From assembly GCF_013744875.1 (NCBI RefSeq), contig NZ_CP059399.1, positions 7,626,001-7,690,000 of the forward strand: 64,000 nt of DNA, read 5' to 3'. The notes beneath the pieces are model-generated. The model searched no databases. It was not told where the DNA came from and saw only the letters and a program-made list of their open reading frames with translations. Positions 1 to 64,000 of the stretch are shown here, piece after piece (within the stretch, counting starts at the first letter, position 1; the number at the start of each line of letters is the position of its first letter). This DNA comes from Nocardia huaxiensis (GTDB lineage: Bacteria > Actinomycetota > Actinomycetes > Mycobacteriales > Mycobacteriaceae). The position numbers and the translations under genes were made by a program.

Positions 1-1018
1 CGTTCCCGCAGGGCACCTGGAATCGGACCAAACCGAGGCCGTAAGTCATCTCGGTGAAGGGCGGCATCGGCATCGTGTCTTCCATCTGCGCGAGTTGCGC
101 TGCCGGTAGCAGTTTTCCGGTGACCAGCGCGATGAAGAACCTGTTCACGTCGGCTCCGGTGGAGACGATCGCGCCGGCCGCCCCCGCCCATGCCACCTCG
201 GCCTCGGTGACGTCGACCCACTTGTCGTCGACCTTGCGATAGCCCAGCGGGTGCGGATCGCGCAAGCCGGTGTCACCGCGCGACGGAATGTAACTGTCGC
301 GCATGGCGAGAGGATCGAAGATGCGGCTGCTGATCTCGGCGGCGAACGGGCGGCCCGTGACGTGTTCGATCAGCATCGCCAAGAGCGCGTAGTTGGTGTT
401 GGTATAGCGGAATTGCGCTCCGGGTTCGAACTGCGGCGGCATGCTCGTCGCGATACGCACCAGGTCTGCCGACGTGAAATCGCGATAGGCCCGGCCGTCG
501 GTCGTCTGATCGAGTTGCTGAGGCAGCTTTTCGGAGCCGCCTTCGGGAGCGAAGTCCGCGAGTCCACTGGTGTGCTGGAGCAATTGGTGCACCGTGATCC
601 GGTTGCCGTCATTGCCGTTGTCCTGCACCACACCCGGTAGATACCGCTCGATCGGAGCCTCGAGATCGACGGCGCCCTCACCGACAAGTTGCATCACCAC
701 CGTGGCAGCGAAAGTCTTTGTGACGCTGCCGATTCGAATATGGGCCCCGTCCGCATAGGGTGCACCGGTGGCAAGGTCACCAGCACCGGCGGTGAACGCG
801 TGCTGCCCGTCCGGTCCGCTGATAATCGCCTGCGCGCCGGGCATCCCGGAGCGGACCAGGCCGGTCAGCGCGTCGGTAACTCGAGTGGACATCGATACAT
901 CGGCACTCCGATTCGCTGTGCTGTCGGCCGCAGTGCTTTCCTCGCAACCCACCGCGGCCAGCACCGCCGCGGCGACGATGAGGTACCGGCCGCGTTCCCG
1001 AAATATGCCCCAACCCAC
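1..1018 (-). CDS. serine hydrolase / beta-lactamase-family lipoprotein (3' end cut off)
   Basis: Read on the minus strand from a GTG at 1018 behind an AGAGGG ribosome site; the C-terminus runs off the left edge. The N-terminus has a charged start, a hydrophobic stretch and a lipobox ending LAAVGC, so export and lipid anchoring are likely. The SxxK nucleophile motif reads SVTK at about residue 85 and the YxN motif reads YTN at about residue 190, as in class C beta-lactamase-like and D-Ala-D-Ala carboxypeptidase proteins. The natural substrate (peptidoglycan peptide or ester) cannot be told. M. tuberculosis has a beta-lactamase-fold esterase (LipP) beside nei1, but here a two-component system intervenes, so orthology is uncertain. 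Confidence 0.85.
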   Translation of the reverse strand, partial: MGWGIFRERGRYLIVAAAVLAAVGCEESTAADSTANRSADVSMSTRVTDALTGLVRSGMPGAQAIISGPDGQHAFTAGAGDLATGAPYADGAHIRIGSVTKTFAATVVMQLVGEGAVDLEAPIERYLPGVVQDNGNDGNRITVHQLLQHTSGLADFAPEGGSEKLPQQLDQTTDGRAYRDFTSADLVRIATSMPPQFEPGAQFRYTNTNYALLAMLIEHVTGRPFAAEISSRIFDPLAMRDSYIPSRGDTGLRDPHPLGYRKVDDKWVDVTEAEVAWAGAAGAIVSTGADVNRFFIALVTGKLLPAAQLAQMEDTMPMPPFTEMTYGLGLVRFQVPCGN

Positions 1019-1151
1019 GCTGTTGTCCCTCTTTCCACCGGATGACGATTTCCTTCTCGAACTGACCGTTCCGACGGTAGAGACGGGATCCATCCACGCC
1101 TATCCGGTAACGCCCGGAATTCGCTGTACCCCCAGGGTGGTACATCCGGCG

Positions 1152-1838
1152 TTACGGGTGCCGGTGATCGGTCGGCGGGAAGGGCGTGATCAAGCCGCTC
1201 TCGTAGACGGCGACGACGACTTGCGCACGGCTGGACAGCCCGAGTTTGCCGATAATCCGTTTGACGTGGGTTTTGACGGTGGCTTCGCTGAGTTCCAGGT
1301 GCCGCGCGATCTGGGCATTGGTCAGGCCATTGCCGATCAGCCGTGCGACCTCGGTCTCGCGAGGAGTGAGAGCGCGCAGCCGAGGGCCGGCGGCAGCCCT
1401 GGTCCGGTGCTGGTGTGCATAGGTTTCGATCAGCCTGCGCGTGATGACGGGGGAGAGGAGCATGTCACCGGCGACGATGGCCTGCACGGCGGTGATGATC
1501 CGCTGCGCCGGAGTGTCCTTGAGCAGAAATCCGGACGCTCCGGACGCGAGCGCGGCATAGACGTATTCATCGAGGTCGAAGGTGGTGAGAACGACAACCT
1601 GCGGTCGGTTGTCGGCTGGAACATCCAGAAGCTGTCGGGTAGCCGCGATCCCGTCGAGCACGGGCATCCGGATATCCATCAGGATCACATCCGGGGAAGT
1701 GCGGGTCGCGAGTTCGACGGCCTGGCGACCGTCGGCGGCTTCGCCCACGATCTCGAATCCGGGTGCGGCGCTGAACAGGGTGGTCAGCCCGGCACGGATG
1801 AGCGCTTGGTCATCGGCGACGAGTACGCGGATGGTCAT
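1152..1838 (-). CDS. NarL/LuxR-family response regulator
   Basis: A 228-residue protein with an N-terminal receiver domain (VLVADDQ acidic pocket, phospho-acceptor Asp at residue 55 in LMDIRMP, conserved Lys in LLKD) and a C-terminal LuxR helix-turn-helix with the LTPRETEVARLI and TVKTHVKRI elements. The ATG at 1838 is chosen because it overlaps the stop of the upstream kinase gene by four bases (ATGA), which points to translational coupling. Together they form a two-component system of unknown signal. Nothing in the window shows its targets; the lipoprotein immediately downstream on the same strand is a reasonable candidate. Confidence 0.95.
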   Translation of the reverse strand: MTIRVLVADDQALIRAGLTTLFSAAPGFEIVGEAADGRQAVELATRTSPDVILMDIRMPVLDGIAATRQLLDVPADNRPQVVVLTTFDLDEYVYAALASGASGFLLKDTPAQRIITAVQAIVAGDMLLSPVITRRLIETYAHQHRTRAAAGPRLRALTPRETEVARLIGNGLTNAQIARHLELSEATVKTHVKRIIGKLGLSSRAQVVVAVYESGLITPFPPTDHRHP

Positions 1839-2935
1839 CGAACCCCGCTCGTCGGCAGCCGCAGTTCGACAGCGAATCCGCCGCTGGTGCGCGGGCCTGC
1901 GGTCAGGACACCGCCGTACAGCTCGGCGCGCTCGCGCATCCCCGAGATACCCTGCGGCACAGCAGAACTCGTCGACGGTACGCATGCATGGCCGTTGTCG
2001 ATCACCCGCACCGTCAGCGTGTGTTCGCCGTAGTCGAGATAGATCCGGGCCGCCGCGGGGCCGGCATGTTTGAGGACGTTCGTCAGCGCTTCCTGCGCAA
2101 TTCGGTAGGCGCACAGGTCCATTCCCGGCGGCAGCGGCCGAGCTCGCCCGGTGCGGATGAGTTCGATGGGCAGACCGGCCGCACGAGTGCGGTCGGCCAG
2201 TTCATTGAGCTGCGCCAGGCCCGGCTGCGGGTGGTAATCCGCATGATCATCGGGGTCGGTCCGTAACACCGCAAGCATCCGTCGCATCTCGGCCAGCGCC
2301 TGGCCACCGGAATCGGCGATCGCGGTGAGCGCCGTGCGTGCGGCCCGCGGATCGGAATCCAATACGTACTCGGCCACTCCGGCTTGCAGAGAGATAACCG
2401 ATATGTGATGGGCGACAATATCGTGCAATTCCCGCGCGATCCGCGCCCGCTCCTCGGCGGCGGCCTGCGCCGCCCGCTGGTCGGCCCGCTCGGCCCACCG
2501 CCGGAACGCGTCGCCCAGCGCCCACGCACCCACCGTCTGCAGTACCGCGTTCACCGCATCCGGCCAGCTCAATCCGGCAGCCGTCGGCAGGTAGGCGAAT
2601 AGCGCGGCGGCCAACGCCAGCACCCAGATGATCGCGGCGACCCGGGTGGGCCGATGCTGCGCCACGCTGAACATCCCGACCAGTAGGCCGATCCCATAGA
2701 GCGGGAAGTCCCCGCCGTGGCCGAGCAGGAGGTACGCGACCACCGCACCGCTGATGATCACCACGCATGCCACCGGCGCATAACTGCGCACCACGACAGG
2801 TGCTGTCGACAATGCCGCCAATATCACCGCCGGCCAACTCGTACGATCCGACGTCGGCATGCCGACCACGGTCAAGGCTGTCAGCGTCACCGCGAGCAGC
2901 GTGTCGATCAGCAGTGGCCGATGATTTGCCCACAC
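1835..2935 (-). CDS. NarL-type sensor histidine kinase
   Basis: The N-terminal third is several hydrophobic membrane segments. The dimerisation helix follows with the phospho-accepting His in ARELHDIVAHH, then a HATPase domain with the N-box QEALTNVLKHA and a GISGMRERA loop. This is the HisKA_3 architecture that pairs with NarL regulators, and the response regulator follows with an ATGA overlap. The start is uncertain: GTG at 2935 gives a normal positively charged membrane-entry N-terminus, while the open frame extends further upstream into the neighbouring glycosylase gene without a convincing start. The signal sensed is unknown. Confidence 0.9.
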   Translation of the reverse strand: MWANHRPLLIDTLLAVTLTALTVVGMPTSDRTSWPAVILAALSTAPVVVRSYAPVACVVIISGAVVAYLLLGHGGDFPLYGIGLLVGMFSVAQHRPTRVAAIIWVLALAAALFAYLPTAAGLSWPDAVNAVLQTVGAWALGDAFRRWAERADQRAAQAAAEERARIARELHDIVAHHISVISLQAGVAEYVLDSDPRAARTALTAIADSGGQALAEMRRMLAVLRTDPDDHADYHPQPGLAQLNELADRTRAAGLPIELIRTGRARPLPPGMDLCAYRIAQEALTNVLKHAGPAAARIYLDYGEHTLTVRVIDNGHACVPSTSSAVPQGISGMRERAELYGGVLTAGPRTSGGFAVELRLPTSGVR

Positions 2936-2982
2936 CCGCCCACGATAGCCACGCCGACGCGCAAGCCACCACCGATCGAACC

Positions 2983-3795
2983 TCAGTGAGCCTGACAGGT
3001 GGGGCACCAGAACAGGTTTCGGCCCTCCATCACCGTGTGCAGCGCGGCGGTCCCGCACAGGCGGCAGGGATCGCCGGCCCGGCGGTAGACGTAGGTACGC
3101 GGACGGTCGGCGGCGTAGGACGGGGCGCCGTGATCGTGCTCGGGACGCACCACGTGCATCAGGCCGCGGCGGACGCCGATCTTCATGAGCTCGACCAGGT
3201 CGTCCCAGATGGCCTGCCACTCTTCACGACTCAGCTGCTTGCCGGGGCGGTGCGGTGAAATGCCGTGGCGGAAAAGGACTTCGGCGCGGTAGACGTTGCC
3301 GACCCCGGCCAGGACCTTCTGGTCCATGAGCAGCGCGCCGATGGGGCGTTGGGAGCGGGACAGGCGGTGCCAGGCGCGGTCCGGGTCGGCGTCGCGGCGC
3401 AGCGGGTCGGGGCCCAAACGTGCTGTGAGGGCGTCTACTTCGGGTTCGAGCAGGACTTCGCAGGCGGTGGGGCCGCGCAGGTCGGTGCCGAATGCTGCGC
3501 CGGAGCGGCCGGCGCCGATCATGCGCATGCGCACCTCGCCGACCGGATCGGTCAGGGGCGCGGGGGATTCGGTGAACTTGCCGTACAGGCCGAGGTGGAC
3601 GTGTACGACCAGGCCCGAATCATAGTGGTGCAGTAGGTGTTTGCCCCAGGCGTCGGCCTTGGTCAGGACCTGGCCGTCGATGAGCGCCGCACCTTCGGCG
3701 AAGCGGCCCTGCGGGCTCCAGACGCGGACCTGACCGCCGGCGAAGCGCTTGTGGTGCAGCTTCGCCAGGCGGTGCAGCGTATGGCCTTCCGGCAC
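2983..3795 (-). CDS. nei1: Fpg/Nei-family DNA glycosylase-AP lyase (endonuclease VIII, Nei1 type)
   Basis: A 270-residue protein beginning MPEGHTL, where Pro2 is the catalytic imino nucleophile and Glu3 the proton donor of this family. It carries the helix-two-turn-helix motif (DQKVLAGVGNVYRAEVLF) and ends in a zinc finger with CRLCG and CPTC pairs. The enzyme excises oxidised bases and nicks the abasic site. It lies three bases downstream of rpiB on the same strand, as Rv2464c does beside Rv2465c in M. tuberculosis, supporting the Nei1 assignment over Fpg or Nei2. Confidence 0.95.
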   Translation of the reverse strand: MPEGHTLHRLAKLHHKRFAGGQVRVWSPQGRFAEGAALIDGQVLTKADAWGKHLLHHYDSGLVVHVHLGLYGKFTESPAPLTDPVGEVRMRMIGAGRSGAAFGTDLRGPTACEVLLEPEVDALTARLGPDPLRRDADPDRAWHRLSRSQRPIGALLMDQKVLAGVGNVYRAEVLFRHGISPHRPGKQLSREEWQAIWDDLVELMKIGVRRGLMHVVRPEHDHGAPSYAADRPRTYVYRRAGDPCRLCGTAALHTVMEGRNLFWCPTCQAH

Positions 3796-3798
3796 AGG

Positions 3799-4272
3799 TC
3801 AGTACGCGGGGACGGCGGGGGCGACGCCGGTCTTCTCGTACTCGGCGAGGATGTCGATGCGACGCTGGTGGCGCGGCTCCTCCGACCACGGGGTGGACAG
3901 GAAGGCGTCGACGATGGCGAGAGCCTCCTCGGTGGAGTGCATGCGGCCGCCGATGCCGATCAGCTGGGCGTTGTTGTGCTGGCGGGCCAGCTGTGCGGTC
4001 TCGACGCTCCAGGCCAGGGCGCAGCGGGCGCCGGGGACCTTGTTGGCGGCGATCTGCTCGCCATTGCCGGAGCCACCGAAAACCAGGCCGAGCGAGCCCG
4101 GGTCAGCGACGGTGCGGCGGGCGGCCTCGATGCAGAAGGCCGGGTAGTCATCGAGGGCGTCGTATTCGAGGGCGCCGCAATCGGTGACCTCATGGCCCTG
4201 GCCCTCGAGGTGAGCCTTGACGATGTTCTTCAGTTCGAAGCCGGCGTGGTCGGCACCCAGGTATACGCGCAT
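3799..4272 (-). CDS. rpiB: ribose-5-phosphate isomerase B
   Basis: 157 residues beginning MRVYLGADHAGFELK, the typical RpiB start with the substrate-binding Asp-His. FGGSGNGEQIAANK carries the anion-hole motif; Ser sits at the usual Cys/Ser position, as in actinobacterial enzymes. It interconverts ribose 5-phosphate and ribulose 5-phosphate in the pentose phosphate pathway. It is the first gene of a two-gene operon with nei1 three bases downstream. Confidence 0.96.
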   Translation of the reverse strand: MRVYLGADHAGFELKNIVKAHLEGQGHEVTDCGALEYDALDDYPAFCIEAARRTVADPGSLGLVFGGSGNGEQIAANKVPGARCALAWSVETAQLARQHNNAQLIGIGGRMHSTEEALAIVDAFLSTPWSEEPRHQRRIDILAEYEKTGVAPAVPAY

Positions 4273-4587
4273 GCGGGAGATTCTGTCAGGTGTCGGTTCT
4301 GGGTGGGGGTGAGGGGCGGCAGTCTTGGTTCGGGATGAGGGGGGCTCCGGCTCTATTTTTCCCAGGGGCTCCGCCCCCGGACCCCCGGTATCGGGGGCGC
4401 TGCCCCCGGCCCCCGTTACTGGGTGGGAGTTTCTTGGGGTGCTGTTATTCAGTGCCGAGCGATTAACGCGGAGTCATGGCTCGCGCGAATAACAGGGTGC
4501 TCCTGTCGCCGAGGTCACGGTCGGCGGGAAGTGAACCCAGTCGCCAGGGCCGTCCTGTTCCCGCTACAGAAACGTAGAGTTCACGCC
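4273..4587. other. divergent intergenic region with GC hairpins
   Basis: This 315-base gap lies between rpiB (minus) and the M48 protease (plus) and must hold both promoters. It contains a dense run of G/C hairpins at 4364-4415 (GGGGCTCCGCCCC and GGGGGCGCTGCCCCC). It also has a separate perfect 9-bp inverted repeat, CTGTTATTC at 4442-4450 and GAATAACAG at 4487-4495. The latter is AT-richer than its surroundings and could be an operator for the protease gene. No credible coding sequence is seen. Confidence 0.6.
4364..4415. repeat. GC-rich palindromic repeat cluster
   Basis: Two adjacent self-complementary blocks, GGGGCTCCGCCCC and GGGGGCGCTGCCCCC, separated by GGACCCCCGGTATC. Similar G/C hairpins recur near 17481 and 36624 in this window. 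Here it stands between divergent genes, so it is not a simple terminator. Confidence 0.5.
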
Positions 4588-5760
4588 ATGACGTCGGACG
4601 ATCAATCACCGCCGCCGAACGCCACTTCGGGGGAAACGCCTGGCGGGCAGCAGCCCGTCGCAGAGTCGCAGCAGCCTGCTGCGCAATGGAATCCGGTCAC
4701 CGGGATGTCGGGGTGGAATCCGCAGGTCGGACCGCCCGGATGGGGTGTGCAGGCCGCGTACACGCCGCCGGTGATCCCGCCGCACGACAAGACCCGCGGG
4801 CTGTCGCCGTTCGGGATGCCGGCACGGCACAGCTGGGAGATCCCGCTACTGGTGGTGGTCGTGGTGATCACCTTCTTCGCCTACCTGTTCGCGCTGGTGG
4901 AACTGTTCTTCGGGGACAGCATCAACGACTATCTGCTGATTCTGATCCTGGCCCCGCTGATCCTGTGGTTCGGGCGAGGCACCAACTACGCGACCATGCG
5001 GATCAATGGCGTGAAGATGTCGCCCACCCAGTTCCCGGAGGGGTACCGGATGGTGCAGGAGGCGGCGGCGCGGCTCGGTATGAAGCAGGCGCCCGACGCG
5101 TTCGTGATCACCGGCAATGGGCAGATCAATGCCTTCGCCTCCGGTCACGGGTTCCGGCGGTTCGTGGTGGTCTACAGCGATCTGTTCGAAATCAGCGGCG
5201 CGGCACGGCAACCCGACGCGCTGGCCTTCATCATCGGGCACGAGGTCGGGCACATCGCGGCCGGGCATGTGTCGTACTGGCGGCAGCTGGGCATGTTCGC
5301 GGTGCCGTTCCTGCCGATCATCGGCAGTTCGCTGGTGCGCTCGCAGGAGTACACGGCCGACAACTACGGCTACTGCAACCGGCATGTGGGCGCGCAGGGC
5401 GCCATGCAGACCCTCGCCGCGGGCAAGTACCTCAATACGCTGGTCGGATTCGACGAGATGGCCGATCGCGCACCGCAGGAGAAGGGCTTCTTCGTGTGGA
5501 TCGTGAACGCGCTGTCCAGCCATCCGGTGCTGACCTGGCGCATGTGGGCGCTGCGTGATCGCAGCCGCCACGGCAAGCTGTTCCTGCGCCCGGACGCGCC
5601 CATGATGCCGCCGCAGCCGCCGCCGGGCTTCCCGCCGCAGGGCGGCTACCCGCCGTACCCGGGCGGGCCGCAGCAGTATCCGACCGGCGGTTTCCCGCAG
5701 CAGCCGCCCTTCCCGCAGGGCGGTTACGGCGACACCACGCAGTTCAAACGGCCGATCTGA
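4588..5760 (+). CDS. M48-family membrane zinc metalloprotease
   Basis: 390 residues from ATG 4588. A Pro/Gln-rich cytoplasmic-looking N-terminus (about 1-85) is followed by two hydrophobic membrane segments (about 90-135), then the zinc motif HEVGHIAAGH and the downstream Glu-containing YTADNYGY helix. The C-terminal 55 residues are a Pro/Gly/Gln-rich tail with repeated PQGGYPP-like units, usual for actinobacterial surface or membrane proteins. It resembles HtpX-like and Ste24-like peptidases that act on membrane or misfolded proteins; the substrate is unknown. Longer upstream starts exist but lack supporting signals. Confidence 0.92.
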   Translation: MTSDDQSPPPNATSGETPGGQQPVAESQQPAAQWNPVTGMSGWNPQVGPPGWGVQAAYTPPVIPPHDKTRGLSPFGMPARHSWEIPLLVVVVVITFFAYLFALVELFFGDSINDYLLILILAPLILWFGRGTNYATMRINGVKMSPTQFPEGYRMVQEAAARLGMKQAPDAFVITGNGQINAFASGHGFRRFVVVYSDLFEISGAARQPDALAFIIGHEVGHIAAGHVSYWRQLGMFAVPFLPIIGSSLVRSQEYTADNYGYCNRHVGAQGAMQTLAAGKYLNTLVGFDEMADRAPQEKGFFVWIVNALSSHPVLTWRMWALRDRSRHGKLFLRPDAPMMPPQPPPGFPPQGGYPPYPGGPQQYPTGGFPQQPPFPQGGYGDTTQFKRPI

Positions 5761-5781
5761 GCCGCGCGCCGGCCGGCGCTA

Positions 5782-5817
5782 GGCCGTGCCCCCGTCCGAA
5801 ACGACGGGGGCACGGCC
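5782..5817. terminator. bidirectional hairpin terminator
   Basis: Perfect 15-bp stem GGCCGTGCCCCCGTC / GACGGGGGCACGGCC with a six-base loop CGAAAC, followed by ATTTTC on the plus strand. It separates the convergent M48 protease and Rv2466c-like genes. Confidence 0.85.
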
Positions 5818-5826
5818 ATTTTCAGC

Positions 5827-6468
5827 TCAGTCGAACTCCGGGTCCTCGGTGCGGGTCCGCTTGAGCTCGAAGAAGTGCGGGAAGGAGGCCAGCGCCACGA
5901 CGCCGTCCCACACCTTGCCCGCGACCTCCCCGCGCGGAATGCGCGAGAGCACCGGCCCGAAGAACGCCACGCCGTTCACATGGATGGTCGGTGTGCCGAC
6001 ATCCTTGCCGACCTTGTCCATTCCGGCGTGGTGTGAGGCCCGCAGCGCGGTGTCGTAGTCGGCGCTCTCGGCGGCGGCCGCGAGATCGGCGGGCAGGCCG
6101 ACCTCGTCCAGCGCCTCGGCGATGGCGACCTTCAGCAGCTGATCCCCGTGCTCGGCCTCGAGCTCCGCGCGCCGGTTGTGCAGGCGGGTGCCCAGCGCGG
6201 TGTACAGCGGTGCGAGCACCTTGTCGCCGTTGGCCTCGGCGGCGGCGATGGCGACCCGCACCGGGCCCCACGCGGTCTTCATCAGTTCCCGGTACTGCTC
6301 GGGCAGGTCGTCGCGGCCCTCGTTGAGCACCGCGAGGCTCATGACGTGGAAGTTCACGTCGATATCGCGTACCTGCTCGACCTCGAGGATCCAGCGGGAG
6401 GTGATCCAGCACCACGGGCACAGCGGATCGAACCAGAAATCGACCCGATCCTTCTTGGCGTCGCTCAC
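5827..6468 (-). CDS. DsbA-fold mycothiol-dependent reductase (Rv2466c-like)
   Basis: 213 residues from GTG 6468, preceded by GAAAGGAAG at good spacing. The thioredoxin-fold start carries the redox motif CPWC in [11 protein letters not shown], and a cis-Pro segment ([10 protein letters not shown]) lies near residue 165. The M. tuberculosis counterpart Rv2466c is a mycothiol-dependent nitroreductase; its neighbours there (rpiB and nei1 on one side, pepN on the other) are also in this window. A role in oxidative-stress thiol chemistry is inferred. Starts upstream of the GTG would lack a ribosome site. Confidence 0.92.
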
Positions 6469-6639
6469 GAGCGCTTCCTTTCGCGTATGGGGGTTACGGC
6501 CGCGCCGGACACTCTTCGCACACAGGACACGGCCGTACTCCATGCGCAACAACGAACAATCTTGCCGATATTTCCGCCGGTGCTCCGCGCACGAGGGCTA
6601 GGGTCGAAACAGGGGCTCATCGGTGCAGGGAGGTTCGGC

Positions 6640-7860
6640 ATGACCACGGCATCCAGGTTCGTCATCGCGGGCGGTGGGCTGGCGGCAGCCAAGCTCGCGG
6701 AAGCCTTGCGCGCCAATGATTTCGACGGCACCGTGAGCCTCATCTGCGGGGAGGAGCGGCTGCCCTACGAACGCCCGCCGCTGTCCAAGGAATGCCTGCT
6801 GGGCAAGAAGACGCCCGACGACTGCATCGTGGACCCCGCCCAGTGGTACCGCGACCATCACATCGAGATCCTGGTCGGCACCACCGTCACCGGCGTCGAC
6901 CGCAGCACCAAAACCGTTGCGCTGCCGGACGGTACGACCCTGCCCTACGACAAACTGGCCCTGGCCACCGGATCTCGCCCGCGCCGGCTCCCGGTGCCGG
7001 GCGCCGACGCCGCCGGGGTGTACACGCTGCGCAATGCCGAGGACACCGAGGCGCTGCTCGAAATGTTCCGCACCGCACGGCGATTGGTGGTGGTCGGCGG
7101 CGGCTGGATCGGCCTGGAGGTGACGGCCGCGGCCCGCACGGCCGGGCTGGAGGTCACCGTCCTCGAGGCGCTGCCGGTGCCATTGCAGACCGCGCTCGGG
7201 GCCGAGATGGGTCAGGTCTTCGCCGACCTGCACCGCGAGCACGGGGTGGATCTGCGCTGTGCGGCGAAGGTCGCCGAGATCACGGTCCGCGACGGCCGCG
7301 CCACCGGCGTGCGACTGTCCGACGACACCCGGATCGAGGCCGACGCGGTGCTGATCGCGGTCGGCGCGCGACCCAATATCGATCTGGCGGTCGACGCGGG
7401 CCTGGCCACCGCCGACGGCGTTCTGGTCGACGAGAGTCTGGCCACCAGCGACCCGGATATCGTCGCGGTGGGCGATATCGCCGACCAGATGCATCCGGTG
7501 CTGGGCCGGCGGATTCGCGTGGAGCACTGGGCGAATGCCCTCAACCAGCCCGCCGTCGCCGCGGCCACCATGCTCGGCAAATCGGCCGTCTACGACCGCC
7601 TGCCCTACTTCTTCACCGATCAGTACGACCTCGGCATGGAGTACACGGGCTATGTCGCGCCGAAGCAGGACGCCCGCGTCGTGGTGCGCGGCGATCTGGG
7701 CAAGCGCGAGTTTGTGGCCTTCTGGCTGGACTCCGGCAATCGCGTGCTGGCCGGAATGAATGTGAACGTGTGGGATGTGACAGACCGGATCAAAGCCCTG
7801 ATCCTGAGCGGCGAACCGGTCGATCCGGACCGCCTCGCCGACCCCGCCACACCACTGTGA
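6640..7860 (+). CDS. FAD-dependent ferredoxin/rubredoxin reductase-type oxidoreductase
   Basis: 406 residues from ATG 6640 behind GGGAGG. It has an N-terminal FAD-binding dinucleotide fold (VIAGGGLAAAKLAEAL), the ATGSRPR motif, a second NAD(P)H-binding fold (VVVGGGWIGLEVTAAA) and the second FAD motif VAVGDIAD. The C-terminal reductase domain has FFTDQYDLGMEYTGY. Such enzymes pass electrons from NAD(P)H to small ferredoxins that serve P450s or dioxygenases. No ferredoxin gene is adjacent, so the partner is unknown; the window's two P450s are far away. Confidence 0.93.
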   Translation: MTTASRFVIAGGGLAAAKLAEALRANDFDGTVSLICGEERLPYERPPLSKECLLGKKTPDDCIVDPAQWYRDHHIEILVGTTVTGVDRSTKTVALPDGTTLPYDKLALATGSRPRRLPVPGADAAGVYTLRNAEDTEALLEMFRTARRLVVVGGGWIGLEVTAAARTAGLEVTVLEALPVPLQTALGAEMGQVFADLHREHGVDLRCAAKVAEITVRDGRATGVRLSDDTRIEADAVLIAVGARPNIDLAVDAGLATADGVLVDESLATSDPDIVAVGDIADQMHPVLGRRIRVEHWANALNQPAVAAATMLGKSAVYDRLPYFFTDQYDLGMEYTGYVAPKQDARVVVRGDLGKREFVAFWLDSGNRVLAGMNVNVWDVTDRIKALILSGEPVDPDRLADPATPL

Positions 7861-7889
7861 CCACCGTCACATGACTGCACTCGAAACTA

Positions 7890-7916
7890 CGTCGAACCCG
7901 CCGACGCCGCTCCGAC
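7890..7916 (+). promoter_or_regulatory. candidate ECF42-type promoter
   Basis: CGTCGA at 7890-7895 and CGAC at 7913-7916 are separated by 17 bases, about 50 bases upstream of the DGPF gene. From memory, ECF42 sigma factors recognise a TGTCGA-like -35 and a CGA(C/T) -10 in front of DGPF genes. The spacing and five of six -35 bases fit. A start-site map is needed to confirm it. Confidence 0.4.
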
Positions 7917-7965
7917 CTGTAGGTGAGAGCGCCGCTGGGGCGCTACCCCTCCGAAGGAGCACACC

Positions 7966-8367
7966 GTGAAGTACATGCTGATCAAGACCTACTCCGCCGC
8001 CGCCTACTGCGACACCCCGATCGACCAGTGGGCGCCGGAGGACATCATGGCGCACATCGATTTCCAGCGGCTGCTCGGCGAGGAGCTCGCCAAATCCGGC
8101 GAACTCGTCGACGCTCAGGGCCTGGCCGGGCCCGACGAGGCCCGCATCGTCACCTCCGACGGCCGCTCCGCCCCGGTGGTCACCGACGGCCCCTTTCCGG
8201 AAACCAAGGAACTCCTCGCCGGCTACTGGATCATCGACGTCGACTCCCCCGAACGCGCCGTCGAAATCGCCGCCAAAGCCTCCGCCGCCCCCGGCCCCGG
8301 CGGCAAGCCGATCGGCGAACACATCGAGGTCCGTCAGATCATGAGCGCCCCCACCCCGGATCAGTGA
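7966..8367 (+). CDS. YCII-related DGPF-domain protein
   Basis: 133 residues from GTG 7966 behind GAAGGAG. The motif VVTDGPFPETKE is the hallmark of the DGPF/YCII family, a ferredoxin-like alpha-beta fold of unknown biochemical role. The gene lies ten bases upstream of an ECF42-type sigma factor, the standard partnership in actinobacteria, where the sigma factor drives transcription of its DGPF partner. The protein is probably cytoplasmic. Confidence 0.93.
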   Translation: MKYMLIKTYSAAAYCDTPIDQWAPEDIMAHIDFQRLLGEELAKSGELVDAQGLAGPDEARIVTSDGRSAPVVTDGPFPETKELLAGYWIIDVDSPERAVEIAAKASAAPGPGGKPIGEHIEVRQIMSAPTPDQ

Positions 8368-8377
8368 CACTGTCCGG

Positions 8378-9865
8378 GTGAGCGAATCGACCTCGAGGAC
8401 GGCCGCCGCCGCCCCTCGACCGCGAATCCCGGCCGACACGGAGGACCTGCTGCGCGACCTCGCGCCGCAGGTCCTCGGCGTTCTGGTCCGCCGCTACGGC
8501 GATTTCGACACCGCCGAGGACGCCGTCCAGGAGGCCCTCCTCGCCGCCGCGCTCCAGTGGCCCGAGGAAGGGCAACCGGACAACCCCCGCGCCTGGCTGA
8601 TCGAAGTCGCCAAACGCCGCTACATCGACATCGTCCGCTCCGAAGCGGCGCGGCGAAATCGTGAGAGCGCCAACGCATTCCGCGAGGGCGGTCCGGGATA
8701 CAGCGCCACCGGGGTCCCGGACAGCGGCGCCCAGGCGGCCCACCACGACGGCGGAGCGATATACGGCGAAGCCGCAGCCGGACATGGCGAAGCCGGAGCC
8801 GAAACAGGGCGTGGTGCGGCGGCGGACAGCGGCCGGGTAGGAGGCGGCGCCAGCAGCACGTCGAGGGCCGATTACGGCTCGAGCGTCAGCGGATACGGCG
8901 TACCCGGGGGCGGCGCGGATGATCGGGATGACACCCTCACGCTCTTCTTTCTCTGCTGCCATCCGGCGCTGTCGTCGGCGAGTGCCATTGCGCTGACCCT
9001 GCGCGCGGTCGGCGGGCTCACCACCGAGGAGATCGCGCGCGCGTTCCTTCTACCGGAATCGACTATGGCGCAGCGTATTACGCGCGCGAAGAAGCGCCTT
9101 GCCGCTGTCGACCGGCCGTTCGCCACTCCGGGAGAGGCAGCGGAGCACGGCTATGTGGGTGAATGGCGGGAGCGCGTCGCGGCGGTATTACATGTGCTGT
9201 ACCTGATTTTCACCGAAGGCCACACCACCTCGGGTGCTCGGTTGCGCCGGGCAGATCTGTCGGCGGAGGCAATCCGGCTGGCCCGCGCGCTGCACGGCCT
9301 ACTGCCCGATGAGCCGGAAGTCACCGCACTGCTGGCACTGTTGCTGCTCAACGACTCTCGCCGGGCCGCGCGCATCGGATCGCGCGGTGAATTGATCCCG
9401 CTGGCCGAACAGGACCGGCGGCTGTGGGACCACGTGGCCATCACCGAGGGGGTGCGGCTCGTCACCACGACACTGTCCAGCGGGCTCAGTGGGCCGTATC
9501 AGATTCAGGCCGCGATTGCCGCGTTGCATGCGCAGGCGCTGCGGCCCGAGGACACGCAGTGGGATCGAATCCTGCAGTTGTACACCAGACTCGAAACGCT
9601 GCAACCCAATCCGATAGTCACGCTGAACCGTGCGGTGGCCGTTGCCATGGTCGACGGTCCGCGTGCGGGGTTGAAGGTCACCGAGCAGCTCGACAAAACC
9701 CTCACGGGCACACATCGACTCGATGCCGTGCGCGGTCACCTACACGAGATGGCAGGCGACACAGCGGAGGCCGTCACCGCCTACACCGCTGCGGCGCGGC
9801 GCACCACCAGCGTCCCCGAGCGCGACTACCTCATGCTTCGCGCTGCTCGTCTGCGCCGGGGATGA
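8378..9865 (+). CDS. ECF42-type RNA polymerase sigma factor with C-terminal TPR-like extension
   Basis: 495 residues from GTG 8378. Region sigma2 spans about 20-95 (FDTAEDAVQEALLAA, RAWLIEVAKRRYID), sigma4 about 195-250 (LTTEEIARAFLLPESTMAQRITRAKKRL), and the long C-terminal domain shows the DUF6596/TPR pattern (HTTSGARLRRADLSAEAIRLAR, NPIVTLNRAVAVAM). This build defines ECF42; regulation is thought to act through the C-terminal extension, not a classical anti-sigma factor. Between sigma2 and sigma4 (about 102-180) sits a Gly/Ala/Ser-rich low-complexity insert that is unusually long. It is probably transcribed with the DGPF gene ten bases upstream. Confidence 0.93.
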   Translation: MSESTSRTAAAAPRPRIPADTEDLLRDLAPQVLGVLVRRYGDFDTAEDAVQEALLAAALQWPEEGQPDNPRAWLIEVAKRRYIDIVRSEAARRNRESANAFREGGPGYSATGVPDSGAQAAHHDGGAIYGEAAAGHGEAGAETGRGAAADSGRVGGGASSTSRADYGSSVSGYGVPGGGADDRDDTLTLFFLCCHPALSSASAIALTLRAVGGLTTEEIARAFLLPESTMAQRITRAKKRLAAVDRPFATPGEAAEHGYVGEWRERVAAVLHVLYLIFTEGHTTSGARLRRADLSAEAIRLARALHGLLPDEPEVTALLALLLLNDSRRAARIGSRGELIPLAEQDRRLWDHVAITEGVRLVTTTLSSGLSGPYQIQAAIAALHAQALRPEDTQWDRILQLYTRLETLQPNPIVTLNRAVAVAMVDGPRAGLKVTEQLDKTLTGTHRLDAVRGHLHEMAGDTAEAVTAYTAAARRTTSVPERDYLMLRAARLRRG

Positions 9866-9895
9866 GTTCGACGCGGCACGGCCTACCGGAACAGC

Positions 9896-10822
9896 TCACG
9901 CTGCGGCGCGAAAAGCGCTGGGGCTCAGCCCTTTGTGCCGTTTGAAGGCGGCGCTGAACCCGAACGGGTCGGCATAGCCCACAGATCTGGCTATCTGCGC
10001 GACGGTGAAGTCGGTGCCGCTCAACAGTTCCTGGGCCTCGTCCATGCGGAACTCGGTGAGGTAGGTGAGCGGCGGCTGGCCCATCAGCGCGGCGAAGCGC
10101 TTGGCGAACAGGGCGCGGGAGACGCCCGCCTGCGCGGCCAGCGAGGCGACCGTCCATCCGGCGGACGGCTGATTGTGGATGGCTTCGAGGGCCGGGGCCA
10201 CCACCGGATCCCCGAGACCGCGGAACCAGCTCGGGGCATCGGCGCCCGCACGGTCGAACCAGGTGCGCAGGGTGCAGACCAGTGCCCAGTCCAGCAGCCG
10301 GTCCATCAGCGCCTGGGATCCGGCGATCTGAGCGGCCGCCTCGTTCGCGACCGACTCCATCCAGGCGCACTGATCCGGATCCTCGGTGATGACCATGGCG
10401 GGCGGGAGCACGCGCAGCAGTCGTTCGTGCCGGTTGCCGGTGGCCTGATACGCACCGACGATGAGCGCGGTCGCGCCGTCCGAGTCATTGCCCCAGCTGA
10501 TTCCGCCGAGCGATTCCGCCTCGCACTCGGCATCGGTTGTGAAGCAGGCGATTTCGAACTCTTCGTGCGGGCCGTGCAGGGAATCGGCCTCATCGGCCAG
10601 GTGGAAGGGTTCGGGGCCGCGCACGATGACGGTGTCGCCGCGATTCACCCGAATATTGTTGTGCCCCGGCAGGATCAGCGTGCCGCCGCCGTGCAGGACG
10701 GTGATCATGGTCAAGGGTGCGCGGTCGGCGAAGCGGATGGTCCACGGGGCCGCGAGAACGGCGTGACTGACCACCGACCCTTCGGCGCGGATACCGCTCA
10801 GGAGCGAACTCAGTGGATCCAT
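9896..10822 (-). CDS. AraC-family transcriptional regulator with cupin sensor domain
   Basis: 308 residues from ATG 10822. The N-terminal half looks like the cupin_6 ligand domain (MDPLSSLLSGIRAEG, GGGTLILPGHNN), and the C-terminal 100 residues carry the paired AraC helix-turn-helix (WTVASLAAQAGVSRALFAKRF and VAQIARSVGYADPFGFSAAFKRHKG). It is divergent from a flavodoxin-fold quinone reductase gene 118 bases away, the usual setting for a local regulator of that enzyme. The inducer is unknown. It converges on the sigma factor gene with a 30-base gap. Confidence 0.93.
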   Translation of the reverse strand: MDPLSSLLSGIRAEGSVVSHAVLAAPWTIRFADRAPLTMITVLHGGGTLILPGHNNIRVNRGDTVIVRGPEPFHLADEADSLHGPHEEFEIACFTTDAECEAESLGGISWGNDSDGATALIVGAYQATGNRHERLLRVLPPAMVITEDPDQCAWMESVANEAAAQIAGSQALMDRLLDWALVCTLRTWFDRAGADAPSWFRGLGDPVVAPALEAIHNQPSAGWTVASLAAQAGVSRALFAKRFAALMGQPPLTYLTEFRMDEAQELLSGTDFTVAQIARSVGYADPFGFSAAFKRHKGLSPSAFRAAA

Positions 10823-10846
10823 GCGAACCACTGTAGACGAACTCCT

Positions 10847-10873
10847 ATCCATCGAAGCTTTTCTCCCATGGAT
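10847..10873. promoter_or_regulatory. candidate operator in the AraC / quinone reductase divergent gap
   Basis: Inverted repeat ATCCAT (10847-10852) and ATGGAT (10868-10873), centres 21 bases apart (two helical turns), about 70-95 bases before the oxidoreductase start and 25-50 before the regulator start. This suits a dimeric regulator acting on both genes, but short arms make chance possible. Confidence 0.3.
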
Positions 10874-10940
10874 CGTCCACACGATCCCGGGTCTACTGGA
10901 GCCAATCGATTCGAGCAACCCGATCATCGAGGGGAATCCC

Positions 10941-11636
10941 ATGCAGCACAACGGAACTCAGCAGAACGACAGCTCGGCCCCGGTCGCGCTGGTGGTGGTC
11001 GCCCACCACCGCGGCGATTCGCTGACCGCGCACATCGGCCGCAATACCGTGGCGCAACTGGAGGCGGCCGGCTACCGCGTCGACCTGCTCGACCTGCATG
11101 CCGAGGGCTACGACCCGCGCATGAACACCGAGGACCAGCCCGATTGGGGCAATCGCGACAAGGCGTACTCCACGGAAACGCAGGACCACATGCGCCGCAT
11201 CCTCGCCGCCGACATTGTGATCGCAGCCTTCCCGGTGTACTGGATGAGCGTTCCCGCCATCCTCAAGGGCTGGATCGACCGCGTCTGGAACTACGGATTC
11301 GCCTACGGCCGCAGCAAGCCGCGCCTGGCCGGCAAACGCATGCTGTGGCTGGGTCTGGCCGGCGCCACCGCCGACGACGCGATCGTTCCCGCCATGACCG
11401 AGGCCCTCGACGCCCAGCTCAGCGCGGGCATCGCCTACTACTGCGGCTTCGCGCACTCGAGCGTCGCCCTGCTCCCCGATGCCGAGGAGCGCCCCCAGCG
11501 CGTGGACGACGCGGGCAACCTGTCCATCGGCGACGCCATCAGCGGTGACCTGCGCGAGCAGCACTACCGCGAATTCGACCGCAAGGCAGCCGCATTCGTC
11601 GAGGAATTCCTCGCCGCCGACCGCGTCCCCGCCTAG
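10941..11636 (+). CDS. flavodoxin-fold NAD(P)H quinone oxidoreductase
   Basis: 231 residues from ATG 10941 behind GAGGGGA. Features of the NQO/KefF family are the N-terminal beta strand (ALVVVAHHRGDSL), FPVYWMSVPAILKGWIDRVW for flavin and substrate contacts, and the following aromatic region WNYGFAYGRSK. It is a cytosolic FMN or FAD enzyme that performs two-electron quinone reduction. A divergent AraC regulator probably controls it. The first ten residues are polar and may be a species-specific extension. Confidence 0.92.
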   Translation: MQHNGTQQNDSSAPVALVVVAHHRGDSLTAHIGRNTVAQLEAAGYRVDLLDLHAEGYDPRMNTEDQPDWGNRDKAYSTETQDHMRRILAADIVIAAFPVYWMSVPAILKGWIDRVWNYGFAYGRSKPRLAGKRMLWLGLAGATADDAIVPAMTEALDAQLSAGIAYYCGFAHSSVALLPDAEERPQRVDDAGNLSIGDAISGDLREQHYREFDRKAAAFVEEFLAADRVPA

Positions 11637-11648
11637 CCGGACATCGAG

Positions 11649-11697
11649 CGGGACCTGGTGGCGTGGCCTACTCGGCCGATGCCGCCATCAGGTCCCG
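11649..11697. terminator. bidirectional hairpin terminator
   Basis: CGGGACCTG at 11649-11657 pairs with CAGGTCCCG at 11689-11697, with further pairing inside (TGGCG / CGCCA). It lies between the convergent quinone reductase and purC genes. Confidence 0.75.
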
Positions 11698-11711
11698 TTG
11701 ATCTTGTGGGG

Positions 11712-12536
11712 CTATGCCCAGGACTTGCCGGTGATGAGTTCGTAGGCCTGCATGTACTTCTGGCGGGTGACCTCGACGACCTCGGCGGGGATCTCCGGGC
11801 CGGGGTACTCCTTGTTCCAGCCGGTGGAGGTGGACCAGTCGCGCACGTACTGCTTGTCGAAGGACTTCTGCGGGCGGCCGGGCTCATAGTCGTCGGCGGG
11901 CCAGAAGCGCGAGGAGTCCGAGGTCAGCACCTCGTCGCCGAGGGTGAGAACGTCTCCGTCCCAGCCGAGTTCGATCTTCGTGTCGGCAATGATGACACCG
12001 CGCGCGGCGGCGTGCTCGGCGCCGCGGGCATACACGCCCAGGGTCAGGTCGCGCAGCTGCTCGGCGACCTCCTTGCCCTCCTGGTTCACCACATCCGCGA
12101 AGCTGATGGGCTCGTCGTGGCCCTCGTCGGCCTTGGTGGTGGGGGTGAAGATGGGCTCGGGCAACTTGTCGCCGTCCCGCAGGCCGGGCGGCAGCGCGAT
12201 GCCGGAGACGGTGCCGGTGGCCTGGTACTCCTTGAGGCCGGAGCCGGTCAGGTAGCCGCGCGCGATGCACTCGACCTTGACCATCTGCAACGGCTTCACC
12301 CGCACGCCGCGGCCGGCGAACTCGGCGGGCACATCGGTGGTGGAGATGATGTGGTTCGGCACATCGGAGAAGAATTCGAACCACCAGTTCGACAGCTGGG
12401 TGAGCATCGCGCCCTTGTCCGGAATCGGGGTGGGCAGCACCACGTCGTACACCGACACGCGATCGGAGGCGACCAGGATCAGCGAATCGCCGTCCTCGTA
12501 CAGGTCGCGCACCTTACCGGCGTGGATGTGCTTCAA
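11712..12536 (-). CDS. purC: phosphoribosylaminoimidazole-succinocarboxamide synthase
   Basis: 274 residues. The SAICAR synthetase signature runs through GKVRDLY, LILVASDRVSVYDVVLPTPIPDKG, MVKVECIARGYLTGSG, IIADTKIELG and VLTSDSSRFW. It joins aspartate to CAIR using ATP in purine synthesis. The start is TTG 12536, chosen because ACAGGAGGC lies eight bases upstream and no ATG or GTG fits; the frame stays open far upstream antisense to pepN, which is not real coding. It is slightly shorter at the N-terminus than the mycobacterial enzyme. Confidence 0.95.
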   Translation of the reverse strand: MKHIHAGKVRDLYEDGDSLILVASDRVSVYDVVLPTPIPDKGAMLTQLSNWWFEFFSDVPNHIISTTDVPAEFAGRGVRVKPLQMVKVECIARGYLTGSGLKEYQATGTVSGIALPPGLRDGDKLPEPIFTPTTKADEGHDEPISFADVVNQEGKEVAEQLRDLTLGVYARGAEHAAARGVIIADTKIELGWDGDVLTLGDEVLTSDSSRFWPADDYEPGRPQKSFDKQYVRDWSTSTGWNKEYPGPEIPAEVVEVTRQKYMQAYELITGKSWA

Positions 12537-12671
12537 CTGGCTGCCTCCTGTGTCTACCCGCGACTCTCGCAGCCACCACCCTACCGAGGGCGCTCTCCGG
12601 CCCTGAACAGGGTGTGAACGTGGCATTCTGGTCACCGCACGACACAGTTCTCCCAGAGCTAAGGAGCCCTC

Positions 12672-15260
12672 TTGTCCGCACCGAATCTCACCCGCGAGCA
12701 GGCGATCCAACGCGCCGCGACGGTCCAGGTGGAGAACTACCGCGTCGAATTGGATCTGACAGGGCAGCCCACCAGTGCCGAGGCCGCGCGGAGTGAGCAC
12801 TTCCATTCGAAGTCGACGGTGACCTTCACGGCGACGCCCGGCGCGGAAACCTTCATCGACATCGTGGGCGCGGGCGTGCGGTCGGCGGTGCTCAACGGCA
12901 CGCCGATCGATGTGAGCGACTACGACGAAGCCGAGGGCCTCACCCTCACCGGACTCGCCGAGCACAACACCCTCGTCGTCGAGGCCGACTGCGAATACTC
13001 GCACACCGGCGAGGGCCTGCACCGGTTCGTCGACCCCACCGACAACAAGGTCTACCTGTACTCGCAGTTCGAAACCGCCGACGCCAAGCGGATGTTCGCC
13101 TGCTTCGACCAGCCGGACCTCAAGGCCACCTACGACATGATCGTGACCGCGCCCGAGGACTGGGAGGTCATCTCCAACGGCGCGGCGACCGGCACCCGCA
13201 AGATCGGCACCGTGGTCGAGCACACCTTCGCCACCACCCCGCGCATGAGCACCTACCTGGTGGCGCTCATCGCCGGACCGTACGCGAAATGGACCGACTC
13301 CTACTCCGATTCGCACGGGGAGATCCCGCTCGGCATCTACTGCCGCGCCTCGCTGGCCGAATTCATGGACGCCGAACGGCTTTTCACCGAAACCAAGCAG
13401 GGTTTCGAGTTCTACCACACCAATTTCGGTGTGCCGTACGCCTTCGGCAAGTACGACCAGCTGTTCGTGCCCGAATTCAATGCGGGCGCCATGGAGAACG
13501 CGGGCGCGGTCACCTTCCTCGAGGATTACGTGTTCCGCTCCAAGGTGACTCGCGCCTCCTACGAGCGCCGCTGCGAGACCGTACTGCACGAGATGGCGCA
13601 CATGTGGTTCGGCGACCTGGTCACCATGAAGTGGTGGGACGACCTGTGGCTCAACGAATCCTTCGCCACCTTCGCCTCGGTGCTGTGCCAGGTCGGCGCG
13701 ACCGAATACACCAATGCCTGGACCACTTTCGCGAACGTGGAGAAGTCCTGGGCGTACCGGCAGGACCAGCTGCCCTCCACCCACCCCATTGCCGCCGACA
13801 TCCCGGACCTGGCGGCCGTCGAGGTGAACTTCGACGGAATCACCTACGCCAAGGGCGCTTCCGTGCTCAAGCAGCTGGTGGCCTACGTCGGCCTGGAGCC
13901 GTTCCTGGCTGGCCTGCGCGACTACTTCACCGAACACGCCTACGGCAATGCCACCTTCGACGATCTGGTGGGTGCGCTGGAGAAGTCCTCCGGCCGCGAC
14001 CTGTCCGACTGGGGTGCGCAGTGGCTCAAGACCACCGGGCTGAACATCCTGCGGCCCGAATTCCAGGTGGCGGACGGCAAGTTCACCTCCTTCACCGTCG
14101 TGCAGGACGGCGCGGAGCCCGGCGCGGGTGAGCGGCGCGTGCACCGCATCGCCGTCGGCATCTACGACGATCAGGACGGAAAGCTGGTGCGCACCAAACG
14201 CATCGAGCTGGACGTGAACCCGGCCGAGCGCACCGAGGTGGCGGAGCTGGTCGGTGTCGCCGCGGGCAAGCTGGTGCTGGTCAACGACGACGACCTCACC
14301 TACTGCTCGCTGCGCCTGGACCCGGAATCCCTTGCCACCGTGGTGGATCGGATCGCCGATATCGCCGAGCCGCTCCCCCGCACACTGTGCTGGTCGGCGG
14401 CGTGGGAGATGACCCGCCAGGCCGAGATGAAGGCTCGCGACTTCGTGGCCCTGGTCCAGCGCGGCGTCGGCGCGGAGACGGAAATCGGTGTGGTGCAGCG
14501 CCTTCTGATGCAGGCGCACACCGCGCTGTCCGCCTACGCGGATCCGGCGTGGGCGGATCAGCACGGCTGGCCCGAATTCGCCGACCGGCTGCTGGAATTG
14601 GCGCGCGCCGCCGAGGCCGGTTCCGACTACCAGCTGGCCTTCGTCAACGCGCTCACCGGCGCCCGGCTCTCGGCCGCGCACACCGAGGTGCTGCGTCAGC
14701 TCCTCGACGCCGACCCGTCGACCGTGGGACTGGCGGGCCTCACCGTCGACACCGACCTGCGCTGGCGGCTCGTCCAGGCGCTGGCCGCCGCCGGTGAGAT
14801 CGACGCCGACGGCATCGAAACCCCGTTCATCGACAGCGAATTGGAGCGTGACCCCACCGCCGCCGGCCGCCGCCAGGCCGCCGCCGCCGGTGCGGCCCGC
14901 CCGCAGGCCGCCGTCAAGGACGTCGCGTGGGCGACCACCATGGGCGACGACTCGGTCCCCAACATCACCGCGCGCGCGATCGTCACCGGCTTCGCACCGG
15001 TGGGCCAGGCAGAACTGCTGTCCCCCTACGTCGAACGCTACTTCTCCGAGGTGGCGGGCGTCTGGGATCGCCGCTCCAGCGAGGTCGCGCAGACGGTCGT
15101 CGTCGGCCTCTACCCGCACTGGGCCATCACCGACGAGGCGGTCGCGGTCGCCGACAAGTTCCTCTCCGACGACCACCCGCCGGCCCTGCGCCGCCTGGTG
15201 GTGGAAGGCAAGGCGGGCATCGAACGCTCCCTGCGCGCCCGCGCCTTCGACCAGCAGTAG
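12672..15260 (+). CDS. pepN: M1-family aminopeptidase N
   Basis: 862 residues, start TTG 12672 directly behind AAGGAG. The exopeptidase motif reads GAMENAG (about 277-283), the zinc site HEMAHMWFGDL with the downstream Glu in LWLNESFATF (about 305-340), and the C-terminal ERAP-like helical domain follows. It removes N-terminal residues from peptides in the cytosol, finishing breakdown of protease products. In M. tuberculosis pepN (Rv2467) sits beside Rv2466c, matching the local order. Divergent from purC, which also uses a TTG start. Confidence 0.97.
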   Translation: MSAPNLTREQAIQRAATVQVENYRVELDLTGQPTSAEAARSEHFHSKSTVTFTATPGAETFIDIVGAGVRSAVLNGTPIDVSDYDEAEGLTLTGLAEHNTLVVEADCEYSHTGEGLHRFVDPTDNKVYLYSQFETADAKRMFACFDQPDLKATYDMIVTAPEDWEVISNGAATGTRKIGTVVEHTFATTPRMSTYLVALIAGPYAKWTDSYSDSHGEIPLGIYCRASLAEFMDAERLFTETKQGFEFYHTNFGVPYAFGKYDQLFVPEFNAGAMENAGAVTFLEDYVFRSKVTRASYERRCETVLHEMAHMWFGDLVTMKWWDDLWLNESFATFASVLCQVGATEYTNAWTTFANVEKSWAYRQDQLPSTHPIAADIPDLAAVEVNFDGITYAKGASVLKQLVAYVGLEPFLAGLRDYFTEHAYGNATFDDLVGALEKSSGRDLSDWGAQWLKTTGLNILRPEFQVADGKFTSFTVVQDGAEPGAGERRVHRIAVGIYDDQDGKLVRTKRIELDVNPAERTEVAELVGVAAGKLVLVNDDDLTYCSLRLDPESLATVVDRIADIAEPLPRTLCWSAAWEMTRQAEMKARDFVALVQRGVGAETEIGVVQRLLMQAHTALSAYADPAWADQHGWPEFADRLLELARAAEAGSDYQLAFVNALTGARLSAAHTEVLRQLLDADPSTVGLAGLTVDTDLRWRLVQALAAAGEIDADGIETPFIDSELERDPTAAGRRQAAAAGAARPQAAVKDVAWATTMGDDSVPNITARAIVTGFAPVGQAELLSPYVERYFSEVAGVWDRRSSEVAQTVVVGLYPHWAITDEAVAVADKFLSDDHPPALRRLVVEGKAGIERSLRARAFDQQ

Positions 15261-15283
15261 CCGACCGTCGTAAACCGCAGTGC

Positions 15284-15317
15284 CGCACCCTCTTCCGCTC
15301 GGCCGGAAGGGGGTGCG
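15284..15317 (+). terminator. pepN terminator hairpin
   Basis: CGCACCC-T-CTTCCG pairs with CGGAAG-G-GGGTGCG across a six-base loop CTCGGC; the only interruption is one T opposite G. It lies 23 bases after the pepN stop. Confidence 0.75.
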
Positions 15318-15390
15318 CGCATTTCCGGACCCGCCTCGAACTTGCCCGGCTCAGGTGGACCTACTGAAGCCGGAGTCACGAAGTTGCACC

Positions 15391-15421
15391 GTCATCCCGG
15401 CCAAAAGCGCGCCGGGATGAC
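15391..15421. repeat. dispersed palindrome, copy 1
   Basis: 11-bp arms GTCATCCCGGC and GCCGGGATGAC with the nine-base loop CAAAAGCGC. A second copy with the same loop lies at 52344-52368, with paired changes in the arms. Confidence 0.8.
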
Positions 15422-15511
15422 GAGCGATCACCTCGAGCCGACGACGTCGGTAACCCCTCCTCAGCGCCACCTGGCGTCCCCGGGGCGGGGTGTCGCAGCG
15501 GACCGCCGAAT

Positions 15512-15549
15512 CCACGCTGCTGTGAGCAGATCCGCTCAGGGCAGCGTGG
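15512..15549 (+). promoter_or_regulatory. compound palindrome upstream of the clpP pair (candidate operator or leader hairpin)
   Basis: Outer arms CCACGCTGC (15512-15520) and GCAGCGTGG (15541-15549) and inner arms TGAGC (15523-15527) and GCTCA (15534-15538) are symmetric about 15530. It ends 37 bases before the ATG. Position fits an operator for the XRE regulator encoded downstream of the pair, or an RNA hairpin in the leader. Confidence 0.5.
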
Positions 15550-15586
15550 GGCGAAATCCGTGGTGCGGCTGCGGCACGGTGGATGC

Positions 15587-16192
15587 ATGGCACAGGACAA
15601 CAAGACGCCGATGTTCAACTGGCGCACCCGGGAACAGCTTTTCGCGCGGCGGATTCTGGTGTTGGACGGTCCGCTGGACGACGACAACGGAACTCTGCTC
15701 ATGACGCAGATCCTGAGTCTGGCGTCCGAGGATCCGGAGACCGGCATCTCGCTGTGGATCCACTCGCCGGGCGGCTCGGTGCCGTCCATGCTCGCCATCC
15801 GCGACGTCATGCGGCTGGTGCCGTGCGAGGTGTCCACCCTGGCCCTCGGATTGGCGTGCAGCGCAGGACAATTCCTGCTGTCGGCCGGACAGAAGGGCCG
15901 CCGCTTCGCGCTCCCGCACGCCCGCGTCCTCATGCATCAGGGTTCGGCCGGAATCGGTGGCAGCGCAGGCGAAGTCGAGGTTCAGGCCGACGATCTGCGG
16001 CACACCGTGCAGACAGTGCTCGGCCTCATCGCCGAGGACACCGGCCAGCCCTACGACCAGATCTACGAGGACTCCCTGCACGACCGCTGGTTCACCGCCG
16101 CCCAGGCCCGCGACTACGGCTTCATCGACGGCATCGTGGATTCGTTCTGGCAGGTCGTCCCGCAGCGCCACAAGATGGGAATGTCGGCATGA
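15587..16192 (+). CDS. clpP: accessory ClpP-type serine protease subunit (active-site complete)
   Basis: 201 residues from ATG 15587. The ClpP fold is clear: HSPGGSVPSMLAIRD, then the catalytic Ser92 in ACSAG, His117 in LMHQG and the Asp of LHDRWF about residue 167. The N-terminus (MAQDNKTPMFNWRTRE) differs from housekeeping ClpP1 and ClpP2, and no clpX or tig is near, so this is an extra paralogue like the Streptomyces ClpP3/ClpP4 pair. It should form a mixed barrel with the next gene product and be fed by a Clp ATPase encoded elsewhere. The ribosome site is weak. Confidence 0.92.
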   Translation: MAQDNKTPMFNWRTREQLFARRILVLDGPLDDDNGTLLMTQILSLASEDPETGISLWIHSPGGSVPSMLAIRDVMRLVPCEVSTLALGLACSAGQFLLSAGQKGRRFALPHARVLMHQGSAGIGGSAGEVEVQADDLRHTVQTVLGLIAEDTGQPYDQIYEDSLHDRWFTAAQARDYGFIDGIVDSFWQVVPQRHKMGMSA

Positions 16193-16266
16193 GCGGTCAG
16201 GCGCGGAGGAGGCAGCGCAGCGTCACCACGCAGCGCCCCGATCAGGCCGGAAAGGACAGAGCATGA
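16189..16266 (+). CDS. possible 25-residue bridging peptide between the clpP genes
   Basis: A 25-codon frame starts at an ATG overlapping the first clpP stop (ATGA at 16189-16192). It ends with a TGA overlapping the second clpP ATG (ATGA at 16263-16266), so it fills the whole spacer. The peptide is strongly basic (RRRQR near residue 6). Double stop-start overlap suits translational relay from one clpP to the next, with or without a functional peptide. It could be chance; the ribosome site AAAGGACA in front of the second clpP works on its own. Confidence 0.3.
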   Translation: MSGQARRRQRSVTTQRPDQAGKDRA

Positions 16267-16856
16267 GCAGCTACACCATCCCCAATGTCATCGCCCAGAA
16301 CCCGCGCGGCGAACGCATCATGGACGTCTACTCGCATCTGCTCAGCGAGCGCATCGTCTACCTGGGCACCCCCATCGACTCCGGCGTGGCCAACGCCCTG
16401 ATCGCCCAGCTGCTGCACCTGGACGCCGACAGTCCCGGCCAGGAAATCAACCTCTACATCAACTGCGAGGGCGGCGAACTGCCCGGCATGCTCGCCGTCT
16501 ACGACACCATGCAGCACATCTCCTCCCCCGTGGCCACCACCTGCGTAGGCCAGGCCATAGCGGTGGGCGCGGTGCTCCTGGCGGGTGGCGCGAAGGGCCG
16601 CCGAGCCATGCTCCCGCACGCCCGAATAGTCCTGCACCAGCCCGCAACCCGAGGCCAGGGCACCATCCCCGATCTGCTGCTGGAAGCCGAGGAACTGGTC
16701 CGCATGCGCGCCGAAATCGAGGGCATCCTGTCCCGCCACACCGGCCAATCCCAGGAAACCCTCCGCCGCGACACCGACCGCGACCGCGTCTTCACCACCC
16801 AGGCAGCCCTCGACTACGGCCTCATCGACCAAGTCCTGGGCCCCCGCTCCGACTGA
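16263..16856 (+). CDS. clpP: accessory ClpP-like subunit lacking the catalytic serine
   Basis: 197 residues from ATG 16263 behind AAAGGACA. It aligns with ClpP throughout (NCEGGELPGMLAVYDTM, GQAIAVGAVLLAGG, LPHARIVLHQPA, RDTDRDRVFTT). In the GQAxSxGA motif the nucleophile position is Ala100 (codon GCG), while His125 and the Asp of DRDRVF are kept. It is therefore predicted to be proteolytically dead but able to join a mixed ring with the active paralogue upstream, in the manner of plastid and cyanobacterial ClpR. The two genes are clearly one operon. Confidence 0.92.
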   Translation: MSSYTIPNVIAQNPRGERIMDVYSHLLSERIVYLGTPIDSGVANALIAQLLHLDADSPGQEINLYINCEGGELPGMLAVYDTMQHISSPVATTCVGQAIAVGAVLLAGGAKGRRAMLPHARIVLHQPATRGQGTIPDLLLEAEELVRMRAEIEGILSRHTGQSQETLRRDTDRDRVFTTQAALDYGLIDQVLGPRSD

Positions 16857-16860
16857 GCAC

Positions 16861-16937
16861 CCGGCCTGAGCGCACACTTTCGGCGGGGTTTCTGCCATTC
16901 CGACAGAATTCGCGCCGAAAGTGTTGGCTCAGGCCGG
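16861..16937. terminator. long nested palindrome between convergent clpP and XRE genes
   Basis: Left arm 16861-16885 (CCGGCCTGAGC, gc, ACACTTTCGGCG) pairs with right arm 16913-16937 (CGCCGAAAGTGT, tg, GCTCAGGCCGG), 23 of 25 positions matched. Inside the 27-base loop sits a second inverted repeat TTCTG / CAGAA. It should terminate both convergent transcripts; the inner repeat may be a protein site. Confidence 0.8.
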
Positions 16938-16989
16938 ATACCACCTGAAAATCACCTGTAGCCGAGGCCGTCGCGGTGCGAGCAGGGCG

Positions 16990-17388
16990 TCAGGCCGCGA
17001 GGGCCAAGAGCACCGGGCTGGAGGCGTAGCCGCGAGCCGAAGGCCGCGAGAGCGCGGCCAGGCGCTGCCGCTGCAACTCTTCGACCACCTGCTGGGTGAG
17101 TCCACCCAGTGTGGTCCCGAGCGCACCGGCCAGTGCCGCGATCATCTCGCTGGAAGGCTCTTTGCGCCCGCGCTCGACCTCGGACAGGTACTGCGGCGAA
17201 ATCCCGGCCCGCCCGGCTGTTTCGGTGAGCTTCTCCCCCTGATCGAGCCGCATGGCCCGCAAGCGCTCCCCGAGCACTTCCCGCCACAGCGGCTCACGCA
17301 CGGCCTGCTGCGGCTCACCCGCCCGGCGCGCTGCGGACTGTTCATCACGCCCGCCGGGAATCGAACGAAGTCGCGGTTGCTCGGACAT
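16990..17388 (-). CDS. XRE-family regulator with C-terminal ALAA (PopR/ClgR type)
   Basis: 132 residues. The helix-turn-helix lies at about 42-95 (LGERLRAMRLDQGEKLTETA, GISPQYLSEVERGRKEPSSEM). The protein ends ...LLALAA, and C-terminal Ala-Ala is the known ClpP degron in Streptomyces PopR and ClgR, activators of clpP operons. Placed convergently next to an accessory clpP pair, it is likely their regulator and possibly a substrate of the Clp machinery, giving feedback. PopR identity is inferred from context and the C-terminus. Confidence 0.85.
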   Translation of the reverse strand: MSEQPRLRSIPGGRDEQSAARRAGEPQQAVREPLWREVLGERLRAMRLDQGEKLTETAGRAGISPQYLSEVERGRKEPSSEMIAALAGALGTTLGGLTQQVVEELQRQRLAALSRPSARGYASSPVLLALAA

Positions 17389-17508
17389 ACACCGAGCCTA
17401 AAGTCAGCGCCCCGGAATCGCGCATCCTTACGCTCTGGGCGAACCGCGACCACGCGGGCGTACGCTGTCCCGCTGGGGGTTTGGGGGCTGGGCCCCCAAG
17501 CCTCCCTT

Positions 17509-17556
17509 GGGGTTTCAGGGGGCAACGCCCCTGAGAGTCCTCCCGAGAGTTCCGGG
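17509..17556 (-). repeat. dispersed 3'-end hairpin repeat, copy 1
   Basis: Contains the hairpin CAGGGG-GCAACG-CCCCTG (17516-17533) and an 18-base tail CCTCCCGAGAGTTCCGGG shared exactly with 36644-36661. Both copies begin within five bases of the stop codon of a minus-strand gene, so they act as transcript ends. A further hairpin TTGGGGG-CTGGG-CCCCCAA lies at 17481-17499. Confidence 0.7.
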
Positions 17557-17561
17557 GGAAC

Positions 17562-18029
17562 TCAGACCCGGCCGATGGCCGCGGCCATGACGCGCACGGC
17601 GGAGACCAGTCCGTCGATGAGTTCGCCCTGACGGAACGAGCTCAGCGCGGCGGTGGCGCCGAGCTGGCAGACCCGGTCGTTGGCGCGCTCGGCGACATCG
17701 CGGCCGGAGCGGACCTCGACGGCCTTGGCATTGGGGTCGACGGCGATGAGCACCGAACGCGCGGCTTCCGGGGTGCCCGGGAAGATGGCGTCCGCGCCGT
17801 GGGCGGAGTCCGAGCCGAGGTCGCCGATGAAGATGTTGAACCGCACCTTGGTGGCGCGGGTGGCGTCGGTGAGCGCGTTGTCCATGAGCAGGCGCTCGTG
17901 ATCGGTGAACGGCACCTCGGCGAAGTAGTCGCCGGCCTCGTGCACGCCGGAGACGCGTCCGCTGGTGGTGATGGCGTAGCCGTGCGGTAGGTCGGCTTCG
18001 TTCACCGCGGGCCAATTAGAACTTGCCAC
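17562..18029 (-). CDS. DUF5130 (TPM-like) family protein, Rv2468c-like
   Basis: 155 residues from GTG 18029. The sequence PFTDHERLLMDNAL, a segment with KVRFNIFIGDLGSDS and VLIAVDPNAKAVEVRSG resembles the DUF5130 family, related to TPM domains found in envelope proteins. No signal peptide is visible. In M. tuberculosis the counterpart follows pepN, as here. Its first 14 bases overlap the upstream small membrane protein gene, suggesting coupled translation. Function is unknown. Confidence 0.85.
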   Translation of the reverse strand: MASSNWPAVNEADLPHGYAITTSGRVSGVHEAGDYFAEVPFTDHERLLMDNALTDATRATKVRFNIFIGDLGSDSAHGADAIFPGTPEAARSVLIAVDPNAKAVEVRSGRDVAERANDRVCQLGATAALSSFRQGELIDGLVSAVRVMAAAIGRV

Positions 18030-18297
18030 TTGCCCGGCCTCCGATCAGGTCCGCCTCGGCGGAGTCGATAGCTGCATGGTTGCCATGCGATGCCTCATGG
18101 GTGTCGTGGTGCCCGGAACCGGTCACCTCGTCCATGGCGCTCCACAGCACCGGCGGCTCGGTCCACTGCGCACCGAGTTCGAAGTGTTCCGGCTTCTTGC
18201 CGGGAAGCGGCTTGCCGAGGAACGACAATCCGGCGATCACCAGATAGATCGCAAGCGGGATGCCGACGTAGATCAGCACTGTCTGGAGAATGCTCAC
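18016..18297 (-). CDS. small single-span membrane protein
   Basis: 93 residues from GTG 18297. One membrane helix near the N-terminus (ILQTVLIYVGIPLAIYLVIAG) is followed by FLGKPLPGKKPEHFELGAQW and a His/Asp/Ser-rich tail (GSGHHDTHEASHGNHAA). The family (N-terminal helix, GKxPxxFxLGxxW) is common in mycolate actinobacteria and has no assigned function. It is upstream of and overlaps the DUF5130 gene, so the pair probably works together. A longer ATG start at 18330 is possible but would precede the hydrophobic helix with polar residues. Confidence 0.75.
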   Translation of the reverse strand: MSILQTVLIYVGIPLAIYLVIAGLSFLGKPLPGKKPEHFELGAQWTEPPVLWSAMDEVTGSGHHDTHEASHGNHAAIDSAEADLIGGRASGKF

Positions 18298-18374
18298 GGC
18301 ACAACGGTAATCGATGGTCGGATCGACCACGCCGACCGGTAACCGTGCACGTGCACGTGTCGTGACAAACCGCT

Positions 18375-19949
18375 TCAGATCAGCCAGGCCGTTGAGTTTG
18401 CCGGAAGTTTCCTCGCACTAATCGGCGCACTCGCGAGCAACACCTCCCCCGCGGGCAGCGAGATCTGCGCGTCGGTCGCATTGAGCACACACAGCAGCCC
18501 GCCCTCCCGCCGGAAGGCCAGGCAGCCGGGCGGCGAGCCGTACCACTCCAGCCCCGGACCAGCGAATTCCGGCCGCACGGCCCGCAATTCGATGGCCATC
18601 CGATACAGCGACAGCATGGAATCCAGCCGCTCCAACTGCTTCTCCACCGTCACATTGGCCCACTCCGGCGGCATGGGCAGCCACGGCGCACCGGTGGTGA
18701 ATCCGAACGGTGGCCGCTCGCCCTCCCACGGCAGCGGCACCCGGCAACCGTCCCGGCCGCGCTCGACGCCCCCGGATCGCGCGAACGCCGGATCCCGCAG
18801 CGCCTCGTCGGGCAGGTCGTCCACGTTCGGCAGCCCCAATTCGGCGCCGTTGTAGACGAATACGGCCCCGGGCAACGCCATCTCCAGCATCATCATGGCC
18901 CGCGCCCGCGCCTGTCCCAACGCGCCGCCGCCGTAGCGGGTGACCTCGCGGGCAATATCGTGATTGGACAGCGTCCAGGTGGGGCTGGCGGCCACCAGCG
19001 CCACGGCCTGGATCGAGTTCTCGACGGCCGCGCGGATCTCATCGGGCTGGAACGGCGTCTCGGCCAGCCGGAAGTTGAAGGCCAGATGTAGTTCGTCGGG
19101 CCGCACGTACTCGCCGAAACGATTGTTGTCGTTGACCCACACCTCGCCGATGGCCACCGCGTGCGGGTACTCGTCCAGCACCTTGCGCAGCCGCCGATGA
19201 ATCCGGTGCACACCGGGATTGTTGAAGCGCGGGTCACTGTCGTCGTGCACGAGCATGCGGGTGTCGACGACCTCCATATCGGGCAGCCCGGCCGGTTTGG
19301 CCATGCCGTGCGCGACATCGATGCGGAAGCCGTCCACGCCGCGATCCAGCCAGAACCGCATGGTCTGCTCGAAATCCTCGGCAACCTCCGGGTTCTCCCA
19401 GTTCAGATCGGGTTGCTCCGGCGCGAAGATATGCAGATACCACTGGCCCGGCCGACCGTCGGCCTCCCGGATCCGAGTCCACGCCGGCCCGCCGAAGACG
19501 CTGGGCCAATTGTTCGGCGGCGCACCGCCATCGGGCCCGCGGCCGTCCCGGAAGATATACCGCTCCCGCTCCGGGCTACCCGGCCCCGCCGCGAGCGCCG
19601 CCCGGAACCACGGATGCTGATCGCTGCTGTGATTGGGCACCAGATCCATTGTGACCCGCATGCGCCGGTCGTGCGCCTCGGCGATGAGCTCGTCCATGGC
19701 CTCGAGCGACCCGAACAGCGGATCGATGTCACGCGGATCGGAGACGTCGTATCCGCCATCGGCCATGGGCGAGCGCATGATCGGGCAGATCCACAGCGCG
19801 TCCACCCCCAGCAGCTCCAGGTACCCGAGCTTGTCGCGCAGCCCACCCAGATCGCCGATGCCGTCCCCGTCGGAGTCCGCGAACGAGCGCGGATAGACCT
19901 GGTAGAACACGGCGGATCGCCACCACGGCGCGCCCTTCTCGTCTGTCAC
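18375..19949 (-). CDS. aglA: glycoside hydrolase family 13 alpha-glucosidase
   Basis: 524 residues from GTG 19949. GH13 motifs appear in order: VFYQVYPRSFADSDGDGIGD, DLVPNHSSDQHPWF, the nucleophile region DGFRIDVAH, the acid Glu in IGEVWV and LSNHDIAREVTRY. It is a cytosolic enzyme acting on alpha-linked oligosaccharides such as maltose, isomaltose or trehalose-derived sugars. The order with glbO follows Rv2470-Rv2471 of M. tuberculosis. An ATG at 20000 would add 17 residues without family resemblance. Confidence 0.93.
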   Translation of the reverse strand: MTDEKGAPWWRSAVFYQVYPRSFADSDGDGIGDLGGLRDKLGYLELLGVDALWICPIMRSPMADGGYDVSDPRDIDPLFGSLEAMDELIAEAHDRRMRVTMDLVPNHSSDQHPWFRAALAAGPGSPERERYIFRDGRGPDGGAPPNNWPSVFGGPAWTRIREADGRPGQWYLHIFAPEQPDLNWENPEVAEDFEQTMRFWLDRGVDGFRIDVAHGMAKPAGLPDMEVVDTRMLVHDDSDPRFNNPGVHRIHRRLRKVLDEYPHAVAIGEVWVNDNNRFGEYVRPDELHLAFNFRLAETPFQPDEIRAAVENSIQAVALVAASPTWTLSNHDIAREVTRYGGGALGQARARAMMMLEMALPGAVFVYNGAELGLPNVDDLPDEALRDPAFARSGGVERGRDGCRVPLPWEGERPPFGFTTGAPWLPMPPEWANVTVEKQLERLDSMLSLYRMAIELRAVRPEFAGPGLEWYGSPPGCLAFRREGGLLCVLNATDAQISLPAGEVLLASAPISARKLPANSTAWLI

Positions 19950-20082
19950 AGCGGTAATGGTGCCAAAGCAGACCGGTTCGTGCGGGCGCGTCGGCGACAC
20001 TTGTCCAGATTCAGCAAATGATCAGCTGACGTTCACTTGAACCGGAAACGCTGTGGGGGCCTGCGACTTCTGCGAAACGAAT

Positions 20083-20490
20083 TCAGAAGGGCGAGTTCAT
20101 GAGCGAATTCGCCGCCATCTCCAGGTAGTCGAGCAGCTGCTTGCGGTGCTGGTCGTCGAGCACCTCGGGCTCGATCTCCGCGACCGCGATGTGCATGGCG
20201 CGCAGCCAGGCATCGCGCTCGATCGGACCGACCTTGAACGGCTGATGCCGCATACGCAGCCGCGGATGCCCACGCTCGTCGGAGTACGTGCGCGGCCCAC
20301 CCCAGTACTGCTCGAGGAACATGCGCAGCCGCCGCTCCGCCGGACCGAGATCCTCCTCCGGATACAGCGGCCGCAGCACCTCGTCGTCCTTCACCTCGCG
20401 GTAGAACGCCGCCACCAGCCGCTGGAACGTATCCGCCCCGCCGACGGCCTCGTAGAAGGAAGTCGCAGTCTGCTGCTCACCCGAAGTCAC
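20083..20490 (-). CDS. glbO: group II truncated hemoglobin (trHbO)
   Basis: 135 residues from GTG 20490. [22 protein letters not shown] includes Tyr B10, LYPEEDL the CD loop Tyr, MRHQPFKVG the proximal His F8, and DAWLRAM Trp G8. These define trHbO, an oxygen-binding globin linked to respiration and peroxide handling. It is divergent from the HNH protein gene across a gap with an unusual inverted repeat. Upstream in-frame sequence is repeat-rich and is not counted as coding. Confidence 0.95.
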
Positions 20491-20538
20491 GTGTCCATTG
20501 TGCCCACACGAGCGAAAACATCGAGACACGAGCCCAAG

Positions 20539-20639
20539 GGTTCGCGGCCGTCCCGATTCTGGACTGACGGAGCGGGGGAGCGAAGCGGAGGAGCGGAGGA
20601 GCGGAGGAGGGAAGAATCGGGACTTCAGGGCCGCGAACC
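20539..20639. repeat. inverted repeat enclosing a purine-rich tandem repeat
   Basis: GGTTCGCGGCC-g-TCCCGATTCT (20539-20560) is complementary to AGAATCGGGA-cttcag-GGCCGCGAACC (20613-20639). The enclosed 52 bases are almost all purines on the plus strand, with GCGGAGGAG repeated about three times (20585-20610). It lies between the divergent glbO and HNH genes. Confidence 0.75.
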
Positions 20640-20783
20640 AGCCCGTAGTGAAACGGAGGGCAAATCGAGCACAGAATGTGCCCGACAATGTGTGAAATCA
20701 CCTCGCAAAGTGGCGCGTTCCATGGTCAACTGGGTGGCAGTCTGCCGAGATACCACACCATCGGACCGAATTGAAACCGGGGT

Positions 20784-21527
20784 ATGCGCATGAAGCAACG
20801 GCACGGCGGCCGTCACGGTCACCCGACAGCGCAACACGAGGCGCGCACGCATCGACAACTCCAGCCCGCCGACGTCCACAATCGTGGGTCGGGGGCTACT
20901 CCGCTGCATGTCTTGTCCGACCATTCGTATCCGGGTGCGCACCACGATCATGGTCATCACGATTCCGTCCATCACGCGCATCGCCCGCCCGAGCCGGCTC
21001 CCGGCTCCACCTGGTCCAAACGCCGCGTTCTGCTGCTGAACGCCACCTACGAGCCGCTCACCGCCCTGTCCGCGCGTCGCGCCATCGTGCTGCTGATCTG
21101 CGACAAGGCCGATACCGTGCACGACAATCCCGAAGGCCCGGTTGTCCATTCCGCCGGCACCTCGGTGGCGCTGCCCTCGGTCATCCGGTTGCGCACCTAT
21201 GTGCGTGTCCCCTACCGCGCTCGCGTGCCCATGACCCGTGCCGCCCTCATGCACCGTGATCGTTTCCGCTGCGCCTACTGCGGCGGCAAGGCCGAAACCA
21301 TCGACCATGTGATTCCGCGCAGTCGCGGGGGCGCGCATTCCTGGGAGAACTGCGTCGCCTCCTGCGCCCCGTGCAATCACCGCAAGGCCGACAAACTGCT
21401 GAGCGAACTCGGCTGGCAACTGCATCACCCGCTCGAATCCCCCAAGGGTCCGCACTGGCGGCTGCTCTCGGCCAGCTCCGAACTGGATCCCATGTGGTTG
21501 CAGTACCTCGGCGAGGGCGCGGCCTGA
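20784..21527 (+). CDS. HNH endonuclease-family protein with His-rich N-terminus (Rv2469c-like)
   Basis: 247 residues from ATG 20784. The C-terminal half holds an HNH_5 fold: FRCAYCGGKAETIDHVIPRSRGG and NCVASCAPCNHRKADK provide paired Cys zinc knots and the catalytic His. Residues 1-75 are rich in His (HHDHGHHDSVHHAH) and poorly structured; the true start could be nearer the conserved VLLLNATYEPL at about residue 82. The family accompanies glbO in mycobacteria, but no substrate is known. Confidence 0.88.
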   Translation: MRMKQRHGGRHGHPTAQHEARTHRQLQPADVHNRGSGATPLHVLSDHSYPGAHHDHGHHDSVHHAHRPPEPAPGSTWSKRRVLLLNATYEPLTALSARRAIVLLICDKADTVHDNPEGPVVHSAGTSVALPSVIRLRTYVRVPYRARVPMTRAALMHRDRFRCAYCGGKAETIDHVIPRSRGGAHSWENCVASCAPCNHRKADKLLSELGWQLHHPLESPKGPHWRLLSASSELDPMWLQYLGEGAA

Positions 21528-21531
21528 CGGT

Positions 21532-22113
21532 CTAGGTGGATTCGAGCACCATGGTGGCCCAGGTGCCCGGCTCCAGCGCCTGGAACAGATGCGGCAGATC
21601 GCCGGGATAGGCGATGTAGTCACCCGGGCCGAGCTCTTCGGGAGCCTCACTCAGGCCGACGAGAGCCCGGCCCGCACCGAGCACCACATGCTCCATGACG
21701 CCGGGCATGTGCGGCTCGGACCGCCGGGGTTCGCCGGGTTCGGCGGTGATGCGGTAGAAGTCGCGTCGCACATTGGGCGGCGCGGCCGACAGCAGAATCG
21801 ACCGGTAATCCGCGTGCTCGGAGAAGACCACCGTCCCCTCATCGGCCCGGATCACCTGCACGCGCGGCCGCGGCGGCAGCTCGAACAGCTGCGCGAACTG
21901 AATCCCCAGCGCCACACACAGCGCCCACAGCGTCTCCACACTGGGATTCCCCGCCCCCGACTCCAGTTGGGACAGAGTGGATTTCGCAATGCCCGCCCGC
22001 TTGGCCACCTCGGTCAGCGAGAGCCCGGCACGCGCCCGCTCCCGACGCAGCGCGGCGGCAATATGCTCCTGCGGATTCGCAGCAGCGGTCGGAGTGATGT
22101 CGTCGGCAGTCAT
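21532..22113 (-). CDS. XRE-family regulator with C-terminal cupin domain
   Basis: 193 residues from ATG 22113. The helix-turn-helix is at about 17-72 (LRRERARAGLSLTEVAKRAGIAKSTLSQLESG) and the cupin at about 115-190 (EPHMPGVMEHVVLGAGRALV, GPGDYIAYPGDLPHLFQAL). Such regulators often control small-molecule metabolism or an adjacent transporter; the Bcr/CflA exporter gene 99 bases upstream on the same strand is a likely partner. It converges on the HNH gene with a four-base gap. Confidence 0.92.
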   Translation of the reverse strand: MTADDITPTAAANPQEHIAAALRRERARAGLSLTEVAKRAGIAKSTLSQLESGAGNPSVETLWALCVALGIQFAQLFELPPRPRVQVIRADEGTVVFSEHADYRSILLSAAPPNVRRDFYRITAEPGEPRRSEPHMPGVMEHVVLGAGRALVGLSEAPEELGPGDYIAYPGDLPHLFQALEPGTWATMVLEST

Positions 22114-22212
22114 GATCGCCCCAGACGCTACCGTCCCGAGGTCACGAATGCCGCTACGGCAGGCGGACACTCGCCGCGCGGTCACGCACACCGATGAGGG
22201 GTTGCTCACCAC

Positions 22213-23424
22213 TCAACGCGCTGCGGCGACCGTGTTCGCCCCGCTCGCGCGGCCGCCGACACCGGTCCAACGTGCGAGGACCAGCGCCGCACAGCAGGGA
22301 AGAATGACCAGAGCGCACACCAGGGGCCTGGCGTCATGCGGCCCGGCAATGCCGACCATCGGCGCGATCATCCCGCCCAGGACGAACTGCGCCAAGCCCA
22401 GCAGGGCCGATGCGCTGCCCGCCGCCGCGGCCGGCACGGTGGACAACGCGAGCGACACGGTGTTCGGCATGATCACACCGATCGATGCGACGACCAGAAA
22501 GAACCCGGAAAGCAGAAGTGGCAGACCAACGTTGGCGAACACCGCGACGGCCGCGAGCACGCCGCCGACCACCGAGATCACCACACCGAAGGCCAGCACA
22601 GTGCGAGATGACCAGCGCTGGATGCTGTTCGCCACCCGACCGGCGACGATAATGCCCAACCCATTGACTGCGAAAACCACGCTGAATGCGGTAGGTGACA
22701 GCCCGTAGATCTCGCACAGGACGAACGGGGAACCCGCGATGTAGGCGAACATCGCCGCGAAGGACAACCCGCCGACCAGGGCGTAGCCGGCGAAGGTGGG
22801 TGCCGCGCTCACTCGCAGCAGTGTGCGGAGCATCGGAGTATCGCCGCGACCCGGATTCGTTTCCGGCAATCGCACGACGGCGACGACCAGCACGACGCTC
22901 AATCCCGCCATCACCAGGAACAGCCCACGCCACGAGGTCGCCTTCAGCAGCAGCCCGCCTGCCAGCGGCGCGAGAATCGGTGCGACTCCACTGATCTGCA
23001 TCAGCGTGCTGAAAAGGCGCGCGGCGCGAGCCCCCTCATGGAGGTCGCGCACGATCGCGCGGGCGATCACGATCGCCGCTCCGCCGGCGAGCCCCTGAAT
23101 CAGCCTGGCGACGATCAGCAATTCCACGCTCGGCGCAACCGTGCACAGCAGTGCGGCGAGCGCGTAGCTGCTCACCCCGATGAGCAGGGGCCGGCGTCGT
23201 CCGAAACGGTCGCTGCACGGACCCGCGATCGCCTGGCCGAGAGCCAAGCCGATCAGACACGCGGTCAGGGTCAGCTGAACCGAGGACGCCGCGGTGGCGA
23301 GCTCGCGGCTCAGGTCTGGTAACGCGGGCAGGTAGAGGTCGATCGACAGGGGACCGAGTGCGGTCAACGCCCCGAGGATCAGCGCGAGGCCGGGGACGGC
23401 CGGCCGGTGGACCTTGGTGGTCAC
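22213..23424 (-). CDS. Bcr/CflA-type MFS drug efflux transporter
   Basis: 403 residues from GTG 23424 behind GGAGCTC. About twelve membrane helices are visible. The motif SIDLYLPALPDLSREL at the first helix and GPCSDRFGRRRPLL (motif A) place it in the Bcr/CflA subfamily of drug:proton antiporters in the inner membrane. Substrates of the family include bicyclomycin and sulfonamides; the specific one is unknown. Probably regulated by the adjacent XRE-cupin protein. Confidence 0.93.
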   Translation of the reverse strand: MTTKVHRPAVPGLALILGALTALGPLSIDLYLPALPDLSRELATAASSVQLTLTACLIGLALGQAIAGPCSDRFGRRRPLLIGVSSYALAALLCTVAPSVELLIVARLIQGLAGGAAIVIARAIVRDLHEGARAARLFSTLMQISGVAPILAPLAGGLLLKATSWRGLFLVMAGLSVVLVVAVVRLPETNPGRGDTPMLRTLLRVSAAPTFAGYALVGGLSFAAMFAYIAGSPFVLCEIYGLSPTAFSVVFAVNGLGIIVAGRVANSIQRWSSRTVLAFGVVISVVGGVLAAVAVFANVGLPLLLSGFFLVVASIGVIMPNTVSLALSTVPAAAAGSASALLGLAQFVLGGMIAPMVGIAGPHDARPLVCALVILPCCAALVLARWTGVGGRASGANTVAAAR

Positions 23425-23438
23425 GGTGAGCTCCTGGC

Positions 23439-23466
23439 GAGCCTGCCCGCGGGTGCGGGCAGGCTC
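23439..23466 (-). terminator. hairpin terminator after the hydrolase-epimerase gene
   Basis: Perfect 12-bp stem GAGCCTGCCCGC / GCGGGCAGGCTC with loop GGGT, 12 bases beyond the stop of the fused gene on the minus strand and just upstream of the MFS start. Confidence 0.8.
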
Positions 23467-23477
23467 TGGGTCCGAGG

Positions 23478-24920
23478 TCAGTAGGAGACGGTGAAGCGTT
23501 CGCCGATGAACGAGCCTTCTTCGAGCGCGTCGACGATGGCGCTCGCGTAATCGCCTACGCTGATCCGGCTTTCACCGTTCGCATCGGCGATCGGCGTGTC
23601 GCGTGCCTGCGCCCGGTAGGTTCCGGTGGCCTCGCCGGGAACCAGGTGCACCGGCGGCGGGCTGACGTAGGACCAGCGGACCGCCGAGCCGGAGCGCCGG
23701 AAGATGTCCAGCGCCTCGGACTGGTCGCGTGCGGTCTCAAAGTATTGGGCGGGGAAGTCGGGAGCGTCGACGAAGCGCTGACCGGGCGCGTACTCGAGGC
23801 TGCCACCGCCGCCGAGGAACACCAATCGTTGCACCCCGGCCAGCGGGAGCGCCTCGAGCAGTGCCTCGGCGCCGCGGGGGACCAGCCGGTCGGCGCCTTT
23901 GATCGCGGCGACCACTGCGTCGTGTCCGGCGACCGCGCGGGTGATCGAGGCGACATCGGTCACGTCCATGGTGTCGCGGTCGAGCAGGGTGATCTGGATT
24001 CCGCGGGCCGCGGCTTCGCGGGCGACGGCACTGCCGAGGTTTCCGCGGCCACCGATGATGGCGAGTTTCATGGGCTTGTCCTCGAACAGGTCACCGACGA
24101 ATACGTCGATGAGGGGGGCGATCTCGGGCAGGTTCTCCTCGAGCGCGAAGTGCCCGGTCTCGAAGAGATGCACCTGAGCGGCGGGTAGGTCACGCAGGTA
24201 GGCATGCGCGCCTGCCTCAGGGAAGAAGGCGTCGTTGCGGCCCCACAAAATCAACGTCGGCGGCTGATGTTCGCGCAGCCAGCTCTGCCACTCGGCGTAG
24301 TGGGCGAGGTTGGTGTGGTAGTCCAGCGCGAGGGCGAGCTGGGCGTCCTTGCGGCCGGGTAGGTCGAGGAAGTGCTGGTCCAGGGTCCATCCGTCGGGCG
24401 CGATCAGCTCGGGTCGGGTGGTGCCGCCTTCGTACTGGCCACGGGTGACCGGCAGGGTGAACAGGTCACCGAGCGCGTCGGCGGGCGCGGCGATCGTTGC
24501 CCGGGCCATATCGGACAGGCCCTCGTCGTAGACGTTGGCGTTCTGCACGATCAGCCCGGCGATCGCCGCCGGGTTGCGGGTGGCCAGGCGCAATCCGATC
24601 GGGCCGCCGAAGTCGAAGGTGTAGAGCACGAATCGGTCCACCTCGAGTGCGGCGAGGAAACCTTCGACCACATCGGCGAGACGGTCGAAGGAGTACACGA
24701 AATCGGCCGGGGCTTCGGTGTGCCCGAACCCGGGATAGTCCGGGGCGACCAGGCGATACCGGGATCCGAGGGTGTCCATGAGGCGTCGGTACTGGTGTGA
24801 GGCGCTCGGGAAACCGTGCAGCAACAGCACGGGGATGCCGTCCTGGGGGCCGGTGTCGCGGTAGAAGACGCGGACCCCGTCGACGTCGACGAACCCGTGG
24901 GTGATGCGGGCGATGTTCAT
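23478..24920 (-). CDS. fused alpha/beta hydrolase and NAD(P)-dependent epimerase-like protein
   Basis: 480 residues from ATG 24920. Residues 1-280 form an alpha/beta hydrolase of the epoxide hydrolase/haloalkane dehalogenase type: LLLHGFP, nucleophile Asp103 in TFDFGGP, WGRNDAFFP, and His in ETGHFALEE. Residue 284 begins MKLAIIGGRGNLGSAV, a complete NAD(P)-binding Rossmann domain of the NmrA/SDR-like type running to the end. These are usually separate proteins; the internal ATG (24071) even keeps GAGGAC upstream. Substrates are unknown. It lies downstream of an NADH dehydrogenase-like gene and an ECF41-like sigma gene on the same strand. Confidence 0.9.
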   Translation of the reverse strand: MNIARITHGFVDVDGVRVFYRDTGPQDGIPVLLLHGFPSASHQYRRLMDTLGSRYRLVAPDYPGFGHTEAPADFVYSFDRLADVVEGFLAALEVDRFVLYTFDFGGPIGLRLATRNPAAIAGLIVQNANVYDEGLSDMARATIAAPADALGDLFTLPVTRGQYEGGTTRPELIAPDGWTLDQHFLDLPGRKDAQLALALDYHTNLAHYAEWQSWLREHQPPTLILWGRNDAFFPEAGAHAYLRDLPAAQVHLFETGHFALEENLPEIAPLIDVFVGDLFEDKPMKLAIIGGRGNLGSAVAREAAARGIQITLLDRDTMDVTDVASITRAVAGHDAVVAAIKGADRLVPRGAEALLEALPLAGVQRLVFLGGGGSLEYAPGQRFVDAPDFPAQYFETARDQSEALDIFRRSGSAVRWSYVSPPPVHLVPGEATGTYRAQARDTPIADANGESRISVGDYASAIVDALEEGSFIGERFTVSY

Positions 24921-25082
24921 GGATGGTTTCTTTCTGTCGATCACCGCTGGAGAACCGGTGAGCAGTGGATCGCCGACAGCGGTGACCTGGCCGGCGCTGT
25001 CAGTTGCCGCTGAACGGCTAAGGCGCACAGCGGAACTCGTTGGGAGGTGTGGGCCGATCCGCTTGTCGCGAGATCGTGTGTG

Positions 25083-26273
25083 TCAGGAGCCCGGCGCCGT
25101 GTTCTCGGCGGCAGCGGCCGGCACGAGGTGGCGTCGGCGACTGGGCTTGAGCATGGTCGGGTGCACGACGCACCAGGCGGCGATCGAGCAGATCAGTTCC
25201 TTGAACCGAGCGCCCTTGCGTCCGGTGACGACCTTCTCGGTGGGCTGATCCTCCGGCGTCACGACCTGACGGATACCGTCACGACGGCCCAGGCTGATGA
25301 ACTGACTCTGGTAGCCGATCGGGGCGTCGGGAACCGCGCGTCCGGTCAAACGCGCGGCGATCGCGTCGGCGCCGAGCCATGCCATCGGCGACGCGACGGC
25401 GCAACCCATCCGCAGCGCTTTGCCGCCGACGCCGATCGCGTGTGCGGCGTCGCCGATGGCGTAGACGTTGGGGTGCGAGACCGAACGCTGGGTCGCGTCC
25501 ACGACGATGCGTCCCGTGTCCGACAGTTCCAGGGTTGTGGCCTGGGCGAGTGGGTGTGCGGTGAAACCGGCCGTCCACACCGTCATCTCGGCGGGGATGA
25601 ACGCACCGGCGGCGGTGGTCACGCCGTGGGCGTCCACTCGGGCGATGTCGGTGCCCTCGTGAATGGTGATGCCCAGCCGGTCGAACGCGCCCAGCAGGTA
25701 GCGCCGGGCCTTCTCGTCGAGCCAGTCACCGACACCGCCGCGCGCGGCGATGGCGACGTCGAGATCGGGTCGAGCTTCGGCTATCTCGGCGGCGACCTCG
25801 ATGCCGGTCAGGCCCGCGCCGGCGATGAGCACCTGCGCGCCCTCGCCGAGCTCGTTCAACCGTGCTCGTAGCCGCAGCGCCGCCGGCTTTCCCGCGACGT
25901 TGTGGGCGTATTCGGCGACACCGGGCACACCGTAGTCGGCGATGGTGCTGCCCAGGGCGTAGACGAGGGTGTCGTAGCCGAGGGTCTGGGCTCCGTTGTC
26001 GTCGGTGACGGTGACGATCTGGCTGTCGGTATCGACGGCGGTCACCCATGCGATCCTGACCTGCACGCCGGAGTTGGCGAAGATCTGGTCGAGCCGGCGT
26101 GCGGGCAGGTCCTGGCCGGCCGCGAGCTGGTGCAGGCGCACTCGCTCGACGAACTCGGGGTCGGCGTTGACCACGATGATCTCGACGTCGTCGCGGTGCA
26201 GCCGCTTGGCGAGGCGTCCGGCGGCGGTGGCTCCGGCGTATCCGGCGCCGAGGACGACGATGCGGTGCTTCAT
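25083..26273 (-). CDS. type II NADH dehydrogenase-like FAD oxidoreductase
   Basis: 396 residues from ATG 26273 behind CAGGAGCGAG. An N-terminal FAD fold (IVVLGAGYAGATAAGRLAKRL), a second NADH fold (VLIAGAGLTGIEVAAEIAE) and YAIGDAAHA near residue 300 are seen. It resembles NDH-2 or ferroptosis-suppressor-like quinone reductases. The C-terminal region (FKELICSIAAWCVVHPTML, then a basic tail) may associate with the membrane. It is 80 bases downstream of the ECF41-like sigma gene, a family that typically controls neighbouring oxidoreductases. Confidence 0.92.
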   Translation of the reverse strand: MKHRIVVLGAGYAGATAAGRLAKRLHRDDVEIIVVNADPEFVERVRLHQLAAGQDLPARRLDQIFANSGVQVRIAWVTAVDTDSQIVTVTDDNGAQTLGYDTLVYALGSTIADYGVPGVAEYAHNVAGKPAALRLRARLNELGEGAQVLIAGAGLTGIEVAAEIAEARPDLDVAIAARGGVGDWLDEKARRYLLGAFDRLGITIHEGTDIARVDAHGVTTAAGAFIPAEMTVWTAGFTAHPLAQATTLELSDTGRIVVDATQRSVSHPNVYAIGDAAHAIGVGGKALRMGCAVASPMAWLGADAIAARLTGRAVPDAPIGYQSQFISLGRRDGIRQVVTPEDQPTEKVVTGRKGARFKELICSIAAWCVVHPTMLKPSRRRHLVPAAAAENTAPGS

Positions 26274-26353
26274 GGTCTCGCTCCTGTCTGAGTGGTTCGT
26301 ATCCAGAACCGAGCAGCACCGCGAATGCTGACAGGAGATGGCTGTGACGTGAG

Positions 26354-27298
26354 TCACCAGGATTCGACGAGGGGGTTCCCGTGTTCGATATCGGCCCACC
26401 ACTGGTTGGCTCGCACGAGTTTGCCGGGGTTGACCTGCCCGTGGAAGGCCGCGATACCGTCGGTGGTCACCTCCAGGCACAGCAGGCCGACGACCCGGCC
26501 GTTGACCGTGATCACCACCGCGGGCATCCCGTTGACCACCGCGGCGAACATGACGGGCGCACCGCCCAGGTTCGTGCGCTTTTTCTCGGTCGGTCTGACG
26601 AGCAGCCGCAGGAACCGGGCGACCCGGTCGGCGCCGACCAGCGGCCGCGACAGCGTCGACACGAAGGCGCCGCCGTCGCCGATGCTGATGACGTTCTCGG
26701 TCAACAGGCTGATCAGGGTCTCGGTATCACCGTTGATGGCCGCGTCGAGGAAGCCTTCGACGATTTTGGTGGCGGCGGCTTGATCGACCTCGATGCGGGT
26801 TCGGCCGGTGGCCATGTGCTGTTTGGCCCGGCGAAAGATCTGCTGGCAATTGGCCTCGGTGATCTCGAGTATCTCGGCGATCTCGCTGTGCTGGTAGCCG
26901 AAGGCCTCCCGCAACACGTACACCACACGTTCGTTCGCCGAAAGCCGCTCCATTACCGTGAGCATCGCCATCGACACCGATTCACGCTGCTCGACGGTGT
27001 CGGCCGGGCCCAGCATCGGGTCACCGGTGAACACGGGCTCAGGTAGCCACTGCCCCACATAGGTCTCGCGCCGGGCACGAGCCGAGGTGAGCTGGTTGAG
27101 ACAAATGTTGGTGAGCACCTTGGTCAGCCACGCTTCGGGCGACTCTACATAGTCGCGCTCGGCGCTCGACCACCGAAGATAGGTGTCCTGCACGGCGTCC
27201 TGGGCATCGGCGGCCGAGCCGAGCAGGCGGTAGGCGATCGCCTCCAGCCGACCCCTGGAGCTCTCGAACAGATCGGCCTCGGACGCACCCGCAAACAT
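26354..27298 (-). CDS. ECF41-type sigma factor with SnoaL-like C-terminal domain
   Basis: 314 residues from ATG 27298. Sigma2 (about 9-75, YRLLGSAADAQDAVQDTYLRW) and sigma4 (about 110-165, LSANERVVYVLREAFGYQHSEIAEIL) are followed by a SnoaL/NTF2-like domain with the DGGAFVSTLSRPLVGADRVARFL stretch split by conserved GG. ECF41 proteins use this domain instead of an anti-sigma factor and are found next to carboxymuconolactone decarboxylase, oxidoreductase or epimerase genes. Here the neighbours are an oxidoreductase and an epimerase fused to a hydrolase. Confidence 0.93.
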   Translation of the reverse strand: MFAGASEADLFESSRGRLEAIAYRLLGSAADAQDAVQDTYLRWSSAERDYVESPEAWLTKVLTNICLNQLTSARARRETYVGQWLPEPVFTGDPMLGPADTVEQRESVSMAMLTVMERLSANERVVYVLREAFGYQHSEIAEILEITEANCQQIFRRAKQHMATGRTRIEVDQAAATKIVEGFLDAAINGDTETLISLLTENVISIGDGGAFVSTLSRPLVGADRVARFLRLLVRPTEKKRTNLGGAPVMFAAVVNGMPAVVITVNGRVVGLLCLEVTTDGIAAFHGQVNPGKLVRANQWWADIEHGNPLVESW

Positions 27299-27484
27299 CA
27301 GGCCATTATTGGGCAAACGTCCATCAGCAGTTCGGGTGGCCCGGCGAGCCGACCTGCGGCCGTCCGACTCGATGGCACGCGCGTACCGAGCCGGGCGCCG
27401 CCCACACCGGGATCGCCGCCGCCGCTCGACAGCAAAACAGCACGTCAACGGCACTCGCGACACCTGCGAACGAATAGCGGAGAC

Positions 27485-27520
27485 CTTTGACGGCGAAGCC
27501 GATTTCGTTCACTATAGACG
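27485..27520 (+). promoter_or_regulatory. candidate sigma70-type promoter of azlC
   Basis: TTTGACGG at about 27485 and an ACTATAGA block at 27511-27518 are 17-18 bases apart, with the proposed azlC ATG only a few bases further. If correct, the azlC message would be leaderless, which is common in actinobacteria. Confidence 0.35.
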
Positions 27521-27522
27521 AC

Positions 27523-28305
27523 ATGCGTTCGATATGGCGAACACTGGATCGGGGTGTGCTCACCGGTATCGCGGCGATCTGCCTGGCAGTCGCCATGATC
27601 GGCGTGTCCTATGGCGCTACCGCCGTGACCTCCGGCCTGCCGGCCTGGCTGCCCGTGCTGCTCAGCGTGGCGGTGCTCGCGGGCGGGTCCGAGTTCGTGT
27701 TCATCGGCATCATCACCGCGGGCGGCGGCCTGATCGCAGCCGTCATGGCCGGTTTGCTGGTGAACGCGCGCCATCTCCCCTACGGCCTGTCCGTGCCCGA
27801 TGTGGTCGGTTCCGGGTGGCGTCGACTGGTCGGCACCCACGTCATGAACGACGAGTCGGTAGCCCTGGCCATGTCCCAGCCCGACCGCGACCGCCGCCGC
27901 GCCGCCTACTGGCTCTGCGGTCTGGGCGTCATGATCTCCTGGCCGCTGGGCGCGGTGATCGGCGCGGTCCTGGGCTCGATCGTGCCCGACCCCAATGCCT
28001 TCGGCCTCGACGCGGTCTACCCCGCGGTCCTGCTCACCCTGGTGATCCCCGCCCTGCGCGAACCCGTCACCCGCACAGCGGCCTTGGCCGGAGCCGCGGT
28101 AGCCGCGATCAGCACCCCGTTCGTCGGCGCAGGCGTCCCCGTACTCCTGGCGCTGACCGCGGTCCTGCTGGTCGCCCGCCGCGCCGATGCCGGCGAAGCC
28201 ACCTCCGCGCCCGAAACCCCCACGGCCGAAACGGCGGCAGCGACCATTACCGCAGACGACATCGCGCAGGCGAGCGGCGATGCGCGGGTGGGCGGCACCG
28301 CATGA
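27523..28305 (+). CDS. azlC: AzlC-family branched-chain amino acid export permease
   Basis: 260 residues from ATG 27523. Six or more hydrophobic helices and the segments SYGATAVTSGLPAWLPVLLS, GGSEFVFIGIITAGGG and VNARHLPYGLS are characteristic of AzlC, the large subunit of a branched-chain amino acid (and azaleucine) exporter in the cytoplasmic membrane. The C-terminal 35 residues are Ala/Thr-rich and cytoplasmic-looking. The partner azlD follows. An upstream ATG at 27487 is possible but would place the promoter-like sequence inside the gene. Confidence 0.92.
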   Translation: MRSIWRTLDRGVLTGIAAICLAVAMIGVSYGATAVTSGLPAWLPVLLSVAVLAGGSEFVFIGIITAGGGLIAAVMAGLLVNARHLPYGLSVPDVVGSGWRRLVGTHVMNDESVALAMSQPDRDRRRAAYWLCGLGVMISWPLGAVIGAVLGSIVPDPNAFGLDAVYPAVLLTLVIPALREPVTRTAALAGAAVAAISTPFVGAGVPVLLALTAVLLVARRADAGEATSAPETPTAETAAATITADDIAQASGDARVGGTA

Positions 28306-28427
28306 TGCGCAGGCCACCAGCGCTCCGGCCGAAGCAGTCGATTCGGCCTGTGACCCAGCGCATCACCGCAGGCGTCGACGAGGCAGCCGGGTCGCTCCCC
28401 ACCTTCGAGAGCCGGACGAGCCGATGA
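28302..28427 (+). CDS. possible 41-residue bridging peptide between azlC and azlD
   Basis: An ATG overlapping the azlC stop (ATGA at 28302-28305) opens a 41-codon frame whose TGA overlaps the azlD ATG (ATGA at 28424-28427). The peptide is basic and polar with no recognised domain. AzlC and AzlD genes usually abut directly, so the spacer is unusual. It may only keep translation coupled. Confidence 0.3.
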   Translation: MMRRPPALRPKQSIRPVTQRITAGVDEAAGSLPTFESRTSR

Positions 28428-28741
28428 CGAAAGCCCTCCTCTACGGCACCCTCGCACTGGCGTTGGGCACCTTCGCATTCCGCTTCGCCGGACCTGTATT
28501 GCGCAGCCGCGTAAAGGTTTCCCCGCGCGCGATCAAGCTGCTGGAGATCTCCTCGGTCGTGCTGCTGACCGCCCTGGTGGTCACCACGCTCGTCCCGTCC
28601 GGCGGCGCGGACTTCGGATTCGCCCTGCCTGCAGGCGTTCTCGTCGCGGCCGTACTGGCGTGGCGTCGCGCGCCGATCCTAGTAGTCCTGATCGCCGCCG
28701 CAGTCGTCACGGCGGGCCTGCGCTTGCTCGGCGTCCACTGA
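28424..28741 (+). CDS. azlD: AzlD-family small exporter subunit
   Basis: 105 residues from ATG 28424 with about four membrane helices (LLYGTLALALGTFAFRFAGP, LEISSVVLLTALVVTTLV, and two more). The length and RxxxFRxxGP-like start match AzlD, the small partner of AzlC in branched-chain amino acid export. No strong ribosome site is seen, consistent with translation coupled to the preceding frame. Confidence 0.88.
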   Translation: MTKALLYGTLALALGTFAFRFAGPVLRSRVKVSPRAIKLLEISSVVLLTALVVTTLVPSGGADFGFALPAGVLVAAVLAWRRAPILVVLIAAAVVTAGLRLLGVH

Positions 28742-28844
28742 CCGCCCTCGGCCCTGCGTCGATCATGTTGGCGGGCAACGCCGCCGGGCTCGACTGCTCG
28801 GGCGTGCAGCGAGATGCGCGCGCAGTCCGCTCTCAGCGTCGGCG

Positions 28845-29225
28845 TCAGAGCTGGGTCAGCGAGGCCAGCAGCGCCAGCGCGGGGACGGCTCCCTGCTTCG
28901 TAGCCGCTGCGGCGTAGCTGCGGTCGCCGGCGATCAGGACCAGGGCGGCGGCCAGCATGGAGCCGCAGCTCATGATGATCAGGGCCCAGCCCGCGGCGGG
29001 CTCGCAGCGGACCAGTGCGGCGCCCGCGAAGGCTCCGAGGGCCAGGAAGAGGTTGTAGAACCCTTGGTTGAAGGCCCAGGGGCGGGCTGCTTCCACATCT
29101 GCCGCGGGGACTCGGAAGACGCCCTGGTGGATTTTGGGGTCGCGGAACTTGATCGACTCCATGAAGAAGATGTAGCAGTGCACCAGTCCGGCCAGGACTG
29201 TCAGGATCTGTACGACCGCGAGCAC
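28845..29225 (-). CDS. DUF1304 membrane protein
   Basis: 126 residues with four hydrophobic segments. HCYIFFMESIKF near residue 17 and RPWAFNQGFYNLFLALGA about 48-65 are the DUF1304 signatures. These are small inner-membrane proteins of unknown function. The start is GTG 29225. It is monocistronic in appearance, facing azlD. Confidence 0.9.
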   Translation of the reverse strand: MLAVVQILTVLAGLVHCYIFFMESIKFRDPKIHQGVFRVPAADVEAARPWAFNQGFYNLFLALGAFAGAALVRCEPAAGWALIIMSCGSMLAAALVLIAGDRSYAAAATKQGAVPALALLASLTQL

Positions 29226-29340
29226 GCCGACCCCTTCCGTTCGAGGACACCGATGCTGTCGAGGACACCGGTGGCCTGAACCGTAGTGGTGGAAGCGGGT
29301 GAACAGCGGGAGCTGCGGTGCGTGTTGCGCGGGTGCGCGG

Positions 29341-30069
29341 TCAGGGGTGCAGCAGGGCCTCGAGCTTCGACCAGGTTTCCTCGGCGTATTCCTCGCGGTA
29401 TGCGGGACGTCCGGGGAGGGTGAAGCTGTGTGGGGCGTCGTAGATCAGGATTTCGTGGTTCACCCGCTGTTCGGCGAGGGAATTCGCGATGACGGCGCGG
29501 GCATCGGCATCGACGAGAGGGTCCTGGCTGCCGAGGATGAGAACGAGTTTGCCGGTGATGGTCGCGGCGGATTCGATGGTGGGTTCGGGGGTGGACAGAG
29601 GGACGTCGGTGTTGGTGAGCCAGCCGGGGCTGAAGGCCGTTACCGTGGCGAAGGGGAGTTGCGTGGCGGCGTAGACGGCGGCGTGGCCACCGGCGCTGAA
29701 ACCCACCATGTGCACGGATGTTGCTGCGCGGCGGTGCAATTCGCCGAGGCATGCGGTGACATCGGCGACGACATCGGATCTGGTCAGGGTGCGCAGCAGC
29801 GCGAGACCACGCTCGCGGCCCTCGGCATTCCATTCCAGGCGTTCACGGGGTGCGGCACGATGGAACAGGTCGGGCAGGATGGCGATGACACCCAGGCCCG
29901 CGAGCCGCTCGGTCACCGCGAGCAACGATTCGTGCTGGCCGTAGATCTCGTGTCCGACAACGACTCCCGGATACTCCCCCGGCCCGTCCGGTCGCGCCAC
30001 GTAGGCGCTCAGCACGCCGTCGCCGACGGCCAGTTCGATCCACTCGGTCACGATTCCGGTGTCGCTCAT
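29341..30069 (-). CDS. dienelactone hydrolase-family protein with serine nucleophile
   Basis: 242 residues. The fold follows carboxymethylenebutenolidase: VVVGHEIYGQHESL, nucleophile motif GFSAGGH, acid in GSQDPLVD and His in DAPHSF. Classical dienelactone hydrolase uses Cys in this motif; here it is Ser, so a general esterase or lactonase activity is more likely than chlorocatechol breakdown. It is the last gene of the minus-strand run from gdh, 47 bases from its neighbour. Confidence 0.9.
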   Translation of the reverse strand: MSDTGIVTEWIELAVGDGVLSAYVARPDGPGEYPGVVVGHEIYGQHESLLAVTERLAGLGVIAILPDLFHRAAPRERLEWNAEGRERGLALLRTLTRSDVVADVTACLGELHRRAATSVHMVGFSAGGHAAVYAATQLPFATVTAFSPGWLTNTDVPLSTPEPTIESAATITGKLVLILGSQDPLVDADARAVIANSLAEQRVNHEILIYDAPHSFTLPGRPAYREEYAEETWSKLEALLHP

Positions 30070-30116
30070 GCGATCACGCTAGTGAGCACCGACCGTCCCG
30101 GCCAATCGGTACGGTA

Positions 30117-30794
30117 TCAGCGCGGCATGAGCGGCAGGCCCGGGCCGCGCCGCCGCGCCACCGAACCGTAGCGGGCGTCGATGCGAAGCCAGGTGCGCGC
30201 CGCGCGGATTCGGACGATCTCGTCGACCGAGATGCGCCGCGAGTCGGTCTTCTCCCCGCCGTGCGGGATGAAATCCATTGCGGCGAGCGCGAAGACGACC
30301 CGCATGGGGACTTCGACCTCTTCCCCGCCGCCGGAGACGGTGAGCACGGTCTGGTCCAGCAGCGAGGCGGGCGGCCCGTGGCTGCTGCGATGCTCCTGCG
30401 CCAATTCCGCTCCGCGCTCGGCCAATTCGACGAGCATGCGGGCGGGCACGTCGTCGACGTGGACGAAACCGGTTTCCGGGGGCAGGGCGGTGCGCCAGGA
30501 CGAGTCCATGGTGAAGCCCAGGCCGAAGGGTGCGCCGGAGTCGGGGCCGTGCAGGCCCGCGAGCACGGCGTCGGCGGCGACGGTGACATCGTCGGTGCCG
30601 AGCGCCGCGACCACGGTGCGCACCGCGAGCGCCTCGAAACCGGTTGCGGCCCAGGCGGAGACGTACCGGTCACCGCGGCGGCGGAGCCGGATCACGGCGG
30701 CGGGGTCCAGGCGTATCGCATGATTCACGAAGGTTGCCAGGTTCTCCCGCTCCGCCGGATCCGGAACATGCAGGGTGAGTTCGCCGAAGGTCAC
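30117..30794 (-). CDS. conserved actinobacterial protein of unknown function (Rv2474c-like)
   Basis: 225 residues, no signal peptide or membrane helix. Not recognised as an enzyme; it has a mixed alpha/beta pattern with HVDDVPARMLVELAERGAEL and a final basic stretch. Position identifies it: it follows a thioesterase and the large glutamate dehydrogenase exactly as Rv2474c follows Rv2475c and Rv2476c. The 16-base spacing to the thioesterase gene makes one operon likely. Confidence 0.85.
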   Translation of the reverse strand: MTFGELTLHVPDPAERENLATFVNHAIRLDPAAVIRLRRRGDRYVSAWAATGFEALAVRTVVAALGTDDVTVAADAVLAGLHGPDSGAPFGLGFTMDSSWRTALPPETGFVHVDDVPARMLVELAERGAELAQEHRSSHGPPASLLDQTVLTVSGGGEEVEVPMRVVFALAAMDFIPHGGEKTDSRRISVDEIVRIRAARTWLRIDARYGSVARRRGPGLPLMPR

Positions 30795-30810
30795 AGGTGC
30801 TGTGCTCGCG

Positions 30811-31296
30811 TCACGCGTCCTGCCACAGGGACAGGTAGTCCCGTTCCTCGGTGGTGAGGCGACGCAGGCGCTGGGTGTCGATGTCGAAGGCCGCCAGCTG
30901 GGTGGAGGCGATCACCGCGGCGGGCGAGTCCGGGGCGGCGCCGGCCGCCCGGACCTCGTAGCCGACGGTGAAGTCCACCGCGCGCAGGCGTTCCACCCAC
31001 ATGGAGATGTCCAGCGGCGAATCCTCGTGCCGCAGCTGGCCTTTGTACTGCACGCGCAGGTCGGCGAGCACACAGCCGGACTTGAGCCCGACGGTCGGCC
31101 GATCGTCCAGGAACAGCCAGGGGATGCGCGCCTCTTCCAGCAGGGTCACCATGCGGGCATGGTTGATGTGCTGGAAGGCATCCATATCCGACCAGCGCAC
31201 CTCGACCTTGGTGTGGAAGCGCTTGGGTGCGACCGGATGGTCTTCTCCCAGGCTCGGCGCCTTCCCATGGCCATTGAGCGATCCGACACTCGTCAA
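30811..31296 (-). CDS. hotdog-fold acyl-CoA thioesterase (Rv2475c-like)
   Basis: 161 residues from TTG 31296, overlapping the gdh stop (TTGA) and preceded by a strong GGAGGT. The 4HBT motif VRWSDMDAFQHINHARM holds the catalytic Asp-His pattern of YbgC-like thioesterases. It hydrolyses an acyl-CoA of unknown chain in the cytosol. Coupled translation with glutamate dehydrogenase is conserved with mycobacteria though no metabolic link is obvious. Confidence 0.92.
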   Translation of the reverse strand: MTSVGSLNGHGKAPSLGEDHPVAPKRFHTKVEVRWSDMDAFQHINHARMVTLLEEARIPWLFLDDRPTVGLKSGCVLADLRVQYKGQLRHEDSPLDISMWVERLRAVDFTVGYEVRAAGAAPDSPAAVIASTQLAAFDIDTQRLRRLTTEERDYLSLWQDA

Positions 31297-34200
31297 CGCG
31301 GTACCTCCGATTGCGCACCCACCCCGCTCACCATGCTGCGCACCTGCCGCGCCGCAACCGACAGCGTGGCCAGGTCGTGGGTTCCGGACTCGAACAGTTC
31401 CGAGAGGGCCGCACGGGCGCGACCCAGCCGGGACTGATTTTTCGACTCCCAGTATGCAATTTTCTCTTCGGCCGTCTCCTCCGGGTCACCGGCGGAGAGC
31501 ACGTCGAGGGTGAGCGAGCGCAGCGACCCGTACATGTCGTCGCGCAGTGCGAGCCGGGCCAGCGCGTGCCAGCGGTCGCCGCGTTCCAGGTGGCTGACCG
31601 CCTGCAACAGCCAATCGATCTTGAGGTGATCGTTGAGCGCGTAGTACAGCGCGCCCACCTCGTCGCCGCTGCGATCGGTGATGTCGGCGATATCGATCAC
31701 ATCCAGCAGCGGGAAGAGATTGAGCAGGCCGAAGACCTCGGTGGCCAGCGCCGACGGCGTGCCCTGGCCGATCAGCGCCTGCGACTGCTCGTTGAGCGTG
31801 TCGATGTGATGCCCGCGCAGCCAGCCCGACACCTTGGGCGCGAGCTTGTGCACCTCCTGCGAATACCGGTGGATCTCGGCGCCGACCGCGATGGGCTGCG
31901 GACGATTGTTGAGCAGCCAGCGCGAGGCGCGGTCGAGGGTGCGCTTGGTCTCGAGCTCGAGCACATCCTTGGTACCGGTCGAGATCTCGGCCTCCCGGAT
32001 GCGATCCCAGATGGAGTGCAATCCGAAGATCTGGGTGGCGGCGGTGAAGGCGCGCACGGCGTCGGAGGCCGTCGCGCCGATCTCCTCGTTGAGCCGGTGC
32101 GCGTAGGTGATGCCGCCCAGATCGACGACCTCGTTCACCAGCATGGTGGTGGTGATCTCGCGGCGCAGGCGATGCCGTTTGATGGCCGGGGCGAAGCGGG
32201 TGCGCAGCGGCTTCGGGAAGTACTGCGGCAGCCGCGCCGAGAAGTAGGCGCTGTCGGGCAGCTCCCCGGCCAGCAGATCGGCCTTGAGCGAAAGCTTCAC
32301 GTGCGCCATGAGATTCGACAGTTCCGGCGAGGTGAGGCCGGTGCCCTGCTCACTGCGCGCCTTGATCTCGGCGTCGGTGGGCAGTGCCTCGAGCTCGCGG
32401 TCGAGCCCGCGGCGTTCCTCCAGATCCTCGATGACGCGCGCGTGCACATTGAGCATGCGCGGCGCCTCGGCCCGGGACATGCCCATGAGGAAGTTCTGGG
32501 AGATATTGTCCTGCAGCACGAGTGCCGCGACCTCGTCGGTCATGGACGCCAGCAGCGGATTGCGGTCGGCTTCGGGCAGTTCGCCGCTGGATACCACGCC
32601 GTCGAGCAGGACCTTGATATTGACCTCGTGGTCGGAGCAGTCCACACCGGCGGAGTTGTCCAGGGCGTCGGTGTTCATCTTGCCGCCGTTGCGGCAGAAC
32701 TCGATGCGGCCCAGGGCGGTGGCGCCCAGATTGCCGCCCTCGCCGATCACCTTGACGCGCAGGTCTTTTCCGTTCACCCGGACCGCGTCATTGGACTTGT
32801 CGCCCACATCGGCATTGGTTTCGGTGCTGGCCTTGATGTAGGTGCCGATGCCGCCGTTCCACAGCAGCTGCGCCGGGGACTTCAGGATGGCGCGAATGAG
32901 TTCCGGCGGGGACAGCGCGGTGATGTCGGCCGCCAAACCCAGTGCCTCGCGGGCCTGGTCGCTGATCGGCACCGATTTCACGGTGCGGTCGAAGATGCCG
33001 CCGCCCTCGCTGATCAAGGTCTTGTCGTAGTCGGCCCAGGAGGAGCGGGGCAGTGCGAACATGCGCTCGCGTTCGGCGAAGGACGACTCGGCATCCGGAT
33101 TCGGGTCCAGGAAGATGTGCCGGTGGTCGAAGGCTGCCACCAGGCGGATGTGCCGGGACAGCAGCATGCCGTTGCCGAACACGTCGCCGCTCATGTCGCC
33201 GACGCCGACGACGGTGAAATCCTCTGTCTGCGTGTCGATGTCCATCTCGGCGAAGTGCCGTTTGACGCTCTCCCAGGCGCCGCGGGCGGTGATGCCCATG
33301 GCCTTGTGGTCGTAGCCGGCGCTGCCGCCGGAGGCGAAGGCGTCGCCGAGCCAGAAGCCGTACTGGTTGGCCACGTCATTGGCGATATCGGAGAAGGTGG
33401 CGGTGCCCTTGTCGGCGGCGACCACCAGGTAGGTGTCGTCGCCGTCGCGGCGCAGCACCCGGGCCGGTGGGATCACCTCGCCGGTGGCGCGATCCACATT
33501 GTCGGTGACATCGAGCAGGCCGGAGATGAAGGTGCGGTAGCAGGTGATGCCCTCGGCCTGCAGGGTCTGCCGGTCGGCCACCGGGTCGGCGGTCGCGGCG
33601 GGCGGCTGCTTCACCACGAAGCCGCCCTTCGCGCCGACGGGCACGATGACGGCGTTCTTCACCGCCTGCGCCTTGACCAGGCCCAGGATTTCGGTGCGGA
33701 AGTCCTCCAGCCGGTCCGACCAGCGCAGGCCGCCGCGCGCCACGGGGCCGAAGCGCAGGTGCACGCCCTCGACCCGCGGCGAGTACACCCAGATCTCGAA
33801 TTGCGGTCTGGGCTTGGGCAGTTCGGCGATCTCCTGCGGTTCCACCTTGAACGACAGGTAGTCCCGGACTTGGCCGTGGGCGTCGGTGACGTAGTAGTTG
33901 GTGCGCAGGGTGGCCTTGATCAGGCCGAGGATGGCGCGCAGGATGCGGTCGGCGTCCAGGCTGACCACTTCGTCGATGCGGTGGCGCAGCGCGCCTTCCA
34001 GATCGCGGGCGTGTTCCGGGTCGGCGGAGTCGGGGTCGAAGACGGCGGCGAACAGGTCCACGAACATCTGCGCCGCCTCCGGGTAGGCGAGCAGCACGCG
34101 GGTGATGGCGGCCTGGCTGTAGGGAAAACCGGCCTGCTGCAGGTACTTCGAGTAGGCGCGCAGGATGGACACCGCACGCCAGTTGAGCCCGGCGCGCAGC

Positions 34201-36194
34201 ACGAGTTCATTGAGCCCGTCGGCCTCGGCGCGGCCGAACCACAGCGCCTCGAACGCCTCGGTGAAGCGTTCCCGCAGCCCGCGCACCTGATCGTCGAGCA
34301 CGCCGAGCCGGACCGAGGATTCCACCAGTTCGGCGTCCATGTTGCGGTCCAGCGAACTGCGCAACAGCTCCGGCCGGGCCAGCAGGCCGAAGTCGTAGAT
34401 CCATTGCTCCGGACCGTGATCCAGCTCCACCTGGTGCGGGCGTTCGTCGATGACCTCCACGCCGAGGCTCTGCAGCACCGGCAGCACCTGGCTCAGCGAG
34501 ATGCCGCTGCCGCCGATGTAGAGGGTGAAGCGCCAGGAGCCGGGCTCGGAATCGGGCCGCCGGTACAGGTGCTGGTCGATGCCGCCGTCAGGAATCCGTT
34601 GCAGCCGGACGATATCGGCCAGTGCGCGGGTGGAGCCGAAATCCTCCTTGTAGCTTTCCGGGAAGGCGTCGGCGTAGCGCTGCACGGCGGCCGGATCCAG
34701 CACGGTGGAGGTGGCGGCTTCGTCGCGCAGGTGGTCGTCCCAGGTGCGGCTGGCCTCGGCGAGCAGGTGCTGGATGCGCAGCCGGTTGGCCTCGGAGGTG
34801 TCGGCCGAGATGCCCTGGTCGGGCAGGCGGACCGTGAAATACACACTGGCGAGGTCGCTTTCGGACACGCGCGCGGAGTAGTCGATGGATTCGGCGGCGA
34901 GTTCGCGGACCAGGATGTCCTGCATCTCCAGGCGCACCCGGGTGGTGTAGCGGTCGCGCGGCAGATAGACCATGCAGGCCACGAAGCGACCGTAGCCGTC
35001 CATGCGCATGAAGAGCCGAACCTGGCGGCGCATACCGACATTCAGGACCGCGGAGGCGGTGCGGCGCAGGGTGTCCGCGTCGGAGGAGAACAGTTCGGTG
35101 CGCGGGAAGGACTGGATGACCTCGAGCATCTCCTGGCCGGAGAAGGAGTCCAGGTCGAAACCGGCGGCCTCGATGATGGCGCGCACCCGGCGTTCGATGA
35201 CGGGGATGTCGAGCACGTTCTCGTGCATGGCGGTGACGGTGAAGACGCCGATGAACAGGTGTTCGCCTGTGACAGTGCCGGTTTCGTCCAGCTCGGCGAC
35301 GCCGACGAAGTACGGGTACACCGCCCGGTGCACGGTGGCCGGGACCAGGCCCTGGGTGAGCATGAGCAGGGGCTGATCGCCGCCGTTGTCGGGGACGCGG
35401 AAGTCGGTGCCGACATTGGGGCGCAGCACGCCGAGGCTGGTGTCGGGCAGGATGACGGACTTCTGCTCGCCGTCGACCTGGCTGCGTTCGTAGCGGGCGT
35501 ATCCGAGCACGGTGAAGTGGCCGTCGGCGAGCCAGCGCAGCAGTTCCGCGCAGTCCCTGAGATCCGTTGCGGGGAACGGGGTCATGCCGGTTTTGGCGGC
35601 GGCGTCCAGTTCGTCGGCGACCCGCTCCTGCGCCTCGCGCATGGCGTCGGTGTCCTCGATGACGCGGCGCACGTCGGTGAGCACGTCGGGCAGCGCGGAT
35701 TCGATGAGCCGCAGCTGTTCGCGACTGGTGGAGGGATGCAGCTGCACGTGCATCCAGGATTCGCGTAATCCGGTGGCGCCGTTGCCGTCCACCTCGTGCG
35801 GCACGGCCGTCTCCAGGTTGCCGCCGGCGTCGCGGGTGACCTCGAAGATGGGGTGCACGACCTCGGTCACGCTGATGCCCATGCGGCTCAGCGAGGAGGT
35901 GATCGACTCGACCAGCATGGGCATGTCGTCGGTGACCATCTGCACGGCGGCGCCGAGATCGGTCTCGTCGTCGGGGTGGTAGACCCGCACATCGGCGGTG
36001 GCCGGTGCGCGGTGTATGCCGAGTTCCATGTGGCGGCGGAAGATCTGGGTGGAGGTCGCGGGAATAGCGCAGTCCGCATCGCCCGCGTCCACGTGTCGGA
36101 AGTACGCCTCCTCGAGGGACACGAGATTGCCGCGCAGCGTAGCCGGCAAACTCGCAGCCCAGGCCGCACTGGACAATTCGGACGAGACGGTCAT
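31293..36194 (-). CDS. gdh: NAD-specific glutamate dehydrogenase, large (180 kDa) type
   Basis: 1633 residues from ATG 36194 behind GGGAGTTGG, close to the 1624 residues of Rv2476c. The long N-terminal ACT-like regulatory region (about 1-700) precedes the catalytic core with RFGPVARGGLRWSDR, GAKGGFVVKQPP and the NAD-binding part (VGVGDMSGDVFGNGML). The C-terminal helical domain completes the L-GDH family. It catabolises glutamate to 2-oxoglutarate and ammonia; in mycobacteria it is controlled by the GarA/PknG system, not tested here. Confidence 0.96.
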   Translation of the reverse strand: MTVSSELSSAAWAASLPATLRGNLVSLEEAYFRHVDAGDADCAIPATSTQIFRRHMELGIHRAPATADVRVYHPDDETDLGAAVQMVTDDMPMLVESITSSLSRMGISVTEVVHPIFEVTRDAGGNLETAVPHEVDGNGATGLRESWMHVQLHPSTSREQLRLIESALPDVLTDVRRVIEDTDAMREAQERVADELDAAAKTGMTPFPATDLRDCAELLRWLADGHFTVLGYARYERSQVDGEQKSVILPDTSLGVLRPNVGTDFRVPDNGGDQPLLMLTQGLVPATVHRAVYPYFVGVAELDETGTVTGEHLFIGVFTVTAMHENVLDIPVIERRVRAIIEAAGFDLDSFSGQEMLEVIQSFPRTELFSSDADTLRRTASAVLNVGMRRQVRLFMRMDGYGRFVACMVYLPRDRYTTRVRLEMQDILVRELAAESIDYSARVSESDLASVYFTVRLPDQGISADTSEANRLRIQHLLAEASRTWDDHLRDEAATSTVLDPAAVQRYADAFPESYKEDFGSTRALADIVRLQRIPDGGIDQHLYRRPDSEPGSWRFTLYIGGSGISLSQVLPVLQSLGVEVIDERPHQVELDHGPEQWIYDFGLLARPELLRSSLDRNMDAELVESSVRLGVLDDQVRGLRERFTEAFEALWFGRAEADGLNELVLRAGLNWRAVSILRAYSKYLQQAGFPYSQAAITRVLLAYPEAAQMFVDLFAAVFDPDSADPEHARDLEGALRHRIDEVVSLDADRILRAILGLIKATLRTNYYVTDAHGQVRDYLSFKVEPQEIAELPKPRPQFEIWVYSPRVEGVHLRFGPVARGGLRWSDRLEDFRTEILGLVKAQAVKNAVIVPVGAKGGFVVKQPPAATADPVADRQTLQAEGITCYRTFISGLLDVTDNVDRATGEVIPPARVLRRDGDDTYLVVAADKGTATFSDIANDVANQYGFWLGDAFASGGSAGYDHKAMGITARGAWESVKRHFAEMDIDTQTEDFTVVGVGDMSGDVFGNGMLLSRHIRLVAAFDHRHIFLDPNPDAESSFAERERMFALPRSSWADYDKTLISEGGGIFDRTVKSVPISDQAREALGLAADITALSPPELIRAILKSPAQLLWNGGIGTYIKASTETNADVGDKSNDAVRVNGKDLRVKVIGEGGNLGATALGRIEFCRNGGKMNTDALDNSAGVDCSDHEVNIKVLLDGVVSSGELPEADRNPLLASMTDEVAALVLQDNISQNFLMGMSRAEAPRMLNVHARVIEDLEERRGLDRELEALPTDAEIKARSEQGTGLTSPELSNLMAHVKLSLKADLLAGELPDSAYFSARLPQYFPKPLRTRFAPAIKRHRLRREITTTMLVNEVVDLGGITYAHRLNEEIGATASDAVRAFTAATQIFGLHSIWDRIREAEISTGTKDVLELETKRTLDRASRWLLNNRPQPIAVGAEIHRYSQEVHKLAPKVSGWLRGHHIDTLNEQSQALIGQGTPSALATEVFGLLNLFPLLDVIDIADITDRSGDEVGALYYALNDHLKIDWLLQAVSHLERGDRWHALARLALRDDMYGSLRSLTLDVLSAGDPEETAEEKIAYWESKNQSRLGRARAALSELFESGTHDLATLSVAARQVRSMVSGVGAQSEVPR

Positions 36195-36563
36195 TTCGCC
36201 AACTCCCTCGGATTCGGTTCCGTAACAAAGTGACGCCGGGTCCGAGAGTAGCTGGGCGCTGGAGACGCCGGGCTGAATTCCTCTCAATGCCGCGCCGCGT
36301 CGCACACTTCGGACAAACCAGACGGTACGGCGCATGCCGTACCTGACCGGAATGACCAGGTGACGTACGACAAACCTTGCACCAAAACGGATTTCACGCA
36401 GTATTGCGCACGCGAAATCTACGAGTTCGCTCAGCGATCGCTGTTCACGCAGCGGCTACCTATGACTGCACAGCAAACGTTGAGCTGTCCAGCTAACGAC
36501 CGATTGCTTGCACGCAGACAGCAGTGCCGCTGCGCGCAATCAAACAGCCGAGTACTACCCCAA

Positions 36564-36592
36564 CGCATCCCCCACCCGAAGTGAGGGATGCG
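36564..36592. terminator. hairpin between ettA and gdh
   Basis: CGCATCCC (36564-36571) pairs with GGGATGCG (36585-36592), extended inside by CAC / GTG around loop CCGAA with one mismatch. It lies about 70 bases past the ettA stop on the minus strand. Confidence 0.65.
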
Positions 36593-36615
36593 CGGACCGC
36601 TTCCAGCGGCCCGGT

Positions 36616-36661
36616 GGGGTTCCGGGGCGAAGCCCCTCGAGAGCCTCCCGAGAGTTCCGGG
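36616..36661 (-). repeat. dispersed 3'-end hairpin repeat, copy 2
   Basis: Hairpin GGGGC-GAA-GCCCC plus the tail CCTCCCGAGAGTTCCGGG (36644-36661), one base from the ettA stop. The same arrangement stands at 17509-17556 after the DUF5130 gene. Confidence 0.7.
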
Positions 36662-36662
36662 A

Positions 36663-38339
<1,677 letters not shown>

Positions 38340-38349
38340 ATCGGCAAGC

Positions 38350-38796
38350 CTATCTGTGTTCGATTGCCGGATCTCCGGCGCGGTCATCATCGGTCGGCGG
38401 GTGTTGCACGGGCTCCGGGCGAGGCGGCTCACCGAAGTGTTTGCGCTGCACCGGGGCATGGCATCGCCCCAGGTCGGGCCCCAATGCCAGCGCCCGCATC
38501 TCGAGGTCCACCCGCTCCACCCCAGCGCGGCTGGTGTACTCGTTCGAGCGCAGCTGACCATAGGCGATAACCGGATCACCGCGCTGCAGCGACGCCTCCA
38601 CCCCGTCCACCAACTTGCGCCAGCAACTCACCGTCAGATACAGCGTGCCAGCATCGGCCCACTCCCCACTGTTCTGATCGTACCGACGCGCGGTACTCGC
38701 CAGCCGGAAACTGATCACCTGCTCCCCGTTCGGCAACTGCCGCCGCGTCGGATGAGTGACCACCCGCCCCACCACCGCCGTATTCGCCTCGTACAT
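38350..38796 (-). CDS. ssb: single-stranded DNA-binding protein paralogue (Rv2478c-like)
   Basis: 148 residues from ATG 38796. An OB fold typical of SSB: VVGRVVTHPTRRQLPNGEQVISFRLAST, YLTVSCWRKLVDGV and GDPVIAYGQLRSNEY. The C-terminal tail is Pro/Asp/His-rich and lacks the DDDIPF-like acidic tip of the main SSB, so this is the second paralogue, not the essential replication protein. It leads the operon with ettA. Confidence 0.92.
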   Translation of the reverse strand: MYEANTAVVGRVVTHPTRRQLPNGEQVISFRLASTARRYDQNSGEWADAGTLYLTVSCWRKLVDGVEASLQRGDPVIAYGQLRSNEYTSRAGVERVDLEMRALALGPDLGRCHAPVQRKHFGEPPRPEPVQHPPTDDDRAGDPAIEHR

Positions 38797-38904
38797 CGCT
38801 GTCCCCCTTGAATTCTCGTCTGTCCTTCAAGGGTGACGGGGCCACGAGGCACACAACAGCCCCAGTTCCGGCAACTGTGGATAACTCGCGGATGTGAATA
38901 ACGG

Positions 38905-39864
38905 CTATAGCGTGGCGAGATCGGTATTGGCCCCGCACAGGACGACCACCGGCCGCTCCCCCGGCTGTGGCTGGTACGCGCCGCTCTGGATGGCGGCCAC
39001 GGCGGTCGCCCCGGCCGGTTCGACCACGATGCGGAACTCCCGCCACAGATATTCGCGAGCCATGACGATCGCGTCGTCGGTCACCAGTAGCGATCGCACG
39101 TCGTACCGCTGCGCGACCTCCATGGCGATGTCGCCGATCCGGTTGGCTCCCAAGGCATCCGAGGCCACACTGGCCACATGCACGTCGACCGGGTGACCGG
39201 CGGAGAGTGCCGCGTGCAGCGTGGGCGCGCCCTGCGGTTCGACGCCGATCACGCGCCCGCGCAGCCCCAAGGCCACCGAGACGCCCGCGACGAGGCCCCC
39301 GCCGCCGACGGCCACCAGCACCGGTGGTCTCCCCCGCACCTGCTCCTCGATCTCCAAACCGACCACTCCGGCGCCGGTGACGATCGCGGGCTGGTCGTAG
39401 GCGTGCAGTTGCATGGCGCCGCGTTCGGTGGCGAGCTGCGTGGCGTACCGGTGCGCTTCCGCGTAAGTCGTTCCGTGCCACAGCACTTCGGCCCCGTGCG
39501 ACCACATGGCCGCCACTTTGGTGTGCGAGGCCGATTCCGGGACCACGACGGTGCAGGTCAACCCGCGCACCGCACTGGCCAGCGCGGCGGCGATGCCGGC
39601 GTTTCCGCTGGACGCCACCACCACGCTGCTGGTCCCGCGCTGCGCCTGCAGCAGGGCGTTCAAACATCCGCGCACCTTGAAGGTCCCGCCGTGCTGCAGA
39701 TGCTCCATCTTCAAGGTCACCGGAACCAGCCCGCGCGGGCCGAGGATCTCGGTGTGGAAGACCGGTGTCTTGCGAATGTGCCCGCGCAGCAGCCGTCGTG
39801 CCTGCCGGACGTCGGATCGATACAGTCGCTTGGGTTTCCGGGTCGCCGGGGCGACGTCAATCAC
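38905..39864 (-). CDS. PLP-dependent threonine/serine dehydratase-like protein
   Basis: 319 residues. The PLP lysine is in the motif GGTFKVRG, followed by SSGNAGIAAALA (phosphate-binding Ser/Asn) and VGGGGLVAG (the Gly-rich PLP phosphate loop). The single-domain length without an ACT domain suggests the catabolic or promiscuous threonine/serine ammonia-lyase family. Its start overlaps the stop of the upstream CopD-CtaG gene by four bases. Why it is coupled to a copper-related membrane protein is unclear. Confidence 0.9.
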   Translation of the reverse strand: MIDVAPATRKPKRLYRSDVRQARRLLRGHIRKTPVFHTEILGPRGLVPVTLKMEHLQHGGTFKVRGCLNALLQAQRGTSSVVVASSGNAGIAAALASAVRGLTCTVVVPESASHTKVAAMWSHGAEVLWHGTTYAEAHRYATQLATERGAMQLHAYDQPAIVTGAGVVGLEIEEQVRGRPPVLVAVGGGGLVAGVSVALGLRGRVIGVEPQGAPTLHAALSAGHPVDVHVASVASDALGANRIGDIAMEVAQRYDVRSLLVTDDAIVMAREYLWREFRIVVEPAGATAVAAIQSGAYQPQPGERPVVVLCGANTDLATL

Positions 39865-41900
39865 TTGCGTACCTCTCGATCACGCCGGGCCAGCTCGGCG
39901 TACATGGCGTTGTACGCGGCCAGCTCCGCGTCGTCGTCCCGGTCGGCGGCGCGGTCGAGCCGGGTGGCCAGGCGGTTGTCGCTGCGCGACCATTGGATGA
40001 GCAGGGCCAGCATGACCACGACGAGCGGGATCTCACCACTGGCCCAGGCGAGGCTGCCGCCGGTGTGCTGGTCGTCGAGCAGGTTGCCGTTCCAGCCGAG
40101 GTCCAGCGAGCGGTAGAACCAGCCGCCCAGCACGGTATTCATGCCCATGAGCGCGATGCCGAAGAAGGCGTGGAAGGGCAGCGACCCGAACACCATGCCC
40201 ACCTTGGTGAGCGGCTCCACCTGACGCGGCTTGGGGTCGATGCCGATGACCACCCAGTAGAAGAGGTAGCCGCTGAGCAGGAAGTGCGTGTTCATCAATA
40301 GGTGCGCGCCGTGCGAGTCGACGAATTTGTCGAAGATGCCGCCCAGGTACAGCGCGTAGAACCCGGCCACGAAGAACACCGACGCCACCACGGGCTGAGT
40401 CATGAAGCGCGACACCGGATTGTGCACGGCGGCCAGAATCCATTCGCGCGGTCCGGGCGGCTGTCCCTTGCCCGCCGGCTTGATGGCTCGCAACGCCAGC
40501 AGCACCGGTCCGCCGAGCGCGAACAAAATCGGCGCGAGCATCGACAGCATCATGTGCTGCACCATGTGCATGCTGAACATGGCCGGCGCGTAGCGGCCGA
40601 TGCCGGAGCTGGTGGCGATGAGCAGCACCACGCATCCGGAGAGCCAGGCGATGGTCCGCCCCACCGGCCACGCGTCGCCGCGGCGGCGCAGCCGGAGCAC
40701 GCCCCGCAGATACAGCACGGCCAGCACGATGGCGAGCGTGCCGAAGATGAGGTCGAAGCGCCAGTCGAAGGCCACCCGCGCGGCGGTCGGCGGCCCGGCC
40801 AGGTTGTAGCCGATCTCGACTTCCGCGGGCGTGGGCACGGTCCGCAACTCCGGCGGCGGGGTGCGGCCGAGACCGACGGCCAGTCCGATGGTGGCCGCGA
40901 AGATCAGTGCCTCGACACTCGCGAACCGGATCAGCGCGCCGCGATCCTGCGGGTCGGCCTCCAGCGCCGGAAGCGCCTTCTGCCGCTGCGCGAATCCGAT
41001 GATGCCGAGCACCGCCAGTGCCGCCGTCTTGGCCAGCACCAGCTGCCCGTACGTGGTGGTGAACAGGTCGTCCCACGGCACCCGGACCCAGGCATTGATG
41101 ACGCCGCTGATCGCGATCACCACGAATGCCACGGTCGCGACCTTGGAGAATCGGCGCACCGCCAGCGCCGTGTACTTCCCGTCCCGGAACGCGTAGGCCA
41201 GTACCGCGAACAGTCCGCCCACCCAGAAACACGCCGCCAGCAGATGCAGGATGAGGCTGTTGGTCGCCACATCGTGCGACCCGCCCGCCGCCGAATGCCC
41301 GGTCAGCGCGACCGGCAGCAGGCAGATGATCGACCACCACAGCAGCACCGGAGTCCAGCCCCAGCGCAACGCCACTCGGCAGCCGATGGCCAGCGCCAGC
41401 ACGAAAAAGATTGTCAGCCGCCAGGATCCGGCCACATCGACCTGATCCGCGGCACGCCACACCGCCTCGGGGCGCAGCGAGTCGAGGAAAGGTTGCCCGG
41501 TGGTGTCCGACAGCGTGAGCGGCACCAGCAGCGCCGACGCCCCCGCCCACACCAGCGCGAAATTCCCCGCGCGCCGCAGCGCCCGGAACCCGCCCACATC
41601 GAGCAGCCCGTTCTCCTGCGGCGGCACGAAGAACGCCGCGAACACCAGCGACCCGACGCTCAACGCCGCCGCGAGGTCAGCGATGGCCCGCACCGCCGGC
41701 AACCCGTACGTGGTCAGCGGCCCCGGATCCGGGATCCCCAGCAGCGTCAGCGCCTGCGACGCCGACAACCCCACCACCAGCGCCGCGACCACCGCAGACA
41801 CCGCAACCCCCATCGCGGCGAGCACCGCGAACGTCCCACCGGACCCCCACCGATTCACCTCGACACGTGTTTCAGCGGACGGGTCCAGCGACGACGACAT
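39861..41900 (-). CDS. CopD-CtaG fusion membrane protein (copper handling / cytochrome oxidase assembly)
   Basis: 679 residues from ATG 41900. The N-terminal half has about eight membrane helices with the CopD pattern (LHLLAACFWVGGLFAVLAY, with His), the C-terminal half about seven helices with CtaG-like motifs (FSMHMVQHMMLSMLAPILF, NTHFLLSGYLFYWVVIG). His and Met pairs in these helices suit copper binding. The fusion (Rv0102-like) is common in actinobacteria and thought to deliver copper for cytochrome oxidase or confer copper tolerance. Overlaps the dehydratase start (ATGA). Confidence 0.92.
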   Translation of the reverse strand: MSSSLDPSAETRVEVNRWGSGGTFAVLAAMGVAVSAVVAALVVGLSASQALTLLGIPDPGPLTTYGLPAVRAIADLAAALSVGSLVFAAFFVPPQENGLLDVGGFRALRRAGNFALVWAGASALLVPLTLSDTTGQPFLDSLRPEAVWRAADQVDVAGSWRLTIFFVLALAIGCRVALRWGWTPVLLWWSIICLLPVALTGHSAAGGSHDVATNSLILHLLAACFWVGGLFAVLAYAFRDGKYTALAVRRFSKVATVAFVVIAISGVINAWVRVPWDDLFTTTYGQLVLAKTAALAVLGIIGFAQRQKALPALEADPQDRGALIRFASVEALIFAATIGLAVGLGRTPPPELRTVPTPAEVEIGYNLAGPPTAARVAFDWRFDLIFGTLAIVLAVLYLRGVLRLRRRGDAWPVGRTIAWLSGCVVLLIATSSGIGRYAPAMFSMHMVQHMMLSMLAPILFALGGPVLLALRAIKPAGKGQPPGPREWILAAVHNPVSRFMTQPVVASVFFVAGFYALYLGGIFDKFVDSHGAHLLMNTHFLLSGYLFYWVVIGIDPKPRQVEPLTKVGMVFGSLPFHAFFGIALMGMNTVLGGWFYRSLDLGWNGNLLDDQHTGGSLAWASGEIPLVVVMLALLIQWSRSDNRLATRLDRAADRDDDAELAAYNAMYAELARRDREVRK

Positions 41901-42098
41901 CCCACCAGGGTAGTTCGGAGCGCCGGTCCGGACTCCCCTGGGGTTTCCGGTCGCCCGGTCTGTCCCACCGCCCCGACGCGCCGAACAGTTGCTAGACGAC
42001 GCCGCTTTACGTATCTGGACGCTCGCTATACTCAAGTCGCTGGACACCACGATCGGAATCGGTCAATGTGGTTGGTGGTCATCACCCGATGCCCACAT

Positions 42099-42172
42099 GC
42101 CTCCGTAGCTCAGTTGGATAGAGCAAGGGCCTTCTAATCCCTAGGTCGCAGGTTCGATTCCTGCCGGGGGCG
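42099..42172 (+). tRNA. tRNA-Arg (anticodon TCT)
   Basis: A full cloverleaf: acceptor GCCTCCG / CGGGGGC (one G-T), D arm GCTC / GAGC, anticodon loop CTTCTAA with TCT, and T arm GCAGG-TTCGATT-CCTGC. The anticodon stem AGGGC / TCCCT has one C-T mismatch next to the loop. CCA is not encoded; the discriminator is G. It reads AGA codons, rare in this GC-rich genome. An accessory cassette starts right after it. Confidence 0.95.
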
Positions 42173-42545
42173 CTTTCGGGCAGTGACCTGTGCGCACAGC
42201 GCCAGGTTCACTGATACCCATGCCGAGCAGCTCTCAAACCGCCGCCGTGTGAGACCGCTCCTATTCCTTTTATATGTGCATTACTGCGCGCGTGAACACG
42301 CCGCGGAAGCCCAAGGGGATGTGGTGGTCGAGCCGAGCCGGTATCACGGGCGTCGAGGACAACCTGCTGGGAGAGGGCTGCGGCTCCATCCAACCCCTTT
42401 TCGGTCCTCCCAAGGAACCTCGAATTACGCTGCAGCCGAATACTATCGGCTTCGTACCAGGTGACGTCGCCCGCAGTCCGGCCCGTGTTCCTCGCCTCGG
42501 TGACTCGTGTTGTCGCCATGACGCGGTGGTCGGTAGCATCGCGGC
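42173..42545. other. gap between tRNA-Arg and the WXG cassette
   Basis: About 370 bases with no intact gene. It contains the broken copy of a carotenoid oxygenase 3' end (42286-42375) and otherwise sequence of lower GC. A promoter for the WXG cassette should lie near its right end, but none is clear. Confidence 0.6.
42286..42375 (-). pseudogene. fragment of a carotenoid oxygenase 3' end
   Basis: On the minus strand the translation gives QVVLDARDTGSA in one frame and then LDHHIPLGFRGVFTRA in another. This matches the intact oxygenase C-terminus QLVILDARDLESGPLA ... LDHHIPWGFHGTFTHAR at 45405-45520. At DNA level the block ending with GGGGATGTGGTGGTCGAGCC is identical in both places. The frame change and an internal deletion mark it as a decayed duplicate. 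Confidence 0.75.
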
Positions 42546-42793
42546 ATGGGTAGTGGGGGGACACCGAACGCTGGGCAAGGATTTTCCGTTGTGCCCGACG
42601 AAGTCGTCGAACTTGGTCGGCAGATGTCGGATGCGGTGCAAGCGTTGAGGTCGGCTGGACCGGGACAGCGGCTGACAATTTCGGCAAAGAATGGGCCACC
42701 GTCCCCGCGACGGCGACGCAGTTGATGAACTCCCTTGCCGGTCTTGCCGGCTCGCTCGGTGTAGCCTGCCGACGGCTATCGGCAGCAGGATGA
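42546..42793 (+). pseudogene. WXG100-type ESX small protein gene with a one-base frameshift
   Basis: From ATG 42546 the frame encodes a helical ESX-like start (PDEVVELGRQMSDAVQALRS). Reading one base shifted from about 42655 it continues WTGTAADNFGKEWATVPAT and on to a TGA at 42793. The total of 248 bases is one short of 83 codons, and the WTG matches the WXG turn between two helices. A lost G in GGTCGG(G)CTGG explains the break. It is either a real mutation or a sequencing error. An intact WXG100 gene follows. Confidence 0.7.
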
Positions 42794-42832
42794 CACGTCC
42801 GCCGCAGCTCTGGATTCGTCAAGCCTGGATCT

Positions 42833-43120
42833 ATGAGCCGCAGGTTCACCGTCGACGTCGATCATCTCGATCGAGCCGCACTTCAGCTGACAGGATTGGC
42901 CGATTTCGTCGAAGACCAACTCGACGGGCTCGACGGCCAAGTATCGGCTCTCACCGGAAACTGGAACGGCGCCGCCGCCCAGGCATTCGACGACGCGTAC
43001 GCCCAATGGGTCACAGCAGCACGGGAATTCGTCGCCAGCATCCGCGCTGCCAGTGACACAGTGCGACAAGCCCACGACCGGTTTATCGCGGCCGCTGAGC
43101 TCAACCGCCGGATGACGTAG
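42833..43120 (+). CDS. WXG100-family (EsxA/EsxB-like) protein
   Basis: 95 residues from ATG 42833. Two amphipathic helices flank the turn motif WNG at about residues 44-46 (TGNWNGAAAQAFDDAYAQW), the standard WXG100 hairpin secreted by type VII systems as a dimer. The partner is probably the product of the frameshifted gene just upstream. The 423-residue protein follows ten bases later, so these small proteins likely chaperone or co-secrete it. No ESX secretion machinery is in the window. Confidence 0.9.
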   Translation: MSRRFTVDVDHLDRAALQLTGLADFVEDQLDGLDGQVSALTGNWNGAAAQAFDDAYAQWVTAAREFVASIRAASDTVRQAHDRFIAAAELNRRMT

Positions 43121-43129
43121 GGGTCGGGT

Positions 43130-44401
43130 GTGGGCTGGGAGATCGATGCCAAAGACTATGAGCGTGCAGCTAAACAGTGTCACGATCTCGCGACGACCGT
43201 GCTCAGTCGCGTCGGCGGACTGCACAAGGAGCTCACCGGCTCGTGCACGGGTATGGCAGGCGACTACTCGACGACGCTGCAGTGGATCTCGGACTACGAG
43301 AGCGCCACAGTGAAATGGGTGTCGACCGGCACGTTGTTGTCGGACGCGCTGAACCACTACGGCGATGTCCTGGCGGCCATGGCCTACAACTGGGATATCG
43401 TCAACCAGACGCTGCCTGTTCCCGATCCTCCGGTCCCTACTGCCCCGAGCGGCAACCCGTATACGCTTCCGCACACCGCCAAGGGGTCGAACGGCGACGG
43501 ACTGGAGATCAAGGGCGTCGGACTGTCGAAAGTCGAGCCGATCCCGAACGGCGACACCGACAAGCTTCTCAAAGCGAAGGACCAGGCATGGCTCTCGCAG
43601 GCGGTCCAATCCGAGCTGGCCACCGCCGGCGATCGCATCAAGGAAATTGGATACAACTTCGATCATTCCGCTGAAGACAATGTGGATGACATCAAGCAGA
43701 AGCTGAAGGCGCTGCAGAACGCTGCGGAGGCCCTTGCCGATGCCTCGGAGCTCATGGAGTCCTCGGTCGGGGAGTACGGCACGACCTTGGGGAATCTGCG
43801 GTCTTCGATCAAACAGAGTCTCGAACAGAAGATTTCGAGCGTGACGGTCACGGTCGAACCGGCCAAGATCCGCGTCGTCTGTGCTGCACCGATTTTCAGC
43901 AAGGATCTCGAGGATCCGGTCTACACGACCGTGACAACCAGCAAGTTCTCGGTGGTGGTGATCAGTCTGCCGTTCGCCAAATTGCCCGATCTCGATTTTC
44001 ATGCGTCGCAGTTACAACAGGTTATCGCGGTTAAGATCATCTTGACGGAAGAGAACTCCGGCGCGGGCGACAGCGGGGGCGGAAGCAGTATCCCCCCACC
44101 AAGCCTGAATGCCGAGAGCGAGGCGTATGTGCGGTCGAAACACTATCCCGGTGGTTCGCAGAACACCGTAAGGAAGAGTACTTTTCATGCCGACGAGGAC
44201 CCCTATGCGCTGGTCGCAGCGGCGGCGAACAGCCCGGCGATCGATCAAGGCGATGGCAGCTACATGCGGGTGGTCACGGTCCCCGACAGATACATCGGAA
44301 ATGAGTCGAAAATGCGAGGCGCTGCGGCGACGCAAACATACGTCGTGATTCAGGACAGGTTCGGTGGAGTGCTGACCATGCACCCGGCAGGAGATGGGTA
44401 G
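43130..44401 (+). CDS. putative type VII-secreted polymorphic toxin
   Basis: 423 residues from GTG 43130. Residues 1-100 are helical and WXG-like (MGWEIDAKDYERAAKQCHDLA), about 100-160 is a Pro/Gly-rich linker, and about 160-235 is coiled coil (IKQKLKALQNAAEALADASEL). After a Gly/Ser/Pro hinge near 320-330, the C-terminal 95 residues form a compact different domain with His, Lys and Tyr clusters (YVRSKHYPGG, TFHADEDPY, YVVIQDRFGGVLTMHPAG). This is the architecture of ESX-exported toxins with a variable C-terminal effector; the toxin family is not recognised. A small gene follows at once, as immunity genes do. Confidence 0.75.
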   Translation: MGWEIDAKDYERAAKQCHDLATTVLSRVGGLHKELTGSCTGMAGDYSTTLQWISDYESATVKWVSTGTLLSDALNHYGDVLAAMAYNWDIVNQTLPVPDPPVPTAPSGNPYTLPHTAKGSNGDGLEIKGVGLSKVEPIPNGDTDKLLKAKDQAWLSQAVQSELATAGDRIKEIGYNFDHSAEDNVDDIKQKLKALQNAAEALADASELMESSVGEYGTTLGNLRSSIKQSLEQKISSVTVTVEPAKIRVVCAAPIFSKDLEDPVYTTVTTSKFSVVVISLPFAKLPDLDFHASQLQQVIAVKIILTEENSGAGDSGGGSSIPPPSLNAESEAYVRSKHYPGGSQNTVRKSTFHADEDPYALVAAAANSPAIDQGDGSYMRVVTVPDRYIGNESKMRGAAATQTYVVIQDRFGGVLTMHPAGDG

Positions 44402-44405
44402 AGCT

Positions 44406-44702
44406 ATGGGGCTGGATATCGTGGTACAGAACATGAACCATGAAGAGAAGTACCATTTCGGTGACGACGCGGAAGACACGTTGTACAAGCTGTGCGCAGC
44501 GCAGCCCACAACCAGCATGGTGCGCAATGTCTCCCGCTACGGCGACACCATGTTCAACCGATACCAACTCGGTGTGATCTTGGAGCAGATCGACGGGATC
44601 GAGATACGAACCGATGCCGAGCGGCAGGCTATCGACCAGCTGCGGGAGGCGGCGTCGATCGCGCGTCGTGCCAATGGATATCTCCTGTTCATCGGCGACT
44701 GA
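44406..44702 (+). CDS. small protein, candidate immunity protein
   Basis: 98 residues from ATG 44406, four bases past the toxin stop; another ATG at 44394 overlaps the toxin gene. It is acidic and helical, without signal peptide or membrane helix, and no family is recognised. Immediate position behind a polymorphic-toxin-like gene, small size and acidic character are the reasons for the immunity proposal. It could instead be a second component of the secretion substrate. Confidence 0.6.
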   Translation: MGLDIVVQNMNHEEKYHFGDDAEDTLYKLCAAQPTTSMVRNVSRYGDTMFNRYQLGVILEQIDGIEIRTDAERQAIDQLREAASIARRANGYLLFIGD

Positions 44703-44874
44703 CACGTTCCGACCACGCGAGCGGCACCAGCCTTCGGCCGACGACAGGCGGTAGCGCGCGGGACACTCTGAACGAGCTGGCCAGTGCGAGGTTGGATGGT
44801 CTTCTGCCGATGGCATTCCGATGCTCGGACGGACGCCGGACATGCGGCATGATCGGCTTCATGGCTGGTCACGC

Positions 44875-45234
44875 ATGAGCGATTCGGTACACGATGCGGT
44901 CCGAACAGCGCACGAGCTGTTCGGACCGGTTGCCGAGGTCTCGGCAACCGAATTCCCCTCTGGTGCATTGGATCTTGTCATCCGTCGGTCAGGACGCATT
45001 GTGGTGATCCAAGGACTGAATGGTGTATGGGGCGTATCGGTCGACATCTCCCGCGGGGAGGAGTTCACCGGCCACCAGCAGGCGTTCAGCTCGCTCGATG
45101 AGGCTCTGCACGCGGCGAAGAACTCGATCGACAACCCCAAAGCCTCCGGTGCCGCCGACAGCGGCAGCGGATGGCTCACGAGCCGGCTCAACGAATCAAC
45201 CGACTCTTCACCGAGCGCGGCAGAAACACCATAG
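44875..45234 (+). CDS. small protein of unknown function in the WXG cassette
   Basis: 119 residues from ATG 44875; an in-frame start at 44821 would add 18. A beta-rich centre (ALDLVIRRSGRIVVIQGLNGVWGVSVD) follows a helical start, and the last 30 residues are Ser/Pro-rich. No family recognised. It may be an extra immunity protein, since such genes often accumulate behind toxin genes. It ends the cassette, 170 bases before the carotenoid oxygenase gene. Confidence 0.6.
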   Translation: MSDSVHDAVRTAHELFGPVAEVSATEFPSGALDLVIRRSGRIVVIQGLNGVWGVSVDISRGEEFTGHQQAFSSLDEALHAAKNSIDNPKASGAADSGSGWLTSRLNESTDSSPSAAETP

Positions 45235-45404
45235 ACGTTGCCGGCGAACGCATGACAAAGGATTACGGTCGGCAGACCGCATGATGATCAGTATGGGCTT
45301 ACCCTCCACTGACCAACTCGACTCGGCCGCTCTACGATTCGGGGCGAGGTGGGTCCGGTCGGCCGGCGGTCATGATCGCGAACCCACAGGGGTTGGTGGG
45401 GGCG

Positions 45405-46814
45405 CTAGCGCGCGTGTGTGAAGGTGCCGTGGAAGCCCCAGGGGATGTGGTGGTCGAGCCATGCTGTGGCGAGGGGGCCTGACTCGAGGTCGCGGGCGTC
45501 GAGTATGACCAGTTGGGAGCGGTTTTCGGGGAGGTTGTGGTTGAGGGTGAGGAGCCAGCCGTCGTCTTCGGGGGCGGTGCGGGTGCGGGGGACGAAGAGG
45601 GGTTCGCCGGTGGAGCTGGAGCCTAGGTCGCAGGTGGTGGTGCGGCCGGTGTGGTGGTCGATTTTGAGGATGGTGTTGAAGAGGCCGGCGGGGCCGCCTG
45701 CGCCGGCGAGGTAGGTGTAGCGGTGTTGGCGGGTGCCTCGGCGCCAGTCGTATTGGGGGAATTCGCCTGGGCTGTCGGAGAGTTGGCGTTCGATGATGGT
45801 GCCGCGGCGGGTGATGCGGTATTGCATGAGGCGGGAGTCGGGGAATTGGGGGGCTGCGGTGTCGCGGTTGACCATGCCGGTCATGGCGCGGAAGGGGTCC
45901 CATTCGGTGTCCAGGCGGACGAGTTCGATGACTACGTCGTCGCCGTCGTCGTAGGCGTTGGTGAGGTGGACGTGGAGCAGGGCCTCGTGGTCGATGATGC
46001 GGGGGCGGCCGCCGGATCGGGGGACGAGTAGGAAGCGGGTTCCCTTGGCGCGCTTGAATTCCAGGGAGTCGATGAACGAGTCGGTGGCCAGGGCGATCTT
46101 GGTGAGATTCGGGAGGATCGGGTCGAGGACGAAGACCAGGTACTGCGAAGTCAGGGCGAAGTCGTGGTTCCAGGGGAGGTCCCACATGGGGATGGTGGCG
46201 AGGCGGTGCAGGCGGCCGGTGCGGTCCACCCGGTAGGTGCGGATGCGCGGGGTGGGCAGGAGGTCGAGGCCGAAGTTGTACATGTCGCCGGTGACGGGAT
46301 CCCATTTCGGGTGGGCGGAGAAGGCGCCGAGGAAGCCGAGTCGGCCGCCGAAGTCGGTGGGGCCCAAGGTTTCCAGCGAGTCGGGGTCGATGCGGTGTGG
46401 GTTGCCCATTTCCCAGAGGGCGAGCAGGCCGCCCGCATAGTTGACGATATTGGTGTTGGCCACATTGGCGGGGAGGCGGCCGATATTGGCGAGTGGCCCG
46501 CCGGGGATCTGGTCGCCGACGCCGCGGTAGCGGATGCGGTCGGAGTGCCGGCCGTGTTCGTAGTGGCGGGTGCGCACGTAGCGGTTGCGGAAGCGGACCG
46601 ACGAGCCGTCCAGGGCGAATCTGGAGATCATGCCGTCACCATCGAAGATATTGTGCAGCAGGGTTTTTCCCACCTGATGCTTGCCGGGGCCGATGCGGTA
46701 GAGAGTACCCCTCAGGTCTTCGGGCAGGCGGCCGTCGATGCGGGTGATCGGGTAGTCGTGTTCGTCGAGCAGGGGTGCGGTGGCTGCGTGATAGGCGCCG
46801 AGGCTGATGGTCAT
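45405..46814 (-). CDS. carotenoid oxygenase-family (lignostilbene/carotenoid cleavage) dioxygenase
   Basis: 469 residues. The seven-bladed propeller pattern and iron-binding His residues are visible: SAHPKWDP, PWNHDFALT, LLHVHLTN and the C-terminal LDHHIPWGFHGTF. Such iron(II) enzymes cleave carotenoids, apocarotenoids or stilbenes with oxygen. No carotenoid biosynthesis gene is nearby. It is divergent from a TetR gene with a palindromic site between them, so the TetR protein probably represses it. Part of its 3' end is duplicated at 42286-42375. Confidence 0.93.
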   Translation of the reverse strand: MTISLGAYHAATAPLLDEHDYPITRIDGRLPEDLRGTLYRIGPGKHQVGKTLLHNIFDGDGMISRFALDGSSVRFRNRYVRTRHYEHGRHSDRIRYRGVGDQIPGGPLANIGRLPANVANTNIVNYAGGLLALWEMGNPHRIDPDSLETLGPTDFGGRLGFLGAFSAHPKWDPVTGDMYNFGLDLLPTPRIRTYRVDRTGRLHRLATIPMWDLPWNHDFALTSQYLVFVLDPILPNLTKIALATDSFIDSLEFKRAKGTRFLLVPRSGGRPRIIDHEALLHVHLTNAYDDGDDVVIELVRLDTEWDPFRAMTGMVNRDTAAPQFPDSRLMQYRITRRGTIIERQLSDSPGEFPQYDWRRGTRQHRYTYLAGAGGPAGLFNTILKIDHHTGRTTTCDLGSSSTGEPLFVPRTRTAPEDDGWLLTLNHNLPENRSQLVILDARDLESGPLATAWLDHHIPWGFHGTFTHAR

Positions 46815-46842
46815 CGCGGATTCTCCCTCGAATCGCTAATCT

Positions 46843-46868
46843 GATGACGACTGTCATCTGATGACGTA
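46843..46868. promoter_or_regulatory. probable TetR operator between carotenoid oxygenase and tetR
   Basis: GATGAC-GACT-GTCATC (46843-46858) is a perfect 16-base palindrome, and TGATGACG occurs twice in tandem (46842-46849 and 46860-46867). It lies in a 91-base divergent gap, 29 bases from the oxygenase start and about 45 from tetR, a good place for repression of both. Confidence 0.6.
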
Positions 46869-46905
46869 TGTCTGCCAATTTAGGGAAGGGCCTAGAGTGT
46901 TGTCA

Positions 46906-47562
46906 ATGCCCAGACCAGCGACCGCGCGCAGCTACGGCGGCGTCAGCGCCGAGGACCGCCGTGCCGAACGCCGCGCCCGGCTGCTCGCGGCTGCCCGCGA
47001 AACCTGGGGTGAGGCAGGGCTTTTCGCGGTCACCGTGCGCGGCGTCTGCAAACAGGCGGGTCTGACCGACCGCTACTTCTACGAGCACTTCGCCAATCGG
47101 GACGAGCTGCTGGCGGCCGTGGCCGACGCCCTGAGCGAGGAACTGCTCACGATCCTGGTGCAGGCCGGGGTCACCGCACCCGGCAGTGCCGAGGACAAGC
47201 TGCACGCGGCCCTGCGAGCATTCCTGGAAGCCGTCGCCGGTGATCCGCGCATTCACCGAATCATCTCCACCGAGACGGGCACGGTCCCGGCGCTGGCGCA
47301 ACGCCGCCGCGAAGTGCTCACCACCATCGCCGATCTCGTGGTGCAGAACGCTCCCGAGGCGTTTCCGGGTGACCACGATCCGGACAGTCTGCGCCGCGCC
47401 GCGCTGTTCGTCACCGGCGGCGTCAATCAGCTCATCGACGGCTGGCTCGACGGCGCCATCGACCTGAGCGCGGACGAACTGGCCCTCGACTGCGCCCGCC
47501 TGTGCGTCAGCGTCCTCGAAAGGGCCACGCGGACTGGATCATTCGCCCGCGACCGGCGGTAA
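46906..47562 (+). CDS. TetR/AcrR-family transcriptional regulator
   Basis: 218 residues from ATG 46906. The N-terminal helix-turn-helix is clear: RRAERRARLLAAARETWGE then FAVTVRGVCKQAGLTDRYFYEHFANRDELLAAVADAL (about 25-75). The rest is the helical ligand domain. It is divergent from the carotenoid oxygenase gene and likely its local repressor, binding the palindrome in the gap. A further upstream TTG is possible. Confidence 0.93.
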   Translation: MPRPATARSYGGVSAEDRRAERRARLLAAARETWGEAGLFAVTVRGVCKQAGLTDRYFYEHFANRDELLAAVADALSEELLTILVQAGVTAPGSAEDKLHAALRAFLEAVAGDPRIHRIISTETGTVPALAQRRREVLTTIADLVVQNAPEAFPGDHDPDSLRRAALFVTGGVNQLIDGWLDGAIDLSADELALDCARLCVSVLERATRTGSFARDRR

Positions 47563-47596
47563 TGCTCCGCGGCCGGTAGGTGGCTAGGCTGGTCCG

Positions 47597-47947
47597 ATGC
47601 CCTTGGTCGAGGTGACTTACGCGCCGCACGTTCCCGACTCCACCCTGCGCACGCTCGGTGATGTGCTGCCGCATCTGGTTTCGCTGGCGGTGGAGTGCCC
47701 GGAGGAACCGTACGACGGCGATCTGCAGCCGGGTGATGTGGAGATTCGTTTTCGCCCGCTCGGCCCGTTCGATCGCAGCGGCATGGACGCGGTGATCGAG
47801 ATTCGCTCCAAGTTCTTCGAGAGCCGCGCCGGCAATCGGCAGGAGCGGATCGATCTGTTGCACGAGCGGATCGAGGACGCGACCTCGCTGGAGAACTTCG
47901 GGATCTACCTGTCGATGCCGGTCGCGGCTTGGGCGCAGAGCGAATAG
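47597..47947 (+). CDS. small protein, possibly tautomerase-like
   Basis: 116 residues from ATG 47597, beginning MPLVEVTYAP. A Pro directly after the initiator Met and the first strand pattern resemble the tautomerase superfamily, in which Pro1 is catalytic; the remaining sequence (VEIRFRPLGPFDRSGMDAVIEIRSKFFESRAGNRQ split by turns) is compatible with the 4-OT/CHMI fold. Identification is weak. It stands 34 bases after the tetR gene and could share its transcript. Confidence 0.6.
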   Translation: MPLVEVTYAPHVPDSTLRTLGDVLPHLVSLAVECPEEPYDGDLQPGDVEIRFRPLGPFDRSGMDAVIEIRSKFFESRAGNRQERIDLLHERIEDATSLENFGIYLSMPVAAWAQSE

Positions 47948-47973
47948 CCCTCTCCCCCAGTCGATTCGGGAGC

Positions 47974-48516
47974 TCAGCTGATCTCGACCACGATGATGGC
48001 GACAGCCAGCACGGTGTCGAGGACCATGCAGAACTCCGACATCGATCGCGCGACCACCCGGTCGGTGCGGAAATGGTGGATGTCCCAGGCGGTGTGTCCC
48101 AGCAGCCCGGCCGCCACCAGGTAGGCGCCGACCGTCTCGTCGATCAGCAGCGCGATCACGGCGACCGCTCCGAACGCGAGCATGGCGGCCCCCTGGAGGC
48201 CGATGTCGCGCCGCCGGGTCAGACCGTAGATCGCCAGTGGCACGGCCAGCGCCAGCAGTATCCAGGTCCCGTCGAATCCGATCGCCTTGGCCGCGCCGAT
48301 GACGACGAACGTCACGAGGAAGACCGGCCAGGCGGTGTTCTGATTGCCCAGCGCGGCGCTGCCGAGATAGACGATGGCGGAGGCGGCGATGATCTGCGCG
48401 AGATCGACGCCGCTGGTCAGGTCGTAGGCGGTGGCCGCGGCCAGGATCAGCGCGGCGAGGGCGGGCCAGATGGCGGCCCGTCGGCCGGTGTGCGGGTGCG
48501 TCGGTGTGTCCTGCAT
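47974..48516 (-). CDS. polytopic membrane protein of unknown function
   Basis: 180 residues with five or six hydrophobic helices after a short polar N-terminus (MQDTPTHPHTGRR). The C-terminal LLGHTAWDIHHFRTDRVV loop with His and Trp and SEFCMVLDTVLA is its most distinctive part. No family name is recalled with confidence. It is convergent with the tautomerase-like gene and divergent from the GlxA-type regulator. Confidence 0.75.
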   Translation of the reverse strand: MQDTPTHPHTGRRAAIWPALAALILAAATAYDLTSGVDLAQIIAASAIVYLGSAALGNQNTAWPVFLVTFVVIGAAKAIGFDGTWILLALAVPLAIYGLTRRRDIGLQGAAMLAFGAVAVIALLIDETVGAYLVAAGLLGHTAWDIHHFRTDRVVARSMSEFCMVLDTVLAVAIIVVEIS

Positions 48517-48661
48517 GCCAATCACCGTCGCGCCGCACACGAACCCTGACCACACCGCCGTCCACTCATGGCGGAACCGCTGGGAATCGTGTCGGTTTCA
48601 CCAGGATTCCCGGCACCGGCAGGGACCGACACGCGGATTGTCCGGTATTAGGCTGGTCGGC

Positions 48662-49639
48662 GTGGACGGACGACTTGTGGTCGTGGTCGGCTACCACGGG
48701 GTGGAGCTGCTCGACATCGCTTCGGTGACATCCACATTGGATATGGCCAATCGGATGGGCGCGACGCCGCCCTACCGCATGGTGCTGGCGACGCAGGGCG
48801 GCGCTGCGGTGGAGTGCGATTCGGGTTTGACGCTCACCGCCCAGCAGGCGCTCGAACAGATCAACGAGGTCATCGACACACTGATCGTCTCCGGCGGACT
48901 GGGCCATCTGGACGTCGCCGCCGACGAGCGCTTCGTCGGTCATGTGCGGCGGCTGGCCCGGCAGGCGCGCCGGGTGGCGTCGGTGTGCACGGGCGCGAGC
49001 GTGCTGGCGGCGAGCGGTCTGCTCGATGGCCGGCGCGCCACCACGCACTGGTTCTACGCGAAGCAGCTCGCCGCGGCCTATCCCAAGGTGCACGTCGATC
49101 CGGAGCCGATCTTCGTGCGGCACGGCCATGTCGCGACCTCGGGCGGTGTCACCAGCGCGCTCGATCTGACGCTGGCGTTCATCGAGGAGGACCACGGCGC
49201 GGAGCTGGCGCGCCGGATCTCCATGGGCCTGGTCACCTATCTGCGCCGGCCCGGCGATCAGGCGCAGGTGAGCGTGTTCGTGGGGAACCCGGAACCCGCG
49301 CACCGGCTGGTGCATCGGCTGGTGGAGCACATCCAGGCACATCTGGCCGGTGACCTGAGCATCGAGAAGCTGGGCGCGGCTGTGGGTTTGAGTCAACGGC
49401 ATCTGACCCGCCTGTTCGTGGCCGAACTCGGCGACACGCCCGCCCGCTATGTGCGACGCGCCCGGGTGGAGGCGGCTGCGCGGCTGCTCACGTCGACGGG
49501 ATTGCGATTGGACGAGATCGCCGTCCAGTGCGGGTTCGGTTCGGCCGAGACCCTCCGGCAGGCGTTCTCCGCGCAATTCGGTACCGCCCCTTCGGTTTAT
49601 CGGACACGCAATCGATCCCGCGCAACACCGCCCGCATAA
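48662..49639 (+). CDS. GlxA-family regulator (DJ-1/PfpI domain plus AraC helix-turn-helix)
   Basis: 325 residues from GTG 48662. The N-terminal DJ-1/PfpI domain (VVVGYHGVELLDIASVTSTLD, nucleophile-elbow Cys in SVCTGAS, about residue 107) is a sensor domain; the C-terminal AraC domain has LSIEKLGAAVGLSQRHLTRLF and LDEIAVQCGFGSAETLRQAF. Target genes are unknown; the terpene synthase gene 113 bases downstream on the same strand is a possibility. Confidence 0.92.
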   Translation: MDGRLVVVVGYHGVELLDIASVTSTLDMANRMGATPPYRMVLATQGGAAVECDSGLTLTAQQALEQINEVIDTLIVSGGLGHLDVAADERFVGHVRRLARQARRVASVCTGASVLAASGLLDGRRATTHWFYAKQLAAAYPKVHVDPEPIFVRHGHVATSGGVTSALDLTLAFIEEDHGAELARRISMGLVTYLRRPGDQAQVSVFVGNPEPAHRLVHRLVEHIQAHLAGDLSIEKLGAAVGLSQRHLTRLFVAELGDTPARYVRRARVEAAARLLTSTGLRLDEIAVQCGFGSAETLRQAFSAQFGTAPSVYRTRNRSRATPPA

Positions 49640-49752
49640 CCGTTTGCCGCCGATAAACTGAATGCTGGTCCACATCAGGGTCTGAAACGCGGGGATCTAT
49701 CATTCGCTGTGCCCCGGTAGCGGCTTCGAGACATGATGGGGAGATCCCGTTA

Positions 49753-50871
49753 ATGGTCAGTGAACACACCTCCGCCGTGGAAGACGGCATCGAGCGGATG
49801 CGCGCCGAGTACCGCGCCCTGCTGCGTAGCGACCGGCGCTGGTCGCTCCGCGAGCTGTTCAGCGCGCCGGGCGCCGATATCGCGGAATACTGCCGGGCCT
49901 TCCGCCCGAATCGTTTCGGCGAGGCCGCGTGCGCGGCCGTGGAACAGTTCTGCCGTCGGCATTCGCTGTGGCTGGACGCCGGCGGCGCGCACTACAACAG
50001 CATGACGCCGTACTTACATCCGGGCGCGATCACCGTGGAGCGGATGACGGCGATCGGGATATACAACGCGATTCTGTTCTGGCTCAACGACACTGTCGGC
50101 CGCGAGAAATTCGGGCATTTAAGCCGAAGCGGTCAGCGTGCGGCGGGCGTGGCGGTGGAGCGCATGGTGCGACTACTGGAAACCCGTGCGGCGCCGGACG
50201 ATCCGACCCCCCTCGAGGCGGCCTGCGGCGAATACCTGGCGATGATGACCGGCCTCGCGCAGCCGGAGTGGTTGGAGCGCTTCCTCACGCAGACCGTCGA
50301 GCATTTGCTGCCCGCCATTCAGGACCAGAACGCGCGGGCTCGCGGCTCGCTGCTGGATGTGGACGAATACATCGAACTACGCGCGCATGTCTCGGGCATG
50401 TATCCCGCGATCGCGCTGTGCGAGTTCGGCCAGGACAGCTATCTGGACTGGGCCGACATCGAGAGCGCCGGACTGGCGGACGAGCTGCGCCGACTACGCG
50501 TGCTCACCGTCGACATCGGCGCACTCATGAACGACGTCTTCTCCTTCGAGAAGGAGTGCATCACGGATCTGGCCGATTTCAACCTGATTCCACTGTGGCT
50601 GCTGAACCATCCCGGAACCGATCTGGTGCAGGCCATCGAGGGCGCGGCGGCGATCGTGCGGGACCGGCTGACCGAGTTCCGCACCCTGCACGAGCGGGTG
50701 CTCGCGGACTGCGATCGATTACGGGCAAATGCCCCGGAATCGGCGAAGACCATCGCCCTGCACGCCGCCGATCTGGCCGATTGTGTTCAGGCGACCTGGG
50801 TCTGGCAGATCACCACGCAGCGGTACAAGGGCGAGTCGATCTTCATCGAGAATTGCCTGGTCCGCGCATGA
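49753..50871 (+). CDS. class I terpene synthase-family protein with altered Asp-rich motif
   Basis: 372 residues from ATG 49753. The fold is all-helical. The Mg-binding NSE triad is perfect: NDVFSFEKE at residues 260-268, and QRYKG near the end matches the RY sensor. The first metal motif, normally DDxxD/E, reads NDTVGRE at 112-118 in FWLNDTVGRE, so the first Asp is Asn and the spacing differs. Bacterial terpene synthases cyclise prenyl diphosphates in the cytosol. The product cannot be predicted, and no prenyl transferase gene is adjacent. Confidence 0.88.
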   Translation: MVSEHTSAVEDGIERMRAEYRALLRSDRRWSLRELFSAPGADIAEYCRAFRPNRFGEAACAAVEQFCRRHSLWLDAGGAHYNSMTPYLHPGAITVERMTAIGIYNAILFWLNDTVGREKFGHLSRSGQRAAGVAVERMVRLLETRAAPDDPTPLEAACGEYLAMMTGLAQPEWLERFLTQTVEHLLPAIQDQNARARGSLLDVDEYIELRAHVSGMYPAIALCEFGQDSYLDWADIESAGLADELRRLRVLTVDIGALMNDVFSFEKECITDLADFNLIPLWLLNHPGTDLVQAIEGAAAIVRDRLTEFRTLHERVLADCDRLRANAPESAKTIALHAADLADCVQATWVWQITTQRYKGESIFIENCLVRA

Positions 50872-50984
50872 TTGCGAAAGCCTTTCCGAGCGTCGCGATT
50901 TCAGTGTCGCCGCAGGTTGATACCATCGAGCAAGCCGTAAGCCGCACGGTCGGGGTGCCTCGGAGCAACGCTTGAGGGGGACTG

Positions 50985-52310
50985 GTGGACGAAGTCGAAC
51001 AGTTCGGTCTCGCACGAAAATGGTGGCTTGCACTTACTGAAGCCTGCTTTCTGCCGCTACCGCCGGGTGCGGTACAGAGTTTGCTGACCGGTCTCGTCGC
51101 TGACCTACTGGCCGGTCTGCATAGTGAGCTCTTCGATCCGTCCGTCGGCGCGAGCACGGGCGCGGCCCTGGTCGACGCCCGGCTGACAGCCGATGCGGTG
51201 CTGCCGGTTTCGGCCGGCGTGCTGGCGGGGCTGGCCGCCTACACGAGCCACCCCGAGGCCACGCCGCGCCTGGCCATGCTGCTGGCCGCCTTCGGGCAGG
51301 GCTACGGCAGGGCCCTCGCCGATGCGCGGTGGGCGGGCCGAAAGTCCGTGGAGCAGGCCATGTCCGAGGCGCAGCGCGCGGCGGACGAACGCTTCCGGGT
51401 GGTGTTCGACAATGCGGCCGTGGCCATCGCGGTCGGCGATATGGACGGCTGCCTGGTGGATGCGAACCGCGGCCTGGCCGACATGATCGGCGTCCCCGTC
51501 GAGGCCCTGCGCGGCATCTCGGTCTACGACTTCGCGCACCCCGATGATCGCGACGGCATTCGCGCCGTGATCTACGACAAGCTGGTGCCGGCCGGTGCGG
51601 GCACGGTCAAACTCGAGCAGCGCATTCAGCGCGCCGACGGCTCGTACGGCTGGGCGTCGTTCGCCATCACCTTCGTGAAAGGCGCTGCCGGACATGCCGA
51701 TTACCTGCTCGCGGTCGGTGAGGATGTCACCGAGCGGCATCGCATGGAGGACGAGCTGCACTGGCAGGCCCGCCACGATCCGCTGACCGGCCTGCCCAAT
51801 CGGCGGCAGCTGGTCGAGCGGCTCGAGGGCGCCATCGGCTTGGCGGGCGACGACGATCAGGTCGGCCTGTGCTTCCTGGACCTGGACGGTTTCAAGAACG
51901 TCAACGACCACTACGGCCACGGCGCGGGTGACCGCCTGCTGACGGCCGTCGCCACCCAATTGCGCGCCAGCGTGCCCGAACACGGGGTGCTGGTCTCACG
52001 GATCGGCGGCGACGAATTCGTGGCGCTGATCCCACCACCGGCCGATCAAGACCGGGTGGCCGCGGTGGCGGATAGCCTGCTGTCCTCCCTGGAGGAGCCG
52101 ATCACGGTCGGCCACAACAGGTTACGACTGTCCGCGAGCATCGGCGCGGTGGTCGCCCCGGTATCCGGAGCCGACGCCGAGGCCCTGCTCGACGCCGCCG
52201 ACACCGCCCTGTTCCGCGCCAAGGCGGACGGCAAGGGCCGCTGGGTATTGCGCGCCCACAGCGCACGTCCGGGCGCACTGGCCATCTATTCGGACGAATC
52301 GAGCGCCTGA
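50985..52310 (+). CDS. diguanylate cyclase with PAS domain
   Basis: 441 residues from GTG 50985 behind GAGGGGGA. An N-terminal helical domain (about 1-125) precedes a PAS domain (about 133-255, FRVVFDNAAVAIAVGD) and a complete GGDEF domain (about 262-430): DPLTGLPNRRQ, FLDLDGFKNVNDHYGHGAGD and SRIGGDEFVAL. The GGDEF signature is intact so c-di-GMP synthesis is likely, but no RxxD inhibitory site precedes it. No membrane segment; the PAS ligand is unknown. Confidence 0.94.
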   Translation: MDEVEQFGLARKWWLALTEACFLPLPPGAVQSLLTGLVADLLAGLHSELFDPSVGASTGAALVDARLTADAVLPVSAGVLAGLAAYTSHPEATPRLAMLLAAFGQGYGRALADARWAGRKSVEQAMSEAQRAADERFRVVFDNAAVAIAVGDMDGCLVDANRGLADMIGVPVEALRGISVYDFAHPDDRDGIRAVIYDKLVPAGAGTVKLEQRIQRADGSYGWASFAITFVKGAAGHADYLLAVGEDVTERHRMEDELHWQARHDPLTGLPNRRQLVERLEGAIGLAGDDDQVGLCFLDLDGFKNVNDHYGHGAGDRLLTAVATQLRASVPEHGVLVSRIGGDEFVALIPPPADQDRVAAVADSLLSSLEEPITVGHNRLRLSASIGAVVAPVSGADAEALLDAADTALFRAKADGKGRWVLRAHSARPGALAIYSDESSA

Positions 52311-52343
52311 GCCGCGAATGTAGTACCGCACCGGATCGTGTGG

Positions 52344-52368
52344 ATTCCGGCCAAAAGCGCGCCGGAAT
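52344..52368. repeat. dispersed palindrome, copy 2
   Basis: 8-bp arms ATTCCGGC and GCCGGAAT with the loop CAAAAGCGC identical to the copy at 15391-15421. It lies between the convergent diguanylate cyclase and PucR genes and may serve as their terminator. Confidence 0.8.
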
Positions 52369-52414
52369 GACGGGGAGGACCTTCGACCAGGCGCTCAGCG
52401 GCAGCGTGGCCTGG

Positions 52415-53653
52415 TCAGGCCGACTCCGCATGCACGGCAGCGGGTTCTACCGCCGGGTAGAGGCGATGGACTGTCAGCGCTGCTGCCAGCAATCGCGAAT
52501 CGTGCGGGTCGCTCGGGTCGAGGCCGGTGAGTTCGGCGACGCGGCGCAGGCGGTAGCTGTGGGTGTTGGGGTGCACGTGCAGCACCGCGGCGGCGGCCTT
52601 GCGGTCGGAGCCGTGGCGGATGTGGGCGTCGAGGGCCTCGAACAGGTGCGGGTGGCCGAGGATGGGGGCGATGCGTTCGGAGAGCCGGTCGCGGGCGGGG
52701 CCGGGGCGGGTGAGCTGGTATTCGAGCAGTAGATCGTCGAGGCGGTAGATGCCGGTCGGGCGGCCCAGCAGGCGGGCCAGTTCGGCCAGATCGGTGACAT
52801 GGCGGGCCGCCTCGGGCAGATCGGCGCGGGCCACGCCGGAATACTCGGCCATGTGCACGTCCAGGCCGAACTGCTGGGCGAAGGTGTCGGCCAGATCGTC
52901 GTAGGCTCCGGATCCGCTGGGCAGCAACGCTATTCCGGCACTGCCGTCGAACACGTACAGCGGCGCGCTGCCCGTGCGGGCGGCCAGCGCGCGGTGCACC
53001 AGGCGGATGCGGCGGCGGGTGGCCAGATTGTCAGCGATGGGCACCAGCGGGCCGGTGCGGGCGTGGATGGCGAGGACGTCGTAGTGCTCCTCGAGGGTGA
53101 CGTCGGCGCGGGCGGCGAGGTCCTCGGCGGGTGCGCCCCGCAGCAGGGCCGTGGCGAGGGTGCGGTGCGCCTCCCGCTCCACGGTGTAGACGGTTTCGCC
53201 CACGTCGGCGTGCACCTCGGCCATGGTGATGGTCAGGTGCATGAGCAGGTCCAGCGCGTAGGCCCCGAGGGTGATCAGCTCCTCGAGGTCTTCGGGCCGC
53301 GCCTCCCCCGCCATCTCCAGCCAGCCCCGCCGGGCGCCGACGAAGACCGTTGTCATCAACAGCCGCAACGGGATTCGATCCTCGGCATTGCGCTCCACCA
53401 CCGGCACCACGAACTCGGCGACCTCCTCCGCGGTGAGCGGACGGCGTTCCTCGATGACCCGCAGGAAGTTGATGAAGCCGGAGACCATGTGCGGCAGCAC
53501 CTCTTCGGCGAAGTGCTCATAGGGCAGATCGGCGGTGGCGGGCACCGTGCCGAGCCCGGCCTCGAACACGTTCTGCGCGATATCCCCCAGTCGCGCAAGC
53601 AATCTCGTGAGAATCGGTGAGTCCAGACCGGGCAGCGCTTCAGGGTGGGGCAT
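52415..53653 (-). CDS. PucR/CdaR-family transcriptional regulator
   Basis: 412 residues from ATG 53653. The N-terminal two thirds is a helical ligand region and a GGDEF-like CdaR domain; the C-terminal PucR helix-turn-helix reads ALDAHIRHGSDRKAAAAVLHVHPNTHSYRLRRVAEL in parts. It is divergent from the P450 gene that opens the lipid region, so it is the most likely regulator of the P450-acyltransferase unit. Ligand unknown. Confidence 0.92.
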   Translation of the reverse strand: MPHPEALPGLDSPILTRLLARLGDIAQNVFEAGLGTVPATADLPYEHFAEEVLPHMVSGFINFLRVIEERRPLTAEEVAEFVVPVVERNAEDRIPLRLLMTTVFVGARRGWLEMAGEARPEDLEELITLGAYALDLLMHLTITMAEVHADVGETVYTVEREAHRTLATALLRGAPAEDLAARADVTLEEHYDVLAIHARTGPLVPIADNLATRRRIRLVHRALAARTGSAPLYVFDGSAGIALLPSGSGAYDDLADTFAQQFGLDVHMAEYSGVARADLPEAARHVTDLAELARLLGRPTGIYRLDDLLLEYQLTRPGPARDRLSERIAPILGHPHLFEALDAHIRHGSDRKAAAAVLHVHPNTHSYRLRRVAELTGLDPSDPHDSRLLAAALTVHRLYPAVEPAAVHAESA

Positions 53654-53912
53654 ACCCCGATTGTGAACAATACGACGGGCTCGCGCCAAAGATTGTGACG
53701 CGACCACAATGGTCGGCCGCTGAACCTTGGCACAGAAGACAAAACGAGATCGCGGTCACTGCACGCGAACTGCGGCTATGGAATTCCACGGGTGGTGACC
53801 CGGGCCATAGCCCTCGTCTCGCACGACAATTTCATCGCCTGTTCTTGTCGCCTAAAATAAAGGCTCGCAATGCAATTCGCCGAAACTCGAATTCGCGGAT
53901 ACGCTGCGCAAG

Positions 53913-55298
53913 GTGTCCGCCTCCGCACCTTTTTCCGGCACCGCCTTTTCCGACTCCGCACGACGGCTGTCCGTGGACGACCTGCCGGGGCCCGGCGGAT
54001 GGCCGGTGCTCGGCAATCTGCCGCAGATGCCGCCCGCCGCCATGCATCGCCGATTCGACTCGTGGGCAGATGAATTCGGCCCCATCTATCGGCTGAACGT
54101 GGCCGGTAAACGCGTTGTGGTGGTGAGCGACCCCGATCTCAACAAGGAGATCCTGCGCAATCGCCCCGGCGGATTCCGGCGTCAGTCCTCGATCGAATCC
54201 ATCATGGACGAGATGGGTTCCAACGGCCTGTTCTCCCTCGAGGGCGAGGCCTGGCGGCGACGCCGCAAACTCGCCATGCCGGCCTTCAACGCCTCCCATC
54301 TGCGCGGTTTCCATCCCACCCTGGAAGCCATTACCGAGCGGCTGCGCAAACGCTGGGAACGGCAGGCGCCGGACGATATTCGCGCCGAGCTGACCCGCTA
54401 CACGGTCGATGTCACCGCGAAACTCACCTTCGACTACGACATCAACACCATCGAGCAGTCCGGTGATGTGATCCAGCGGCATCTGGAACTCATCTTCCCC
54501 ACCCTCAACCGCCGCCTGGGCATTCCGATCCCCTACTGGCGCTATGTGAAGCTGCCGCAGGACCGGGCCCTCGACCGGGCGCTGGCCGCGCTGCGGGAGG
54601 ACCTCACCGGCGTCATCGCGCGGGCACGCGCGAATCTGCCCGAGCGGCCGACGAATTTCATCGAAGCCTTGCTACTGGCGCAGGACAGGCAGGAATCCTT
54701 CACCGACGACGAGCTTTTCGCCGAGGCGCTCACCATTCTCATCGCCGGGCAGGACACCACCAGCAATGCCACCGCCTGGCTGCTGTACCACCTGGCGGGC
54801 AATCCCGCTGTGCAAGAGCGCATTCGCGCGGAGATCGCCGAGATTCCCTCCGTGCTGGACCGGCAGCCTTACCTGGAGGCGGTGGCGGCCGAATCCATGC
54901 GGCTGCAACCCACCACGCCGCTGCTGGCCATGGAAGCGGTGCAGGACACCGAGATCGGCGGGGTGCGGGTGCCCGCCGGCACCTGGGTCATCGTCAATGT
55001 GCAGCATGCGGGTGTGCAGGATCGGAACTTCAGTGACCCGCTGGCTTTCGATCCGGAACGCTGGCTGGGCGGCGGGCACGGCAATCACCGGCCGGACGCC
55101 TCCATCCCGTTCGGCTCGGGTCCGCGGTTCTGCCCCGGTCGCGGCCTGGCCATGCTGGAGATCAAGAGTGTGGCGAGCATGGTGTGCCGGACCTTCGACC
55201 TCGGCCTGCCCGCCGACGCCGAACCGCCCACGGACCAATTCCATTTCGCCGTCATCCCGATCGGCATGCGCCTGGATCTGCAGCGTCGCAGGGCCTGA
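53913..55298 (+). CDS. cytochrome P450 (fatty acid hydroxylase-like)
   Basis: 461 residues from GTG 53913. Oxygen-binding helix AGQDTTS, ExxR in ESMRLQP, and the heme loop FGSGPRFCPGRG with the Cys ligand are all present. The N-terminus (LPGPGGWPVLGNLPQM) resembles CYP102/CYP110-like fatty acid hydroxylases. It is soluble, without a membrane anchor. It sits 35 bases upstream of a wax ester/triacylglycerol synthase, so a fatty acyl substrate is plausible. A separate redox partner is needed. Confidence 0.95.
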   Translation: MSASAPFSGTAFSDSARRLSVDDLPGPGGWPVLGNLPQMPPAAMHRRFDSWADEFGPIYRLNVAGKRVVVVSDPDLNKEILRNRPGGFRRQSSIESIMDEMGSNGLFSLEGEAWRRRRKLAMPAFNASHLRGFHPTLEAITERLRKRWERQAPDDIRAELTRYTVDVTAKLTFDYDINTIEQSGDVIQRHLELIFPTLNRRLGIPIPYWRYVKLPQDRALDRALAALREDLTGVIARARANLPERPTNFIEALLLAQDRQESFTDDELFAEALTILIAGQDTTSNATAWLLYHLAGNPAVQERIRAEIAEIPSVLDRQPYLEAVAAESMRLQPTTPLLAMEAVQDTEIGGVRVPAGTWVIVNVQHAGVQDRNFSDPLAFDPERWLGGGHGNHRPDASIPFGSGPRFCPGRGLAMLEIKSVASMVCRTFDLGLPADAEPPTDQFHFAVIPIGMRLDLQRRRA

Positions 55299-55333
55299 AA
55301 ACCACGGTGCCTCAACCCAGCTCGAGGAGCATC

Positions 55334-56818
55334 ATGTCCATCAAGCGGTTGTCCGCGACCGACGGCATCTGGCTGTCGCTCGAATCACCCGATATGCCCA
55401 TGCATGTCGCGTTCCTGCTGGAGTTCACCGCACCCGACGGTGACGCCGCCCGCTACGTGCGCCGCTGGCGGGCACAGTTCACCGCCCCGGTGCCGGTGCC
55501 GCAGCCGTGGAACCTCGCCCCGGTGCCGGGCCCGCTGGGCCGGCTGCTGGCGCTCGTGCGCGAGACCGACGAGATCGACCCGCTCCAGCACATCCACAGC
55601 CGCCGGCTGACCCGCGTCGGCGACCGGCAGGAACTGGTGGAGCTGGCCACGCGCATCCACCGCGAACAACTGAATCCCGCACGGCCGCAATGGGAAATCC
55701 ACATCGTGGAGGGGCTCGCGGCGGACCGGTTCGCGGTGATCCTCAAAGTGCACCACAGCCTCTTCGACGGGGCCTCGCTCATGCGGCTGTTCACCGACAC
55801 CTACTCGGAGGACCCGGAGGATCGAGATACGCCGGAGCTGTTCAGTATCGGAAGAGCGCAGTCGGCCGGAGAACCACACCCGGACGCTCCAGCACCCGCT
55901 GAGCAGCCATTGCCGAATCCCCTCACCTCGAAGCCGTACTCCGCGAACCCGCTGTTCTCGTCGAATCCGCTGCGTGCCTTGCTGATCGCATTGCGCGGCG
56001 TGCTCGAACTGGTCCGCGGCATCGGCAGTGCGGCACGGGATGCCCTGCGCCGCAGGCGCGGCCGGCGCGATCTCCCCCAGCGGGCGTACCAGCAGCCGCA
56101 CTCGATCTTCGACGGACCCATCACCGGCGGCCGCGATCTGTCCCTGCGCCGCTACGATCTGGCCAGATTCAAGCAGCTGGCCAAGGCCGCCGACTGCACC
56201 ATCAACGACATCGTGCTGTATCTGGTCGGCACCGCCCTGCGCGAATACCTCGGCGAGCACGCCGAATTGCCGCAGGAGTCCCTGACCGCCGGTGTGCCGA
56301 TGGACCTGCGCGAGCAGGACGACGATCGGGTTGGCACCCGTGCGGGCATGATGTTCACGGCACTGGCCACCGATGTCGACGACCCGCTGGAACGCCTGGC
56401 CGCGGTACGCGCGTATATCGGTGCGGCCAAGGGACATATGGCCGACATGTCCCCGAATGCCGTGATCGGCTACGGCCTGGGCGTCACACTCCCGTGGATC
56501 CTCGGACTCAGCTGGGGATTCGACCGCACCCCCGCCTCCCACCCCATGGGCATCTCCAATGTCCCGGGCCCCCGCAACCCCCTGTACTGGAACGGCGCCC
56601 GCCTCGAAGCGCTCTATCCGATCTCCCTGCTCATGCACGGCAACCCGTTCAACGTCACCTGCGTCGGCTACAACGGCGCACTGCACTTCGGCGTGCTGGG
56701 GGCTTCCGATTCACTCCCGCCGATGGAATACCTGACACAGAGCCTGGACGCCGCACTCGACGAACTGACAGCACTGCTGCTACCGGCTGAGGAGCGGGTC
56801 ATGCCGTCTGCCGGATAG
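55334..56818 (+). CDS. WS/DGAT-family O-acyltransferase
   Basis: 494 residues from ATG 55334 behind GAGGAG. The active-site motif HHSLFDG (about residue 138) and the C-terminal SNVPGPRNPLYWNGARL are diagnostic of bacterial wax ester synthase/diacylglycerol acyltransferases. It forms wax esters or triacylglycerols from acyl-CoA and an alcohol or diacylglycerol at the membrane surface. Transcribed with the P450, which could provide hydroxy fatty acids as acceptors. A Pro/Arg-rich insert at about 180-260 is more variable. Confidence 0.94.
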   Translation: MSIKRLSATDGIWLSLESPDMPMHVAFLLEFTAPDGDAARYVRRWRAQFTAPVPVPQPWNLAPVPGPLGRLLALVRETDEIDPLQHIHSRRLTRVGDRQELVELATRIHREQLNPARPQWEIHIVEGLAADRFAVILKVHHSLFDGASLMRLFTDTYSEDPEDRDTPELFSIGRAQSAGEPHPDAPAPAEQPLPNPLTSKPYSANPLFSSNPLRALLIALRGVLELVRGIGSAARDALRRRRGRRDLPQRAYQQPHSIFDGPITGGRDLSLRRYDLARFKQLAKAADCTINDIVLYLVGTALREYLGEHAELPQESLTAGVPMDLREQDDDRVGTRAGMMFTALATDVDDPLERLAAVRAYIGAAKGHMADMSPNAVIGYGLGVTLPWILGLSWGFDRTPASHPMGISNVPGPRNPLYWNGARLEALYPISLLMHGNPFNVTCVGYNGALHFGVLGASDSLPPMEYLTQSLDAALDELTALLLPAEERVMPSAG

Positions 56819-56845
56819 GCCGCCGTCGCCGAGACCTGAAACAGC

Positions 56846-56876
56846 AACGCTCCCGGCCATTCCGGCCGGGAGCGTT
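56846..56876. terminator. bidirectional hairpin terminator
   Basis: Perfect 13-bp stem AACGCTCCCGGCC / GGCCGGGAGCGTT, loop ATTCC, followed by ACTTTGG. It separates the convergent acyltransferase and nltD genes. Confidence 0.88.
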
Positions 56877-56922
56877 ACTTTGGTTTGCCCGGCAGTGGTG
56901 GTCGGCCGGGTGGAGATGGCGG

Positions 56923-57945
56923 TCAGCCGAGCAGGGCGGGCAGGCCGCCGATCGAGTTGACCCACTCGACGTAGCGATCCGTGCCTTCGCGCAGCGACAC
57001 CGTTGGCGTGTAGCCGAAGTCCCGTTTCGCGGCAGACGTGTCGTAGGTGTTCGAGACCGTGAGCGCGGCAACTGTCCAGCTCGACAGCGGCGGGGCGATC
57101 CGCTCCTGCAGTCCGGGAATCTTCCACACGGTGTCGAAGACGCCGATCACCGCGTCCAGCAACGGTTTCGGAATGGTTCGGGTCGGCGGGGTGAGGTCGA
57201 AGGCGGTGGCCAGGTCCCGTGCGAAACCCCAGAGGTCCACGTCCTCGGCGTCGGCGAGGAAGTACGCCTTGCCCGCTACCGCGTCCGACCGGGAAGCCTG
57301 CACGCACGCCTGCGCCGCGTGCTCGCAGTAGGTGATCGAGACCATGACCGGCTTGCCGCCGGAGAGGTCGGGCAGCCGACCGGAGCGAATCTTGTTGAGC
57401 AGCAGTGTCATCCAGCCGCCCGAGCGCGGGCCCCAGATCATGCGCGGGCGCAGCGCGCAGGTGGTGAAGTCGCCGCTGTCGGCGGCCAGCACCTCGCGCT
57501 CGGCGACCGCCTTGGTTTCGACGTAGTAGCTCTTGGGGTTGCGGACGTACGGTTCCGACTCGTCCATGCCGAAGCGGTCGCGGTCGTATTCGGTGGCGAC
57601 GCTGGGGCTGCTCACGAAGACGAACCGGCCCACGCCCGCACCGCGCGCGGCGTCCATGAGCCGGCGGGTGCCCAGCACATTGGCGTCCCAGAATTGGTCG
57701 CGGCTGCCGGTCTCCTCCACGCGGCCGGCGCTGTGGTGCACCACGTCCACGCCCTTGCAGGCGGCGGCGAGGGATTCGGCGTCGCCGAGATCGCCGTGCA
57801 CCACCTCGATATCGGGCAGAGTGCTCAGATGGCCGAGATTGCTGGTGGGCCGGGCCAGGACGCGCACCTCGTCACCGGCCGCGAGGCAGTGGTCGACGAT
57901 ATGGCTGCCGAGGAAGCCGGTGGCTCCGGTGACGAGGACTTTCAT
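56923..57945 (-). CDS. nltD: NltD/OleD-type 2-alkyl-3-oxoalkanoate reductase
   Basis: 340 residues from ATG 57945, overlapping the nltC stop (ATGA). An extended SDR with nucleotide motif GATGFLGSH and catalytic YxxxK in YVETK; RPRMIWGPRSGG and YFLADAEDVDLW follow OleD. In beta-lactone and olefin pathways it reduces the 2-alkyl-3-ketoacid to the beta-hydroxy acid used by the lactone synthetase. Last gene of the nlt operon. Confidence 0.9.
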   Translation of the reverse strand: MKVLVTGATGFLGSHIVDHCLAAGDEVRVLARPTSNLGHLSTLPDIEVVHGDLGDAESLAAACKGVDVVHHSAGRVEETGSRDQFWDANVLGTRRLMDAARGAGVGRFVFVSSPSVATEYDRDRFGMDESEPYVRNPKSYYVETKAVAEREVLAADSGDFTTCALRPRMIWGPRSGGWMTLLLNKIRSGRLPDLSGGKPVMVSITYCEHAAQACVQASRSDAVAGKAYFLADAEDVDLWGFARDLATAFDLTPPTRTIPKPLLDAVIGVFDTVWKIPGLQERIAPPLSSWTVAALTVSNTYDTSAAKRDFGYTPTVSLREGTDRYVEWVNSIGGLPALLG

Positions 57946-59792
57946 CGCTGCTTGCTGACTTTCATCGGTGTTGGATTGCCGAGTTCGCTGTCGGCGCTGG
58001 GTTTGTCGGCACTGGGTTTGTCCGCACCAGCCTTGTCGTACCCGAGCCGCTGCGCCGCCCACACCGCGAGCTGCTCGCGGCCGATCTTGGCGTTGTGCCT
58101 GATGTCGACCGGAAAGCCACTGTGGTGCAGGAAGGTTCGGATGGGCGCGGTGAGTTCGCGGGTCGCCGCCAGCCGCCACAGTTCCCGCTCGACGCGCGGG
58201 GCCTCGGCCGGATCGACACCCTCGCGCAGTTCGTAGCACAGCACCGGCACCTCGGCGCCCGGTCGGCCGACGCCCACCAGCGCGGTACGGTGCACGTCCG
58301 GATGCGCGGTGAAGACCTGCTCACAGCGCACGGTGAACATATCCCCCGCCGCCGTGCGCACCCGCTGAGAGATTCGCCCGCAGAACCACAGTGCACCGCT
58401 CGCGTCCCGCCACGCCAGATCGCCGACGCGATGCCAGCGACGCACGGTGCCGTCGGGCAATCGCTCGTCGATCTTGGCGCGGGCATTCGCCGCCGGATTC
58501 CGGTGATAGGACTTGCTGACCTGCCCGCCGGTGGCGACGATCTCGCCCACCTCGCCGGGCGCGACCTCCAGATCATCACTCCAGTACGGGATTTCGTCAT
58601 CGGTGATGCGGATGAGCCGGACCCGCGTGTCACTGTCGGTCTCCGGCAGCGCACGGCCGACGCAGGTGCCCGCGCCGTCGAGGGTGCGGGCGCGCATCTC
58701 GTCGAGTTCCGACCATTCCAGCGTGGTCAGCGGCAGCGCCTCGGTCGCGCCGTAGGTGGTGAACACCCGCGCCCGCGGTCCGAGCGCCGCACGCACGCCG
58801 CCGAGGGCGGACAGGTTCGCGGGCGCGCCCATGGAGATCACGGTGGTGAGATCGGGCAGCTGTACGCGCTGCTCCGCCGGCGTGGCACCGCGTGCCGGAG
58901 AAGCACTGTGCCGCAGGTGCTCTCCGAGCGGCCCGAGCAGGGCGGGTGAAGCGGTCAGGTCCGTGACCCGGAAGCGTTTCGCCACATCCACCAGCAGCGC
59001 CGGATCGGCCTGCGCCACCCGCACCGGGTCCACCGGCCCGAGAATGAGATGCGCGCCCTGCAGCAGGTCGAAGATCCCGAACAGCGGCACGGTCACCAGG
59101 GAGGTGAATCCGTCTGTGCGCCCGTGCAAGTCGGTGACCACGCGCAGCGAGGCGGCGAAGCCCGCGCGGGTGAACTCGACGCCCTTCGCCGGTCCGGTGC
59201 TGCCGGTGGTGAAAGCGATCATGAGCAGATCGTCGGGCCGATGCGTGATCCGGACCGGCGCGGCCGTCTTGCCGCGCTCGGCGAGCTCCTCGAGCGTGTG
59301 CCCGCCCCAGAACGAGCGGCCAGCCGTCACCTGCACCCGGATCTCGCGGAAGGTCCGCCTTGCCGCCAGCCGCACCGCATGCGCGCGCGGCACCCCGATG
59401 AATGCCTGCGCGCCCACACTCTGGAAGCAGTGCAGCATGCGCCGCACCCCCATGCCCGGGTCCACCACAACCGGCACCGCACCGACCCGGAACAGCGCGA
59501 AGATCACCGCGAACAGGTCCGGGTCCGGGCGGACCATGACAATCGTCTTGACGCCCTTGCCGATGCCGATCTCGACGAAGGAGCGCGCATAGGCGTCGAT
59601 CCGCTCGCCCAGCTCCCGGAAGGTCAACTGCGCGAAGTCGAGCGCCTCGGCCGAAGGAGCGCGATCGGCATTGCGAACCGTCGGATAGGTCACTGCGGGC
59701 ATGGCTGCGTACTTCTCGACCTGCCGCTGCAACAGGATGTCGAGATCCTCAGCGGCTGAGCTGGTTGCCCTGCCTTCGGACGCCGCCGTCAC
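57942..59792 (-). CDS. nltC: NltC/OleC-type beta-lactone synthetase (ANL superfamily)
   Basis: 616 residues from GTG 59792, overlapping the nltB stop. ANL motifs are FTTGSTGPAKG (phosphate loop), TTYGATEALP (A5) and WHRVGDLAWRDASG (A7). Linked to OleA- and OleD-like genes it is best read as the enzyme that adenylates a beta-hydroxy acid and closes the beta-lactone ring, not as an acyl-CoA ligase. The C-terminal about 25 residues repeat KPSAD-like units and are probably disordered. Confidence 0.9.
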   Translation of the reverse strand: MTAASEGRATSSAAEDLDILLQRQVEKYAAMPAVTYPTVRNADRAPSAEALDFAQLTFRELGERIDAYARSFVEIGIGKGVKTIVMVRPDPDLFAVIFALFRVGAVPVVVDPGMGVRRMLHCFQSVGAQAFIGVPRAHAVRLAARRTFREIRVQVTAGRSFWGGHTLEELAERGKTAAPVRITHRPDDLLMIAFTTGSTGPAKGVEFTRAGFAASLRVVTDLHGRTDGFTSLVTVPLFGIFDLLQGAHLILGPVDPVRVAQADPALLVDVAKRFRVTDLTASPALLGPLGEHLRHSASPARGATPAEQRVQLPDLTTVISMGAPANLSALGGVRAALGPRARVFTTYGATEALPLTTLEWSELDEMRARTLDGAGTCVGRALPETDSDTRVRLIRITDDEIPYWSDDLEVAPGEVGEIVATGGQVSKSYHRNPAANARAKIDERLPDGTVRRWHRVGDLAWRDASGALWFCGRISQRVRTAAGDMFTVRCEQVFTAHPDVHRTALVGVGRPGAEVPVLCYELREGVDPAEAPRVERELWRLAATRELTAPIRTFLHHSGFPVDIRHNAKIGREQLAVWAAQRLGYDKAGADKPSADKPSADSELGNPTPMKVSKQR

Positions 59793-60700
59793 GCGTTCCC
59801 GGCCATCCGGTAGCCGGCGGCCGCCGCCATCGGGCCCGAACCCGCTGCGAGCAGGACCAATTCCGAGTCGGGTGCGATCTCGCCGCTCTCGCGCAGCTGA
59901 TGGTAGGCGATCGCCAGTCCCGAGCTGCCCGCGTCGCGGTCACCGGTCATGGCCTGATAGCCGCGTGCGAAGCCGAACCGCTCTGCCAGATCGGCAGCCA
60001 ACTCCGGAATCGGATTATTGGTGACGAGAACAGCTTTGGCGGAGTCCAGGCCGGTGCGGTCCAGATGCTCACGCAGGGTGTCGGCGGCGGTGGCGGCCAG
60101 CACGCTCTCGTAGTCCTCGGCGACATCGACCGTAATCGTCTGCTGCCCAGCGTTTCCCATGGACTTCAAGTCCAGGTATCCGCGCACCCCGGGATTCGTC
60201 CCGGCGACCCGGCCGCGCACCGGCGTGATGGTGATGGGACCGAAGCCCGCGTCGACGCCCTGACTCAGCAGCCAGGCCGCACCGACGGTGGCACACCGGA
60301 AGTCCTGCGGCGCAGCGTTATTCCCGCCCGGATGCGCATCGCTGCCGACGATCAGCACCCGTCCCGCGGTCCCATTGGCCAGCAGGGCGGTGGCCGCCTG
60401 TGCGGCATTGAGCACCCCGCAGGCCCCATTGCGCAGATCGAGCGAGAAGGTGGAGCGTCCCGACCCGGCCACGTAGTCCGGGTGCATGTCCAGCCCGAGC
60501 TGGATGAGCGCGGAGTTGGCCGGTTCCACCACATTGCCGTCGCGGTAGACGCCCACATTGATGAGCACGTCGATGTCGTCGGGCCCGATTCCGGCCCGCT
60601 CCAGGCACTCTCGTCCGGCGGCGACGGCGTGGTCGATCGAGCCGGTGCCTTCCGGGGCGGCGCTGATCGCGGACTGTTCGATTACTACGGACACGTTCAT
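59789..60700 (-). CDS. nltB: NltB: thiolase-fold partner subunit, Cys kept but His/Asn lost
   Basis: 303 residues from ATG 60700 behind GGTGGG; ATG 60730 is an alternative overlapping nltA. The fold is FabH/OleA-like with Cys94 in RNGACGVLNAA. At the expected His and Asn positions it reads VTNNPIPEL and GDRDAGSS, so the usual C-H-N triad is broken. Glu59 in VVEPANSAL may be the residue offered to the partner's active site, as proposed for two-subunit OleA relatives such as LstA/LstB. Works with NltA. Confidence 0.88.
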   Translation of the reverse strand: MNVSVVIEQSAISAAPEGTGSIDHAVAAGRECLERAGIGPDDIDVLINVGVYRDGNVVEPANSALIQLGLDMHPDYVAGSGRSTFSLDLRNGACGVLNAAQAATALLANGTAGRVLIVGSDAHPGGNNAAPQDFRCATVGAAWLLSQGVDAGFGPITITPVRGRVAGTNPGVRGYLDLKSMGNAGQQTITVDVAEDYESVLAATAADTLREHLDRTGLDSAKAVLVTNNPIPELAADLAERFGFARGYQAMTGDRDAGSSGLAIAYHQLRESGEIAPDSELVLLAAGSGPMAAAAGYRMAGNA

Positions 60701-60713
60701 CCCACCAATCACT

Positions 60714-61754
60714 TCAGCCGACGAGCGCATCGACGGTGGCCGACATGACGCCGAAAATCATTCCGGACGCGGTCGGCACGAAACAGATCTTGGAACCCTT
60801 GGGTATTTCGCCGCGCGAAATGTAGTCGTACAGCGCGAGGAAATGCGTGCTGGCACCGGTATTGGCGTATTTGTGCACGGTGGCCAGGCGCGGCGGCATC
60901 TCGGCCTGGTGGATCTTGCTGCCGGATTCGGCGAGTTTCTCGGTGAAGGCGACGCCGAGCTGATGGAAGACGATGAAATCGAACTTCTCCTCGGCGAAGC
61001 TGCTGCCGCGCTTTTCCAGCAGATCGCGATGCAGTTTCGCCCAGGTTTCCCGGCGCGGGGCGGCCTGCATGGTGATGTTGTCGGTCAGCATGATCATGTT
61101 CTCGCTGGCGTCGCTGGGCTTGGCGATGCACAGCGGCGAGAATTCCGCGCTGCAGATCATGTCCACGTAGTGGATGCGGTCCTGCTCGTCCTCGGCGCGG
61201 TCCACCAGGATCGCCACCGCGGCGTCGGCCAGGGTGAGCGCCGGGAACTGGAGATCGCGCGGATCCTTGGCCTCGGCGAGCGCGCCCTCGGTGACCGGGG
61301 AGATGATCTCGGAGGTGACGACCATGCCGGTGCGCACGATGCCGGCCCGAATCATGTTCTCCAGCAGGTAGATCGCGGTCATGGTGCCGCCGCAGGCATT
61401 GACCACGTCGTAGCCGGTGGCATTGTCGGCGCCGATGCGCCGGGCGATCTCGTGTGCGGCGGCGGGCTCGAAGACCATGTGGAAGCCGTCGTGCACGGTG
61501 GTGCCGGCGCTGATGATGATGTCGAGATCGGCGGCCTCGTACTTCGACCGGGCCAGGCAGTCGAGGGCGGCGCGTTCGCCCAGCGACAGCGTGTCCTCCC
61601 CCGCCGACCGGTCCACCATGCGCCGGGTGCGGATGCCGGTGATCCGCTCGACCTCGAATTGCCCGCCGCTGGACATTCTTTCCAGCACTTCGTCCGTGGT
61701 GTATTCGCGCCGGGGCAGGGCGGCTCCGAGCGCACCGAGGCGTGCAGCACTCAC
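60714..61754 (-). CDS. nltA: NltA: OleA-type thiolase, non-decarboxylative Claisen condensation
   Basis: 346 residues from GTG 61754. A full catalytic triad is present: Cys121 in VNACGGTMT, His264 in FHQLG and Asn298 in YANTGAST. OleA relatives condense two fatty acyl-CoAs to a 2-alkyl-3-ketoacid. It opens the nltABCD operon; starts and stops of all four genes overlap or nearly touch. The order and content match the nocardiolactone clusters reported in Nocardia. Confidence 0.92.
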   Translation of the reverse strand: MSAARLGALGAALPRREYTTDEVLERMSSGGQFEVERITGIRTRRMVDRSAGEDTLSLGERAALDCLARSKYEAADLDIIISAGTTVHDGFHMVFEPAAAHEIARRIGADNATGYDVVNACGGTMTAIYLLENMIRAGIVRTGMVVTSEIISPVTEGALAEAKDPRDLQFPALTLADAAVAILVDRAEDEQDRIHYVDMICSAEFSPLCIAKPSDASENMIMLTDNITMQAAPRRETWAKLHRDLLEKRGSSFAEEKFDFIVFHQLGVAFTEKLAESGSKIHQAEMPPRLATVHKYANTGASTHFLALYDYISRGEIPKGSKICFVPTASGMIFGVMSATVDALVG

Positions 61755-62094
61755 AATCGTGACTCCCGCTTCGTGAGTAGAAATGGCGTCGGCGAAATAC
61801 GCCGTCCATGGGAAGAACCGAGGCGATCAATGGCTCGGGCTCGTATTTCACGGACGGTAGGAGCCGGAACCGTACGCTGTCAAGGAAACCGGCGGGCCGG
61901 AGCGACCCACATCACCGTGATAGCCGTATTCGTACTCCTCCGATAGCAATTGCCGCAGCGCTTTTTGGTGCGGGTGACAAAACCCTTCTCGTGGTTGCGA
62001 CTTCGGCGAATCCCTGAGCTAACCTGGCCGCAACCGGACTTCGTGGCCATTCGGCTATTCGCCTGTAGCGCAGCAGATTTGGAGCTTGTTCGCG
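61755..62094. other. divergent control region between nltA and the second P450
   Basis: 340 bases with both promoters and no convincing gene. The stretch 61905-62060 is less GC-rich than its flanks. On the plus strand TTGCGA near 61998 and TAACCT near 62023 could form a promoter with a long spacer. No clear inverted repeat for a regulator was found. Confidence 0.45.
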
Positions 62095-63498
62095 ATGACA
62101 CTCATTGGTACGGACACGGCACGGTCCACCACCGGATCCAGCCGCCCGGCGGCAGGATCCCCCGCCACCCGCCGGGCGCCCACCGCGCCGGGCGCGCTCC
62201 CGCTGCTGGGGCACTGGCCGCGCTTCGGCCGCCGGCCCTATCGCTTCCTGTCCACCCTGCCGGCCGTGGGTCCGGTTGTGCGCGTGCGAATTCCGGGCTA
62301 CGACACCTACGTTGTCACCGACCCCGAACTGGTGCGCGAGTCGTTCGTGGCGCTCTCGGATCAGGGCATGATGATCGAACGGGCCGAGGCGCTGCTCGGC
62401 GAGGGCGTGACCGTGCTGCAGGGACAGCGGCACCGGCGGGAACGCCGCATGATCGCGCCCGCCTTCGCCAAGGCCCGCATCGCCCGCTACGCCGAGGTCA
62501 TGACGAGACACGGTGCGGCGCGGGCGGATTCCTGGCGCGTGGGTCAGGTGCTGGCCGTCAACGAACAGATGCACGATCTGGCGCTGCGAACTGTCGCCGG
62601 GGCGCTGTTCAGCGGCGAGCTGGGCGCGGAGACCGCCGAGCACATCCATCGACTGCTGCCGCCCGTCATGACGTTGCTCTCGCGCCGGGTCACCCGTCCG
62701 GCCTGGATCGACCGACTCCCGCTGCCCGGCAACCGTCGCTTCACCGCCCTGGTCGCCGAGATGAAAACGGCGACGGGCACCATTATTTCGGCCTATCGCG
62801 CCGAACTGGCCGCCGACCCGGAGCTCGATCACGGCGATCTGCTCGACACGCTGCTCAAGGCCCGCGACGAATCCGGGGCCGCGCTCACCGACTCGCAGGT
62901 GCACGACGAGCTGATCAACTTCCTGGTGGGCGGCACCGAGGCCATCGGCGCCACCCTCGCCTGGGTGTTCCATGAACTGGGCGCCAACCCGGCGGTGGAA
63001 GCCGCACTGCACGCCGAGGTCGACGCGGTGCTCGACGGCGGGCGCGCGGCGGAATTCGCGGATCTGGCCCGGCTGGAGGTGACCAAGCGCATCGTGCTCG
63101 AGACGCTGCGCAAGTACTCACCGTGGTTGACGGTGCGGCATGTGCCGGAGCCCTATGTGCTCGGCGGGGTCGAGATACCCGCGGGCAGCATGCTTTTCGT
63201 GTGCCCGGTCGCGGTGCACCGGGACCCGGCCGTGCACGCCGATCCGCTGCGCTTCGACCCGGATCGCTGGCTGCCCGAACGCATGGCCGACCTGTCCAAG
63301 GGGGCGCACCTGCCCTTCGGCATGGGTGCGCGGCAGTGCCCGGGCAATATCTTCGCGCTCACCGAGATCGCACTCCAGGTGGCGACCATCAGCGCTCGCT
63401 GGCGGCTGCGGCCGATTCCCGGAATCCCGGTGCGGGAGACCGTGATCGGTGCGCTCGTGCATCCGGAGCAGCTGCCCATGCAGGTGGAGGCGCGCTGA
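62095..63498 (+). CDS. cytochrome P450 near the beta-lactone operon
   Basis: 467 residues from ATG 62095 behind GGAG. ExxR is ETLRKYS and the heme loop FGMGARQCPGN is intact. The oxygen-binding I-helix reads VGGTEAIGATL, where the usual acid-Thr pair is Glu-Ala, as in some unusual P450s. The first 45 residues are Ser/Thr/Ala/Pro-rich without a membrane helix. It is divergent from nltA and followed after two bases by an MmpL gene, so oxidation of the exported lipid is plausible. Confidence 0.94.
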   Translation: MTLIGTDTARSTTGSSRPAAGSPATRRAPTAPGALPLLGHWPRFGRRPYRFLSTLPAVGPVVRVRIPGYDTYVVTDPELVRESFVALSDQGMMIERAEALLGEGVTVLQGQRHRRERRMIAPAFAKARIARYAEVMTRHGAARADSWRVGQVLAVNEQMHDLALRTVAGALFSGELGAETAEHIHRLLPPVMTLLSRRVTRPAWIDRLPLPGNRRFTALVAEMKTATGTIISAYRAELAADPELDHGDLLDTLLKARDESGAALTDSQVHDELINFLVGGTEAIGATLAWVFHELGANPAVEAALHAEVDAVLDGGRAAEFADLARLEVTKRIVLETLRKYSPWLTVRHVPEPYVLGGVEIPAGSMLFVCPVAVHRDPAVHADPLRFDPDRWLPERMADLSKGAHLPFGMGARQCPGNIFALTEIALQVATISARWRLRPIPGIPVRETVIGALVHPEQLPMQVEAR

Positions 63499-63500
63499 CC

Positions 63501-64000
63501 GTGCTGGACTTCGTAATGCGCCGGCACCGGCTGGTGCTGACGATCGCCGCCGTCTTCGCCCTGCTGGCGGGGGCGGCGGGCATGACCCTGTTCGACAGGT
63601 TGCAGGGCGGTGGCTACTTCGATCCGGGCGCGGAATCCACGGCCGCGAGTGCCGCGCTGCGTGAGCATTTCGGGCAGGGCGCACCGAATCTGGTGCTGCT
63701 GGTGGACACCGGCGGATCGGTGAACGACGCCGAAACCACCCGTGCCGCAACCGCACTCGTCGATCGACTGCGCGGTGAAGCGGATGTCACGGGGGTGATG
63801 TCCTACTGGACCTCCGGTCAACTGCCCGCGCTGCGCGACAAGCAGGGCGGCAAGGGGCTCGTCGTCGCCACCATCCTCGGCGACGAAATGCACATCGACG
63901 ACCGGATCGCCGCGCTGGCACCGGAATTCGGCGGTCGCCACGACGGCCTCGACGTGCGCGTGGGCGGCTACGCCATGATGGCGCACGAGACGGTGAAACA
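63501..64000 (+). CDS. MmpL/RND-family lipid transporter (5' part, runs off window)
   Basis: The first 166 residues from GTG 63501. An N-terminal membrane helix after RRHRL (VLTIAAVFALLAGAAGMTLFD) precedes a periplasmic porter-like domain with NLVLLVDTGGSVND, as in MmpL proteins. These transport lipids across the inner membrane using the proton gradient. Two bases from the P450, so certainly the same operon, and it may export the beta-lactone or a related lipid. The rest lies beyond the right edge. Confidence 0.9.
   Translation, partial: MLDFVMRRHRLVLTIAAVFALLAGAAGMTLFDRLQGGGYFDPGAESTAASAALREHFGQGAPNLVLLVDTGGSVNDAETTRAATALVDRLRGEADVTGVMSYWTSGQLPALRDKQGGKGLVVATILGDEMHIDDRIAALAPEFGGRHDGLDVRVGGYAMMAHETVK

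Follow-up and report, generated by a model that had tools for sequence, protein, structure and literature searches.

The nocardiolactone cluster of Nocardia brasiliensis is said to be nltABCD, described by Robinson et al. in 2020. In PMC12141560, the residues LstA C128/H271/N305 and LstB E60 are given for the lipstatin cluster, and PMC7064751 gives a cluster of Actinoplanes atraurantiacus with the gene order oleA-GT-oleC-P450-oleD. The nocardiolactone cluster paper (Robinson et al. 2020) is cited in PMC7413640.

The locus described here was located in the last part of the window (the whole analysed stretch of 64,000 nucleotides from Nocardia huaxiensis). We read it, with a probability of about 0.72, as one extended cluster for a decorated long-chain β-lactone, belonging to a clade distinct from that of nocardiolactone. 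The observations cover the identities of the genes and their active-site motifs, the separation of the clade, co-occurrence among 150 genomes and retention after relocation; substrates, the sequence of the steps, the site of acylation and the export function are inferred. Genes were called from open frames together with Pfam/NCBIfam matches (Table 1), and these place nltABCD between a P450a-WS/DGAT pair and a P450b-MmpL pair, as an earlier note on this DNA had stated. The PucR-type regulator assigned by the same note to the left edge is present, but lies just outside the region's given start at 53913. The frames of NltB and NltC overlap at GTGA, those of NltC and NltD at ATGA, and P450b and MmpL are separated by 2 bp. 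The scan that gave the hairpin of Table 1 returned no promoter-like sites and 3 terminator-like sites vs. 4.0 expected by chance. On the left side, genes of the terpene synthase and GGDEF types were considered as cluster parts and rejected, the examined carrier loci being without such a match.

Table 1. Features mapped in and beside the interval 53913-64000 of the N. huaxiensis window
Feature	Position	Strand	Matches and remarks
PucR-type regulator	52415-53707	-	HTH_30, 63.5 bits; border gene
P450a	53913-55298	+	PF00067, 280 bits; predicted hydroxylase of alkyl chain or precursor
WS/DGAT O-acyltransferase	55334-56818	+	PF03007 and PF06974; TIGR02946, 349.7 bits (cut-off 309.95)
Terminator-like hairpin	56846-56876	+	13 pairs, then T-rich tail; between the convergent WS/DGAT and nltD genes
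NltD, SDR ketoreductase	56923-57945	-	3Beta_HSD; top NCBIfam match OleD, 229 bits (cut-off 580)
NltC, OleC-type β-lactone synthetase	57942-59792	-	AMP-binding; fatty acid CoA ligase family PRK09274, 527 bits (cut-off 478); OleC, 499.5 bits (below equivalog cut-off 900)
NltB, KAS-III-like partner	59789-60700	-	Without Pfam match
NltA, catalytic KAS-III	60714-61754	-	KAS-III match
P450b	62086-63498	+	Conserved partner of the window-type nlt clade
MmpL transporter, start only	63501-64000	+	Frame cut by the window end at 64000

Window-type NltC was found in 15 of 150 Nocardia genomes at 63–87% identity, with all other matches at 52% or below. Carriers thus number 15 by NltC, and 16 when a genome with a truncated window-type cluster is counted (G111, whose contig breaks inside nltB and which has P450a). 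N. terrae and N. acididurans are among the carriers. The NltC tree was built from the best hit per locus; after removal of loci repeating another locus and of hits that were too short or scored below 250 bits, 92 sequences remained. In the midpoint-rooted tree, the window type and the N. brasiliensis type fell on opposite sides of a split with bootstrap values of 98–100, and 8 of the 15 carriers also hold an NltC copy from the wider clade that includes N. brasiliensis. The N. brasiliensis locus (L131) shares with the window a KAS-III pair, an OleC-type ligase and an OleD-type reductase in A-B-C-D order as well as a nearby MmpL, but the MmpL is another one, the nlt genes are only 37–50% identical, and NltC belongs to a separate clade. 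No match to P450a, P450b or WS/DGAT was present in the 20 kb of that locus seen; the locus has a putative acyltransferase with an HxxxDG motif. For this candidate, Pfam and PDB sequence searches gave no convincing match, and the condensation/PapA5-like Foldseek matches are weak support because the model has a mean pLDDT of 52.9. The name "nocardiolactone-type" given by the earlier note is therefore not retained in its strict sense, since identity with the nocardiolactone cluster fails on orthology. A known nocardiolactone cluster with chance neighbours would account for the common gene order, but is highly improbable in view of the low identity, the NltC split, the joint presence of both types in single genomes and the restriction of P450b to carriers.

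Orthologs of P450b (73–91% identity) were found in 15 of the 150 genomes, exactly those with window-type NltC. The P450b match starts at most 4.1 kb from the nltC match start in 14 of them; in the fifteenth (G137) P450b lies on a second contig, after the nltD end. Its I-helix reads GGTEA, with Ala at the position of the usual Thr, in 16/16 aligned copies, and PDB entry 3dbg (253 bits), which we take to be CYP170A1, has ET where P450b has Ala. As this top solved relative and the top NCBIfam matches are terpene P450s, the substrate of P450b is not readable from its sequence.

P450a gave matches in 17 of the 150 genomes, 16 of them carriers; the one non-carrier match is a 52% relative without nearby nlt genes. 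The I-helix AGQDT is kept in 17/17 aligned copies and the heme Cys motif in 16/17, the exception being a remnant in G124. The WS/DGAT protein of the window has both domains, the HHxxxDG motif and the TIGR02946 match. At E ≤ 1e-90, WS/DGAT matches were obtained in 15/150 genomes, carriers without exception, and HHxxxDG is kept in 16/17 aligned copies, again missing from the G124 remnant. WS/DGAT adjoins P450a in all 16 carriers (in one as a remnant only), and the position of the pair varies: it flanks nltABCD on one side or the other, or sits at a separate locus together with a flavin monooxygenase (FMO) gene (L142–L145). This separate locus is 5.5 Mb from nltC in G143 and on different contigs in three drafts; in the N. 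vinacea group, the P450a-WS/DGAT-monooxygenase set is retained despite its other location. Altogether the pair is at another locus in 5/16 carriers and eroded in one of these five (G124), which retains nltABCD-P450b-MmpL; there a deletion has left a P450a/WS/DGAT remnant that lacks the catalytic motifs, and the FMO has been lost, so the module has been dispensable at least once. At the cut-offs used, the flanking P450s and WS/DGAT were absent from genomes with the common nlt type only, and co-inheritance would therefore fail over all nlt-bearing Nocardia. Within the window-type clade among the 150 genomes, the flanking P450s and WS/DGAT are co-inherited and belong with nltABCD; measured against the earlier note's refuting condition of absent or scattered flanking genes, the association stands for this clade, but with the relocations and the erosion just given.

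A BVMO-type FMO was present at ≥67% identity in 14 of 15 carriers, the next best match being at 48%. It adjoins P450b or MmpL in 10 carriers and WS/DGAT in 4, and in N. huaxiensis it is expected, judged from its relatives, to lie just past the window end, next to MmpL as in L001, L002, L003 and L123. In the relatives, FxGxxxHxxxW[PD] is found in 13/14 copies (one ends in WH) and the second motif in 14/14; both are type I Baeyer–Villiger monooxygenase motifs. A match to a solved cyclohexanone monooxygenase scored 245 bits, the best stretch being residues 3–225 of 492. Ketones can arise from β-keto acids by decarboxylation, and with such an enzyme near a pair predicted to make β-keto acids, it was considered that the β-lactone is not the end product: the BVMO would form an ester from the NltAB keto acid, or from a ketone derived from it, and this ester would be used by WS/DGAT to build a wax or envelope lipid. 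This route appears distinctly unlikely, because no carrier whose contig extends that far lacks NltC or NltD, the NltD YxxxK motif is kept in 16/16 aligned copies, and an OleB-type α/β-hydrolase was not found among the 11 window genes scanned (49.7–64 kb). The same 11 genes included neither an NRPS nor a formyltransferase, and for NltC a solved relative was not found at 1e-20. In the KAS-III pair, NltA Cys121, His264 and Asn298 are kept in 17/17 aligned copies; in NltB the catalytic His and Asn are missing, as judged by eye, and Glu69 is kept in 17/17.

An rpoB tree was built for 30 hand-picked genomes (16 carriers and 14 others), of which 28 gave a match (not G111 and G053); the G096 copy, paralog-like on a long branch, was disregarded, and those of G096, G003 and G012 are partial. 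With low support at several nodes, carriers formed at least four groups with non-carriers between them. Distances were compared for 14/16 carriers (13 for FMO), with G096, G111 and the window left out. Tailoring-gene distances correlated with those of NltC at rho 0.54–0.61, with ≤1/2000 permutations as high, vs. rho 0.27 for rpoB (134/2000 permutations as high). Correlations were 0.79–0.91 among nltABCD, 0.93–0.95 among P450a, WS/DGAT and FMO, and 0.38–0.61 between these blocks; NltA and NltD correlated with rpoB (0.44 and 0.41) as highly as with P450a (0.39 and 0.38). Owing to the block split and the rpoB correlation of NltA and NltD, the distance test is weak evidence, and the history of each module may in part be its own. 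Two adjacent pathways, nltABCD-P450b for one lipid and P450a-WS/DGAT-FMO for another substrate, travelling together after a past single-block move, would agree with the two blocks and with the separate position or erosion of the P450a module. Such an arrangement is nevertheless unlikely: both blocks are at least partly found in 15/15 NltC carriers across at least four rpoB groups, the relocated module was retained in four carriers, and the FMO, adjoining genes of either block, ties the two together. Co-inheritance of the two P450s, WS/DGAT and FMO, even where the cluster is split, points to one decorated lipid, but linked genes that were transferred as a block could show this profile even if they shared no product.

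The 168-residue MmpL piece of the window had no Pfam match; it shares 90% identity with the beginning of the N. acididurans MmpL (L001), which matches PF03176. MmpL was rejected as a specific marker because window-type copies occur at 60–67% in many non-carriers; of 12 loci fetched for the common NltC clade, 8 also have an MmpL after the β-lactone genes, as does a Rhodococcus lipstatin-type operon. Its proposed role as exporter is plausible, but the window MmpL is not carrier-specific. Among the neighbouring genes, only PucR was searched across the 150 genomes as a control; it matched in 92/150 and was thus rejected as a core part. Only G001, G002 and G120 have a copy with ≥60% identity over most of the protein (62% over part in G095), and, among the loci seen, PucR adjoins the cluster in the window and in three near relatives (L001, L002, L123) but in no other. 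An Asn-synthase-like neighbour was likewise rejected as core, with matches at E ≤ 1e-180 in 8/150 genomes, 7 carriers and the non-carrier G098.

For the preferred reading as one extended cluster, the following pathway is proposed. NltA (Cys-His-Asn) and NltB (Glu) would join two acyl-CoAs head to head, NltD would reduce the 3-keto group, and NltC would adenylate the acid and close the β-lactone ring. P450a is predicted to hydroxylate the alkyl chain (or an acyl precursor) and WS/DGAT to O-acylate the resulting hydroxyl; P450b and the BVMO-type FMO may carry out further oxidation, and MmpL may export the product. A larger pathway with oxidation, esterification and export of the lactone or its precursor, as first suggested, is supported by the comparison, but PucR and MmpL are not carrier-specific. 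By these data, some Nocardia species have a second, separately inherited β-lactone pathway beside the common one. As the likely tailoring genes are named, carriers and non-carriers can be compared directly by their lipid extracts, and in the split clusters nature has already parted the core genes from those for tailoring.

Compared with the lipstatin lst cluster of Streptomyces toxytricini (PMC12141560), NltA and NltB share an LstA/LstB-like division of residues, matched by motif and by position by eye. In the tree, window-type NltC falls together with loci from Streptomyces and its relatives; an NRPS gene follows nltD in both of the two such loci that were checked. The lst cluster has an NRPS and a formyltransferase for the N-formylamino-acid ester, whereas the window has P450s and WS/DGAT in their place. 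In PMC7064751, the P450 of the A. atraurantiacus cluster is predicted, as here, to hydroxylate the acyl chain, the alcohol then being decorated; that cluster has a glycosyltransferase and one P450, whereas WS/DGAT, two P450s, BVMO, MmpL and a KAS-III pair are found here. It is tentatively suggested, at somewhat less than even odds, that the product is an oxidised, fatty-acylated β-lactone made without an NRPS, in which an ester formed by P450a and WS/DGAT would replace the lipstatin NRPS/formyltransferase, BVMO and the atypical P450b (no I-helix Thr) would insert oxygen, and in the N. vinacea group the tailoring genes would act from far away in the genome; this would be a third kind of decorated microbial β-lactone.

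Genes at the right end of the window form an extended beta-lactone cluster that is real and backed by genome comparison, as an earlier note had proposed; the note's label "nocardiolactone-type" is not supported in the strict sense, since NltC, the OleC-type beta-lactone synthetase, falls into a separate clade and both NltC types co-occur in 8/15 carriers. In Nocardia the cluster is separate from that of nocardiolactone, and a beta-lactone is its predicted product. Its NltB is 99% identical to a Nocardia huaxiensis protein. P450a-WS/DGAT and P450b-MmpL lie on the + strand and nltDCBA on the − strand, with nltA to nltD running leftwards; all genes claimed in the note were recovered on the claimed strands as open frames, including the PucR regulator gene at the left edge, which lies just left of the claimed start. 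The gene after MmpL encodes a Baeyer-Villiger-type flavin monooxygenase (FMO) in four near relatives (L001, L002, L003, L123). Left of PucR, a terpene synthase (PF19086) is followed by a PAS-GGDEF protein, a pair without counterpart in the carrier loci examined.

Coordinates of features in the window and in compared loci
Feature	Locus	Position
Terpene synthase and PAS-GGDEF genes	window	49753-52310
P450b	window, + strand	62086-63498
MmpL, interrupted by window end	window, + strand	to 64000
Fused P450a-WS/DGAT frame, G124	L141	9.7-11.2 kb
Second NltA/NltB pair, N. aurea	L006	1.4-7.2 kb
Second NltA/NltB pair, N. aurea	L139	14.0-19.8 kb
Lipstatin-type operon, Rhodococcus qingshengii IEGM 1359	L060	8.8-19.7 kb

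NltC-like matches were obtained in 105/150 Nocardia genomes (E ≤ 1e-100); 15 of these, the carriers, hold a copy 63-87% identical to that of the window, every other match being ≤52%. The single N. brasiliensis match at this cutoff is of the common type and lies within an nltABCD operon (L131), here regarded as that of nocardiolactone. The work tying this cluster to the compound is cited in PMC7413640, which also counts 36 nocardiolactone clusters, six of them initially called lipstatin-type. In a tree of 92 NltC sequences (FastTree and ultrafast bootstrap), the 16 of window type form one clade (FastTree 1.0, bootstrap 88; 0.86 and 100 when N. aurea is excluded), on the side of 29 loci of Streptomyces, Kitasatospora, Lentzea and similar, with Rhodococcus, common Nocardia and four others opposite (bootstrap 98-100, FastTree 0.94-1.0). 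Among the open-licence papers listed for nocardiolactone, nltABCD, lipstatin lstA, lactone synthetase and BVMO, the entries and passages covered gave no description of the extended cluster.

P450b was matched in 15/150 genomes (E ≤ 1e-110, 73-91% identity), exactly the 15 carriers; the corresponding chance probability of 6e-21 would hold only for independent genomes, which these are not, and shows scale alone. The match begins ≤4.1 kb from that of nltC in 14 carriers, and in G137 it follows the nltD end at the start of a second contig. WS/DGAT was found in 15/150 genomes (E ≤ 1e-90), every one a carrier, and FMO (query from G001) at 67-100% in 14 of the 15, with a next best match of 48%. P450a matches at E ≤ 1e-100 came from 17/150 genomes, namely all 15 carriers plus G111 and G130 (52%); in G130 the 17-kb stretch around the P450 contains no nlt gene. 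Because the 6.6 kb contig of G111 carries NltB (59%, cut), NltA (73%), P450a and WS/DGAT, together with an MmpL, this genome was counted as a sixteenth carrier with nltC off the contig; it likewise holds a common-clade copy (L150), and genome-wide matching at the cutoffs used gave neither window-type P450b nor window-type FMO. As controls, PucR matched 92/150 genomes without carrier specificity and MmpL 150/150 (E ≤ 1e-90), with many non-carriers at 60-67%. An Asn-synthase-like gene adjoining the module in some carriers occurs in 7/16 carriers and one non-carrier. In N. aurea the cluster also includes another NltA/NltB pair (39% and 35% identical to those of the window), located between the FMO and an Asn-synthase-like gene.

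The N. terrae group and N. aurea have P450a-WS/DGAT flanking nltD; the N. amikacinitolerans group, N. thailandica and G111 have it at the nltA end. In N. transvalensis it is separated by about 13 kb, and the five genomes formed by the N. vinacea group and G124 carry it at another place in the genome. In four of these five the separate locus reads P450a-WS/DGAT-FMO (L142-L145), 5.5 Mb from nltC on the single 10.4 Mb contig of G143 and on a contig other than that of nltC in three drafts. FMO adjoins P450b or MmpL in 10 carriers and WS/DGAT in 4. An MmpL follows P450b in 9/15; a distinct MmpL (31% to the first, with the family read from Pfam for one copy) lies past WS/DGAT in G006, G022, G036, G148, G137 and G111, and none was found in the stretch covered for N. 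aurea. Placed on a 28-genome rpoB tree, the carriers fall into at least four groups with non-carriers between them. One is the N. vinacea group, two are N. aurea and N. thailandica, and the last unites the N. terrae and N. amikacinitolerans groups, within which the non-carrier G130 is nested. The pattern is thus not that of one lineage; block transfer is a possible source. The proposal that the flanking P450s and WS/DGAT belong with nltABCD is supported by co-inheritance among carriers and rearrangement without loss, save in G124.

Against one tight unit, FMO is gone in G124 and a deletion fused P450a and WS/DGAT into one open frame lacking both the heme and the HHxxxDG motif; this remnant is a decaying tailoring module. 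Pairwise-distance correlations were 0.79-0.91 within the nltABCD block, 0.93-0.95 within P450a-WS/DGAT-FMO and 0.38-0.61 across blocks, with P450b in between (0.53-0.64 and 0.68-0.78, respectively). NltA and NltD correlate with rpoB (0.44, 0.41) about as with P450a (0.39, 0.38), and P450a, WS/DGAT and FMO do not track rpoB (0.00-0.09).

Twelve of about 110 common-type places were sampled (L127-L137, L140). In 9/12, nltABCD is followed by a protein of about 400 residues with an invariant HxxxDG (7 aligned), then by MmpL in 8 of the 9; a second BVMO-like gene lies upstream in 4. This protein matches 102/150 genomes, and its low-confidence structure model suggests likeness to condensation domains and PapA5. 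In the remaining three (L127-L129; G001, G003, G002), NltA-NltB point away from a set made up of NltC-NltD and an alpha/beta-hydrolase, the latter assigned by Pfam in L128; by eye, the nucleophile region of the hydrolase reads GHCFGS and a neighbour gene looks LuxR-like. The R. qingshengii operon runs in the order nltABCD-like genes, NRPS, formyltransferase, MmpL. From these layouts, a beta-lactone core with decorating transferase and MmpL recurs, the transferases differing. Further NltC-like matches (49-50%, residues 181-588) occur in three Nocardia genomes (L098, L099, L100) in open frames of 766-786 residues, each near a putative-acyltransferase match by coordinates. Beyond Actinobacteria, nltABCD-like sets were seen in a Myxococcales MAG (L023) and a Desulfobacterium MAG (L040, C and D swapped).

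The FMO of relatives contains the first of the type I Baeyer-Villiger motifs in 13/14 copies and the second in 14/14; for the N. acididurans copy, matches include cyclohexanone and phenylacetone monooxygenases, with the best stretch in the first 225 of its 492 residues. In 16/16 aligned copies of P450b, the window's among them, the I-helix position normally held by Thr is Ala. In other P450s with this replacement the substrate may provide the proton-relay hydroxyl, and the P450b substrate may do likewise; PDB 3dbg has Thr at this place. In P450a the heme and I-helix motifs are conserved, except in the G124 remnant, where the heme motif is absent. In the simplest assignment P450a would hydroxylate and WS/DGAT then O-acylate, paralleling a proposal for Actinoplanes atraurantiacus, outlined in PMC7064751, of P450 hydroxylation and subsequent transferase action on the new alcohol. 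NltA Cys121, His264 and Asn298 are kept in 17/17 aligned copies; NltB lacks His and Asn by eye, retains Glu69 in 17/17, and has Arg for Cys in N. thailandica. This arrangement mirrors lipstatin LstA C128/H271/N305 and LstB E60, whose mutation ends LstAB activity or complex formation according to PMC12141560. From this likeness and family membership, NltAB would be expected to condense non-decarboxylatively, NltD to reduce and NltC to close the ring. In the lipstatin cluster, as in two Streptomyces loci checked from the window-type NltC side, an NRPS gene follows nltD.
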